Below, piece by piece: positions 1 through 47,197 of a stretch of 47,197 nt of DNA (position 1 is its first letter; each line of letters begins with the position of its first letter). Origin of the DNA: Planctomycetota bacterium (lineage in GTDB: Bacteria; Planctomycetota; Planctomycetia; Gemmatales; Gemmataceae). The stretch lies in the NCBI GenBank assembly GCA_016873095.1, contig VGYC01000035.1, positions 1 to 47,197 of the forward strand, in the 5' to 3' direction. Position numbers and translations under genes: made by a program. Below the pieces are notes generated by a model, which had not been told where the DNA came from, did no database searches, and saw only the letters and a list, made by a program, of their open reading frames with translations.

Positions 1-15
1 GCCGAACCGCGAGAA

Positions 16-111
16 GGCCCGTGAACGGGCCTGATGCTTTTCTGTCGTCTGCGACAACCCGCCGTGAACGGCGGGCCTAAACCGCTTCGCGGCAAGCCCC
101 GTGAACGGGGC
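16..111. repeat. array of three hairpins with the same TGAA loop
   Basis: Three perfect short stem-loops lie in a row at 16-31, 58-75 and 96-111. Stems are 6, 7 and 6 bp with different sequences (ggcccg/cgggcc, cccgccg/cggcggg, gccccg/cggggc), yet each closes the identical loop TGAA between a g and a c. A fourth small stem (ccgc/gcgg, 82-92) sits between the second and third. The stems differ while pairing and loop are kept, which is the pattern expected if the structure matters. The array may continue left of the window. It lies far downstream of the minus-strand decarboxylase gene. Function unknown; a REP-like repeat or transcribed structured RNA are both possible. Confidence 0.6.
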
Positions 112-193
112 TAAGAGGGGCTAAGAGCGCAACAATCCCATGACGAAGTCGATTGCGCCTCTCGCTTCAATCTTCCATGCTTTTCATCAGCCC

Positions 194-266
194 AGGGCGA
201 GGCTCCTGCCGAGCCGTGGCGTAACAATTACCAAGCGGGTTCACGGCTCGGCAGGAGCCTCGCCCT
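194..266. repeat. 25-bp perfect inverted repeat, dispersed palindrome
   Basis: Arms at 194-218 and 242-266 are perfect reverse complements, separated by 23 bases. A nearly identical single arm (one mismatch in 24) recurs at 41151-41174, so this is a dispersed element and not a one-off terminator. On the minus strand it lies downstream of the UDP-glucuronate decarboxylase gene and could end that transcript, but no T-run follows either arm. Confidence 0.7.
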
Positions 267-368
267 CCCGAATTCGCCTATTTGCTGCTCAGGGACTTAT
301 GAAATGGCCATCCAGGTCTAGGGTCCTTGACCGGGGCAATTCCTGGCGCTGGAGTCAAGATTTGTAGT

Positions 369-386
369 GGAATTCGCAAGAATTCC
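369..386. repeat. 7-bp hairpin with GCAA loop
   Basis: The sequence ggaattc-gcaa-gaattcc is a perfect 7-bp stem closing a GNRA-type loop. It lies 26 bases beyond the stop codon of the minus-strand decarboxylase gene. There is no T-tract after it, so a role in termination or 3'-end stability is only a guess. Confidence 0.45.
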
Positions 387-411
387 GACAACCGGCATCA
401 GGTCGCCCAAC

Positions 412-1347
412 TCACAAGTCGACGCGGTCGCGAAAAAACTCGAGCGTCCGTCGCAGCCCATCGCGCCGCGCCACGGCCGGTTCCCAGCCGAGAACGTTGC
501 GTGCCCGGCTGATGTCCGGTCTGCGTACGCGCGGGTCGTCCTGCGGCAACGGCTTGAAGATGATCTCGCTCTTGCTTCCGGTAAGCTCGAGTATCTCGCG
601 CGCAAAATCAAGAATGGTCACCTCATTGGGATTGCCGAGGTTGACCGGTTCGTGGAAATCGGCGTTCAGCAGGCGGATGATGCCCTCCACCAGGTCACCG
701 ACGTAGCAGAAGCTTCGCGTCTGCGAGCCGTCGCCGTAGACGGTGAGCGGTTCGCCGCGCAACGCCTGGCCCATCAGGTTGGGCACGACGCGGCCATCGT
801 CAAGGCGCATGCGCTCGCCGTACGTGTTGAAGATGCGGCAGATCTTCGTGTCGACGTCGTGTGAGCGGTGATATGCCATCGTCATGGCCTCGGCAAAGCG
901 CTTGGCCTCGTCGTAGACGCCACGGACGCCGATGGGGTTGACGTTGCCCCAGTAGGTTTCGCGCTGCGGATGCTGCTCCGGGTCGCCGTAGACTTCACTG
1001 GTGCTGGCCAGCAGGTAACGCGACTTCTTGAGCTTGGCGAGGCCCAGCGTGTTGTGCGTGCCCAGCGAGCCGACCTTGAGCGTCGGGATCGGATGCCGCA
1101 GGTAGTCAACGGGGCTGGCCGGCGAGGCAAAGTGCAGGATGTTGTCCACCGGGCCGTCTATTTCCAGAGGTTCCGAGATGTTGTGCAGCCGCAGCTGAAA
1201 GCGATCCTGTCCGCTCAGGTGCTCGATGTTCTCCAGATGCCCGGTGATCAGGTTGTCAACGCACAGGACGTCATGTCCATTCGCCAGCAAGCGCTCGCAA
1301 AGATGGGAGCCGATGAAACCGGCTCCGCCGGTGATCAAGGTTCTCAT
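412..1347 (-). CDS. UDP-glucuronate decarboxylase (SDR family)
   Basis: Converts UDP-glucuronate to UDP-xylose in the cytoplasm using bound NAD, supplying sugar for surface polysaccharide. The 311-residue protein starts with the Rossmann motif [10 protein letters not shown] (residues 7-16) and has the SDR catalytic pair in YDEAKRFAE (YxxxK), followed by the RIFNTYG segment typical of the UXS/dTDP-glucose dehydratase group. Length matches bacterial UXS enzymes. The ATG is preceded by AAGGCG on the minus strand. It stands alone: no glycosyltransferase genes flank it in this window. A related NAD-dependent epimerase or dehydratase cannot be fully excluded, but the match to UXS is strong along the whole length. 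Confidence 0.88.
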
Positions 1348-1595
1348 GGTTCGCCTTTTCTGCTAGGCTAGGCGGCCTTCCGGTCCACGGGGGACGGGAT
1401 GCCCCGAATTCGGACTGTGAAGGCTGACCTGCATTTGCCGGCAGTCATTCTACCCCGCAGGGTGTTCCGCGGCAGATCGCTCTTTTGATTCCGCAGGGGC
1501 CTTTGCTAAACTGGGTGGTCCGTGATTGCCGTTGCGACTGGGCAAGATATGCTAGTTGCAACGATTATGCCGATTTTGACGTGAGGGACCGCACT
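1348..1595. other. divergent intergenic region
   Basis: This 248-base gap separates the minus-strand decarboxylase from the plus-strand glucan phosphorylase, so promoters for both should be here. An imperfect gttgc/gcaac inverted pair lies at about 1531-1561, upstream of the phosphorylase start. I could not pick a convincing -35/-10 pair. Confidence 0.4.
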
Positions 1596-4181
1596 ATGGC
1601 CAATCGTCCGATTCGCACCTACACCGTCCTGCCGCATCTCCCCGAACGACTGCAACCGCTCCACAAGCTGGCCCACAATGTGTGGTGGTGCTGGAATCAG
1701 GAGGCCATCGCGCTGTTCCGCCGCATCGATGAAGAGCGTCTGGAGGCCTGTGACAACAGTCCCGTCCGGCTGCTCAGCGCCATCAAGCAAGAGCGCCTTG
1801 ACGAGTTGCTCAACGATGACGGCTTCCTCGTGCACATGGATCGCGTCGCCCGGAGCCTCGATAATTACCTGACGTGTCCCACGTGGTTTCAGGAGACCTA
1901 TGGCGACGAAGCCACGCCTCCGGAGACCCTGGCGGACCGCTATCGCGTTGCGTATTTCTCCGCCGAGTTCGGCCTGCATGAGAGCATCCCTGTTTACTCC
2001 GGCGGCCTCGGCTTGCTCGCCGGCGATCACCTGAAGTCCGCGTCCGACCTGGGGCTGCCGTTGATTGGCGTCGGACTCATGTATCGCGAAGGCTATTTTC
2101 GTCAGTACCTTACCGTGGATGGCTGGCAGCAGGAACGCTATCCGGAGAACGATTTCTTCAACTTGCCGCTCATTCCCGAAACAAGGCCGGATGGCTCACC
2201 GGTGACCATCAGCGTGCCGTTCCCGGGGCGTGAGGTCAAGGCCCGCATCTGGCGCATCCAGGTCGGCCGGGTGCCTCTTTACTTGCTCGACACCAACATT
2301 CCCCAGAACAGCCCGGACGACCGGCAGATCACGAGCAGGCTGTACGGCGGCGATCATGACATGCGCATCCGTCAGGAAATGATCCTGGGCATTGGCGGCA
2401 TCCGCGCCCTGCGTGCCCTGGGCAAGGACCCGGCCGTCTGCCACATGAACGAGGGACACTCTGCCTTTTGCGGGCTGGAGCGCATTCGCGTCATGATGGA
2501 GGAGCATAGCCTGGATTTCGCGACGGCCCGCGAGGCGGTCATGGCGGGCACTTGCTTCACCACGCACACGCCCGTGCCGGCCGGCAACGACATGTTCGGC
2601 CCGCAACTGATCGAGCACTACTTCGCTGCCTACGTTCCTCAGCTCAAGCTCGACATGCAGGACTTGATGGCGCTCGGCCGGCAGAATCCAAAGGACTACA
2701 ACGAGCCGTTCTGCATGACCGTGCTGGCGCTCAAGCTTTCCAACATCAGCAACGGCGTCAGCAAGCTGCACGGCAGCGTCTCACGGAAGATGTGGAAGGC
2801 AATCTGGCCGGAACTGCCCGAGGCGGAGATTCCGATCACGTCCATCACCAATGGCGTGCACATTCGGAGCTGGCTGGCTCCTGAGATCACGCAGCTGTTC
2901 GAGCGTTACCTCGGCATTCAGTGGGAGGAGAAGCCGACCGATCACAGCATCTGGCGGAAGATCGACAACATTCCGAATGCCGAGCTGTGGCGGACGCACG
3001 AGCGCCGCCGCGAACGGCTCGTTGCCTTCGCGCGGGCGCGGCTGCGCTCGCAATTGAAGCGCCGCGGCGCGCCGCCCGCCGAGATCGCCCGCGCCGACGA
3101 GGTGCTCGATCCGGACGCCTTGACCATCAGCTTCGCCCGCCGTTTCGCCACCTACAAGCGTGCCAATCTGCTGTTCCGCAATCTCGATCGGCTGGCAGCG
3201 ATCATCAACAACAAGGACCGCCCGGTGCAGATCATCTTCGCCGGCAAGGCTCACCCACGCGACCACGGCGGCAAGGAACTCATCACCGAGATCATTCACA
3301 TCGCCCGGCGTCCGGAATTTCGCCGCCGCATCGTTTTCATTGAAGACTACGATATCAACGTCGCGCGCTACCTCACGCAAGGCGTGGACGTGTGGCTCAA
3401 CAACCCACGGCGCCCGCTGGAGGCGTCCGGTACCAGCGGCATGAAGGCTGCCTGCAACGGCGCCCTGAACCTGTCGATCCTGGATGGCTGGTGGTGCGAG
3501 GCCTATGCCGGCGACAACGGCTGGGCCATCGGCGCCGGCGAGGAGTACACCGATCTGGCTTACCAGGATGAGGTGGAGAGTCGGGCCATCTACGACATGC
3601 TCGAAGAAGAGATCGTGCCGACTTTCTACAACCGCTCCAGCGATGGCTCGCCGCGCAACTGGCTCAAGGCGATGAAGCGCTGCCTGTCCACCATCTGCCC
3701 CGTTTTCAACACGAACCGCATGGTGCAGGAGTACCTGGAGACGAGCTACGCGCCGTCGGCCGAACGCTTCGGCAAGCTTGCCAAGGACAACCTCGACAAG
3801 GCGGCCGCTCTGGCGAAGTGGCGGCGCGGCGTGGTCAGGGACTGGGCCCGCATCAAGGTCGAAAGCGTCGAGGCCCATGGAACCGACGCCATGCAAGTGG
3901 GCGGCAAGCTGGAGGTGCAGGCTCGCGTCAATCTCGGCGGTCTATCCCCGGAGAATGTGCAGGTCCAGCTGTTCCACGGCGTCATGGACAACCAGGGGGA
4001 CATCCCGCTCCCCAGCACCGTACCGATGTCCACCAACGGTTCCCCGCAAGGCCATGCCTGGACCTTCAAGGGTATCATCCCTTGCAGCGCCAGCGGCCAG
4101 CACGGCTTCGCCGTCCGCGTCCTGCCCTACCATCCGGACCTGGCCAACCCGTTCGAGCCGGGACTGGTCTGCTGGGGGTAA
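1596..4181 (+). CDS. glgP: alpha-glucan phosphorylase (GT35, short form)
   Basis: Cytoplasmic PLP enzyme that releases glucose-1-phosphate from the non-reducing ends of glycogen or other alpha-1,4-glucans. The 861-residue protein begins with the N-terminal domain typical of the short bacterial type (NVWWCWNQEA near residue 28). It contains the glucan-binding stretch EFGLHESIPVYSGGLGLLAGD, split here as EFGLHES and YSGGLGLLAGD, and the cofactor motif EASGTSGMKAA, whose lysine is residue 617. The ATG at 1596 follows GAGGGA; an in-frame start at 1485 would add a 37-residue tail unlike the family. It converges with a propeller gene and is followed on the other strand by glgC and a GH13 enzyme, which fits glycogen metabolism. 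Confidence 0.93.
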   Translation: MANRPIRTYTVLPHLPERLQPLHKLAHNVWWCWNQEAIALFRRIDEERLEACDNSPVRLLSAIKQERLDELLNDDGFLVHMDRVARSLDNYLTCPTWFQETYGDEATPPETLADRYRVAYFSAEFGLHESIPVYSGGLGLLAGDHLKSASDLGLPLIGVGLMYREGYFRQYLTVDGWQQERYPENDFFNLPLIPETRPDGSPVTISVPFPGREVKARIWRIQVGRVPLYLLDTNIPQNSPDDRQITSRLYGGDHDMRIRQEMILGIGGIRALRALGKDPAVCHMNEGHSAFCGLERIRVMMEEHSLDFATAREAVMAGTCFTTHTPVPAGNDMFGPQLIEHYFAAYVPQLKLDMQDLMALGRQNPKDYNEPFCMTVLALKLSNISNGVSKLHGSVSRKMWKAIWPELPEAEIPITSITNGVHIRSWLAPEITQLFERYLGIQWEEKPTDHSIWRKIDNIPNAELWRTHERRRERLVAFARARLRSQLKRRGAPPAEIARADEVLDPDALTISFARRFATYKRANLLFRNLDRLAAIINNKDRPVQIIFAGKAHPRDHGGKELITEIIHIARRPEFRRRIVFIEDYDINVARYLTQGVDVWLNNPRRPLEASGTSGMKAACNGALNLSILDGWWCEAYAGDNGWAIGAGEEYTDLAYQDEVESRAIYDMLEEEIVPTFYNRSSDGSPRNWLKAMKRCLSTICPVFNTNRMVQEYLETSYAPSAERFGKLAKDNLDKAAALAKWRRGVVRDWARIKVESVEAHGTDAMQVGGKLEVQARVNLGGLSPENVQVQLFHGVMDNQGDIPLPSTVPMSTNGSPQGHAWTFKGIIPCSASGQHGFAVRVLPYHPDLANPFEPGLVCWG

Positions 4182-4267
4182 GAGCCAGCGTGCCCTCGCA
4201 CGCCGCAACGTTTTCGCACGCATTCCCAACCCGGGATGGCGAGGCTGCTGCCGGGCCGCCGCCTGGT

Positions 4268-5581
4268 CTACCGCACTTCGTAGCAGAAGAGCAGTTCCTG
4301 ATCGCGCAGGTACAGGCGTCCGTTGACGATCACGGGGATGGCCCAGATCTTGGCGGCACTGCTGGTACGGCGCGTCTCTGGAGTCTTGGACTTCTCCGGA
4401 ATGTTGAAGCGGCCTGACTCTTGCCATTGCTTGGTGCTGGCCTCGAGCAATACCGCGGTTCCCTCGTCGCTATAGAGATACAGCTTGCCGTCGGCGGCGG
4501 TGATGGCGCCGCTGGTGCAGTCGAGCTTGTTGCGGTTCTTCCAGGCAATCTCGCCGGTCTTGAAGTTCTGGCAAACCCAGCCAAGCACTTCCGAATGTCC
4601 GTAAATGTGATCGCCGACCAGCACCACGCCGCCGTGCGTGTTCTTGACGGTCCGCTGCAGTTGCTTGGGGTAGACTTCCTTGGCCTTGACGCCGCTGCCC
4701 TTGGCACTGAGTTCGAAGAGGTGGCAGCCGGCGCCGTAGCCCGACGTGGCATATACGAGGTTGTCACGGACGACGGGGGTCGGCGCGATCGCGTAGCTGG
4801 ATCGCTTGAAGATCGGCTCCGTCCAGAGCAGCTTACCAGACTTGGCGGCGAAGCCCGAGATGAAACCTGCCTCGGGCACGCTCGTATAACTCGTTTGAAT
4901 GTACTGACGCACGCCGCCGGCCTCGCTTACGACGACCGAGGAATAGGGCGCCTTGTTGGTCAGTTCCTTGCTTTGCCAGACGAGCTTGCCCGATTTCTTG
5001 TCCAGAGCGGCCAGCGTGCCCTTTTCGCCGCCCGGAGTGCAGATCAGCAGCTCGCCGTCGACGAGCGGCGACTCGCTAAAGCCCCACTCGGTCATCATCT
5101 CGCCGCCGAAGTCCTTGGTGAGGTTCTTGCGCCAGACTTCGGCGCGCTTGGGGATATCGAAGCACACCAGGTCGCCGTAGCCGCCTAGGACGTAAACGCG
5201 ATCGCCGTCGATGGTAGGCGTGCTGCGCGGCCCGTCACCCCAGGTGTTGCCGTCGAAGGTGAACATGTCACCGACCCTGGCGCTCCATTCTTCCTTGCCG
5301 GACCTGGCATCGAGAACGATGAGGTACGTGGCATCTTTGCGGCTGCCAAGCATGTACAGCCTGTCGCCGACGATGGACGGACTTGAAAACCCAAGCCCCA
5401 TCGTCTTGTTGGCCCAGGCGAGCTTGGGGCCGTCCTTCGGCCAGGTCTTGAGCAGTCCGGTCTCCTTCGAGACGTTGGTGCGATCGGGACCTCGCCACTG
5501 CGGCCAGTCCAGGGCCAACGCCGTGGACGCTGCAACCAGCAAAACGGTCGTCACGCTCGTCAGCAACACGCTTGATTTCAT
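4268..5581 (-). CDS. secreted PQQ-type beta-propeller protein
   Basis: A 437-residue protein with a signal peptide (hydrophobic LLTSVTTVLLVAASTALA) followed by the segment DWPQWRGPDR that opens this planctomycete family. Repeated blades carry motifs such as VLDARSGKEEW, ALDKKSGKLVW and FAAKSGKLLW, typical of PQQ/WD-like quinoprotein propellers, but no dehydrogenase catalytic domain is seen. Probable periplasmic or exported protein of unknown role. The ATG at 5581 is preceded by GAGG; a longer frame from 5692 lacks this signal and hides the signal peptide. A paralogue with the same opening, broken by a frameshift, lies at 41289-42525. It sits between glgP and glgC, though a link to glycogen is not shown. 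Confidence 0.85.
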   Translation of the reverse strand: MKSSVLLTSVTTVLLVAASTALALDWPQWRGPDRTNVSKETGLLKTWPKDGPKLAWANKTMGLGFSSPSIVGDRLYMLGSRKDATYLIVLDARSGKEEWSARVGDMFTFDGNTWGDGPRSTPTIDGDRVYVLGGYGDLVCFDIPKRAEVWRKNLTKDFGGEMMTEWGFSESPLVDGELLICTPGGEKGTLAALDKKSGKLVWQSKELTNKAPYSSVVVSEAGGVRQYIQTSYTSVPEAGFISGFAAKSGKLLWTEPIFKRSSYAIAPTPVVRDNLVYATSGYGAGCHLFELSAKGSGVKAKEVYPKQLQRTVKNTHGGVVLVGDHIYGHSEVLGWVCQNFKTGEIAWKNRNKLDCTSGAITAADGKLYLYSDEGTAVLLEASTKQWQESGRFNIPEKSKTPETRRTSSAAKIWAIPVIVNGRLYLRDQELLFCYEVR

Positions 5582-5675
5582 GGGAAGCCTCGGAAGAATG
5601 TTCAATTCAGTATAGCAGGGGGTGCGCGACCGCCAACGCCAGGCGGCCGCCGCGCGGACGGAGCGAACTCGGACC

Positions 5676-6932
5676 TCAGCGGTCGGCGGCACGTGCGGTG
5701 AACGACTCCGGGAACTCAGCCTTGGCGATGACGATCACGCCCTGGTCGGTCATCTGGAAGCCACGCTGCCGGTCGTGGTCGGCGTTGAAGCCGATGGTGG
5801 TGTGCGGTGGGATTTTCACGTCCTTGTCGATGATGGCACGGCGGATCCGGCAATGCCGGCCCACATCCACGCCGTCCAGCAGGATGGAACTCTCGACATA
5901 GGAGTAGCTGTTGACGCGAACGTTTGGCGACAGCACGCTGCGGCGGACGTGCCCGCCGCTGATGATGCAGCCCTGGCAGACCATGCTGTCGTGGGCCTCG
6001 CCGCGGCGGGCGCCTTCGCCGCCGCCGGGATCGCTGAACACGAACTTCGGCGGCGGCAGTTGCGGCTGGTGCGTCCGGATCGGCCAGTCCTGGTCGTACA
6101 GGTTCAGCACCGGGTCCACGTCCACCAGGTCCATGTTTGCCTGGTAGTACGCGTCCAGCGTACCGACATCGCGCCAGTACGGCGTGGCCTTGCGATTCTT
6201 GTCCAGGAAGCGAAACGCATAAACCTTGTGCGAGTCGATGATGTTGGGAATGATATTGCGGCCGAAATCATGGTCGCTGTCGGCGCGCGTGGCATCCTGG
6301 CACAGCAACTCGTACATGGGCCGGGCCGTGAACACGTAGATGCCCATCGAGGCCAGAAAGTGCTCATTGTCGCCCGGAATCGGAATGGCTTGTTTCGGCT
6401 TCTCCTGGAAGCCCATGATGCGATCCTCGGCATCCACCTGGACCGCGCCGAAATGAATGCTCTGGCTGACGTGCACCGGCAGGCAACCCACGGTCAAATC
6501 GGCGCCGCGCTTCAGGTGCGAGTCGATCATTGCCGCGTAGTCCATCTTGTAAATGTGGTCGCCGGCCAGGATGAGGACATACTTCGGGTCGGCCTTCTCG
6601 ATGCTGTAGATGTTCTGGTAGATGGCGTCTGCGGTCCCCTTGTACCAGTGCTCGTCGATGCGCTGCTGCGGCGGCAGGACTTCGATGTACTCGTTCAACT
6701 CGCGTGACAGAAAGCTCCAGCCGGCGCCGATGTGGCGATCGAGGCTGCGAGCCTTGTATTGCGTCAATACCAGGATGCGGCGCAGGTCGCTGTTGATGCA
6801 ATTGGAAAGCGTGAAGTCGATGATGCGATACAACCCGCCGAAGGGCACGGCCGGCTTGGCCCGATCACGCGTCAGCGGTTCCAGCCGCGTTCCCTTGCCT
6901 CCCGCCAGGATCAATGTCAACACGTCCTTCAC
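5676..6932 (-). CDS. glgC: glucose-1-phosphate adenylyltransferase
   Basis: Makes ADP-glucose from ATP and glucose-1-phosphate, the committed step of glycogen synthesis. The 418-residue protein has the nucleotidyltransferase signature [13 protein letters not shown] near the N-terminus, the [11 protein letters not shown] segment, the WYKGTADA motif and GDHIYKMDY catalytic region, then a C-terminal left-handed beta-helix part ([20 protein letters not shown]). Length is as usual for GlgC. The start is GTG at 6932, with AAGGAG eight bases upstream. Located with glgP and a GH13 gene; no glycogen synthase is in view. Confidence 0.95.
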
Positions 6933-7037
6933 AATCGCAATCTCCTTGGTCCGTGACGAACGCCGTCGTTACTACGATTCTCCGCGCCCACCCGCCGCAT
7001 GGCAACCCAAAAATCCCTGTGAGCCCCGCGGCGGATT

Positions 7038-8516
7038 CTATCCCGCGGCTTCGACCGCGAACAGATGACACCCCCACGCCGGCAGATCGATGTAAAGCCC
7101 GCGCGAGGCCAGCTCGTTGCCGTCACGCTCGTAGCAGGTATCGCTCAGCAGATCGTGCAGCCGCAGTTTTCCGCCGGCGATGTCGGTGAACGCCGGCGTC
7201 ACGAAGCATTGCGACGGGTTGGCGGCGAAGTTGACCGCCACCAGCAGACGCGCGCCGTCCCCTTGCCAGGAATAGGCGATGAAGTCGTCCCACGTCCAGT
7301 TGTCCTGCCAGGCCGGGCGACATTCCAGCAACTGCCAGTGTCCGTCGCGCAGTTCGGGACGGCGCAGCACCGCCAGCAGGCGATCGTAGAACTGCTTGAG
7401 CGCCGCCTCGACCGGCTCGTCCGGGCCGCGAACCAGGTGAACCGCGATCTGTTTCTTGAAGCCCTCGAGTTGCCCTTGATGCAGGAGGCGCATGCCCGGC
7501 GACAGAAACGTGAGCACGGCAGCGGCCTGGTGCTTGCCGGATGGAAAGACGGCTGCGGCACGCGGCTCATCGTGGTTTTCCAGAAAGCGCGCCAGCCTGT
7601 GCTGGTAGTCCAGGCCCGCGCGCAGATGGTCGCGCACCGGCCTCGGCTTGCCCTCGCGCAGCCGATCGTACAACCGCTTGTCGTAGGCAAAGTCAAAGCC
7701 CTGCTGTTGCAGGTTCCATTCCAGGTCCCAGTAAACCTCCGCGAGGAACAGAAAGTCCGGCGACTGCTGGCGCACCGCGGAGATCGCTCTTGGCCAGAAC
7801 GGCTCGCAGCGGATGCCCCAGGTGCGCTGAAAAACCTCCGGCAGCACCAGCATTGCCATGTCGCAGCGGACGCCGTCACACTTGCTGGCCACTCCGGTCA
7901 GTTCGGCCAGCATCGCGTCCTGCAGCTTCGGGTTGCCATGGTTCAGCTGCAACGAGTCCGGCCAGCCGGGGAAGTACGGATCCCGTCCATGGGCAAGGAT
8001 CAAGTCCCCATGGCTGGTGCGGACGCGGCAGAAGTTGGCCGGCTCGCCGGCCAGATCCGCCGCCGTGCCGGGAATGAAATAGTCCAGGTTCGACTCGGTC
8101 CACGGATGGTCGAGTGCGACATGATTGGGGACATAGTCAAGCACGAGACGCAATCCGCGCTGCTTGAGCCGTTCGCGCAGGCGTGCCAGAGCCGCGTCTC
8201 CTCCCATGCTTGCTGGCACCGAGTAGGCGCAGATCGCGAAACCGGAGCCGCCGATGTCATCGTCACGCAGGTCGGGCAGGGTCTCGACGAAGCCCTGCCG
8301 CCAGGACGTGTTGTTGCGCGATACCTTCTGCCCGGCGAGACCGGTCTGCCACACACTCAGGAACCAGACCCAGTCAAACCCCAGGCCGGCGAGCCGATCC
8401 AGTTCGGCGTCCGGAACATCGTCGAGCGTCGCCGGCCGGCCAAGCGATTTGCCCAGGGCCGTCAACCAGACGCGTGTATTGACCTGATAGAGAGCGGGGT
8501 AGAGAGGTTTTTTCAT
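7038..8516 (-). CDS. alpha-amylase family (GH13) glycosidase
   Basis: A 492-residue TIM-barrel glycosidase or transglycosidase acting on alpha-glucans. All conserved GH13 regions are visible: VLDYVPNHV (region I, near 125), DGVRCDMA with nucleophile D219, FLAEVYWD with acid/base E260, and FLENHD with D316. No signal peptide, so probably cytoplasmic. Members with this short architecture include maltogenic and sucrose-phosphorylase-like enzymes; substrate cannot be fixed from sequence alone. Upstream on the same strand as glgC, with a 105-base gap, so co-transcription is plausible. No clear Shine-Dalgarno precedes the ATG. Confidence 0.85.
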
Positions 8517-8612
8517 GACAGGAAAGACCCGGCACCGCAGTTTGCTTCTTTACTTCTTTCCGCAGGCATGGGGGTATCATAGCGACCGTGGACCGCCAGC
8601 GACACAGCGGTG

Positions 8613-9230
8613 TCAGATCTGCTGCAGGTCCTGCGTGCGCGGCAGGTCGTCGAGCCCCTTCAAGTCGAACAGTTCCAGAAAGCGCTGGGTAGTGCCGTAG
8701 GAAACTTCCTTGGCGGCCGCGTCGCCGCGATGACTTGCCTCGATCAAGCCGCGGCGCACCAGTTGCCGAAGCAAGTGGGCGGAATCAGCGCCGCGCAAGG
8801 CATCGACTTCGAGTCGCGTGATCGGCTGGCGGTATGCGACCAGGGAAAGCACGTCGAGCACGGCTGTGGACAGGCGTGCCTCGCGGACGCCGCCATAAAG
8901 CTTGTCGACGACGTCGCGGAATTGCGGCCGCAATGTCAGCACGTGGCCGTCGCCGCGCGGCACGATCGCGTAGGGCCGGCCCTGGCGGCGATAGTCGCGG
9001 TTGAGGTCGGCGATGGCCTGATGATACTGCGCCGGCGCCAGTCCGCGAACCGTGTCGCACGCACGCTCGGCCGTCAAAGGTTCGCCGCCGACGAACAGCA
9101 GAGCTTCGATGATCTGCCGCGGCTCCGGCGGCGCCGCGGCGGTGTCTTCATGTGCCGGCGTCGCGCCGGCCGCGGCACCATCCACCTCCCATGTCTGATT
9201 CAGATACGTGTCATTCAGGTTGTCAGCCAT
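8613..9230 (-). CDS. scpB: segregation and condensation protein B
   Basis: ScpB is the winged-helix kleisin partner of SMC-ScpA in chromosome organisation and segregation. The 205-residue protein has an acidic, low-complexity N-terminus and then IIEALLFVGGEPLT, the central LSTAVLDVLSLVAYRQPITR segment and the LIEASHRGD/SYGTTQRFLELF C-terminal wing, all characteristic. AAGGAC lies just before the ATG. scpA is not adjacent. It lies upstream of the GH13 gene on the same strand. Confidence 0.92.
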   Translation of the reverse strand: MADNLNDTYLNQTWEVDGAAAGATPAHEDTAAAPPEPRQIIEALLFVGGEPLTAERACDTVRGLAPAQYHQAIADLNRDYRRQGRPYAIVPRGDGHVLTLRPQFRDVVDKLYGGVREARLSTAVLDVLSLVAYRQPITRLEVDALRGADSAHLLRQLVRRGLIEASHRGDAAAKEVSYGTTQRFLELFDLKGLDDLPRTQDLQQI

Positions 9231-9281
9231 GACTGGGTCCTTGCAAGGCTCGACGCTTGCTAACGCGTCGGGCTCTGCGCC

Positions 9282-9686
9282 TCAATGATGCGGCAAGAAG
9301 AACACGCCGGTGATGAACGTGCCGGCCCATAATACGCTGAAGATGATCGCCAGGGCAATGTGGGCCGTGCGCTTGTGCCTTAGCCCGGTGAACAGCATGA
9401 ACGGCAACAGCAAGGCCGCGGGCATGGAGAACATCAGGTGGGTGTTCAGGGCGCCTGTGGCCTGGCGAGCAGCGATGAACTCGTCGAACATCTGCGGTTC
9501 CAGCACGCGCGCGATGACTTCCAGCCCGCCCAGCGCGGCCAGCGTGAGGACGAAGAAGACCATGTTGATCCGGCCATGCAGCCGGTAGTTGCCGCGCGCC
9601 AGCGCTACCAGCGACGCCAGCAGCAGCACCGTGACCGCGATCACGGCGACCTTCAACGACATCATGACGATTTCAGGCGCCAGCAA
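9282..9686 (-). CDS. DUF420 family membrane protein
   Basis: A 134-residue integral membrane protein with four predicted helices (about 8-28, 40-60, 80-100, 110-130). Conserved histidines fall at LHGRIN, LNTHLMFS and KRTAHIA and near the end of the chain, as in the DUF420/YozB family often found near haem-copper oxidase genes. No oxidase genes are in this window. The start is a TTG with GGAG seven bases upstream; an ATG at 9665 is an alternative but has no ribosome-binding site. Function unknown. Confidence 0.72.
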   Translation of the reverse strand: MLAPEIVMMSLKVAVIAVTVLLLASLVALARGNYRLHGRINMVFFVLTLAALGGLEVIARVLEPQMFDEFIAARQATGALNTHLMFSMPAALLLPFMLFTGLRHKRTAHIALAIIFSVLWAGTFITGVFFLPHH

Positions 9687-9894
9687 CGCAAGTCTCCGTT
9701 CCGGGGCAGATGGTCCTGTTCGCTTCCTCGGAACTCACCTGAATTCCGCGCCGGCGCACGACGAGTGCATTTTATGGAACGCCGCCGCTCGCGTGATGAT
9801 GCCCAGGATTGCGCGCGTCGTTTCACGATGGCAATTCTTGTGGCCTCGTGGGATAATCTCCGCTGTCTCGACCACCCTTTCACAGGGCCTGCCC

Positions 9895-11436
9895 ATGAAA
9901 CCCCTGGCGCGAATTCTTCTTGTTGTCGCGGTGGCAAGTCTGGCCGTCGAATGGGCCGAGGCACAGCGGCCCGCCTTCGATCTGCAAAAGCCGGCCTGGC
10001 GACGGGCGACGATGCTGTTCAAGTGGGAGATTGCCGGCGTCGATGAGGTCGAGAGGGAACTCAAGCCATTGATTGACCAAGCGCTTGTTCGGCAAGACAA
10101 TGAGCCAGTTCTTCCTGGGTTGATTCCAATCGTTCGCAAGGGAATGGTCTTATTCCGAGGCTATGCTAGCGCTGACATCACTGCGGTGTATGCCCAGAAT
10201 GTGCGAGAGGGCGGCAAGCAAGTCGCTGCAGGTGGCGACACCGCCTGGCGATCGGTCGAATTCAGCAACAGCCTCAGGAGTTGGCACAAATCCTTCCCGC
10301 GGATAATGAAACGAACGATTGAAGACTACCAGGAGGTCGGAATTGCCAGGGTGTTGATCGAAAGCGAGGCGTCCGCCACGCTGATCGCAGGTGAATCTCT
10401 CCTTTATGCTGTCGATGCCGTCCCCATACCCGTGCCAACCTGGGTTTTGGATCTTTCCGAAAATCGATTGGTCCGGCCCTTGTTTCGTCAGAACACGCTG
10501 CACAGCTTTGATCAAACTTCTGGATTGCATAAATGGTGGCTGGGCCAAGTGGAAGGGCTCTTCAAGAGCCAATTCGCCCACAATCATTTTCTTGGGCCAC
10601 CAATCATGTCTGAGAAGCACTTGTGGATTCTCGCCGAAGATGCAATTGGCCGAATCCAACTGATTCGCATCGACCCGACCAAAAGGAACAAGAATTACGA
10701 GCCTGAAGTTGAGGCGCCATTTCTCGAGTTGTTAAAGGTTTCGGCAGATGAAAGGTACACGGTCAGTTTTCAACGGCAAGTGTGTCCTGCTCGCATGGCG
10801 TTCAAGGATGGCATATTGGTTTGCCAAACACATGCCGGGTCGATCTGCGGAGTGGACTCGGAGAAGAATCGACAGATCTGGAAGCACCGGTACACCCAAC
10901 CAGCGGTTAAGCCTCGAAGAAACCAAAAAGAGCATCTGCTCGACCTCGATGCCGCACGCCAATGGCAAGTTTCTGCCTGGCGTTATCCCGCCCCGCATCT
11001 CGCCGCCGGCAAGCTTATCTTCACGGCCCCGGACGATCCGCGCGTTCAGTGTCTCCAGGTCAAGGACGGCAAGCCGCTATGGACGGCGAAGAAGGATGGC
11101 GACCTGTACCTGGCCGGCGTCTTCGGCGACAAGGTGCTGCTGGTCGGCGGCAAGGAGTGCCGGGCGCTCAATCTCACCGACGGCAAGGAAGCATGGCGCC
11201 TCAAGACCGGCGTCCCCTCCGGCAAGGGAGCGGCCGACGGCGGCAGCTACTATCTCCCGCTCCGCAAGGGCGAGAAAGGCAAGGCGGAAGTGTGCGTCAT
11301 CGACATCGCCGCCGGCAAGATCGCCCGCCGCCTACCCACGCCGGACAACGAACCGCTCGGCAACCTCGTGTTCCACGAGAACCTGCTGATCTCGCAATCA
11401 GCCACGGTCATCATGGCGTTCAACCGGAAACGGTAA
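9895..11436 (+). CDS. exported PQQ-type beta-propeller protein
   Basis: A 513-residue protein with an N-terminal signal peptide (ILLVVAVASLAVEWAEA). The C-terminal half has propeller blades (VQCLQVKDGKPLWTAKKDG, CRALNLTDGKEAWRL). The middle part, roughly residues 60-350, is not recognisable and its DNA is visibly less GC-rich than the flanks. Family members with such blades are often much longer, so this may be a shortened or chimeric version. The ATG at 9895 puts the signal peptide at the N-terminus; the longer open frame from 9589 does not look coding. Function unknown. Confidence 0.75.
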   Translation: MKPLARILLVVAVASLAVEWAEAQRPAFDLQKPAWRRATMLFKWEIAGVDEVERELKPLIDQALVRQDNEPVLPGLIPIVRKGMVLFRGYASADITAVYAQNVREGGKQVAAGGDTAWRSVEFSNSLRSWHKSFPRIMKRTIEDYQEVGIARVLIESEASATLIAGESLLYAVDAVPIPVPTWVLDLSENRLVRPLFRQNTLHSFDQTSGLHKWWLGQVEGLFKSQFAHNHFLGPPIMSEKHLWILAEDAIGRIQLIRIDPTKRNKNYEPEVEAPFLELLKVSADERYTVSFQRQVCPARMAFKDGILVCQTHAGSICGVDSEKNRQIWKHRYTQPAVKPRRNQKEHLLDLDAARQWQVSAWRYPAPHLAAGKLIFTAPDDPRVQCLQVKDGKPLWTAKKDGDLYLAGVFGDKVLLVGGKECRALNLTDGKEAWRLKTGVPSGKGAADGGSYYLPLRKGEKGKAEVCVIDIAAGKIARRLPTPDNEPLGNLVFHENLLISQSATVIMAFNRKR

Positions 11437-11439
11437 CAT

Positions 11440-11919
11440 CTATGGCGTCTTCGACAAACGGACGACCTGACCCGGGAATCCCACGCCAGGCTTCATTTCC
11501 ACCTCCTGTTTCGGTCCCCGAAATTCAACATCAAGGTACTCCAGGAATCCAGCGAAGCCTAGAAGTGGAAAACGCAATCGAATATTGACGAAGCCCACGA
11601 TGCCCGTCCATTCAAGCGCTTCCAATACGCCATCGGTGACGCGAATCTGCACCGTTCGATAGCGGCATTGGACAGGCTGTGTGCGTCCGACCAAACGCAC
11701 ATCGTGCCGAGGCGCGTTCGTCAAATCGATGCCTATTGCCGATGCGACCCATTCCTCACAAATAGTTTCATCGGCGCCTGTGTCAAGCTGCCCGTCCATG
11801 AGCCACGATGCTGCCGGTCCGGACATGCGAACGGGAATGACCGGGCGACTACGCGCGAACCGCCCACCAAGCGCCGGAATAGGTCGCTGCACTGGATAGG
11901 AGAGATACGAGAATCTCAT
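11440..11919 (-). CDS. retroviral-type aspartic protease-like protein
   Basis: A 159-residue cytoplasmic protein with the retropepsin active-site motif LDTGADETI (D46-T-G) and, near the end, PLLGFAGFLEYLDVEF, matching the second conserved LLGxxxFL segment of retropepsin-like folds. With only one DTG motif it should act as a homodimer, as retroviral proteases do. Its ATG overlaps the stop of the upstream small gene by four bases (ATGA), so the two are translationally coupled. It converges with the propeller gene, with three bases between stops. Substrate unknown. Confidence 0.72.
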   Translation of the reverse strand: MRFSYLSYPVQRPIPALGGRFARSRPVIPVRMSGPAASWLMDGQLDTGADETICEEWVASAIGIDLTNAPRHDVRLVGRTQPVQCRYRTVQIRVTDGVLEALEWTGIVGFVNIRLRFPLLGFAGFLEYLDVEFRGPKQEVEMKPGVGFPGQVVRLSKTP

Positions 11920-12152
11920 TCATCCACTCCGCCGCCGACAATTGCTTCATCAGCCAGTGGAATGGACGACAAGACGCATTCGCTTGGCTCGAAACCGGAA
12001 CTCTTGACCGCAGCAATGAGCTGCAAGGGATCCTCTGAGCTGGCAATGATCCTGGTCCCATCGGGACTCCAAGCCACATACTTGCCGGCATGCATCTGAA
12101 TCTCTGCCGTCGTGACTCGTCCCCGATTGCCCAGGAATTCGCGCATGTCCAT
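11916..12152 (-). CDS. small DUF5678-like protein coupled to the protease
   Basis: A 78-residue soluble protein. The core AGKYVAWSPDGTRIIAS then EDPLQLIAAVKSSGF resembles the DUF5678-type small domain (a short beta-sheet with a GK-W/V-A start and a following helix). AGGGAAAG lies just before the ATG. It overlaps the retropepsin-like gene by ATGA, so both proteins are probably made in fixed ratio. It could be a partner, adaptor or regulator of the protease; none of this is established from sequence. Confidence 0.6.
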   Translation of the reverse strand: MDMREFLGNRGRVTTAEIQMHAGKYVAWSPDGTRIIASSEDPLQLIAAVKSSGFEPSECVLSSIPLADEAIVGGGVDE

Positions 12153-12227
12153 GTGACTTTCCCTACCAATCTACAGTGCATTCTTTCCGGAATCTTTACC
12201 GCAGTCAAGCGAAGCGCGGCTTGTGCG

Positions 12228-14942
12228 TCACAGCACGCCGCGTCCGAAGTTCGCCGCGTGTCCGCCCGGCACGGGCCGGCCGGCACGCAACAGCCGCCAG
12301 CGCTCGCGCACCTGCGCCGGCTCGTAAGGACGGTAGATGAAGTCAGCGCGCAGCGACCTTGCTCCCGCGCGAGCCAGTGTGCCGAGATGCGGCGACAGGG
12401 AGAACGGCCCCTGGTTGAGCACGATCGTGCGGCAATGATAGTCGAGCGCGGTCACGCGCTCGCCGTGGCTCGACACCATCTCCATGCTCTCGAAGCGGCA
12501 GTTCGCCTTGCCGGGGCAGCCGCCGATCAGGTTGGCATACGCGCACGACTCGGCCAGGAATAACGGCGTGTCCTGATGGACGATGACGACGGCTCGTGGA
12601 CCGAAGTCAGCCAGCAACGGCTTCATGTTCGCCAGCCCATCCTCCGGCGATAGCGCGAAACGCTCAACGCCCATCTTGATGAGCTGCAAGGCGGCCAGGC
12701 GGTTGAGAACGTACAGCGACCAGTCGGCGGAAAGCGATAGGCCGTCGAGCGGTGCGAGAAAGCTCCACGCTGACAGGTTGCCCGCTTCCCAGCGCGTCCA
12801 GCCGGCCGATCGCAGCCGCGCGATCTTGTGCACGATCCCCGCTTCTTCCCACTTCCGCGTCAACGGCGGCAGGGCGAGACGGATCCGCTCGCGACCGAAC
12901 GTTCGGCCCAGCTCTTCCAGCCGGTCGTGGAGGATAGTCGGATGATCGCGCGCGATATCGACAATGACTTCCTCGACGCCGTCCCAGTCGCTCGTCTCGA
13001 ATGCATCCACATAGCCGACGCGATCCACCTTGATGGACCATCTCGTAGGGCAAGCGGCCTCGCTTGCCCGGCCGGGGGCCTGGCCTTGCATAGTGGACAT
13101 CGGTCGCACAAGCGAGGCCGCTTGTGCTACGGCGGCGCCTCGCGCCTGGCGCAGCGATTCTTCCAGACCGGCTGTCAGCTCGCGGCGTAGCTGGTTGATG
13201 CGTGATACGGGCACGAACCGGCCGTCCGGGTTGTGGAGTTCGCACGACTCCAGCGACAGCGCGGTGTCGCCCAGCTTGTCGAAGGCGCCGCGAAACGCTG
13301 TGTCCATGGCAACGGCATCGCGGGCAGGACCGAATGGACCGGGCAGCGACCGGCGACATTCGATTCCGGCCTCGCGCTCATGACGCGGCGCGATCCGGCC
13401 AACGACGACCAGTTCCGCCTCCGTCAGCGTTCCCCGGATATCCAGACCGCGGCGCGGGCGAAACTGTCCCGCCTTCGGCCGCTGATAGCGATACTTGCGC
13501 TTTACTTCCTGCGACGAAGAGCAATAGACGACAGCCCCCGCCGGGATAGGCGGATGCTCGATCGGCAAGCCGACCTCGACCCATGACGCGGCCGGCGCGG
13601 CGAAGACTTCTTTCCCCGGCGCGCCCTGGCTCTTGCCCGCCAGCCAGAGATGATCCACCGCGAAGCCGAACGGCTTGCCGAGCACCGGCAGGTCGATCTG
13701 CAGGCCGTCATGGCGTTCCAGGGCACGGCGCGTGAAGAAGCGCAGCCGGGCCCGGCGTGTGCCTTCGTCCCGTACTCCTTCGACTTCACCAATCGGCGTG
13801 CCGCGATGTCCGACTGTGTCGCGGTCGGCCACCTCCTTGTCGCGATGCGATTGCAGGAACAGCCGCGTCCACGGGCGGCTGAAAACCGATTGCAGCTCGG
13901 CCTCGCGCTCCGTGCGCTCCGCTGCATCGAGAGTGCCGTCAAGCAGCCGGCGATAGTAATCGGTGGTGGTGGCCACGTAGAGCGGGCTCTTCTTCCGCCC
14001 CTCGATCTTGAAGCACGACACGCCGGCCGAGCGCAGCGACGGCAGGAAATCGGCCAGCGCCAGGTCCTTCATCGAAAAGGGAAAGCCACGCGACGGATCG
14101 CGTTTCACCGGGCTGCCGTCGCGCAGCGTCGCCGGCGCGCCCACGACATCGTGCGAATCGCGGCAGGAGTAGGCGCACTTGCCGCGGTTGCCGCTGCGGC
14201 CCAGCGTCTGCGACGAGTACAGGCACAGCCCGCTGTACGAGTAGCACAGGGCGCCGTGGATGAACACTTCCGTCTCGACGCCGGCCGTGCGCGTGATGTC
14301 GTCCACTTCCTCGAAGGTCAGCTCGCGAGCCAGGACCACGCGCGCGAAGCCGAGCTGCCGCAGCGCTTCCGCGCCGGCGCGGTTGTGTACGGCGAGCTGC
14401 GTGCTGGCGTGCAGTTCCAGCTGTGGAAAATGCTTGCGAACAAGATGATAGACGCTGAGGTCCTGGATGATGAGCGCATCCACGCCGATGTCGGCAGCGG
14501 CGGCCACGGCCTCGATCAGCTCGGCCACCTCATCCTGGCGAATGAGCGTGTTGATCGTGACGAAGACGCGGCGGCGCGGCTGCAAGCTGTGCGCGAACGC
14601 CGTCACCTCCGCCAGCTCGTCGAGCGTGAAGTTCTCCGCCTCGGCCCGGGCCGAGAACTTCTTGAGGCCCAGGTAGATGGCATCGGCCCCGTAGTGAAAG
14701 GCGGCGAACGCCGCCTCCGGCCCGCCGGCGGGGGCAAGCAGTTCCACAGGCCGCGTCGCGTTACCGAGATCGAGCGCGATCTCCGGCACAAGCGCCGACG
14801 GATCGGCGGCGCCATACTCGCCCTGCGGCAACACCGGCTCCGGCGCTTCGAGAGCCGTTGCCGGCGACCACTCATGCCACGCGGGCGCGGCCACTGGCTC
14901 GGAGCGCGGCAGCAACGGTAAATTGACGAGACCTTCTTTCAT
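12228..14942 (-). CDS. U32 family peptidase (DUF3656-containing)
   Basis: A 904-residue protein of the U32 family, whose characterised members act in tRNA or rRNA hydroxylation or as collagenase-like proteases. After a variable 65-residue N-terminus come ELLAPAGGPEAAFAAFHYGAD, split here as ELLAPAGGP and YGADAIYLGL, and the family signature HGALCYSYSGLCLYSS with downstream cysteines in GKCAYSCRD (Fe-S or metal ligand candidates). A second half with further cysteines (ANLIGGCPGKANCRF) follows. Between the halves a palindromic element (13045-13130) is translated in frame, giving an Ala/Ser/Arg-rich linker. Its start codon lies 22 bases from that of endonuclease V on the other strand. Confidence 0.85.
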   Translation of the reverse strand: MKEGLVNLPLLPRSEPVAAPAWHEWSPATALEAPEPVLPQGEYGAADPSALVPEIALDLGNATRPVELLAPAGGPEAAFAAFHYGADAIYLGLKKFSARAEAENFTLDELAEVTAFAHSLQPRRRVFVTINTLIRQDEVAELIEAVAAAADIGVDALIIQDLSVYHLVRKHFPQLELHASTQLAVHNRAGAEALRQLGFARVVLARELTFEEVDDITRTAGVETEVFIHGALCYSYSGLCLYSSQTLGRSGNRGKCAYSCRDSHDVVGAPATLRDGSPVKRDPSRGFPFSMKDLALADFLPSLRSAGVSCFKIEGRKKSPLYVATTTDYYRRLLDGTLDAAERTEREAELQSVFSRPWTRLFLQSHRDKEVADRDTVGHRGTPIGEVEGVRDEGTRRARLRFFTRRALERHDGLQIDLPVLGKPFGFAVDHLWLAGKSQGAPGKEVFAAPAASWVEVGLPIEHPPIPAGAVVYCSSSQEVKRKYRYQRPKAGQFRPRRGLDIRGTLTEAELVVVGRIAPRHEREAGIECRRSLPGPFGPARDAVAMDTAFRGAFDKLGDTALSLESCELHNPDGRFVPVSRINQLRRELTAGLEESLRQARGAAVAQAASLVRPMSTMQGQAPGRASEAACPTRWSIKVDRVGYVDAFETSDWDGVEEVIVDIARDHPTILHDRLEELGRTFGRERIRLALPPLTRKWEEAGIVHKIARLRSAGWTRWEAGNLSAWSFLAPLDGLSLSADWSLYVLNRLAALQLIKMGVERFALSPEDGLANMKPLLADFGPRAVVIVHQDTPLFLAESCAYANLIGGCPGKANCRFESMEMVSSHGERVTALDYHCRTIVLNQGPFSLSPHLGTLARAGARSLRADFIYRPYEPAQVRERWRLLRAGRPVPGGHAANFGRGVL
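13045..13130. repeat. palindromic element inside the U32 peptidase gene
   Basis: Arms at 13045-13066 and 13109-13130 are reverse complements at 20 of 22 positions, separated by 42 bases. The element stays in frame in the peptidase gene and encodes a stretch starting AQAASLVRP and ending ASEAACPTR. It lies between the conserved halves of the protein. This resembles in principle the in-frame palindromes known from Rickettsia, but the sequence is different. Confidence 0.7.
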
Positions 14943-14951
14943 TCTGATACT
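14923..14951 (+). promoter_or_regulatory. probable promoter of endonuclease V gene
   Basis: TTGACG (14923-14928), a 17-base spacer and GATACT (14946-14951) give a sigma-70-like promoter. A start about seven bases further on would leave a leader of only a few bases before the ATG at 14965. The -35 box lies inside the first codons of the divergent U32 gene. Confidence 0.45.
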
Positions 14952-14964
14952 CTATAACGCAACG

Positions 14965-15648
14965 ATGCAAATCAAAACCCTGCATTCCTGGGACCTGACG
15001 CCGACGGAGGCGGTGGCGCTGCAGCGCGAGCTGGCGGGCCGGGTGGACACGCGCACGCCGCTGGGCCATTGCGCACTGGTGGCGGGCGCGGATATTTCTT
15101 ACGAGCGGTTCTCGCCGGTGTTTTACGCCGCTGTCGTCGTCGTGCGCGTCGCCGACGGCGCCGTCGTCGAGACGCAGACGGCCATCCGCGAATCGCCGTT
15201 CCCCTATGTGCCGGGACTGCTATCCGTCCGCGAAGGGCCGGCCGTGCTCGAGGCATTCGCGAAACTCAGGACGATACCGGACGCCGTCATGTTCGACGGC
15301 CAGGGTTATGCCCATCCGCGCCGCATCGGCCTGGCTTGCCACATGGGGCTATGGCTCAACTTGCCGACGCTGGGCTGTGCGAAGAGCTTGCTCGTCGGGC
15401 AAGCCCGCGTTCCGGGGCCGAGGCCGGGAGCGATGACGTCGCTGCGCGACGGCAAGGACACGATCGGCAAGGCAGTGCGCACGCGCCGCGGCATCAAGCC
15501 CGTATACGTTTCGGCCGGGCACAAGATCGATCTGGCAAGTGCGGTACGGCTGGTATTGAAGTGCTGCCGCGGCTACCGCCTGCCGGAGCCCACTCGCCAG
15601 GCGCACCTGTGCGTCAATTCACTGCGGCGGGCAGCGTGGATTCCCTGA
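14965..15648 (+). CDS. nfi: endonuclease V
   Basis: Cuts DNA (and in some organisms RNA) one base 3' of deoxyinosine, starting repair of deaminated adenine. The 227-residue protein shows the family landmarks in order: GADISY (metal-binding Asp), PYVPGLLSVREGP, MFDGQGYAHPRRIGLACHMG and GCAKSLLVG. Length and order match bacterial Nfi. The ATG at 14965 begins the conserved N-terminus; the longer frame from 14923 would overlap the divergent U32 start. No Shine-Dalgarno is seen, consistent with a very short leader. Confidence 0.92.
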   Translation: MQIKTLHSWDLTPTEAVALQRELAGRVDTRTPLGHCALVAGADISYERFSPVFYAAVVVVRVADGAVVETQTAIRESPFPYVPGLLSVREGPAVLEAFAKLRTIPDAVMFDGQGYAHPRRIGLACHMGLWLNLPTLGCAKSLLVGQARVPGPRPGAMTSLRDGKDTIGKAVRTRRGIKPVYVSAGHKIDLASAVRLVLKCCRGYRLPEPTRQAHLCVNSLRRAAWIP

Positions 15649-15698
15649 CCGACACTACGGCTGGCAAAGCGGCGGGTCGGCGACGTGCCGTTGACGTA

Positions 15699-15795
15699 TC
15701 GTGTTCCGCCATGAATGCCTCGAGCGTCTGCTTCCAGGAGCAGGCCAGGGCGATCTGCGCACAGCGCTCCTGGAACTGGGCCGGCGCTTTGCTGC
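15699..15795 (-). pseudogene. 3' fragment of a BCS1-like AAA ATPase gene
   Basis: Bases 15699-15786 match 18484-18571 with 7 mismatches in 88, in the same orientation. The translated piece reads PAQFQERCAQIALAC then SWKQTLEAFMAEHD, the C-terminus of the AAA protein encoded at 18426-19922. Upstream of base 15795 the similarity stops, although an open frame continues to 15895 by chance. It is therefore a remnant of a second, lost AAA gene or a partial duplication. Confidence 0.75.
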
Positions 15796-16178
15796 TCTCA
15801 ATAATGCACTGAAGGAGGAGACTCGCCCCGCGACAGATCAGTTCGGCGAGCTGCGCACGGACCACCAGACGTGCCAGGACATCCTGCGCCGGCACTGATC
15901 GGCGTGCCGGAGTTGCAATGGGTGTCGCACATCGAGCACTTTTGCCAGACCGGTCATGTGTGCACGGTTACACTGGAGGAGTTGGGCGCGGCGTGAGTGA
16001 TCCCTGATGAAATGACGATCCGCCGCTTTCGTCGCACATGGCTTTCGAGTATAATCGCCATCAATCGAAGCTGCGCCGCCAACGTAGCACGGAATTCCGA
16101 TGCCGTGCGATATGCACGCAGGGAAACAGAATTCCGTGCTACATTCGCCGTGCAGCCCTCATTAGGAAGCGTTTCGCC
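15796..16178. other. intergenic stretch with possible gene remnants
   Basis: No intact gene seen. On the plus strand an open segment ending at a TGA (15994-15996) reads PELQWVSHIEHFCQTG followed by a short acidic tail, which looks like the C-terminus of a lost protein I cannot identify. A consensus TATAAT lies at 16050-16055 with a weak TTTCGT 17 bases upstream, a candidate promoter for the following DUF4058/DMP19 genes. A palindrome at 16084-16142 follows it. Confidence 0.35.
16084..16142. repeat. 14-bp inverted repeat upstream of DUF4058 pseudogene
   Basis: Arms gtagcacggaattc (16084-16097) and gaattccgtgctac (16129-16142) are perfect reverse complements around 31 bases. It lies between a TATAAT box and the start codon at 16179, so it would form in the 5' leader if that promoter is used. 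It appears to be another family of dispersed palindromes. Confidence 0.55.
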
Positions 16179-16910
16179 ATGCCGTTACGGGACCACTTTC
16201 GGCCGCCGCTCGATGACCGGCATCGCTGGGATGCGGTGCATGGCCAATGGCCGGCCATGATCGTGTTGCAGCTCTTTCCGTTGCTCCCAGATGGCTACGA
16301 AGCTGCGCCGCGCGTCCACCTTGGGTCCTCCTTCGAGATTGACATCGCGGCATTTGAAACTGAAGTTACCGGCCGAGACCTGGCAACGACGGGGCACGCC
16401 GGCTCAGCCATTGCGCTTGAAGCTCCTCCCAAGCCAACCCTTACCGTCGAAACCGACCTGCCTGACCAGGACGAATACGAGGTCCGCGTCTAGGACGCCA
16501 GGCGCGGCCAGCGCCTCGTCGCGGCCATCGAGATTGTGAGCCCAGGCAACAAGGATCGGCCGGAACATCGCGTGGCGTTCGTGGCCAAGTGTTTGGCCTT
16601 GCTGCAACAGCAAGTGAGCGTCTCCATTGTCGATCTCGTGACCATTCGGGACTTCAACCTTTACGCGGAACTGCTCGCTCAGATCGGCCGAACGGACCCA
16701 TCCCTGAACGGGCAGCCACCGTCGCTTTATGCTGTCACTTGCCGGACGCGCGCTGCCGGCAACGTGAAGCTGCTCGACGCGTGGACTTACACATTCGAAG
16801 TCGGCCAATCCTTGCCGCGGCTGCCAATCTGGTTGGCCGACGATCAGATGATCTTCCTGGACCTCGACGCCAGCTACGAAGAAACCTGTCGGGTACTGCA
16901 CATCGCTTGA
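16179..16910 (+). pseudogene. DUF4058-like gene with one in-frame TAG
   Basis: The frame from the ATG at 16179 (AGGAAG ribosome site at 16164) runs through TAG at 16491-16493 and continues without shift to 16910. Before the stop: MPLRDHFRPPLDDRHRWDAV and HLGSSFEIDIAAFE; after it: RRGQRLVAAIEIVSPGNKDR. The last motif matches ETAIELLSPTNKGS-type text in the intact DUF4058 protein at 45291-46064. The stop replaces the residue between EVRV and DARRG, where a tyrosine would fit, needing one base change (TAC or TAT to TAG). Total length without the stop would be 243 residues. Either a recent pseudogene, a sequencing error or readthrough. Confidence 0.72.
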
Positions 16911-16931
16911 TTCGCGTGTCGGAAAAGGATA

Positions 16932-18359
16932 ATGCCCGTGAGCGGATTTCGACAGTCCTGGTCGCAACGGCAAGACGCGCCTCTCTCGGCAGCGCTGCCA
17001 TTGATCTGGGCGCTGGCGTGCTTGTTCTGGCTGGCGCCGCGCTCTGTCGAGTCCATTCGCGTGCTCCGGTTCACTGCCGGGACAGCGGCACTCGCGGCCG
17101 GCGTGCTCATTCTCCTGCTGCCCGCGTGGCGGTGGCGCATCTGGGTCGCCTGGCTCGTGGCAGGGGCCGCGTTCGGCGTCGCCGAGTGGTGGCTCAGCGG
17201 CTCGCTGGGCGCGCTGGTGCTGTTCCTGGTCGCCGCCGGGCATTTTTGGTGGGACGAACGCTATATCCGCGATGAAAGAGAAGAACCCATTTCTTCACGC
17301 CCAACGACCGTCGCGGAAGCGGTCGCGCGCGGCGACGATCATGAGCTGTGCGGCGCTGCGTATGATGCGGTTGTCAAAAAGCACGGCGGCGATCTCAACG
17401 CCGCCGATCTGACAAGAGTAGAACAGGCCTTCCTGTTGCCCTATCACGCGCTGGGCATCATCGAGAACGGCGGGTTCAACTACCTCTTCGAGGGGGACTT
17501 CGCCGGGGATACGTACTTTCACCTCACCGCGGCGGCGTTCGAGACCATCGGCGCCGACGATGCCGCTGCCGCGTTTCGCAAGGCGCTGGCACTTTTCCCT
17601 GACTCGAAGCCGCCGATCGACATCGACGAACGTCTGCGCATCTATCGCCAGGGAACGGGCAGGCTGAGGCATGAAATCGATGCGCAGTTCTGGGATGCCG
17701 GCAAGGAGGTAACCAGCAAGCTGGCCACCTACATTCGGGCGCATCAAGACATATTCGCAAAAGGCAAATCGGCTCGCGCCCGGAGATCGGCCAAACGGCC
17801 GGTCAAGCCGGCGCCATCCCGGACCGGCCTGGACATTGAACAGTTGCCGCACTGGGCGCGCGTGGCCTTTGCCGTACGCTGCGCTCGGTTGGTACAGCCG
17901 CTCTTTCTTGAGAGCTGGCCGAATGTTCGACCGGAGAGGTGCGATGCCGTGGCGCAGGCCATCATGCTTGCCGAGCAATCGGCGGCCGCCGGTTACCGCA
18001 TGCCCGACCTCAAGGACGCGATCATGCAGGCGACCATTGTCGCCGGCGCGGCACTGATGGCTCTGTACGGCTCTCCGAAAGAGGATGATGAACCACTGCC
18101 GCCGGACGGCAACGCCGGCACGGTTGCTTCGCAAGTCGCCAAGGTCGCGGAGAACGCGGCGCGGGCCGCCGCTGCGGCGCCGGCCGAATCGGTTGAACCG
18201 ACTCGGGCGGCAGTGTCGTTTGCGCGCGATCTTGTCGGGGCGGCCAGCGAACTGCAGCGCACCTTTGACGACGACTTTGGCCATCTGTGCGATCTCGCCA
18301 TCGTGAAGGGTTGGACGGATCAGACGCCGGTGCTGACGAGTGTCTGGCGGACAAATTAG
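16932..18359 (+). CDS. membrane protein with DMP19 (DUF4375) domain
   Basis: A 475-residue protein in three parts. Residues 15-110 hold three to four hydrophobic helices. Residues about 120-250 form a DMP19/DUF4375-like domain with the hallmark LGIIENGGFNYLFEGD and the helix FETIGADDAAAAFRKAL; the founding member is a DNA-mimic protein in Neisseria. After a basic linker (SARARRSAKRPVKPAPSR), residues 300-475 form a helical, Ala-rich domain I do not recognise (LPHWARVAFAVRCARLVQP). AAAGGA precedes the ATG, 21 bases after the DUF4058 pseudogene, so they were probably one operon. Membrane anchoring of this domain is unusual. Confidence 0.65.
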   Translation: MPVSGFRQSWSQRQDAPLSAALPLIWALACLFWLAPRSVESIRVLRFTAGTAALAAGVLILLLPAWRWRIWVAWLVAGAAFGVAEWWLSGSLGALVLFLVAAGHFWWDERYIRDEREEPISSRPTTVAEAVARGDDHELCGAAYDAVVKKHGGDLNAADLTRVEQAFLLPYHALGIIENGGFNYLFEGDFAGDTYFHLTAAAFETIGADDAAAAFRKALALFPDSKPPIDIDERLRIYRQGTGRLRHEIDAQFWDAGKEVTSKLATYIRAHQDIFAKGKSARARRSAKRPVKPAPSRTGLDIEQLPHWARVAFAVRCARLVQPLFLESWPNVRPERCDAVAQAIMLAEQSAAAGYRMPDLKDAIMQATIVAGAALMALYGSPKEDDEPLPPDGNAGTVASQVAKVAENAARAAAAAPAESVEPTRAAVSFARDLVGAASELQRTFDDDFGHLCDLAIVKGWTDQTPVLTSVWRTN

Positions 18360-18360
18360 C

Positions 18361-18421
18361 CCGCCGCTCCGCGGCGGGATTGCCGCGCCGAGCGGCGGCT
18401 GCCGACGCAAGCTGCGTCGGC
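18361..18421. terminator. two hairpins between convergent genes
   Basis: Two perfect hairpins fill the gap: 18361-18377 (7-bp stem, loop TCC) and 18401-18421 (9-bp stem gccgacgca/tgcgtcggc, loop AGC). They lie between the stop of the DMP19-domain gene and that of the AAA gene and could end both transcripts, although no T-run is present. The second hairpin starts three bases after the AAA stop codon and shares a 14-base string with the hairpin at 46689-46706. Confidence 0.5.
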
Positions 18422-18425
18422 TACG

Positions 18426-19922
18426 TCAGCGTCCCACCAGCACTCCCTCGTGCTTGCCGTTTCGTGTCACTGAGGGCGGCGCGTCGTGTTCCGCCAGGAA
18501 CGCTTCGTGCGTTTGCTTCCAGAAGCAGGCCAGGGCGATCTGGGCACAGCGCTCCTGGAACTGGGCCGGCGTTTCGCGCAGCTCCGGGTAGCGGTCGATG
18601 AAGTCGAGCATCTCGGCGTACGGCTCCGGGTACTCGCGGAGGATGCGGCGGGCCATGCGCTTCTTGTCGTCGGCTTCCATGCAGGTCAGCTCGACCGCCT
18701 TGTCGATGCGGCCTGGGCGCGTGGAGATGAACTCCTCGCGACCGTCGGGCAGCTTGCGCGGCTGGCCGAGCGCAGCGTCAATCTTGCCGATGTCGTTGGT
18801 CGTGATGATCGTGAATATGCCGTCGGCACGCTCGACGCCATCCAGACAGTTGAGCAAGCAGTCGAAGGTCAACGGCGCATGGTCGCCCTTGTCGTCCTCC
18901 TTGCGTGGCGGCATCAGGAACGACATCCCCATGTTGCGGCGGGCCACGTTCTCACGCCCGTGGAACACGTTGTCGATGTCCTCGATGAGGGCGATGCACG
19001 GGACGTTGACTTGCATGTCGGTCCAGGTCTTCATCAGCTCGAAGTTGGACATCTGCGCCAGATTGAAGACGTAGATCGGCATGTTCAGGTCTTCGGCGAA
19101 GGCGCGGGCCAGCGCGGTCTTGCCGGTGCCGGGCGGGCCGTAGAGCAGCCAGCCGCGCTTCCAGGGAATGCCCTTGGCGCGATACCAGTCGCGGTGTGAG
19201 CGCCACAGCTCGATCTCGTGGATGAGCTTCTTGATGCGCTCCGGGAAGATCAGGTTGTTGAGCGCGCCCCCCTCGTTGAGCGGCGCCTTGCCGAGCTGAT
19301 CCGGCGAGTGCGACAGCAGGCGATAGTATTTCTGCCGATACCAGGGCAGGCCGTTGGCGCCGGTGTCCCAGCTATCCTCCGGCTCGGTGCGCGGCGGCAC
19401 GTGGTGGATGACAAAGCGGTTCTTCGTCTGCTCCTCGGCGTTGTTCACCTCCCAGGTGAGGTGGTTGGACTCGTCGCAGGCATTCCGCAACAGCCCTTCG
19501 ATATCGAGCGTGCCGCGCAGGAAGGTGATGGTCGAGTAGATCTTGATCGGCCCGCCGCCGGACGAGTCCTGATTCTGCTGATTGCCGCGCGGCTTCCTCT
19601 CCTGGGAATTGGTGAACAGGAAGGGCCACCAGCCGTTCCAGAAGACGACGCTGCGGTTGCCGAACTGCTCGTAGGGGACGAGGCCATAGCGGCCGTCGCG
19701 ATAGTGCTCGAAGTCGGCCCCGTACATGCTGTCGTAGTTGCGGTAGCGGCGGAAATGGCTGACCAGGTAAGCGATGAGCGCCTGATGGGCGGCCTCGCTC
19801 GGGATCTCGACCCGGCGAACGAGCAAGCCTACCAGCCGCCACGCGAAGCCTTTGAGGTATTCCCAGCAGGCGACGAGCACGCCGACAGCGGCCCCGCCCA
19901 GGGCCAGGTTGCGCAGATCCAT
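18426..19922 (-). CDS. BCS1-like membrane-anchored AAA ATPase
   Basis: A 498-residue protein with an N-terminal hydrophobic helix (residues 6-35), a middle domain (to about 240) and a C-terminal AAA module: Walker A YGPPGTGKTAL at 262-269, Walker B CIALIEDIDN, sensor region TIITTNDI and the arginine segment STRPGRIDKAVEL. This layout matches mitochondrial BCS1, which moves folded proteins through membranes; bacterial relatives have unknown clients. The ATG at 19922 has GAGAGGAAC just before it; a start at 20081 would add 53 residues ahead of the membrane helix without such a signal. A C-terminal fragment of a near-identical copy lies at 15699-15795. Confidence 0.78.
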   Translation of the reverse strand: MDLRNLALGGAAVGVLVACWEYLKGFAWRLVGLLVRRVEIPSEAAHQALIAYLVSHFRRYRNYDSMYGADFEHYRDGRYGLVPYEQFGNRSVVFWNGWWPFLFTNSQERKPRGNQQNQDSSGGGPIKIYSTITFLRGTLDIEGLLRNACDESNHLTWEVNNAEEQTKNRFVIHHVPPRTEPEDSWDTGANGLPWYRQKYYRLLSHSPDQLGKAPLNEGGALNNLIFPERIKKLIHEIELWRSHRDWYRAKGIPWKRGWLLYGPPGTGKTALARAFAEDLNMPIYVFNLAQMSNFELMKTWTDMQVNVPCIALIEDIDNVFHGRENVARRNMGMSFLMPPRKEDDKGDHAPLTFDCLLNCLDGVERADGIFTIITTNDIGKIDAALGQPRKLPDGREEFISTRPGRIDKAVELTCMEADDKKRMARRILREYPEPYAEMLDFIDRYPELRETPAQFQERCAQIALACFWKQTHEAFLAEHDAPPSVTRNGKHEGVLVGR

Positions 19923-20384
19923 GTTCCTCTCCAATCCAAGGGACTTGATGCCGTTCCACGCCAGCCACAGGACGACACGATATCGACTGGCCAAGTTCGC
20001 GAGTCGATCGCCTGGCGTTGCTGATGGGAACAGCAGGTCACAGCGCTCTCCCCTTGGTTTGGTGAGGGTCTGCGCATTCAAAGGGTGGCGGGAGAAAGCA
20101 CCGCCCGCGCAGAGATAGACTCCCTCTCAAGGCATTGTACCGCCCGCGTCAAGGGCTCACAGTCGGGGTTCGGGACATCACCCCAGTTCGCCGGGCCTGT
20201 GCCGATTTCTCAGCCTAGCACTCGGGTTCTTAATCTGGGTCAAGTCTTACTCGCGTTTTGCCTGGTTCTCGGAATTCGCCGTACCGCGTCGTTCTTCCGC
20301 TGCCTCCCAGCTTTGCCAGGTGCCGATAATCTCTCCAGCGGGTCGGATCAACCGAGTTCGAGCTGCTGAGACACGAGGAACATC
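19923..20384. other. divergent intergenic region
   Basis: This 462-base stretch separates the AAA ATPase gene from the porin gene and should hold promoters in both directions. I see no conserved gene, tRNA or strong hairpin in it. The last bases contain GAGGAA, the ribosome site of the porin gene. Confidence 0.4.
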
Positions 20385-22154
20385 ATGGCAAGGATCGGAC
20401 CGTTTCAAGGGAGGCGAGGGCAGGCTACGGTCTTGCTCGTTGGTTCATTCTTGTTGCTGGTCGAGCGCGCGATCGCCCAGGTCCCCGCTACCATTCAACC
20501 CTCGCCAGCCTTGCCAGCCAGGGAACTACCCTCAGCGCCTAACGACGCGATTTTTCAGATCCCGGCCGATCTCAAGCTGCAGGAACCTACGCTCGCCATC
20601 CAGGATGAACCTGCCGACCGGGCCGACGGAGACAAAGAGGGGGGCGAAGTCAGCCAGGCGGACAAGGATGGCGACAAGGCCAAGAAGCCGGAGCGCAAGA
20701 CCTTCTGGGAAACCGTGCCGCCCATTCATATCTTCCCGCGGCTGGGCAATTTCCCGATGCTGCCGTCCGGACCCGGCTATTACTCGCTGCTGGATCATTG
20801 CCGCGGCGATTTCCGGCAAGCACGGCCCAAGTTTCCGTACCCGTCCTTCGTCATCATGCCGTTTCCGTTCTTCGATGCCGATTTTCGCTACCTTGATAAT
20901 CCCAAGAACCAGGAGTTCGACTGGTCCGACTGCCTGCACCGCATCCACTGCGGCGATTGCTGGCTCTTCAACACCGGCGGCGAAGTTCGCTACATGTATC
21001 AGGACCTGCCCAACTTCAACCTTTCCGGAAGAGACATCTACAAGCACCTGCTGCGCGAACGCGTCTACCTCGATTCCTGGTATCTCGATCGCTTTCGGCT
21101 CTACATGGAAATGCTCGATGCCCGCGATCTGGGTCCGTTCCCGCCCGGCCCGCTTGATAACGACACCGCCGATTTCCTCAACTTGTTCGTCGAGGTGAAG
21201 CTGTTCGACATTCAGGACAAGGGCGTGTATGCACGCGTCGGCCGGCAGGAACTGCTGTTCGGCTCGCAGCGACTGATTTCGCCGCTCGATTTCGCCAACA
21301 CCAAGCGTACGTTTCAGGGTGCACGCGGCTACCGCATCGGCGAGAAGTTCGATACGGACGTCTTCTGGGTGCAGCCAGTCATTCCCGATCCGGTGCGCAT
21401 GGACTGGGTCGATACCCGCGTCAACTTCGCCGGCTGGTGGAACCCTTACCGGCCTCGAAAAGGGGAGTTTCTCGACGCCTACTACCTGTTCCTGAGCAAC
21501 CAGAACAACATCAACCGGCTGGGCATTCAGCTGGCGCCCACCGACGTGCATACCCTGGGCACGCGCTACGTCGGCGATAGAAATAACTGATTATGGGACG
21601 GGGAACTGATGATGCAGTTCGGCGATCAACAGGCCCGAGGCATCTTCGCCGGGGCGGCGAGCTGCGGCGGCGGCTACCACTTCAAGTGCGCTCCCTGGCG
21701 GCCGACCTTCTGGGCTTACTTCGACTATGCCAGCGGCTCCAACAATCCCGACGGCGGCAGCTTTAACACCTTCAACGAACTGTTCCCCTTCGGACACTAC
21801 TACCTTGGCTGGGCCGACCTGATTGGGAGGCGCAACATCTTTGACGGCAACTGTCACCTGTTCTTGTATCCGACGAACTGGACGCAGATCTGGCTGGCGT
21901 ATCATCACTTCTGGCTGGCCAGCCCGCGCGACGCACTGTACAACGCGGCCGGCATCCCCAGCCGTCGCGATCCAACCGGCGCCGCCGGCAGCAATGTCGG
22001 CAACGAAGTCGATTGCATCGTCAACTTCACGCTCAGCAAGCATCAAAACGTGATGATCGATTACAATCATTTCTTCGGTGGCCGGTTCGTTCAGCAAACC
22101 GGCGGACGAGCCGACGCGGGCACACTGTATTTCATCTATGACTTCCGCTGGTGA
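20385..22154 (+). pseudogene. alginate-export-type porin with one in-frame TGA
   Basis: From ATG 20385 the frame encodes a signal peptide (TVLLVGSFLLLVERAIAQ), a charged linker, and a beta-barrel with motifs such as RVGRQELLFGSQRLISPLDF and NTKRTFQGARGYRIG, typical of the alginate-export outer-membrane family. TGA at 21588-21590 follows TRYVGDRNN; the same frame continues with LWDGELMMQFGDQ and ends at 22154 with the barrel-type terminus YFIYDFRW. There is no frame change, so only one codon is abnormal. Without the stop the protein would be about 589 residues. Truncation at residue 401 would remove the last strands and the C-terminal aromatic needed for membrane insertion, so the gene is probably inactive unless the codon is read through or an error. 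Confidence 0.75.
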
Positions 22155-22233
22155 GCTTGATGCCGGCTTGCACGCGGACGCTGCCTGGGTTGATGACTGA
22201 AACCAAGCCGCGGCGGAGCATGGCCCCAGCCGT

Positions 22234-23202
22234 CTAGCTGTTCGATAGCAACATGGAGAGGTAGGCAGCGTAGATCGCCAGCAACAGGGCGCCTTCCCAG
22301 CGGTTGATGCGGCGGCCCGTGAACATCAAGGGGAAGATCAACACGGTGACAGCCAGCATCCACCAGTTGTCGCTTGCCACGATGGCGGCATCGACCGGCA
22401 ACGGCATGATCGCGGCGTTGACACCCAGAACCATGAGAATGTTGAACAGGTTGGAACCAATGACATTGCCGATGGCTACCTCGTCGCGGCCGCGGTAACT
22501 CGACACCAGCGCCGTGACGGCTTCCGGCAGTCCGGTGCCCGCCGACACGATCGTCAGGGCGATGACGCGCTCGGACACGCCGGCAATCCGTGCGACTTCG
22601 ACGGCGCCGAGCACGGTGGCCTGGGATCCGGCCGCAAGAAGCGCGACGCCGGCCGCGATGTAGAACAGGCTCACCCGTGCGTGCGGCGTACGCTGGCCCA
22701 GGGACAGATCCTTGACCTCGCCGGCGTATTCCTTCGCCTCGGCCGCAGTCATCTCTTGCCGAACCAGGGCGACCAGATAGACGGTGAAACCGATGTAGAC
22801 GGCCACGAGAAGTGATGCATCGACTCTGTTGATCAGTCCATCCTGGCACACGGCAACGCACATGAGCGTCACCAGCGCCAGCACAGGGTATTCCAACTTG
22901 ATCGTGTTGCCGGTGATGATGAGCGGACGAACGAGGGCGCTCAGTCCAAGGATGAAAGCGATGTTGAAGATGTTGGAGCCGACGACATTGCCTACCGAGA
23001 TGTCGCTGCTGCCTCGCAGTGCGGCACTGGCACTGACGGCCAGTTCCGGAACCGAAGTGCCGGCAGCAACCACAGTCAGTCCAATGACCGCCGGCGTCAA
23101 GCGCAGCAATGTTGCCAGTCCGACGGCGCCGCACAGGAGAAGTTCGCCGCCAAAAACCAGCAGTACAATGCCCAACGCAATCAAGGCAAGCCACAAGACC
23201 AT
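22234..23202 (-). CDS. CaCA-family Ca2+/cation antiporter
   Basis: A 322-residue, roughly ten-helix inner-membrane protein of the YrbG-like sodium/calcium exchanger group. Both alpha repeats are clear: GTSVPELAVSASAAL with GNVVGSNIFNI in the first half, and GTGLPEAVTALVSSY with GNVIGSNLFNI in the second. The acidic residues in PE motifs bind the cation. The ATG at 23202 begins MVLWLAL; a GTG at 23223 is possible. On the minus strand TATAGT lies exactly six bases before the ATG and there is no Shine-Dalgarno, suggesting a leaderless message. Confidence 0.88.
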   Translation of the reverse strand: MVLWLALIALGIVLLVFGGELLLCGAVGLATLLRLTPAVIGLTVVAAGTSVPELAVSASAALRGSSDISVGNVVGSNIFNIAFILGLSALVRPLIITGNTIKLEYPVLALVTLMCVAVCQDGLINRVDASLLVAVYIGFTVYLVALVRQEMTAAEAKEYAGEVKDLSLGQRTPHARVSLFYIAAGVALLAAGSQATVLGAVEVARIAGVSERVIALTIVSAGTGLPEAVTALVSSYRGRDEVAIGNVIGSNLFNILMVLGVNAAIMPLPVDAAIVASDNWWMLAVTVLIFPLMFTGRRINRWEGALLLAIYAAYLSMLLSNS

Positions 23203-23229
23203 ATCAAAACTATAGCAAAGCACTCAGCC

Positions 23230-23257
23230 GCCGTGCCGCCATCCAGTGCGGCACGGC
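23230..23257. terminator. 10-bp hairpin between small membrane gene and antiporter
   Basis: Arms gccgtgccgc (23230-23239) and gcggcacggc (23248-23257) pair perfectly around an 8-base loop. It lies just after the stop of the 111-residue membrane gene on the minus strand and before the antiporter promoter, as expected for a terminator, but no T-run follows. Confidence 0.4.
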
Positions 23258-23268
23258 GCCGAGCATGA

Positions 23269-23604
23269 TTACCACGAACCGAGCAGCCGATTCGCGATCA
23301 GGTTGGCGATGGTCCACGTTCCGAGTCCGATCAGGGCGGCACCGGTCAAGTAACGGCGCAGATGCGCAGGTGTCGCCGGCTCGCCGTCGGCAGTCTCTGC
23401 ATGACCTCCCCGGAACTCAAGCCAGCGTGCCAGCATCGTGACAGCCAACACTCCGAGGAAGGCCAGGTCTGCTCCGGTGAACCAGCCCTCTCCCGATTTC
23501 ACGATCCCATAAGCGAGCGCGACCAGGGCGAGCGGCCCCAGCATCATCCAGCACAACCGAGCGATTATGCCGCCAAGCGACACAGCTTCATGGTTCTTCG
23601 TCAT
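23269..23604 (-). CDS. small membrane protein of unknown function
   Basis: A 111-residue protein with helices at about 12-35 (CWMMLGPLALVALAYGIV), 42-60 (ADLAFLGVLAVTML) and 82-105. The chain between the second and third helices is polar (EFRGGHAETADGEPATPAH). The ATG at 23604 has GGGAGA upstream; a frame from 23649 lacks such a site. No family recognised. It lies between a zinc-ribbon-like gene and the antiporter on the same strand. Confidence 0.6.
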   Translation of the reverse strand: MTKNHEAVSLGGIIARLCWMMLGPLALVALAYGIVKSGEGWFTGADLAFLGVLAVTMLARWLEFRGGHAETADGEPATPAHLRRYLTGAALIGLGTWTIANLIANRLLGSW

Positions 23605-23666
23605 TGCAATATCTCCCTGTGTATCAAGACCTCTCATCCTGGTCCACAATGGTATTTCCGTTGCGA

Positions 23667-24029
23667 TCAGCCCTCGTCGATCGTCGATGTTGGCTCTCCG
23701 TCATCCTCGTTCGCCAGGTCATGGTAATGCTGGCAGACCCGCGTCATCTCCAGGAGCGTGGCGAGGGGCAGCCATGTCCCCTTGTGACCGGAGATCTGCC
23801 CGATCCGCAAGGCAATGTCAGCCAGGTCCAGGAGCGCGGATAACCCCGGCGCAAGCCTGTGACCGCATGGACGGCAGACCGGCAGGCCGTCTTCGGCGCG
23901 ATACAGCCTCGCTCCCGGCGTGTCGAACGCGCTGGCGCCGCCGCCGCAGACTCCGCAGCCCACCGGTGGGCATCCCTGCTCCGGCCAGAGGATCGAAAGA
24001 TTCGCCACGTTGTCTCGACTCCTTGCCAT
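23667..24029 (-). CDS. small protein with two CxxC pairs
   Basis: A 120-residue soluble protein. CGVCGGG (near residue 25) and VCRPCGHRL (near residue 52) form two CxxC knuckles about 27 residues apart, which should bind zinc. The rest is a helix-rich tail ending in an acidic stretch (NEDDGEPTSTIDEG). The ATG at 24029 is chosen because residues upstream in the longer frame look non-coding; no strong ribosome site is seen. Function unknown. Confidence 0.5.
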   Translation of the reverse strand: MARSRDNVANLSILWPEQGCPPVGCGVCGGGASAFDTPGARLYRAEDGLPVCRPCGHRLAPGLSALLDLADIALRIGQISGHKGTWLPLATLLEMTRVCQHYHDLANEDDGEPTSTIDEG

Positions 24030-24196
24030 GCCGGCTCTGCGTCGCGGGATCCGAAAGAATCTCAACAAGACGGAGCAGCCGCAGTGTCCGACTTGCCGAT
24101 CGAATCGGCCGCTCGGGACGGGCGCCGGGCTCACGCCGAACGAAATTTAAACAAGGTGGGGTGCGCAGCACGGGCGCCAGTTGAAGGGGGCGGCAA

Positions 24197-24457
24197 TCAC
24201 CAGCCGCCGCTGGTCGTGACAAAGAGCTTCAGGTAGAGAGAATGCTCCCAAACAGGAGACTCGACCTGCGATTCAAGGATCGATCCAGAATTGTCGGCCC
24301 ATTTCGCCATTTCTTCGATTGTAGGCAGGAATCTGCCGTGGGAAAAGAGCAGATTCGCAGTCGATCCCAGCTGGCCAGCGTCGATCCACACAAGCTGCTC
24401 GCAGCTGACAGACCAGTCACAATCGTTAAGAATGAATGCATGCGACTGGAAGAGCGA
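24197..24457 (-). pseudogene. possible C-terminal remnant of a lost gene
   Basis: The open minus-strand frame from the stop at 24458-24460 to 24197 reads HAFILNDCDWSVSCEQLVWI and ends SPVWEHSLYLKLFVTTSGGW. The composition looks like real protein and not GC-driven shadow, and the local DNA is less GC-rich. There is no ATG; a GTG at 24391 would give 64 residues. It overlaps the start of queG. I cannot name the family. Confidence 0.3.
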
Positions 24458-25501
24458 TTAAAGGAATGGGCACGCAGTCTTGGCTTTGACCTTGTCGGCA
24501 TTGCGCCGGCCGGGCCGGCGGACGGCTTCGATCGGCTCACGGACTGGCTGGAGCGAGGCTTCGCCGGCAACATGGAATACATGAGCCGCCATGCCGACGC
24601 GCGCCGGCATCCGCAGTCGATCCTGCCCGACGTGCACAGCGTCGTCATGGTCGGACTGCATTACCGGCCGGAGCAGACGCGCGAACCGCAAGCGGGGACC
24701 GGTCGGGTGGCCCGCTACGCTCGAGGGCGAGACTACCACGACGTACTGCGGGCAAGGCTCGGGAAGCTGCTGGCGTGGCTGCAAGGGCAAGTGCCGGGTT
24801 GTCGCGGCCGTTGCGTGGTCGATACCGCCCCGTTGCTGGAGCGTGACTTCGCCAGGCGGGCAGGACTGGGCTGGTTCGGCAAGAATACCATGCTCATCAA
24901 CAAGCGTCTGGGGAGCTATTTCTTCCTTGGCGCCTTGCTGCTCGACCTGGAACTGCGTGCGGACACGGCTCACGTTGCCAGTCACTGCGGGACATGCACT
25001 GACTGCCTGGACGCCTGCCCGACCGGCGCGTTCGCCGGACCAGGCCAGCTGGATTCACGGCGCTGCATCAGCTATCTCACGATTGAACTCCGGGGACCGA
25101 TGGCGCTGGATCTTCGGCCTGGCGTGGGCGACTGGCTGTTCGGCTGCGACGTGTGCCAGGAAGTCTGCCCGTGGAACCGAAAGGCGCCGGTGTCATCCGA
25201 GCCGGAGTGGTCGGCGCGCCCGGATCTGGAGATGCTCAGTCCCGCCGAACTGTTAACGCTTTCAGAAGCAGACTTTCGCAGGCGCTTTCGCGGCAGCGCC
25301 CTGTGGAGGGCGGGGCGCGCAGGACTGCTTCGCAATGCAGCCATCGCGCTCGGCAATATCGGCGAGGTCGCAGCGCTCCCGGAGTTGCGGCGGGCGCTTG
25401 ACGATGATGATCCGACGGTTCGCGATGCCGCCCGCTGGGCCATCGAACGCATTGAATCCCTGACATCGTCACGGCAAGCCGCGCGTCCATGCGTCCATTA
25501 G
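24440..25501 (+). CDS. queG: epoxyqueuosine reductase
   Basis: Cobalamin- and Fe-S-dependent enzyme that reduces epoxyqueuosine to queuosine in tRNA, the last step of queuosine synthesis. The 353-residue protein shows GFDLVGIAPAG at the N-terminus, GLGWFGKNTMLIN, and two ferredoxin-type clusters: CGTCTDCLDACPTGAF and CDVCQEVCPWNRK. A HEAT-like C-terminus (AIALGNIGEVAALPELRRAL) is also typical of QueG. The ATG at 24440 begins the conserved region; the longer frame from 24242 is not family-like. No other queuosine genes are nearby. Confidence 0.93.
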   Translation: MRLEERLKEWARSLGFDLVGIAPAGPADGFDRLTDWLERGFAGNMEYMSRHADARRHPQSILPDVHSVVMVGLHYRPEQTREPQAGTGRVARYARGRDYHDVLRARLGKLLAWLQGQVPGCRGRCVVDTAPLLERDFARRAGLGWFGKNTMLINKRLGSYFFLGALLLDLELRADTAHVASHCGTCTDCLDACPTGAFAGPGQLDSRRCISYLTIELRGPMALDLRPGVGDWLFGCDVCQEVCPWNRKAPVSSEPEWSARPDLEMLSPAELLTLSEADFRRRFRGSALWRAGRAGLLRNAAIALGNIGEVAALPELRRALDDDDPTVRDAARWAIERIESLTSSRQAARPCVH

Positions 25502-25543
25502 GCGCGACACCCGCTGACTTGTGACGAATTCGCACGCGGTGAT

Positions 25544-26161
25544 TCAGGCAAGATCGCCAGCCGTCTCTGGGCCATTGAAGGCGGCGCTATTCAAGAACAT
25601 GTCCGTGATTAGGCAGATCAGCCGTCCGGTGGCGTTGTAGCCGTAGAAGGAAGGGAAACGGCCGTGGCCGTCCCGGGTGCGGAAGACGAAGACGTTGGCG
25701 CCGCCGACATCGTCCACCGTGACACTGGCCCACGGCCGACCGCGCTCCAGTGGGTCCGAGAGCTGATGCCTGTGTTGCTCATACTCGCCGGCCATCGCCT
25801 TGCGACGCAGCAAGCGTGCGAGCCGGTAGTCCATCAGACAGCCGCTGGCAGTGTCGACGCCGAAGCTCTCCGGAACGGCGGGCTTCCAGCGCGATGGCCT
25901 ACCCTGGCGGAAACGCACCATCACCAGTGCCAGGTCGTCCGCCGTCATGGCCACGCGCAGCGGATACTCGCCCGGGCGGACGCGGATTGAGAACGGCTCG
26001 CAACCAGGGCACTGCAACGGATCGCACGCGACGATGCGTCCGGACGGAACCACCAGCGTGCCCGCGTCCTGTCTTGCCATCTCGAAGAGCCGGCCATCGA
26101 CGGTCCTGAACTGGTGGCCGTCTTGAAAGGCGTCCCAGAGGGCTTGATCGGGGAGATTCAT
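25544..26161 (-). CDS. DUF4241 family protein
   Basis: A 205-residue cytoplasmic protein. VVPSGRIVACDPLQCPG, FSIRVRPGEYPLRVA, GVDTASGCLMDYR and the terminal FPSFYGYNATGRLICLITDM match the DUF4241 fold. Some members occur near toxin and immunity genes, but no toxin is seen here and the role is unknown. It converges with queG. No Shine-Dalgarno precedes the ATG. Confidence 0.72.
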   Translation of the reverse strand: MNLPDQALWDAFQDGHQFRTVDGRLFEMARQDAGTLVVPSGRIVACDPLQCPGCEPFSIRVRPGEYPLRVAMTADDLALVMVRFRQGRPSRWKPAVPESFGVDTASGCLMDYRLARLLRRKAMAGEYEQHRHQLSDPLERGRPWASVTVDDVGGANVFVFRTRDGHGRFPSFYGYNATGRLICLITDMFLNSAAFNGPETAGDLA

Positions 26162-26176
26162 GAATAATAATGACGG

Positions 26177-26292
26177 TTAGCCGCGACGCGGAGTCTTCGA
26201 AGCAGAGCGCAGACAGTATCACACGCGCAAGAATCGAGCCAATGCAAGCGATACGGATCGCGCGCCGCTCGAAGACTCCTCGTTGCGGCTAA
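26177..26292. repeat. imperfect long inverted repeat
   Basis: Arms at 26177-26203 and 26267-26292 are reverse complements over about 26 bases with a few mismatches and one bulge (ttagccgcgacgcggagtct against agactcctcgttgcggctaa). It fills the gap between the DUF4241 start and the end of the transglutaminase-like gene on the minus strand. The right arm lies two bases from that gene's stop codon. Confidence 0.6.
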
Positions 26293-26294
26293 GT

Positions 26295-27551
26295 TCACCG
26301 CGTCTCCTTGAACATCACCTGGGCGTCGTGCATCATCAGCAGGTTGAAGAGCGGCAGGTTTTCCATCGAGGTTGCGGTCCGCTGCACGCCGGTGAACATG
26401 CGCAGGTAGTAGTTGGGCAGCATGCCGAGCGTCTCGGGGCGCTGCGGATCGACGGGAATCCAGCCGATGCCGGAGATGTAGACTTCGGCCCAGTTGTGGC
26501 TGACGATGTCGCCATGCTTGCGGTCGAGACCGGGCGGGACGCGGACCAGACCCCACACTGGACGGGCGGGGATGTCGGCGGCGCGGCACAGTCCGGCGAA
26601 CAGCATCGCGTAGCCGCGGCACTCCGCAAAGCCGCGCTTGACGATCTCGTCCACCGACTTGAAGTCCACTTCCAGGAAGCTCGCCTTGTCCAGCTTGTAA
26701 TCGATGTTCTTCTGCATCCAGAGCTGAATGTTTCGCACAGTCGTTAGCGGATCGGCGCCCTTGAGGCCGGTGACGGCTTTTCTGAGGACCGGGCTCTTCG
26801 GATTGATGGCGACGATCGCCCCGAGATGCGACCTGGCCTCGGCCGGCAATGGCTTGCGTGACGCCTTGGCAAGCTCCGCCTTGTAGGAATACGGCTTGAG
26901 TGTCACCTTGATCGTCAGCGGCATCGGCTCGCGGCCGGCGGGCACGATGTGCAGCACGTCGTCGGCCACGCCCTTGACCAGCCGCTTGCTCTTCACGCCG
27001 CTGATCTCATACGTCGTTTTCTGATACGGGAGTCCGGTACGCGGCAGACTCACCGTCAGGGCGCCGTTGAACACGCGGCCCTTCTTCGGATCGAGCTTGT
27101 AGAAGAGCGTGAACGTCTTGTCGATGAGCAGGTCGTCGAGCAGGTCGCCCTGGGTCACGGCGGCGGCGTCGAACTTCCGGTCCGGCGCGCGCAGGATCTT
27201 GCTGTACTCGCGGGCCTTGTCGAGGTCCTGGTTGGCATAGGCATTGAAACCGGCCAGGTAGTAGTACTTGCCCACGTCCGGCTTGAGCGCGATGGCCTGC
27301 TCGGCGTGCTTCTGGCCGTCGGCGAACTTGAAGGCCTTGAATTCCAGCTCGCTGAGGTTGCCGAGCAACTCGGCGTTCCTGGGATCGAGCTCGACCGCCT
27401 TAGCCATCAGCCGGACGGCCTGCGCGAAGTCCTTGGTCTTGGCGTATTCCATTGCCCGGGCGGCGAGGGACCTGGCGTCCTGGGTTTCCTGGGCGCGCAC
27501 GGCTGATGTAAGGCATGAGAACGCGACGATGAACATGAGCCTGTGGTGCAT
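26295..27551 (-). CDS. secreted transglutaminase-like protein with TPR region
   Basis: A 418-residue protein with a signal peptide (FIVAFSCLTSAVRA), then TPR-like helices (residues 25-110: AVRLMAKAVELDPRNAELLG), a beta-rich middle and a C-terminal transglutaminase-like domain. The cysteine-protease-like triad is intact: C311 in GFAECRGYA, H352 in VSHNWAEVYI and D368 in GWIPVDPQ. Such domains in bacteria cut or cross-link peptides outside the cytoplasm; substrate unknown. The ATG at 27551 has GGGGTGG just upstream. Confidence 0.82.
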   Translation of the reverse strand: MHHRLMFIVAFSCLTSAVRAQETQDARSLAARAMEYAKTKDFAQAVRLMAKAVELDPRNAELLGNLSELEFKAFKFADGQKHAEQAIALKPDVGKYYYLAGFNAYANQDLDKAREYSKILRAPDRKFDAAAVTQGDLLDDLLIDKTFTLFYKLDPKKGRVFNGALTVSLPRTGLPYQKTTYEISGVKSKRLVKGVADDVLHIVPAGREPMPLTIKVTLKPYSYKAELAKASRKPLPAEARSHLGAIVAINPKSPVLRKAVTGLKGADPLTTVRNIQLWMQKNIDYKLDKASFLEVDFKSVDEIVKRGFAECRGYAMLFAGLCRAADIPARPVWGLVRVPPGLDRKHGDIVSHNWAEVYISGIGWIPVDPQRPETLGMLPNYYLRMFTGVQRTATSMENLPLFNLLMMHDAQVMFKETR

Positions 27552-27655
27552 GAATGCCACCCCAAGAAGCTAATCCCTGCCGTCCGGCGCTGGCACGTCC
27601 GGCGCTGCACGGCCATGCAGGCATCATAGTCGGTGGGTCAATCGCTTGCTAGCGG

Positions 27656-28051
27656 TCAGCGCGCCGTCACGGCCCGCAGGATGTCCCGCAATTCCGGCTC
27701 GTCGAGCAGTTGCAAGGCCTTGACGGGGGCGACCCAGATGCGGTCGCGGAGATCGACCTCTGGCCAGTCGTCGGCGATGTCGGTGACACGCATTTCGTAG
27801 ACCGTGACGTGACAGGTGCCTCCCCATTTTTCGTAGACGTAGCTGCCGGCGGAACGGTAGCGCAGCTCGCCGGTCAGGCCGGCTTCTTCCCAGGCTTCTT
27901 GCAGAGCGGCTTCCTTGGCCGTGAAACCGGGATCGATAACGCCCTTGGGGATCACCCATCGCTTGCGGCTGCTGGAGGTGACGAGGCAGACCTTGCCGCG
28001 ATGAAGGGGGATCGCGCCGGCCTGGAGGATGTGCTGGCTGGTCTTGGCCAT
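27656..28051 (-). CDS. NUDIX hydrolase
   Basis: A 131-residue hydrolase of a nucleoside diphosphate linked to another group. The Nudix box is complete: GFTAKEAALQEAWEEAGLTG contains the G-x5-E-x7-xE-x2-EE-x-G pattern. RKRWVIPKGVID precedes it, as in diphosphoinositol polyphosphate or Ap4A hydrolase-like members. The ATG at 28051 has GGTAGG nine bases upstream. Substrate cannot be told. Confidence 0.88.
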   Translation of the reverse strand: MAKTSQHILQAGAIPLHRGKVCLVTSSSRKRWVIPKGVIDPGFTAKEAALQEAWEEAGLTGELRYRSAGSYVYEKWGGTCHVTVYEMRVTDIADDWPEVDLRDRIWVAPVKALQLLDEPELRDILRAVTAR

Positions 28052-28233
28052 GATGCGCATCCTACCAGGAAACCGGTCGCAATGTAAACAGATTGAGAGG
28101 CGAAACATGCAATAGACAAATGGCTGGCCACGTCTAACAATAAGTCGTGCCCTGGCGCCGCTGGCTCCTGCTGAAACAATCGTCTCAGGGGGAGTCAGGT
28201 GCGCCAGAAGAGTTCACCAACCAGGAGCGTGAC

Positions 28234-30141
28234 ATGCAGTTACGGCGGCAAGCAATGGCGAATCGGCTGACGATGACGTGGCTCGGACTGGCTCTGCTGT
28301 TCTCGGCGGGCCTGGCGGGCCGATCCTTGACCGCCGGCGACGACCCCGCAGTGGCCAGGATGAAGCGCGACATCACTTTCCTGGCATCGCCGGAATGCGA
28401 GGGGCGCGGACCGGGTACCAAGGGCATCGACAAGGCTGCCGACTACATCGTCGAGCAGTTCAAGCAAGCAGGTCTCAAGCCGGGCGGCATCAACGGTACC
28501 TTTCTCCAGCCGTTCACCGTCTCGGGCGGAGCTGAACTCGTCCAGCCCGGTCAGCTGGTCCTGCACGGTCCGCAGGGGATGCAGATCGAGTTGAAGGCTG
28601 ACAGCGATTTCCAGGTCATGGGCCTGTCCGACAGCGGCATCGTCAACGGTCCGCTCGTCTTCGCCGGCTACGGCATCACGCGCAAACCTGCGCCCGGAAA
28701 AGACGACAAGAAGGGCAAGGACAAGAAAGATACGGACATCAGCTACGACGACTTTCAGGGTATCGACCTGAAGGGCAAGATCGCTGTCATCCTGCGGCAT
28801 ACGCCGCGCTGGACCAGCAAGGACGCAGGCTTCCCCAAGCGTGACGAGCATGCCGGACTGGAGAAGAAGCAAGCGCTGGCGGAAATCAACAACGCCGCCG
28901 CCGTGCTGTTCGTCAACGACAGCACCGAGGCAGCCGCCGGCGACAACCTGATGCCGTTCAGCTACCTGGTGAATGCGAGCCCGGGAAAGATTCCCGCCTT
29001 CCAGATCCGCCGTTCCGTTCTGGACCGCATCACGCAATCGAGCCTCGGCAAGCCGCTGGCCGACATCGAATCCGCCATTGACCGTGATTTGAAGCCCATG
29101 AGCGCCGCACTTCCCGGCTGGAAGGCGAGCATGCAGGTCCAGGTACTGCGCAAGACGATTCCGGTCAAGAACGTCATCGCCGTTGCGGAAGGCTTCGGCC
29201 CGCTGGCCAAGGAGACGGTGGTGGTGGGCGCGCATTACGATCATCTGGGTTACGGCGGCCGTGGCAGCCGCGCCGGCAACGCCGGCAAGAAGGAGATCCA
29301 TCACGGCGCCGATGACAATGCCTCCGGCACGACCAGCGTGCTCGAGCTGGCCCGCCGCATCGCCCAGATGCGCGATCGCGCTGGCCGGCGCATCGTCTTC
29401 ATCACCTTCAGCGCCGAGGAGATGGGCCTGCTCGGCTCGCGGCACTATTGCAACAAGGAGCCGCTGTTCCCGCTCAAGGACACCGTGGCCATGGTCAATC
29501 TCGACATGGTCGGCCGCATGAGCGAGGACCCCAAGACCAAGAAGAGCAAGCTCATCGTCGAGGGGCTGGGCACGAGCAAGGGCTTCGAGTCGCTGATCGA
29601 CAAGCTCAACGCCGCCGCGGGCCTGCAGATCAGCAAAAAGAAAGGCGGCACCGGGCCGAGCGATCACGATTCGTTCTATCGCAAGGACATTCCGGTGTTC
29701 TTCTTCTGGACGGGGATGCACAAGGACTATCACAAGCCGAGCGACACGGCGGAAAAGATCAATGTGCCCGGCATGAAGCGCGTGGCCGACATGGCCGAGA
29801 AGGTAATCCTCACGCTCGCAACCGCGCCGGACCGGCCGCAATACGTCAAGGTTGCCAGCGACTTCACGACCAGCCCGGGCGGCAAGATTCCCCGGTTGGG
29901 CATCACGCCCAATTACGAGGAAGAAAAGGTCGGCGTGCTGGTGGGCGGCGTCGCCGACAAGGGCCCGGCCGCCAAGGCCGGCATCAAGGCCGGCGATCTG
30001 ATTGTCGAGATTGCCGGCAAGTCGGTCAGCAACCTCAACACCTACATGGTCATCCTCGGCCAGCAAGCCCGCGGCCAGCCCGTCGCCGTTGGCGTGATGC
30101 GCGACGGCAAGAAGCTGACTTTGAAGGTGATCCCGCAGTAG
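28234..30141 (+). CDS. exported M28 aminopeptidase with PA and PDZ domains
   Basis: A 635-residue secreted zinc peptidase. After a signal peptide (WLGLALLFSAGLAGRSL) comes the M28 domain, interrupted by a PA-like insert (residues about 110-270). All metal and catalytic residues are visible: H334 in GAHYDHLG, D360 in GADDNASGT, E395/E396 in SAEEMGLLG, D424 in NLDMVGRM and H478 in SDHDSFY. A C-terminal PDZ domain spans about 540-635 (GVADKGPAAKAGIKAGDLIV). AGGAG stands before the ATG at 28234. Probably acts on peptides in the periplasm or outside. Confidence 0.9.
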   Translation: MQLRRQAMANRLTMTWLGLALLFSAGLAGRSLTAGDDPAVARMKRDITFLASPECEGRGPGTKGIDKAADYIVEQFKQAGLKPGGINGTFLQPFTVSGGAELVQPGQLVLHGPQGMQIELKADSDFQVMGLSDSGIVNGPLVFAGYGITRKPAPGKDDKKGKDKKDTDISYDDFQGIDLKGKIAVILRHTPRWTSKDAGFPKRDEHAGLEKKQALAEINNAAAVLFVNDSTEAAAGDNLMPFSYLVNASPGKIPAFQIRRSVLDRITQSSLGKPLADIESAIDRDLKPMSAALPGWKASMQVQVLRKTIPVKNVIAVAEGFGPLAKETVVVGAHYDHLGYGGRGSRAGNAGKKEIHHGADDNASGTTSVLELARRIAQMRDRAGRRIVFITFSAEEMGLLGSRHYCNKEPLFPLKDTVAMVNLDMVGRMSEDPKTKKSKLIVEGLGTSKGFESLIDKLNAAAGLQISKKKGGTGPSDHDSFYRKDIPVFFFWTGMHKDYHKPSDTAEKINVPGMKRVADMAEKVILTLATAPDRPQYVKVASDFTTSPGGKIPRLGITPNYEEEKVGVLVGGVADKGPAAKAGIKAGDLIVEIAGKSVSNLNTYMVILGQQARGQPVAVGVMRDGKKLTLKVIPQ

Positions 30142-30150
30142 TTCGCTTTG

Positions 30151-30202
30151 CGTTTCGCGTTTGGGACGACCTGTCAGGCAGATGGCCGGCAAACGCGAAG
30201 CG
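30151..30202. terminator. hairpin between convergent genes
   Basis: cgtttcgcgtttg (30151-30163) pairs with caaacgcgaagcg (30190-30202) at 12 of 13 positions around 26 bases. It lies between the stops of the M28 peptidase and the DUF2617 gene and could end both transcripts. Confidence 0.5.
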
Positions 30203-30210
30203 TAAACGCC

Positions 30211-30753
30211 TCACTTGATCTCGATCAGCGACTGCGACTTCACGACGGTGTTCTCTTCGGGAAAGGTATGAAACGACGAGATGAACAGGCAGGTCGGCCG
30301 GGCTTCGATCTCGATGCTGCCCAGTGGAGAGACGGCGAGGCGGTGATTGGGCTGGAAGTTGTGGAGCAGGCCGCGCTTGCCACCCTCGGCCAGGATTTCG
30401 TCATGGACGTGCAAGAAGATCTCCGGCGCGAGCGTCTCGACCTGGAAGCTGGTCTGGTAGTGGACGCTGCCCTCGCTGAGGTTGGCGGAGTGCTCGCCGC
30501 GGAGGCGGAAGCCGCACAGCCGGCGACTGGCGGGCAATGGCTGGTCCACGGCCGCCGCTACTTCCGTCAGGCACACGTCGGCGTTCGTCCAGGAGATGAC
30601 GTGTCCGGTACGGGTGATTTGTGCTGACAGCTCGTAGTGTTCCTTCTGGATCCTGCGGACAGCGAGGATATCGAACAGCTCCGGATGCAGGGGCCTGCCG
30701 AACATCTGGAAGACCAGATCGCGAACTCGGGGGCGAAGCAGGTGCAGGCTCAT
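30211..30753 (-). CDS. DUF2617 family protein
   Basis: A 180-residue cytoplasmic protein. MSLHLLRPRVRDLVFQMFGR, RPLHPELFDILAVRRI and ITRTGHVISWTNADVCLTEV are the conserved opening of DUF2617 as seen in planctomycetes. The end is beta-rich. No function is known for the family. The ATG at 30753 is preferred over a GTG at 30777, although the nearest purine-rich site (GAGG) is rather far. Confidence 0.7.
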   Translation of the reverse strand: MSLHLLRPRVRDLVFQMFGRPLHPELFDILAVRRIQKEHYELSAQITRTGHVISWTNADVCLTEVAAAVDQPLPASRRLCGFRLRGEHSANLSEGSVHYQTSFQVETLAPEIFLHVHDEILAEGGKRGLLHNFQPNHRLAVSPLGSIEIEARPTCLFISSFHTFPEENTVVKSQSLIEIK

Positions 30754-30960
30754 GGCACAGTGTTTATCCTCGATCACGACACAACATCTTTGCCGTTATT
30801 ATAGGAAGCGAAAAACGGGTAAACAATCGCGGGTTCAACCCGGCTAGGCGCGAGACTTGTAGGGATCGGCGAGCTTTTTTTGAAGCCCAATAAGGGGACG
30901 GACGAGCGAAGGTTGCCGCGCAGCGCGACCGCCTAGCCAGCGTCGCTTGCCCAGCTTGAT

Positions 30961-31000
30961 ATCAGAGTCCGTGCGAGTCGTTGCGAGTCCCTGCGAGCGA
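30961..31000. repeat. four imperfect 10-bp direct repeats upstream of ABC ATPase gene
   Basis: atcagagtcc, gtgcgagtcg, ttgcgagtcc and ctgcgagcga follow one another without spacers; the last three share TGCGAG. A 10-bp period places the same bases on one face of the helix, as in multi-site operators. The block lies about 30 bases before the candidate -10 box of the ABC ATPase gene. Confidence 0.5.
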
Positions 31001-31030
31001 TATTCCCGCGTTCGCAGCGCGCGCCGGAGC

Positions 31031-31036
31031 TACAAT
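31031..31036 (+). promoter_or_regulatory. candidate -10 box of ABC ATPase gene
   Basis: TACAAT lies six bases before the ATG at 31043, and there is no Shine-Dalgarno. Transcription would begin at or next to the start codon, giving a leaderless message. The -35 position (about 31008) is weak. Confidence 0.35.
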
Positions 31037-31042
31037 GGCACC

Positions 31043-31978
31043 ATGCCGGCACCCGTTCTGGAAGTCAAGAACCTGGGCAAGCGCTTTGGCGACATCCACG
31101 CCGTGGACGGCGTCACGCTGACCGTGGCGGCCGGCGAGCTATTCGGCTTGCTCGGCCCGAACGGCGCCGGCAAGACGACCCTGCTCTCCATCATCTCAAG
31201 TCTGCTTGAGGCGGATCGAGGGGAAGTGCGCATCCTGGGTCGAGTGCTGCGGCGGCAGGACCGCAACCTGCGCAGGTCCATCGGCATTGTGCCGCAGGAG
31301 CTGGCCGTTTATGGCGAGCTGTCGGCGCGTGAAAATCTGCTGTTCTTCGGAGAGCTGTACGGGCTGCGCGGACGGGCGCTCGAGCAGCGCGTGGACGATC
31401 TCCTGGCGGCGGTGGGTCTGGAGGATCGCGGCCGGCAACGCGCCGGCACCTTCTCGGGGGGCATGAAACGTCGCCTCAACCTCGCGGCCGGGCTCGTGCA
31501 CGGTCCCGACCTGGTACTGCTCGACGAGCCCACCACCGGTGTCGACCCGCAGTCACGCAATCGCATCTTCGAGGAAGTTCGCCGCCTCAACGCGGCTGGC
31601 GTCACCATCGTCTACACCAGCCACTACATGGAGGAAGTGCAAGCGCTATGTCCGCGTGTCGGTATCATCGACCACGGCAGGCTGATCGCTTGCGATGTGC
31701 TGCCCGAGTTGCTGAAGAAGCTGGCCGGCCTGGTTCGATTTCGCGCCGCCGCCCTGCCCGAAGCCCTGCTTGACAGCATTGCACGCCTGGACGGCGGCAG
31801 CCTGGCCCAGCGGCCCGACGGCGACTGGGAACTGACCTGCGGCTCGCCCAGGGAAGCACTCCTCCAGCTGGTATCCTGGTTCAGCGAGCACGACGTTGCC
31901 TTGACAAAGCTGGAAATCGAGGAACCGAACCTGGAGCGCGTCTTCCTGCACTTGACGGGACGTGGACTGCGCGATTGA
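31043..31978 (+). CDS. ABC transporter ATP-binding protein (ABC-2 type)
   Basis: A 312-residue ATPase subunit of the drug/polysaccharide/lipid export type. Walker A LLGPNGAGKTTLL, Q-loop VPQELAVYGEL, signature FSGGMKRRLNLA, Walker B LVLLDEPTTGVD and the H-loop YTSHYMEEV are all intact, followed by the usual 90-residue C-terminal tail. ATP hydrolysis would power export through an ABC-2 permease, but none is encoded beside it: the next gene is on the other strand. The partner must be elsewhere. Confidence 0.9.
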   Translation: MPAPVLEVKNLGKRFGDIHAVDGVTLTVAAGELFGLLGPNGAGKTTLLSIISSLLEADRGEVRILGRVLRRQDRNLRRSIGIVPQELAVYGELSARENLLFFGELYGLRGRALEQRVDDLLAAVGLEDRGRQRAGTFSGGMKRRLNLAAGLVHGPDLVLLDEPTTGVDPQSRNRIFEEVRRLNAAGVTIVYTSHYMEEVQALCPRVGIIDHGRLIACDVLPELLKKLAGLVRFRAAALPEALLDSIARLDGGSLAQRPDGDWELTCGSPREALLQLVSWFSEHDVALTKLEIEEPNLERVFLHLTGRGLRD

Positions 31979-31992
31979 CATCTCGACCTCGC

Positions 31993-32613
31993 TCAGTCTC
32001 CCATCAGTACCAGGAACACAAGCAAGAAGAGCACGCCGTAGCAGATGGCGGTGGCGATCCAGTTTTGCGAGAACAACTTCAAGGCGGTGCCGAAGGGTTT
32101 CTTGATGCGGCCACCCTGGAAATCGACGGCGCAGATTTCGTCGAGAATCAGATGCGACAGATAACCGGCGACGACCGCCCCCGCCAGGAACAGTCGCAAG
32201 CGTCCCTCCAGGTGAAGGTAGATGAGGAAGACGGTCAGCCCTGCGATGAGCATGGCCGGAATGCTGTGAAACATACCGCGATGCACCGTCATCTTTCGCA
32301 TGAGATAGCAGCACACATAACGGACGATGAGGAAGGCCAGCAGCATCCGCAGCAAGGCTCGCTCCAGCGAAAGTCCTTCGATCAACGCGTGCTGCAGCGT
32401 GACGAGGCCGGCAAACGGGGCGGCGATGCGAAACAACGTCCGGTTGGGAACGCTGCTGTCGCTGTCGAGGTCGGGGAGCAGGCCGGCCATCGCTGTCATG
32501 CCCGACCCCAGGGCCCCCATCCACCAACGGATGCCCAGGCTCCAGAAGCCTGCGAAGCCGTACATGGCGCCGAGAATTGCCGAAGTCGTCAGGTGTCCGC
32601 GAAAGCTGGCCAT
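31993..32613 (-). CDS. YdjM-like (DUF457) membrane-bound metal-dependent hydrolase
   Basis: A 206-residue membrane protein with five or so helices. Metal-binding motifs LLPDLDSD, MTVHRGMFHSIP and YLSHLILDE match the YdjM/DUF457 family, some members of which are SOS-regulated. Reaction unknown. AAGAGAA precedes the ATG. It converges with the ABC ATPase gene, 14 bases between stops. Confidence 0.8.
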   Translation of the reverse strand: MASFRGHLTTSAILGAMYGFAGFWSLGIRWWMGALGSGMTAMAGLLPDLDSDSSVPNRTLFRIAAPFAGLVTLQHALIEGLSLERALLRMLLAFLIVRYVCCYLMRKMTVHRGMFHSIPAMLIAGLTVFLIYLHLEGRLRLFLAGAVVAGYLSHLILDEICAVDFQGGRIKKPFGTALKLFSQNWIATAICYGVLFLLVFLVLMGD

Positions 32614-32920
32614 GTGCGTTCTCTTTCATTCCCGGGCTGTGCCCGCGATCGTGCAGTCTTGTAGGCTCTGCCTTTCCTGGAGCTGCGGGCGAGGCAGAGG
32701 CTGGGAACGAAACGCCTCATGAATAACATCGGCATGGTTTTGTGCCATACCAGAATTGACTTGCCATGCAAGGCGGCAACATGGGCAAGTCAGGCCGCCG
32801 TCGAAAAACGCGAAAACTGGCCTTGCCAGAAAATGTCCGGATGCGTACCTTTCGCGTCCTTTTCATTAAAGTTTTGGCGGCGATTGACCGGGAGACTGGA
32901 CCCGGAAGACCGGAGGCGGC
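32614..32920. other. divergent intergenic region with hairpin
   Basis: No convincing gene. A hairpin pairs gacttgccatg (32758-32768) with catgggcaagtc (32780-32791) with one bulged base, and a smaller ggctctgcct/aggcagag pair lies near 32663-32695. Promoters for the YdjM-like and barrel genes should be here. Confidence 0.4.
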
Positions 32921-33889
32921 GTGCGCGGCGGCAGGATCATGCTGGCGTTGATGTGGCTGGCGGGGGCGGCGACGCCGGCGCTCGCGCAGGGGCGAGTCTC
33001 CATCGCGCCGGAATACTCGCCGATCATTCAGCTGCCAAACCAGCACCAGGGCCGGAGTCAGAGCCGCGACGCCCTCGCCGACGCGGTGACCTTCGTCAGC
33101 TTCATCGACAACGCCCTGCCCAGGACACAAGCGCGCATGTTCTTCGATTCCGGAACGCGCGTGCGCCGGCCGGGACGGGCCGAGTATTTCCAGCCGACTG
33201 GCGGTCTGCCCGGCAGCTTGGGACCGCCGTTGCCGGAAACTTCCATCGACTATCAGGATCTGCGAACCTACGGCGAGGTCGCCGTCTTGCCGCGCTTCTC
33301 CACCTTCATCAACACCGGCTTTCGCTGGGTCAATCCGGATGTGAATCGCAACGACGGCGGCTTCGGCGACATGGACCTTGGCATCAAGCTGGCCATGTTG
33401 TCGCTGTCGGACCTGCTGCTGACCTTCCAGCTTCGCGCCTACGTGCCGTCAGCGTCTTCCTCGGCGCTGGGAACGGAACATTTCAGTTTCGAGCCGGCGC
33501 TCCTGGTCAATTACCAGGTGCTGCCTTTCCTGACGCTCGAGGGTGAGGGACGGTTTTGGGCGCCGGTGGGCGGCGGCGACTTCGCGGGCAATGTGACGCG
33601 CTACGGCCTGGGCGTGTCCTACCGGCAACCGTCGGATCGGCAGTTCTGGATCGCACCGGTCGCCGAGGCCATCGGCTGGACGGTGCTGTCCGGCCAGGCG
33701 ATGGCGGTCACACCGTCGGGAACGTATTCCGTCGAGGACGCGACTGGAACCACCATCTTCAACATGTTCGGCGGCCTGCGCGTTGGCTGGGGCGACCGAG
33801 CCAGTTTCTACGCCGGCTATGGCCGGGCTCTGACCGGTCCCACCTGGTACAAGGACCTGTGGCGACTCGAGCTGCGTTTCTTTTTCTAG
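32921..33889 (+). CDS. outer-membrane beta-barrel protein
   Basis: A 322-residue exported protein with a signal peptide (LALMWLAGAATPALAQG) and many alternating amphipathic strands ending in LRLELRFFF-like text (RLELRFFF), as barrel proteins do. No ligand can be inferred. The start is GTG with GGAGG just upstream; an ATG at 32939 would also keep the signal peptide. Its stop is one base from that of the convergent permease gene. Confidence 0.7.
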   Translation: MRGGRIMLALMWLAGAATPALAQGRVSIAPEYSPIIQLPNQHQGRSQSRDALADAVTFVSFIDNALPRTQARMFFDSGTRVRRPGRAEYFQPTGGLPGSLGPPLPETSIDYQDLRTYGEVAVLPRFSTFINTGFRWVNPDVNRNDGGFGDMDLGIKLAMLSLSDLLLTFQLRAYVPSASSSALGTEHFSFEPALLVNYQVLPFLTLEGEGRFWAPVGGGDFAGNVTRYGLGVSYRQPSDRQFWIAPVAEAIGWTVLSGQAMAVTPSGTYSVEDATGTTIFNMFGGLRVGWGDRASFYAGYGRALTGPTWYKDLWRLELRFFF

Positions 33890-33890
33890 A

Positions 33891-35000
33891 TCAGAAGGCC
33901 AGGCCCAATCCCCAGCCGACTGTCAGGAAAAACAGGAACAGCGCCACGGCCAGCGGTCTGGAAACTTCGCGCCACAAATAGATGCTGGGAATGATGCTGT
34001 AGGTGCCGAGCGTCATGGCGAAGAGCATGACATAGCCGGCGGGCACTCCCTGGTGCTGTAACTGCACGGCGAACATGACGTCAAGCGCGATGGGCACCGG
34101 CATGAAGGTGGAGAGGAGACTGGCCAGCCCAAGCCGCACGGGTGTCGCTTCGGAAAGCAGCGAACTCCACGGAATCAGCACCAACAGGGCAGCAGACAGG
34201 ACGCTGGCCAGCAGCATGAGCGTGATCGTCGGCTTGAGCAACATCCAGACGTGCTTGCCGAAATCCCTGGCAAGCTCGGCAAACACCGTGGTAAATCGCT
34301 CGCGGCAATCATCCAACCCGGGCAGGGGCAAGGCGCAAGCTGCCCCATCCTCGGTCGCGGTCAGCATGCGCAGGGGCTTGTCCCGTTCCAGCCAGCGAAG
34401 CAACGACGGCACGACGAAGAGGATCACGAGCAACAGGATGGCGTACTTGGTCAGGCTCATGGCGAGCGGCAGTGCCATGAATGTCATCGTGGCCACGACC
34501 GGGTTGAAATTCGGTGAGCTGAACAGGAATCCGAGGGCGACCTCGACGCGGCCGTTGCCGCGCGTGACGCCGCAGGCCACCGGGACGGCGCAGTTGGCGC
34601 AAACGCCGCCCGGCACGCCGACAAGGGCGCCCTTGAGCGAGTTCAAGTACAGGTTCTTGCCAACCTTGAGTGGGTAGTATCGCAGGACCGTGTGCAGGAG
34701 CGCACCGAAGAGCACGCCGAAGGTCATGCCGATCTTCATGCCGTCGAGCCAGTTGACGGCTGCCGCCAGGATCCGCTGCCAGGCAGGTGCGTCGGCCGCA
34801 ACCTTCACGAACTGGCTGCCATACGCCATGCTCGGCAAGACGTCACCCACATGCTCCGCCTTACCGTAAAGTTGCGGATAGCGCGATGCAAACCAGAACA
34901 CGCCCAGCAACAGCACACCGGCTGCGATGAAGATGAGGGGACGCCAGTGGCAGCGAATGCGCGCCAGCGTGAATCGAGTGGTTGCGGAGCTGATAGTCAT
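33891..35000 (-). CDS. YraQ/ArsP-like (DUF318) permease
   Basis: A 369-residue inner-membrane protein of about eight helices. VCANCAVPVACGVTRGNGR and FLFSSPNFNPVV are the two landmarks of the permease family that includes ArsP organoarsenical exporters; paired cysteines in CANC may bind a substrate or metal. No arsenic or metal regulator gene is adjacent, so the substrate is open. The ATG at 35000 is chosen over an upstream start at 35039 because it leads directly to the first helix; ribosome site unclear. Confidence 0.75.
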   Translation of the reverse strand: MTISSATTRFTLARIRCHWRPLIFIAAGVLLLGVFWFASRYPQLYGKAEHVGDVLPSMAYGSQFVKVAADAPAWQRILAAAVNWLDGMKIGMTFGVLFGALLHTVLRYYPLKVGKNLYLNSLKGALVGVPGGVCANCAVPVACGVTRGNGRVEVALGFLFSSPNFNPVVATMTFMALPLAMSLTKYAILLLVILFVVPSLLRWLERDKPLRMLTATEDGAACALPLPGLDDCRERFTTVFAELARDFGKHVWMLLKPTITLMLLASVLSAALLVLIPWSSLLSEATPVRLGLASLLSTFMPVPIALDVMFAVQLQHQGVPAGYVMLFAMTLGTYSIIPSIYLWREVSRPLAVALFLFFLTVGWGLGLAF

Positions 35001-35146
35001 GTTGTTTACCGGAGCTCTTTCGAGCCAGCCTAACAACAAGGCTCCAAGAGATCAATCCTGGTCGCCGTCGGGCAGGGGATCATTCGAGCGCGAGCCGTAA
35101 CTGCTGCTCTGAAACGGACGCCGGTGGGACCATCTCGAAGGATGCG

Positions 35147-37969
35147 TCACGCCGCCCGAGCTGTCCGCGCCGGCGCTGCCGCGGGCAAGTCCCCTTCGCT
35201 GGAGCGCAGGTGGAAGCTCAGGTGGACGGCGAGAGCTTGCTCGGCGATCAGGATGCCGATAAAGAGCAGGAAAAACCAGGGGGACTCGGAGAGGTCGCTC
35301 TGGCGGGCAGTGGGATCGTCGCCGCCGCTGCCGGTGGCGGTGAACTGAATGCTGCCGGGGCGGGCCTCGCGCAGCAGGTTTGAATCCATCTCATCGCGGC
35401 TGACGCGCTGCAGCTTGCCCTCGCGCGGCGTGTCGACGTTGAACACGTGGGCCCACGAGGCCAGCACTGTCTTGCCTCCCTCGGGCACCAGCTTGGCCAC
35501 GTACAACCCGGGCTCAAGGTTTTTCTCGAAGGTGTAGCGCAGTTCGCTCTTTTCTTGCTCGCCGAACTGTTCGCTGTCCAGTGACTGTGCAGCCGGCTTG
35601 CCGGGAACGGCCTTCATGAAGTAGCGTTCCATCTTCAAGAGACGGTTCTTTTGCTTGTACTGCTCGGCATCGACGACGATCTGCACCGGCGTGCCGACGG
35701 TCAGGTAGGAATCGGCAGCCTGGCTGGACAGGAAGTTCTGCATCTCCCAGATGAACGGTTGATAGATCAGCGAGCCCTGGCTGCCGCCGCCCCAGTCGTT
35801 CCATTCCTTGCCGGCCGTCGTGGTGATGGCCACTACCTTGCCCTTCCCGTAATTGCCAAGGACCACGAACGGATCGCCATACTTCACCTCGTCGATCAGG
35901 CTGACAATCTCGTCGCGCAGGGTGCGGACCTTCGGATCGGAAGTGGTCCAGAACTCGGTAAGGTTGGGATATTCCTCGCGCTCCTTTTCCTTGCCCTTGT
36001 CCGTGATCATGTTTTCGAGCGCGCCGGCGAGATGAAAAGCCTTCTTCTCCGATGTCGGGCCGACGAGTGCCTCGATGACCTTGCGATGACGGTCCAGCCC
36101 GCGCTGGTAGCCCTTGTACTCCTCATTCTTGAGCAACTTGTCGATCTCGCGCAGAATCTTGACGGCCGAGCCTTGATATGTGGTGATCGCCACGTCGTTG
36201 GGCAGCGTGGCCAGCTCTTCGACCTTGCTCCGGTCCGGCTTCCAGTCGGAACGCGGCACCTGGAAGTAGCGTTTGATGGGCAGGTCCTTCATGAAGTCGC
36301 GAAACTTGCGATCGCGAAAGACTTGCCCGAAGATCGGAAACGTGTCGGGATTGGGGTGGGTCGCATCGCGAAGGAGCACGTGGTAATCGTCGGCGGAGTA
36401 CTCCGGCTTGCGCGGCTCGTCGGCGGCAGGCGGAAAATACGTCTCCCGGAGCGGCATCGGGAACAGACCCTTGCCCTTCTTGTAGAGCTGCTTGTTGTAA
36501 TAATCCGGTGCGACAAGGGGCCCGAGGAAGAAGGCAACGCCACCGCCGTCGCGAACATAATTCTCGAGGTTGCCGAGTTGCTTGGGAGTGAGTTCGCGAA
36601 CGTTCAGCATGAAAATCGTTGGGTATTGCGCGAGGTCCGCCCGCTCCAGCGCCTTGGTGGCGACGCCGCCGGCAATCTCGTCGCCGTAGACCACATCGTA
36701 GCTCGCTCCCGGCACCGACATGATGGCGTTCTTGATGAAGAAGCTGTCGCGGCTCTCTTCCCGGCCGCGGGCGCCCTCGCCGTCCACCACCAGCACCGGG
36801 ACCTTGTTGCGGATCTCGACGGCGGTGTGGCGGACGTTGTCGTCGGGCAGGCCGTCATTCTCCAGCTTGCCGCGCTGCGGGCTTTCCAGCCTGGCGGAAA
36901 TCTGCGCGAAGTAACTTTCGTTGCCCTTGATGGGCGGGTCGAATGGGACCTCGAAGCTGGCCGATGCCGTGCTGCCGGCCGCAATCTTGAGCGGCATGGA
37001 CGGATTGAAGTCCAGCTGCAACATCTCCTGTCCGTTGGAATCGTCGAAGACGACGACGTTGACGTCAGCCTCGCGGGCACTGTAGTTGGCGACGGTCACC
37101 GTGAAGCTGACCGGCATGCCCTTGCCTGCGATGCGCGTGCCGGCACGGAGATCGATGATGCCGATGTTATCGTGCGACAGCGGCACGCCGGCCTGCCCCT
37201 CCGGGCGCAGCGGATGGGCGCAATCACGCAACAGAATCTTGGCATCGGGGAGGCTGGACAGCTTGAGAAACTCTTTCTTGATCGGCTCGGCTCCCGGCAT
37301 GGACCAGTCGCTCTGCCGGAAATCGCTGAGAACATAGATCGCCACCCGGCTCTCCGGATTGCCGGCAATGATTTCCTGGGCCTTCTTCAAGCCGGGTAGC
37401 ACGCCGACATGCAGCTTGCTTACCTCCAGCTGCTCCAGGTCGCTCTTCAGCGACTCGCGCTTTTCCTTGTCGCCCAGGCGCGTGTAGGTCTTGACCTCGT
37501 AGTTGCGGTCGGTCACCAGCTTGGAGAGCGGCAGCACCATGAGGCGATCATTGCGGTTGGACTGACTCAGGTTCTTGACGATCTTGTCGAACAGTTCGCC
37601 GTTCCTGGCCACGTCGAAGCAGTTGCGAGTGTTCTCGCCATCCTTGAACTGGTCGTTCATGCTCAGGCTGTCGTCGAGGAGCACGATGTGAATGAGGTCC
37701 TTGCCTTGGTCGGCGGCGAACGAAAAGCCGAAGAAGCGGGACACCAGCAGCATGGCGAGGAAGACCAGAAAGCAGCGCATGAGCAGCAGCAGCAGTTGCT
37801 CGATGATGAGCCGGCGGCGATTGCGTTTCTGGCTCTTGAGCAGAAATTCCATGGCCGCCCAGCGCAAACGCTTGAAGCGCATGCGGTTGATCAGGTGGAT
37901 GATGACCGGCGAACTGACCAGGGCCGTGCCCGCTGCCAGGTATGCCGGGTTTGCGAAAAGTTCGATCAT
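35147..37969 (-). CDS. BatA/VWA-domain membrane protein
   Basis: A 940-residue protein. Its N-terminus has two membrane helices and the BatA-type segment INRMRFKRLRWAAMEFLL. Next comes a von Willebrand A-like domain with a MIDAS-type start VLLDDSLSMND, a long extracytoplasmic region including a glutamine-amidotransferase-like part (about 370-780), and a final helix near residue 900. Such proteins work with MoxR ATPases and DUF58 proteins, here encoded just upstream, probably in complex assembly or envelope maintenance. GAGGATAG precedes the ATG at 37969. Third gene of the operon. Confidence 0.85.
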   Translation of the reverse strand: MIELFANPAYLAAGTALVSSPVIIHLINRMRFKRLRWAAMEFLLKSQKRNRRRLIIEQLLLLLMRCFLVFLAMLLVSRFFGFSFAADQGKDLIHIVLLDDSLSMNDQFKDGENTRNCFDVARNGELFDKIVKNLSQSNRNDRLMVLPLSKLVTDRNYEVKTYTRLGDKEKRESLKSDLEQLEVSKLHVGVLPGLKKAQEIIAGNPESRVAIYVLSDFRQSDWSMPGAEPIKKEFLKLSSLPDAKILLRDCAHPLRPEGQAGVPLSHDNIGIIDLRAGTRIAGKGMPVSFTVTVANYSAREADVNVVVFDDSNGQEMLQLDFNPSMPLKIAAGSTASASFEVPFDPPIKGNESYFAQISARLESPQRGKLENDGLPDDNVRHTAVEIRNKVPVLVVDGEGARGREESRDSFFIKNAIMSVPGASYDVVYGDEIAGGVATKALERADLAQYPTIFMLNVRELTPKQLGNLENYVRDGGGVAFFLGPLVAPDYYNKQLYKKGKGLFPMPLRETYFPPAADEPRKPEYSADDYHVLLRDATHPNPDTFPIFGQVFRDRKFRDFMKDLPIKRYFQVPRSDWKPDRSKVEELATLPNDVAITTYQGSAVKILREIDKLLKNEEYKGYQRGLDRHRKVIEALVGPTSEKKAFHLAGALENMITDKGKEKEREEYPNLTEFWTTSDPKVRTLRDEIVSLIDEVKYGDPFVVLGNYGKGKVVAITTTAGKEWNDWGGGSQGSLIYQPFIWEMQNFLSSQAADSYLTVGTPVQIVVDAEQYKQKNRLLKMERYFMKAVPGKPAAQSLDSEQFGEQEKSELRYTFEKNLEPGLYVAKLVPEGGKTVLASWAHVFNVDTPREGKLQRVSRDEMDSNLLREARPGSIQFTATGSGGDDPTARQSDLSESPWFFLLFIGILIAEQALAVHLSFHLRSSEGDLPAAAPARTARAA

Positions 37970-38072
37970 GGCTATCCTCATGCCGCCGGCGGCATAGCGC
38001 TAAGCAAACGGATTTCGACCCGCTTTCGTTTTCAGCCTCCGCCCGAAACCGCAAGCGGCGACCCACTCTCTT

Positions 38073-38102
38073 CTGAACACTGAAAACTGAACACTGAAAA
38101 CT
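38073..38102. repeat. 14-bp tandem repeat after the DUF58 stop
   Basis: The unit ctgaacactgaaaa occurs twice in perfect tandem (38073-38086, 38087-38100) and a third copy begins with ct. It is AT-rich against its GC-rich surroundings and abuts the stop codon of the DUF58 gene, in the 131-base gap before the VWA gene. Confidence 0.6.
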
Positions 38103-39030
38103 ATATTCTCGCCTTCGCGGCCGACTTGAACATCGCCATGCGGTGGTGCAGGAACTTGCTCAGGACGGCGTCGAGATACTCGTTGGTGCTGACCAGCATG
38201 TAGTCGATGGCCTTGCGGGCGCAGCCGCGGCGAACCTCGACCAGGTATTCCTCAAGCGCTTCCAGGTAGCCGTCGCGCAGCGCCCGCGGATCGCAAAGCA
38301 GCTGCTCCAGCTCCTCCATGCCCTCGAAGCGTGTCGTGCCGGCAAACGGAAATTTAAGCTCGTCCTCGTCCATGACGTGGAAGACCAGTACGTCGTGCCG
38401 GCCGTGGCGAAGCATCTCCAGCCCACGGAACAGTGCCTCCCGGTCCACCAGCAGGTCGGAAACGAGCACGATCATGCTGCGACTGGCGGCTTTCTCGGCC
38501 ACCCGGCGCAGGATCTTCTCGATGTCGGTCTTGTCCCGGGGCCGGCTCACGTCCATTGCCTTGATGATGGCGTCGATGTGCGTATGCTGGCTGCGCGCCG
38601 GCACGATGTGGCGGACGTCCTCGTCAAACGTGATGCAGCCGCACGCATCTTGCTGGCGGAGCAGCATGTAGCCCAGGCAGGCGGCGATGGTGCAGCCGTA
38701 GTTGTACTTGTCCAGCGAGCCACGCCCGTAACGCATCGAGTTGCTGACATCCACCACCAGCGTGCAGCGCAGGTTGGTCTCTTCCTCGAATTGCTTGATG
38801 TAATACTTGTCCGTCTTGGACCAGACCTTCCAGTCGAGGTGGCGGATGTCATCCCCCGGCGTGTAATCGCGATGCTGCACGAACTCGACGGAGTGCCCGA
38901 AAAAGGGGCTGCGGTGCATGCCGGTGATGAAGCCCTCGACCACCTGGCGAGCGCGCAGGTCCAGCCGCGAGATGCGGGCGATGGTGTCGGGGTGCAGGAA
39001 GCGGCGAGGATCGTCTTCTTTTACGGCCAC
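38101..39030 (-). CDS. DUF58 protein (VWA-like)
   Basis: A 309-residue soluble protein. EFVQHRDYTPGDDIRHLDWK is the DUF58 signature, followed by a VWA-like fold starting LVVDVSNSM and SMIVLVSDLL. DUF58 proteins accompany MoxR ATPases. Start taken as GTG at 39030, with TTGAGGGC before it; a TTG at 39042 is the alternative. Second gene of the operon, 47 bases after moxR. Confidence 0.88.
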   Translation of the reverse strand: MAVKEDDPRRFLHPDTIARISRLDLRARQVVEGFITGMHRSPFFGHSVEFVQHRDYTPGDDIRHLDWKVWSKTDKYYIKQFEEETNLRCTLVVDVSNSMRYGRGSLDKYNYGCTIAACLGYMLLRQQDACGCITFDEDVRHIVPARSQHTHIDAIIKAMDVSRPRDKTDIEKILRRVAEKAASRSMIVLVSDLLVDREALFRGLEMLRHGRHDVLVFHVMDEDELKFPFAGTTRFEGMEELEQLLCDPRALRDGYLEALEEYLVEVRRGCARKAIDYMLVSTNEYLDAVLSKFLHHRMAMFKSAAKARI

Positions 39031-39077
39031 GGATGCCCTCAAACGTTAATTTCAGTGATCTCTCAGCTAGCTGCCTG

Positions 39078-40142
<1,065 letters not shown>

Positions 40143-40228
40143 GCGCTTCTCCTGAGGTTCGCTTGGTGGTTACGTTTGATTCTAGCGAATTGCCACGGCA
40201 TGCAGTATCCGCTGAGGCGGGGTTGACG

Positions 40229-40256
40229 AAAAAAACGACGCCGCACTTCGCGCGGC
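40229..40256 (-). terminator. intrinsic terminator or attenuator upstream of moxR
   Basis: On the minus strand GCCGCG-CGAAG-TGCGGC (40256-40240, 6 bp including one wobble) is followed four bases later by seven T (40235-40229). It points toward moxR, whose start is at 40142, and there is no minus-strand gene upstream of it. It would therefore end a short leader RNA or attenuate the operon. Confidence 0.45.
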
Positions 40257-40363
40257 TCCCTTGGTAGACGAATGTCCCGCACTTTTCTGACTCGCCCGGC
40301 ACGTAATAGCCCCAGATCGCTACAACATCCACATCGCAACAATGGCGAATTGGCAAGCCCACA

Positions 40364-41128
40364 ATGTTCGAGTGGCTGTTTCGACCGTCCTGTCCATGCG
40401 ACCCGGCCGCCAAGGCCTGGGTCGAGGAACGCCTTGAGTGGCTTGCCGAGGAATTCGACGACAGCGCATTCAGCGGCCGGCGTCTGGTCCTTCCCACGTC
40501 GGAGTTCTTTCCAGATCCCTACGATGGCTCCAAGAAAGCCGTCCGCAGGCTGCTAGATCGCGTGTGCGGATACATGGACGTCGTGCCGGACCTGGTGGCG
40601 CTCCGCTTCGTTTCGGATGCCGGCAAGATCTGGCTGGTGAACGACGCCGGCCATTACCTCCCCGACGCGGCTGGTACCTACGAAGAGGGCGACGACAAGT
40701 TCATCATCCGCATCGACAAGGCCGGTCTGGATGATCCGATGGGGCTGGTTGGCACGATTGCCCACGAGTTGGCCCATGTGCGGTTGCTGGGCGAGAGCCG
40801 CATCATGCGCGAGTCCTTCGACAACGAATTGCTCACCGACCTGACGGTCGTCCACTTCGGGCTGGGCATCTTTCTGGCCAATACACCGCGAAACTGGGAC
40901 AGCCAGTATTCGCGCTGGCCGGACACCGAATTGCTCAAGCCGGAGTACATGACTCCGCCCATGTTTGGTTGGGCGCTCGCGCATCTAGCATGGTTCCGCG
41001 GGGATGAACGGCCCGACTGGGCCAGACATTTGAGTTTCGCTGCCCGCGCCAACCTCAAGGAGGGCCTGCGCTATCTGCTGGCAACCAGCGACTCGGCCTA
41101 CAGACCCGTGCGCCCGCGCTCACGCTAG
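40364..41128 (+). CDS. zincin-like metallopeptidase domain protein
   Basis: A 254-residue cytoplasmic protein. GTIAHELAHVRLLGE holds an HExxH zinc motif at about 131-135, and 25 residues further NELLTDLTVVHFGLGIF supplies a possible third ligand (Glu or Asp), a pattern seen in gluzincin-like proteins. The N-terminus begins MFEWLFRPSCPCD with two cysteines. No known family name. Divergent from moxR. No clear ribosome site before the ATG. Confidence 0.6.
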   Translation: MFEWLFRPSCPCDPAAKAWVEERLEWLAEEFDDSAFSGRRLVLPTSEFFPDPYDGSKKAVRRLLDRVCGYMDVVPDLVALRFVSDAGKIWLVNDAGHYLPDAAGTYEEGDDKFIIRIDKAGLDDPMGLVGTIAHELAHVRLLGESRIMRESFDNELLTDLTVVHFGLGIFLANTPRNWDSQYSRWPDTELLKPEYMTPPMFGWALAHLAWFRGDERPDWARHLSFAARANLKEGLRYLLATSDSAYRPVRPRSR

Positions 41129-41150
41129 ATGAATTCTGGGAGGACGAGGC

Positions 41151-41174
41151 GGCGAGGCTCCTGCCAAGCCGTGG
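41151..41174. repeat. single arm of the 194-266 palindrome
   Basis: These 24 bases match 195-218 with one difference (ggcgaggctcctgccaagcc against ggcgaggctcctgccgagcc). Only one arm is present here. It lies in the 160-base gap before the frameshifted propeller gene and holds no gene. Confidence 0.65.
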
Positions 41175-41288
41175 AGCTTTTTCGGACACCCTCGAACACC
41201 TCTCGTCCAAGTTACATTCCGGGCATACGTTTTGTGGAGACGCTGATAGCATGTAAACGAGGCTACTGTTTCCTGTCAAGGAGCGAAC

Positions 41289-42525
41289 ATGCGCATGACA
41301 CGACACGGATTGATGGCGCTGGGGACGATGTCGCTGACGGCATTTGCGGTTCTGGCCGCCGACTGGCCGCAATGGCTCGGACCCAGTCGCAATGGCTCGT
41401 CGCCGGAGACAGGGCTGTTGACCGACTGGCCGAAGGATGGTCCCAAGGTACTGTGGAAAGCTCCCGGCGGCGACGGCTACTCATCGGTCGCCGTGGTCGG
41501 CAAGCGGGCCTACACCCTGGTCCAACGCGGTGCGGATGAGCTGGCCATCTGCCTGGAATGTCGCCGACGGCAAGGAACTTTGGCAGTCGCGCATCGGTCC
41601 CGCATTCAAGAACTCCTACGGCAACGGCCCGCGCAGCACGCCGGCGATCGACGGTGAGCACGTCTATGTCCAGTCGGTGAGCGGGCCGCTCGTGTGTCTC
41701 AAGGCGGACTCCGGGGCTTCCGTCTGGGAACGCAATATTCTCAAGGACTTCGCCGCCAAGAACATCACCTGGGGCCTGTCGGCGTCGCCATTGATCGACG
41801 GCAACCACGTCCTGGCGATTCCCGGTGGGGCCGGCGCCGGTATCGCGGCCTTCGACAAGAAGACCGGCAAGCTGGCCTGGAAACTGGGCGACGACAAGGC
41901 GGCCTACGCCTCACCCGTCGCCGTCAATGTCGCCGGCGCGAAACAGCTCGTTTTCTTCACCGCAGCCGGCCTGGTCGGCGTCTCGCCGGGTGAAGGCTCC
42001 GAGCTATGGCGCATGCCATGGCCGACCGAATTCGATTGCAACATCGCCACGCCGCTGCCCATCGGCGACAAGATATTTGTCTCCTCCGGCGAGGAAGTCG
42101 GCTGTGCTCTCTTGCAACTCAAGGGCAACGGTGCGCCGGCGGTCGCATGGGAAAGCAAGGGCAAGGGAAGTGTGATGATCAATTACTGGGCCAACTCGGT
42201 GCATCACCACGGCTATCTGTATGGCCTGGCTGGAGAGTTCTCCAAGGTAATCCACCTGAATTGCGTCGATGCCAAGACCGGCAAGCTGATGTGGTCAAAG
42301 AAAGCTTTTGGCAAGGCTTCAGTGACGCTCGCAGACGGTCATCTGTTCCTGGTTACCAAGAAAGGCGACCTGGTGCTGGCCGAGGCAACGCCGAAGGAGT
42401 ACCGCGAGAAAGCTCGCGTGACGCCGCTGGGCGAGAACCGCACCGCCGCCACCATTTCCAACGGCCGGCTGTTCCTGCGCGACCGCGAAAACATCATGTG
42501 CCTGGATGTGAAGGGGCGCCAGTGA
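41289..42525 (+). pseudogene. PQQ-type propeller gene with a single-base frameshift
   Basis: From ATG 41289 (AAGGAG upstream) the frame encodes a signal peptide and DWPQWLGPSRNG, the opening of the same family as 4268-5581, up to ELAICL near 41554. From there the next frame carries the protein on: NVADGKELWQSRIG, GPLVCLKADSGASVW, AAFDKKTGKLAWKLG, to the stop at 42525. Removing one G at 41555-41556 restores LNVADGKELW, matching the paralogue's VLDARSGKEEW at the same position. A one-base insertion or assembly error explains it. Restored length about 411 residues. Confidence 0.78.
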
Positions 42526-42688
42526 CGCCGACATCGTTGCTGACAGCTTCCCAACCCCGTCGGAAAGCAACCGACAGGGTTCGCGAAGTCCATACAATGA
42601 CGCTGAATTCACCCCTTGGTGTCAAGGCTTGTAATTCGGCAATGGCACTGCTCGCCGCTTTCCGGCTGGATGCCTCCCCGACCCAGAC

Positions 42689-43339
42689 ATGAGCAAAGAA
42701 TCACAACTCCGGCAGGTACTTGATAGCGGCATCGTGGCGGTCGTGCGCTCGCCCGACCATCAACAGCTCGTCGAGGTCGCGCGAGCTCTCGCCGACGGTG
42801 GCGTCCGAGTGATCGAGATCACCATGTCCGTGCCGAACGCTCTTGATGTGCTCAAGCAGGTCCGGCAGGCACTTGGGGACCGCGTCCTGCTCGGTGCGGG
42901 GACGGTGCTTGACCCGGAGACGGCCCGAGCCGTGCTGCTCGTGGGAGCGGAGTTCATCGTCGCGCCCACGGTCAACTTCGATGTGATCCGTCTGTGTCAG
43001 CGCTATGACAAGCTGATCATGCCGGGCGCCTTCACGCCGACCGAGATCCTCGCCGCCTGGGAGGCGGGTGCGGACATCGTCAAGGTCTTTCCCGCCGATG
43101 TTGTGGGGCCGCCGTTCTTCAAGGCGCTGCGCGGGCCGTTGCCGCAAGTCCGGCTCATGCCGACCGGTGGCGTCGATCTCGCCACCGCGTCGGCGTTCCT
43201 CAAGGCGGGCGCCTGCTGCCTGGGAATCGGCGGGCAGTTGGTCGAACCCAAGGCGGTCGCCGAGCGCAACTTCGACCGCATCCGCGACCTGGCCCGCCAG
43301 TATGTCGCCATCGTCAACAAGACCCGTAGCGAGAAATAG
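42689..43339 (+). CDS. eda: KDPG/KHG aldolase
   Basis: Cleaves 2-keto-3-deoxy-6-phosphogluconate to pyruvate and glyceraldehyde-3-phosphate, last step of the Entner-Doudoroff pathway. The 216-residue protein has catalytic E43 in VIEITMSVP, GAGTVLDPE and the Schiff-base lysine K132 in DIVKVFPAD. Directly followed, one base apart, by the KDG kinase gene, which makes its substrate. No Shine-Dalgarno seen at the ATG. Confidence 0.93.
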   Translation: MSKESQLRQVLDSGIVAVVRSPDHQQLVEVARALADGGVRVIEITMSVPNALDVLKQVRQALGDRVLLGAGTVLDPETARAVLLVGAEFIVAPTVNFDVIRLCQRYDKLIMPGAFTPTEILAAWEAGADIVKVFPADVVGPPFFKALRGPLPQVRLMPTGGVDLATASAFLKAGACCLGIGGQLVEPKAVAERNFDRIRDLARQYVAIVNKTRSEK

Positions 43340-43340
43340 C

Positions 43341-44327
43341 ATGTCCTTCGAGGTCATCACCTTCGGCGAGGCCATGGTCCGCCTCAGCCCGCCGACTTTC
43401 AAGCGTCTGGAGCAGACAAGCAGCCTGGACGTGTTCGTCGGCGGCGCGGAACTGAACACGGCCGTCGCCTTGTCCCGACTCGGTCACGTCAGCGGCTGGG
43501 TGTCGCGGCTCACCGAGAATCCGCTGGGCCGGCTCATCGCCAATCGGGCCCGCGAGGCTGGTGTCCGCACCGATCACGTGCTCTGGACGGATGAAGATCG
43601 TGTTGGCGTCTACTTTCTCGAGTTCGGCGCAGCGCCGCGCGCCAGCGGCGTACTTTACGACCGCAAGGGCGCCGCCATCGCCGGCATCAAGCCCGGCATG
43701 GTGCCCTGGGAAAAGGTCTTTGCGGGCACGAAGTGGTTTCATGTCACCGGCATCACGCCGGCGCTGAGTCCCAACGCCGCCGAAACGACCCGCGAGGCGA
43801 TGCAGGCCGCCCGCAAGGCCGGTGTCAAGACAAGCATGGACCTGAACTATCGCGTCAAGCTCTGGACCACCGCCGAGGCCGGCCGGTGCATGACCGACCT
43901 CATGCAGTTCACCGATGTCCTCATCACGACCGAGGAGGACACGGAGCGCGTCTTTGGCATCACTGGCAAGGACTATGAAGACGTGGCCGGGCAACTGGCG
44001 AGTCGTTTCCCCCTGCACATCGTCGCCATCACGCTGCGCGAGAACCCGCTGGTCTGGAAGAACGCCTGGACCGCCATCGCCTACGAGAAGGGCAAGGTCT
44101 ACAAGACACGAAGCTACGAGGTGGAAATTGTCGATCGCCTGGGCGCTGGAGATTGCTTCGCGGCCGGGCTGATCCACGGCCTGCTGGAAAACGACGTGCA
44201 GAAGGGTATCGACTTCGGCGTGGCCGCCAGTGCCGTCAAACATTCCATCCCCGGCGACTTCGCCTGGATAACCCGCGCCGAGATCGAGGGGATGCTCAAG
44301 GGAGGCGGATTGCGGATCAGCAGGTGA
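43341..44327 (+). CDS. kdgK: 2-keto-3-deoxygluconate kinase (PfkB family)
   Basis: Phosphorylates 2-keto-3-deoxygluconate to KDPG for the aldolase encoded just upstream. The 328-residue PfkB fold shows FGEAMVRLSPP at the N-terminus, GGAELNTAVALSRLG and the C-terminal anion-hole motif VDRLGAGDCFAAGL with the catalytic aspartate. ATG one base after the eda stop and a GAGAAA ribosome site make them one operon. Other sugar kinases of the family are possible but the eda pairing supports KDG. Confidence 0.9.
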   Translation: MSFEVITFGEAMVRLSPPTFKRLEQTSSLDVFVGGAELNTAVALSRLGHVSGWVSRLTENPLGRLIANRAREAGVRTDHVLWTDEDRVGVYFLEFGAAPRASGVLYDRKGAAIAGIKPGMVPWEKVFAGTKWFHVTGITPALSPNAAETTREAMQAARKAGVKTSMDLNYRVKLWTTAEAGRCMTDLMQFTDVLITTEEDTERVFGITGKDYEDVAGQLASRFPLHIVAITLRENPLVWKNAWTAIAYEKGKVYKTRSYEVEIVDRLGAGDCFAAGLIHGLLENDVQKGIDFGVAASAVKHSIPGDFAWITRAEIEGMLKGGGLRISR

Positions 44328-44421
44328 GGTTACGAATGATGGATTCATTGCGTTGCCACCCCTCCTCTCAGTCCCTCGAAGTACTCCGGATTGAAAGCCA
44401 CGGAGAAACGACAAGGAAACC

Positions 44422-45279
44422 ATGCCCACGAAAAAACTCCGCGAACTATTGAGCCAGCCCGGCGCCATCCGCAGCCTGGGTGCCCACGACGTCTTCACGG
44501 CGTGCCTGATCGAGCGCGCCGGCCTGGAGACCGTGTTCATCGGCGGCTTCGGCACGTCGGCGAGCATGCTCGGCTTGCCGGATGTTGGTTTTCTCACACT
44601 GACGGAGATGGCCGACGCCGTGCGCCGCATGGCCATGCGCGTCAGCATCCCTGTGGTGGCTGACGGCGACACCGGCCATGGCGACCTGCACAACGTCGTC
44701 CGCACGGTGCGCGAGTTCGAGCAGGCCGGGGCAGCGGGCATTCTCCTGGAAGACCAGGTGGCGCCCAAGCGTTGCGGGCATTTCGCCGGCAAGGCGGTCA
44801 TCGCCGCCGACGAGATGATTCTGAAATTGAAGGCCGCCCAGGATGCGCGCCGCGATCCAGACTTCATCATCGTGGCCCGGACCGACGCCCGCGCCGTCGA
44901 GGGCATCGATGCCGCCATTGCTCGAGCCAACCAGTATGGCGCGGCCGGCGCCGATGTCTGCTTCATCGAGGCGCCCGAGTCTCGGCAAGAGCTGGAACGC
45001 ATCCCGCGCGAGGTGCGCTATCCACTCCTCGTCAACATGCTCAGCGGCGGCGTCACACCCATCCTGAGTGTCAATGAGCTGGAAAAGCTCGGCTACAAGA
45101 TCGTCGTCTGCCCCATCGAGAGCTTGCTGGTCGCGGGCACGGCGATCATACGGCTCATTGACACACTGCTGACACGCGGCCGGGTCGATCTTGCCGCCGA
45201 AGAGATGATGACCTTCGATCAGGTCAAGCAGGTTCTGGGTCTGGACGAGGTGATAAAGCTGCGCGACCGGCTGGGCTGA
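44422..45279 (+). CDS. isocitrate lyase/PEP mutase family protein
   Basis: A 285-residue TIM-barrel lyase. The metal site VVADGDTGHGD and the active-site loop EDQVAPKRCGHFAGK (KRCGH) point to a lyase such as methylisocitrate lyase, dimethylmalate lyase or oxaloacetate decarboxylase and away from PEP mutase. A product of pyruvate type would fit the eda/kdgK pair 94 bases upstream. AAGGAAA precedes the ATG. Exact substrate open. Confidence 0.82.
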   Translation: MPTKKLRELLSQPGAIRSLGAHDVFTACLIERAGLETVFIGGFGTSASMLGLPDVGFLTLTEMADAVRRMAMRVSIPVVADGDTGHGDLHNVVRTVREFEQAGAAGILLEDQVAPKRCGHFAGKAVIAADEMILKLKAAQDARRDPDFIIVARTDARAVEGIDAAIARANQYGAAGADVCFIEAPESRQELERIPREVRYPLLVNMLSGGVTPILSVNELEKLGYKIVVCPIESLLVAGTAIIRLIDTLLTRGRVDLAAEEMMTFDQVKQVLGLDEVIKLRDRLG

Positions 45280-45290
45280 TTTCAGATTGG

Positions 45291-46064
45291 CTATCGGGGG
45301 CGTGATGCCAGCAGGTGCTTCGCCACCCAGTCGGCCTCGTCGGGCGGCAGCGACACGTCCGGCGGCTTGCGATAGTCCACAACCAGGTCGAAGCCGCCGT
45401 CATCGTACACTTGCGTCAGCGCGGCTTGCAAATCCAGCGAGACGTCCGCGTCCCCCTTCAGGAGCGGCACAGGCACGACAGGCAAGATGGCGTCGATGGT
45501 GCTTGACCAGACATCCGTCCAGGAACGCCGCCGCGCGCGCGTAAGCAACACGAAATAGGCGCCCGCCGGATAAGGGTCCAGCAGCGGAATGCGCTTGCCC
45601 TGATGATGCAGGTCGATCTCCAGCAAGTGGGCCGAGCTGCGCAGAAACCGGCTGCGCTTGCGCAGGTACTCACGCCTTCTGCTCCCCTTGTTGGTCGGTG
45701 AGAGCAGTTCGATGGCAGTCACGAGCCGGCGTTTCTCCGTGTCGCGGATCTCGATGCGATAATGGGGAATGCGCGTCGTGAACCGATTGCGCAGCCGTAC
45801 CGGCGCCGTGTGCACGCCTGCTTGGGCCACGGGCAGCTCGCGATGGCGCGTCTTGCGGACACCCACGTCCGGGATCACGGAGCGCGTAGAGATCATGACA
45901 TCTTCCAGCGGCCCCGAGCTGTAGGTGCGCTCCGGCAGGGCGATGTACTTCGGCCGTAGCTGCGGCAGCAATTGCCGTGCGATCCCCGTGGCCAGGTGTG
46001 CGTGGAAGCTGGTCCACAGGTGGCCTTCCAGGTAGGGGTCCATGCCAGGAAATGGAGACGGCAT
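45291..46064 (-). CDS. DUF4058 family protein
   Basis: A 257-residue soluble protein starting MPSPFPGMDPYLE, the DUF4058 hallmark, and carrying VTAIELLSPTNKGSRRREYL, also found in changed form in the pseudogene at 16179-16910. The acid-then-lysine spacing recalls nuclease-like folds, but that is only a guess; function is unknown. GAGG lies just before the ATG at 46064. Converges with the lyase gene, with 11 bases between. Confidence 0.85.
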   Translation of the reverse strand: MPSPFPGMDPYLEGHLWTSFHAHLATGIARQLLPQLRPKYIALPERTYSSGPLEDVMISTRSVIPDVGVRKTRHRELPVAQAGVHTAPVRLRNRFTTRIPHYRIEIRDTEKRRLVTAIELLSPTNKGSRRREYLRKRSRFLRSSAHLLEIDLHHQGKRIPLLDPYPAGAYFVLLTRARRRSWTDVWSSTIDAILPVVPVPLLKGDADVSLDLQAALTQVYDDGGFDLVVDYRKPPDVSLPPDEADWVAKHLLASRPR

Positions 46065-46188
46065 CGGCAACCTCGGTGAGCTGGAGTCTTGGGTCATTCT
46101 ACGAAACCGATCTCGGCAATTTGCTATCTAGACTAGACGGTGCACGAATGATATTGAGCCAGTCGGCGACGATTGCTATGGCAGTCTC

Positions 46189-46602
46189 ATGACCGGGCAA
46201 AATGCACGCCTGGGAAGCTTGCTGATTCTGCTGGTTGTCGGTTGCGCGCCGCTGGGAACCTGGCTGGGCAAAGAGACTGCCGCCGGCAAGTTCGATACCT
46301 TCAGCAAGATCAAGCTGGGAATGATTGAATGGGAAGTCGAGACAATGCTTGGCGGCAAGAAGGGGACAGAGTTTTTTCCAGATGGTTGGCCAAGGATCGC
46401 AAGAGAAGTGCCTGACCTTGGATTCTGCATGTTCCCCAACGATAAGATCCGCTGGGTTTACTGGCGCGTCAAGGGTCCTCACCAATGGATCGCGATTGGA
46501 ACGTGCCGCAGGATCAATGCTGCTTCGCTGACGATGTCTGAGATTGTGATCAAGAAAAGCGGCTTGAACGGCCCGGACCTTCCGCCTGGGGCATCGCCGT
46601 GA
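46189..46602 (+). CDS. small lipoprotein, BamE/SmpA-like core
   Basis: A 137-residue protein with a lipobox LLVVGC at 14-19, so the cysteine is probably lipidated. FSKIKLGMIEWEVETMLGG is the helix-turn opening of BamE/SmpA-like domains, followed by strands (IRWVYWRVKG). In planctomycetes such proteins are common and of unknown function. No strong ribosome site. Confidence 0.65.
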   Translation: MTGQNARLGSLLILLVVGCAPLGTWLGKETAAGKFDTFSKIKLGMIEWEVETMLGGKKGTEFFPDGWPRIAREVPDLGFCMFPNDKIRWVYWRVKGPHQWIAIGTCRRINAASLTMSEIVIKKSGLNGPDLPPGASP

Positions 46603-46638
46603 TGATGTCGTAAAGCAGGACGAAAGTTCAAAACAAAG

Positions 46639-46670
46639 GGGGGCCGCGGCGAGATCGCGCCGCGGCCCCC
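46639..46670 (-). terminator. strong intrinsic terminator
   Basis: gggggccgcggcg (46639-46651) pairs perfectly with cgccgcggccccc (46658-46670) around six bases. On the minus strand the stem is followed by TTTGTTTT, a proper U-rich tail; on the plus strand no such tail follows. It therefore ends a minus-strand transcript from the 46.7-46.9 kb area, and may also serve the convergent lipoprotein gene. Confidence 0.7.
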
Positions 46671-46688
46671 TACATTCTGCGGCTGCAT

Positions 46689-46706
46689 CCGACGGCAGCC
46701 CGTCGG
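46689..46706. repeat. hairpin of the stop-codon-linked family
   Basis: ccgacgg (46689-46695) pairs with ccgtcgg (46700-46706), loop CAGC. The adjoining string cgtcggctacgtca (46701-46714) recurs at 18415-18428. In both places the minus-strand TGA that opens this string is the stop codon of an ORF. Confidence 0.55.
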
Positions 46707-46711
46707 CTACG

Positions 46712-46744
46712 TCAACGCAGCCGCCTCTGGTTACCATTACTCAC
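46712..46744 (-). CDS. candidate tiny ORF (10 residues) with strong Shine-Dalgarno
   Basis: On the minus strand GGAAGGAGGT, seven bases before a GTG, is a near-perfect ribosome site. The ORF reads MSNGNQRRLR and stops at TGA 46712-46714. A small hairpin and then the strong terminator follow within 75 bases. The unit looks like an independent short gene or a leader peptide/small RNA. An ATG at 46737 opens a long frame that is only antisense to the lipoprotein gene. Expression is not shown. Confidence 0.4.
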   Translation of the reverse strand: MSNGNQRRLR

Positions 46745-47108
46745 TGGACCACCTCCTTCCGCTAGAACCTCCCGCGCCCGGCCGGGCAACCAGCTCGACC
46801 GTTTGCGGCTCTAGCCAATCACGCCACGGTAGCGTGACACCACGCCCTCATTCTAAACAGCCCTGTCTGTCGGGTCAAGCATTTTGCCGCGTCGGCGAGC
46901 CCGTTGCGATGTACGACGAGCCAGTCTTTTTTCGGTTCTCACCAAGGGGCAAAAATCTCTTCCCCCGCAGAACTCTCGACTTCGTAAGAATAAGCCCGCG
47001 GTTGCAGTTTTTTTCAGAATTTTTCGACCATCCTCCAAACCAAACGGGGATATATTGTGTTGTAATGGTGGCGCCCGCCACCTTCCCCGTTCGGCATTGG
47101 AGGCCGTC
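46745..47108. other. intergenic region before probable transposase
   Basis: No protein gene seen. The part near 46925-47055 is AT-rich compared with the rest. Nested inverted repeats lie at 47043-47091: outer arms aacgggga/tccccgtt and inner arms ggtggc/gccacc around GCCC. GGAGG follows at 47098-47102. The region may hold one end of an insertion sequence, but I cannot fix its terminal repeat. Confidence 0.4.
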
Positions 47109-47197
47109 ATGAAAATCGCGATCACCAAACCACTTTTCGCCTGGGACGCCCTGGAGGATTCGCCGTCGCTGCAATCGCTGCGTGTCCTTCTCGAGGC
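47109..47197 (+). CDS. probable transposase, N-terminal part (cut by window edge)
   Basis: The 29 visible residues begin MKIAITKPLFAWDALEDSP, which resembles the N-terminus of DDE transposases common in planctomycetes. GGAGG lies six bases before the ATG. The gene runs off the window. The family is judged from memory of such N-termini, so the call is moderate. Confidence 0.5.
   Translation, partial: MKIAITKPLFAWDALEDSPSLQSLRVLLE

Follow-up and report, generated by a model that had tools for sequence, protein, structure and literature searches.

REPs of the GTAG super-family, together with BIMEs and REPINs, are described as hairpins of 20-40 nt with a GTAG foot, a short loop such as GCCT and stems of 8-9 bp, which occur in many copies and as head-to-head dimers 20-100 bp apart, with compensatory changes in their stems (PMC3733652; PMC3116915). 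Such repeats, which usually lie between genes, are also found within them. According to the survey by Di Nocera (2013; PMC3733652), translated intragenic REPs are present in many bacteria, over half of them as dimers or groups, and code for 20-30 aa suggested to lie in linkers or loops. GTAG REPs are reported there from the Planctomycetes (Rhodopirellula baltica), and many intragenic REPs from the verrucomicrobium Opitutus terrae, a member of a related phylum, with in-frame dimers of the same kind in Thauera, Xanthomonas, Stenotrophomonas and others. In Rickettsia, the palindromic repeats RPE-1, RPE-4 and RPE-6 are translated in frame in conserved genes; RPE-4 and RPE-6 are classed as CGTC-type REPs and RPE-1 as a longer palindrome (PMC3733652). 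A further arrangement, the REPtron, is the RAYT-linked REP, in which REP copies flank a RAYT gene.

Here we describe an in-frame palindromic element from a genome of the Gemmataceae, located within a 47,197-nt stretch of DNA analysed at its full length (the window). Its hairpin features are those of GTAG REPs and BIMEs; with CAAGCG in the stem and a loop of GCCT or GCT it is placed in the GTAG super-family, where it may equal one of the 24 published families (PMC3733652). Like the intragenic REPs of Opitutus terrae and other bacteria, it is an in-frame dimer at a presumed linker, but here orthologues reveal a loss of native linker, the host belongs to the Gemmataceae and the target is a U32/DUF3656 gene. 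A sequence-only reading of this DNA had likened the element to the in-frame palindromes of Rickettsia and held that a planctomycete example would be a separate case. The likeness stands insofar as a mobile-type repeat appears to be translated within a gene, but the case is not a separate one, as intragenic REPs are recorded in many bacteria (PMC3733652), and an identity with RPE-4 or RPE-6 was rejected because the foot is GTAG, not CGTC. Read from its open frame, the U32 element clearly adds one more example to a phenomenon already described and does not represent a new type of element.

A GTAG REP dimer within a U32-family gene

The element at 13045-13130 is an 86-bp head-to-head REP dimer whose GTAG feet face out, made up of two inverted hairpins of 25 nt each, GTAGGGCAAGCGGCCTCGCTTGCCC on the plus strand and GTAGCACAAGCGGCCTCGCTTGTGC on the minus strand (Table 1). 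Its inverted-repeat arms of 22 nt (13045-13066 and 13109-13130) stand 42 nt apart, just as the sequence-only reading had reported, and pair at 20 of 22 positions, 16 of them contiguous; a repeat search lengthens the arms to 31 nt at 84%. Each arm is a hairpin by itself, also by the covariance model R1, and the stems of 8-9 bp and loop of 4 nt lie within the REP definition (stem 5-13 bp, loop 2-20 nt). Hairpin b differs from hairpin a at two stem pairs, each changed on both sides. GTAG stands at one stem foot in both hairpins and in most copies in this genome (G000), G029 and G014, and in the hairpin subtype of the U32 gene its final G can form a pair at the hairpin's 3' end. The element folds strongly, with z = -5.35 for RNA (-53.4 kcal/mol) and z = -6.97 for DNA, and in neither case did any of 200 shuffles equal it. 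An Rfam scan of the window returned no match.

Table 1. Coordinates of the REP dimer, its parts and its host gene in the window
Feature	Position	Strand	Evidence or detail
REP hairpin a	13045..13069	plus	GTA foot, 9-bp stem GGGCAAGCG / CGCTTGCCC, loop GCCT; model R1 44.3 bits
REP hairpin b, GTAGCACAAGCGGCCTCGCTTGTGC	13106..13130	minus	covariance model R1 42.7 bits
Spacer between REP a and REP b, 36 nt	13070..13105	.	sequence
REP dimer, predicted to be translated, codons 605-633, VAQAASLVRPMSTMQGQAPGRASEAACPT	13045..13130	minus	ORF, orthologue alignment, AlphaFold2
Host gene, U32-family protein, 904 aa	12228..14942	minus	Pfam and orthologues

The host protein carries Peptidase_U32 at residues 141-368 (Pfam PF01136, E 3.5e-72) and DUF3656 at residues 490-596 (PF12392, E 2.9e-10), a domain combination seen in RNA hydroxylases such as RlhA. 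Its NCBIfam match to TrhP scores under the cut-off of that family, and the name "peptidase U32" may mislead for this 904-aa protein. The ORF runs uninterrupted through the element, bearing out the earlier observation that the palindrome does not break the frame. On the coding strand, the dimer starts at a codon boundary (13130 is base 1 of codon 605) and finishes inside codon 633, and translation of the segment is suggested by this open frame. The resulting peptide, VAQAASLVRPMSTMQGQAPGRASEAACPT, had been called rich in Ala, Ser and Arg; it is indeed rich in Ala (7 of 29 residues) and holds 3 Ser and 3 Pro, but with only 2 Arg it is not Arg-rich.

A repeat family in this genome and its relatives

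The sequence-only reading had proposed a search for the same palindrome at intergenic sites of the genome, and intergenic-looking copies were found. BLAST of the region against its own genome recovered additional copies of the arms, and the 25-mer of hairpin a recurs, identical, on contig C125. A 16-nt core, at no more than one mismatch, has 8 matches in this genome and 44 in the relative G029, against none in either for the reversed control, and a second subtype, GTAGGACAAGCGGCTCGCTTGTCC, has 21 matches at no more than three mismatches against none for its control. The covariance model R1, built from 17 copies, gives at least 35 matches in this genome at E<=1, more than 20 of them with E <0.01, on many contigs; as 150 of 12,904 preliminary candidates were scored, these genome counts are lower bounds. 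The hairpin family is thus present at some 20 or more further loci of the genome. In G029 there are tens of copies, nearly all with GTAG directly 5' of the stem. Stem covariation is in excess as well, with 14 cells of two-sided change versus 5.1 in shuffled data (reached in 0 of 500 shuffles) and 0-4 in slid controls, a signal carried by two pairs.

Head-to-head dimers, under a spacer criterion of 20-100 bp, occur on contigs C35, C1, C13, C99/C23, C128 and C175 and in G029. In G014, related REPs with a TCCT loop are joined tail-to-tail, with CTACGTAG at the junction (L141-L144), as opposed to head-to-head in the window's genome. Sorted by open frame, 27 loci comprise 6 in convincing genes and others that look intergenic, in an unannotated genome at whose G+C spurious long frames are common. 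Five loci (L032, L200, L203, L204 and L205) were not counted as intragenic despite their long open frames: their translations appear non-coding, and a Pfam scan, which covered L032, L200 and L204, found no match for L032, one frame of L200 or L204.

Two other repeats of the window were seen. One, at 16084-16142, is again a GTAG REP dimer but belongs to another family (GTAGCACGGAATTCCG); it forms a 40-nt imperfect inverted repeat and is overlapped solely by a 151-aa ORF of doubtful reality. This family has 14 genome copies at no more than one mismatch, versus none for the control. The other, at 194-218 and 242-266, is a perfect inverted repeat whose arms of 25 nt (AGGGCGAGGCTCCTGCCGAGCCGTG) are separated by 23 nt; it has no GTAG foot, and its core, GGCTCGGCAGGAGCC, is absent from every other fetched locus.

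Loss of native linker at the REP dimer

Orthologues of the U32/DUF3656 protein in the Gemmataceae, collected from two sources, are about 60-69% identical to it; the closest is merely 69% identical, and no same-genus genome is among those retrieved. Over the linker, the alignment holds 35 orthologue rows with about 26 distinct linkers, and the palindrome is found in none of these. The sequence-only reading would have been refuted had all relatives carried the same segment with no palindrome; the orthologous linkers are without it, and its interpretation as ancestral protein sequence is rejected.

How much does the dimer add to the protein? The linker, counted from RINQLRR up to but excluding WSIKV, is hypervariable among all relatives and measures 45-64 aa in them and 54 aa here, where 29 residues are REP-coded and 25 are native, a shortfall of at least 20 against every relative. 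Because of this deficit of native residues, the REP segment is a substitution for native linker, and the earlier statement that the palindrome adds a stretch does not hold: the net length is normal and the native linker is largely gone. Inserted cleanly and with no other change, the dimer would have shifted the frame, since 86 is 2 modulo 3.

In an AlphaFold2 model run with 22 sequences (mean pLDDT 73.7), a helix at 579-609 extends into the first five REP-coded residues (605-609), residues 617-629 form a loop of low confidence (pLDDT<50) between well-predicted domains, and a strand begins at 634, straight after the REP-coded residues. The REP-coded part of the protein is thus a predicted domain joint, a position at which it would therefore be tolerated.

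In-frame REP dimers are also present in a glycosyltransferase (C125), an LA_3751-like membrane protein (C13) and a Ser/Thr kinase (C175), in the last at the linker joining the kinase domain and a membrane helix. The glycosyltransferase has a paralogue and a homologue in G003 with a native segment of like length at the same position. The loop of the membrane protein is 63 aa long, with 31 REP-coded residues, against 45-60 aa in relatives, counting reliably aligned relatives and ignoring one row with a misread frame (L238). The kinase lacks about 15 residues of native linker. Native sequence is thus missing beside the REP in four of four comparable genes, including the U32 gene, in comparisons at 50-69% identity. 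Two kinase-nSTAND1 paralogues, C99 (2408-2469) and C23 (1009-1070), have a common in-frame REP dimer coding DKQPACQPDEPTSKAAC; because both carry the same dimer, the insertion is older than the duplication or was copied along with it.

Candidate RAYT genes

The genome has five Y1_Tnp genes, of which the strongest two, on C12 and C379, are IS200-type by NCBIfam. For the NCBIfam family REP_Tyr_transpos, with a cut-off of 80, only the gene on C242 scores high enough (81.9); another Y1_Tnp gene scores below the cut-off, and a fifth is the one on C4. No significant R1 match lies near any of the five, within flanks of about 1.5 kb or up to the contig end. In contrast to REPtrons, no cognate RAYT flanked by the REP family of the U32 gene was found in this assembly of 548 contigs, 95.5% complete, which is weak evidence of absence.

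Both IS200-type genes have other hairpins in their vicinity. Near the one on C12 (L007, position 2056) stands another GTAG hairpin, GTAG CCCACGGC GCCA GCCGTGGG. The contig of the other (C379, L008, 1-1081) carries short GC hairpins, GCCCCGT-TT-ACGGGGC, with frames that repeatedly read SPVNGA; these are probably another repeat family around that transposase.

Discussion

Taken at a probability of roughly 0.86, our reading is that a GTAG REP dimer landed in the linker of the U32/DUF3656 gene and came to be read in frame, by a combination of REP gain and local loss. GTAG REP dimers are non-autonomous, and RAYT (REP-associated tyrosine) transposases would mobilise them in the form of single-stranded hairpins. 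One such dimer would have entered the interdomain linker, and the copy that survived would be one in frame and without stop codons. We infer that the surviving allele combines the gained REP with a loss of local sequence, leaving a linker of normal length, because 86 bp cannot be divided into whole codons and at least 20 native linker residues are gone; the insertion may have come before or after the deletion. The REP peptide might then act as a neutral flexible joint that prolongs the helix on the DUF3656 side and then forms a disordered loop leading to the C-terminal domain.

In a variant compatible with this explanation, the linker would have been replaced in a single event, either because recombination or template switching involved another REP locus or through microhomology-mediated repair. 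The absence of native linker residues from all four comparable genes would suit such an event, as would the frame-restoring change that is needed regardless for a dimer whose length three does not divide, but identities of 50-69% leave ample time for separate deletions and the two changes are undated; we consider a single step unlikely, though worth keeping in view.

Could the dimer instead be retained for a role within the gene? Its mRNA hairpin, at about -53 kcal/mol, might slow ribosomes and so aid co-translational folding, or it might serve as a site for gyrase/IHF or for mRNA processing. The hairpin is strong relative to shuffled sequences, the element sits at a domain border, and the same family occupies linkers of several more genes, all of which would suit such a role. 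Yet the orthologues do without a palindrome at this point, linker and loop sites are equally expected if just the tolerated insertions survive, and the host proteins are unrelated, which speaks against a specific role, so that we judge retention for function improbable. That the palindrome is a chance inverted repeat, arisen by the ordinary evolution of an Ala-rich linker and not from a mobile repeat, has in its favour the hypervariability of this linker in relatives but can be dismissed in view of the genome-wide family, with its exact 25-mer elsewhere, its GTAG foot and its excess of copies over controls, and in view of folding z-scores of -5 to -7.

Among these results, the in-frame REP dimer of the U32 gene adds to what is already described, and the sole part that may be novel is the apparent, repeated disappearance of native linker beside the REP, which we did not find in the consulted portions of PMC3733652. 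One could go further and propose that REP dimers of the Gemmataceae replace native interdomain linkers, as a recurrent source of new linkers, through a route of integration or repair that deletes the target; we offer this as a tentative idea and would sooner bet against it. With translated REP dimers predicted for six or more genes within a single Gemmataceae genome, and orthologues to compare in four, the loss of native linker at the REP bears on how REPs become fixed in genes and on the turnover of flexible linkers.
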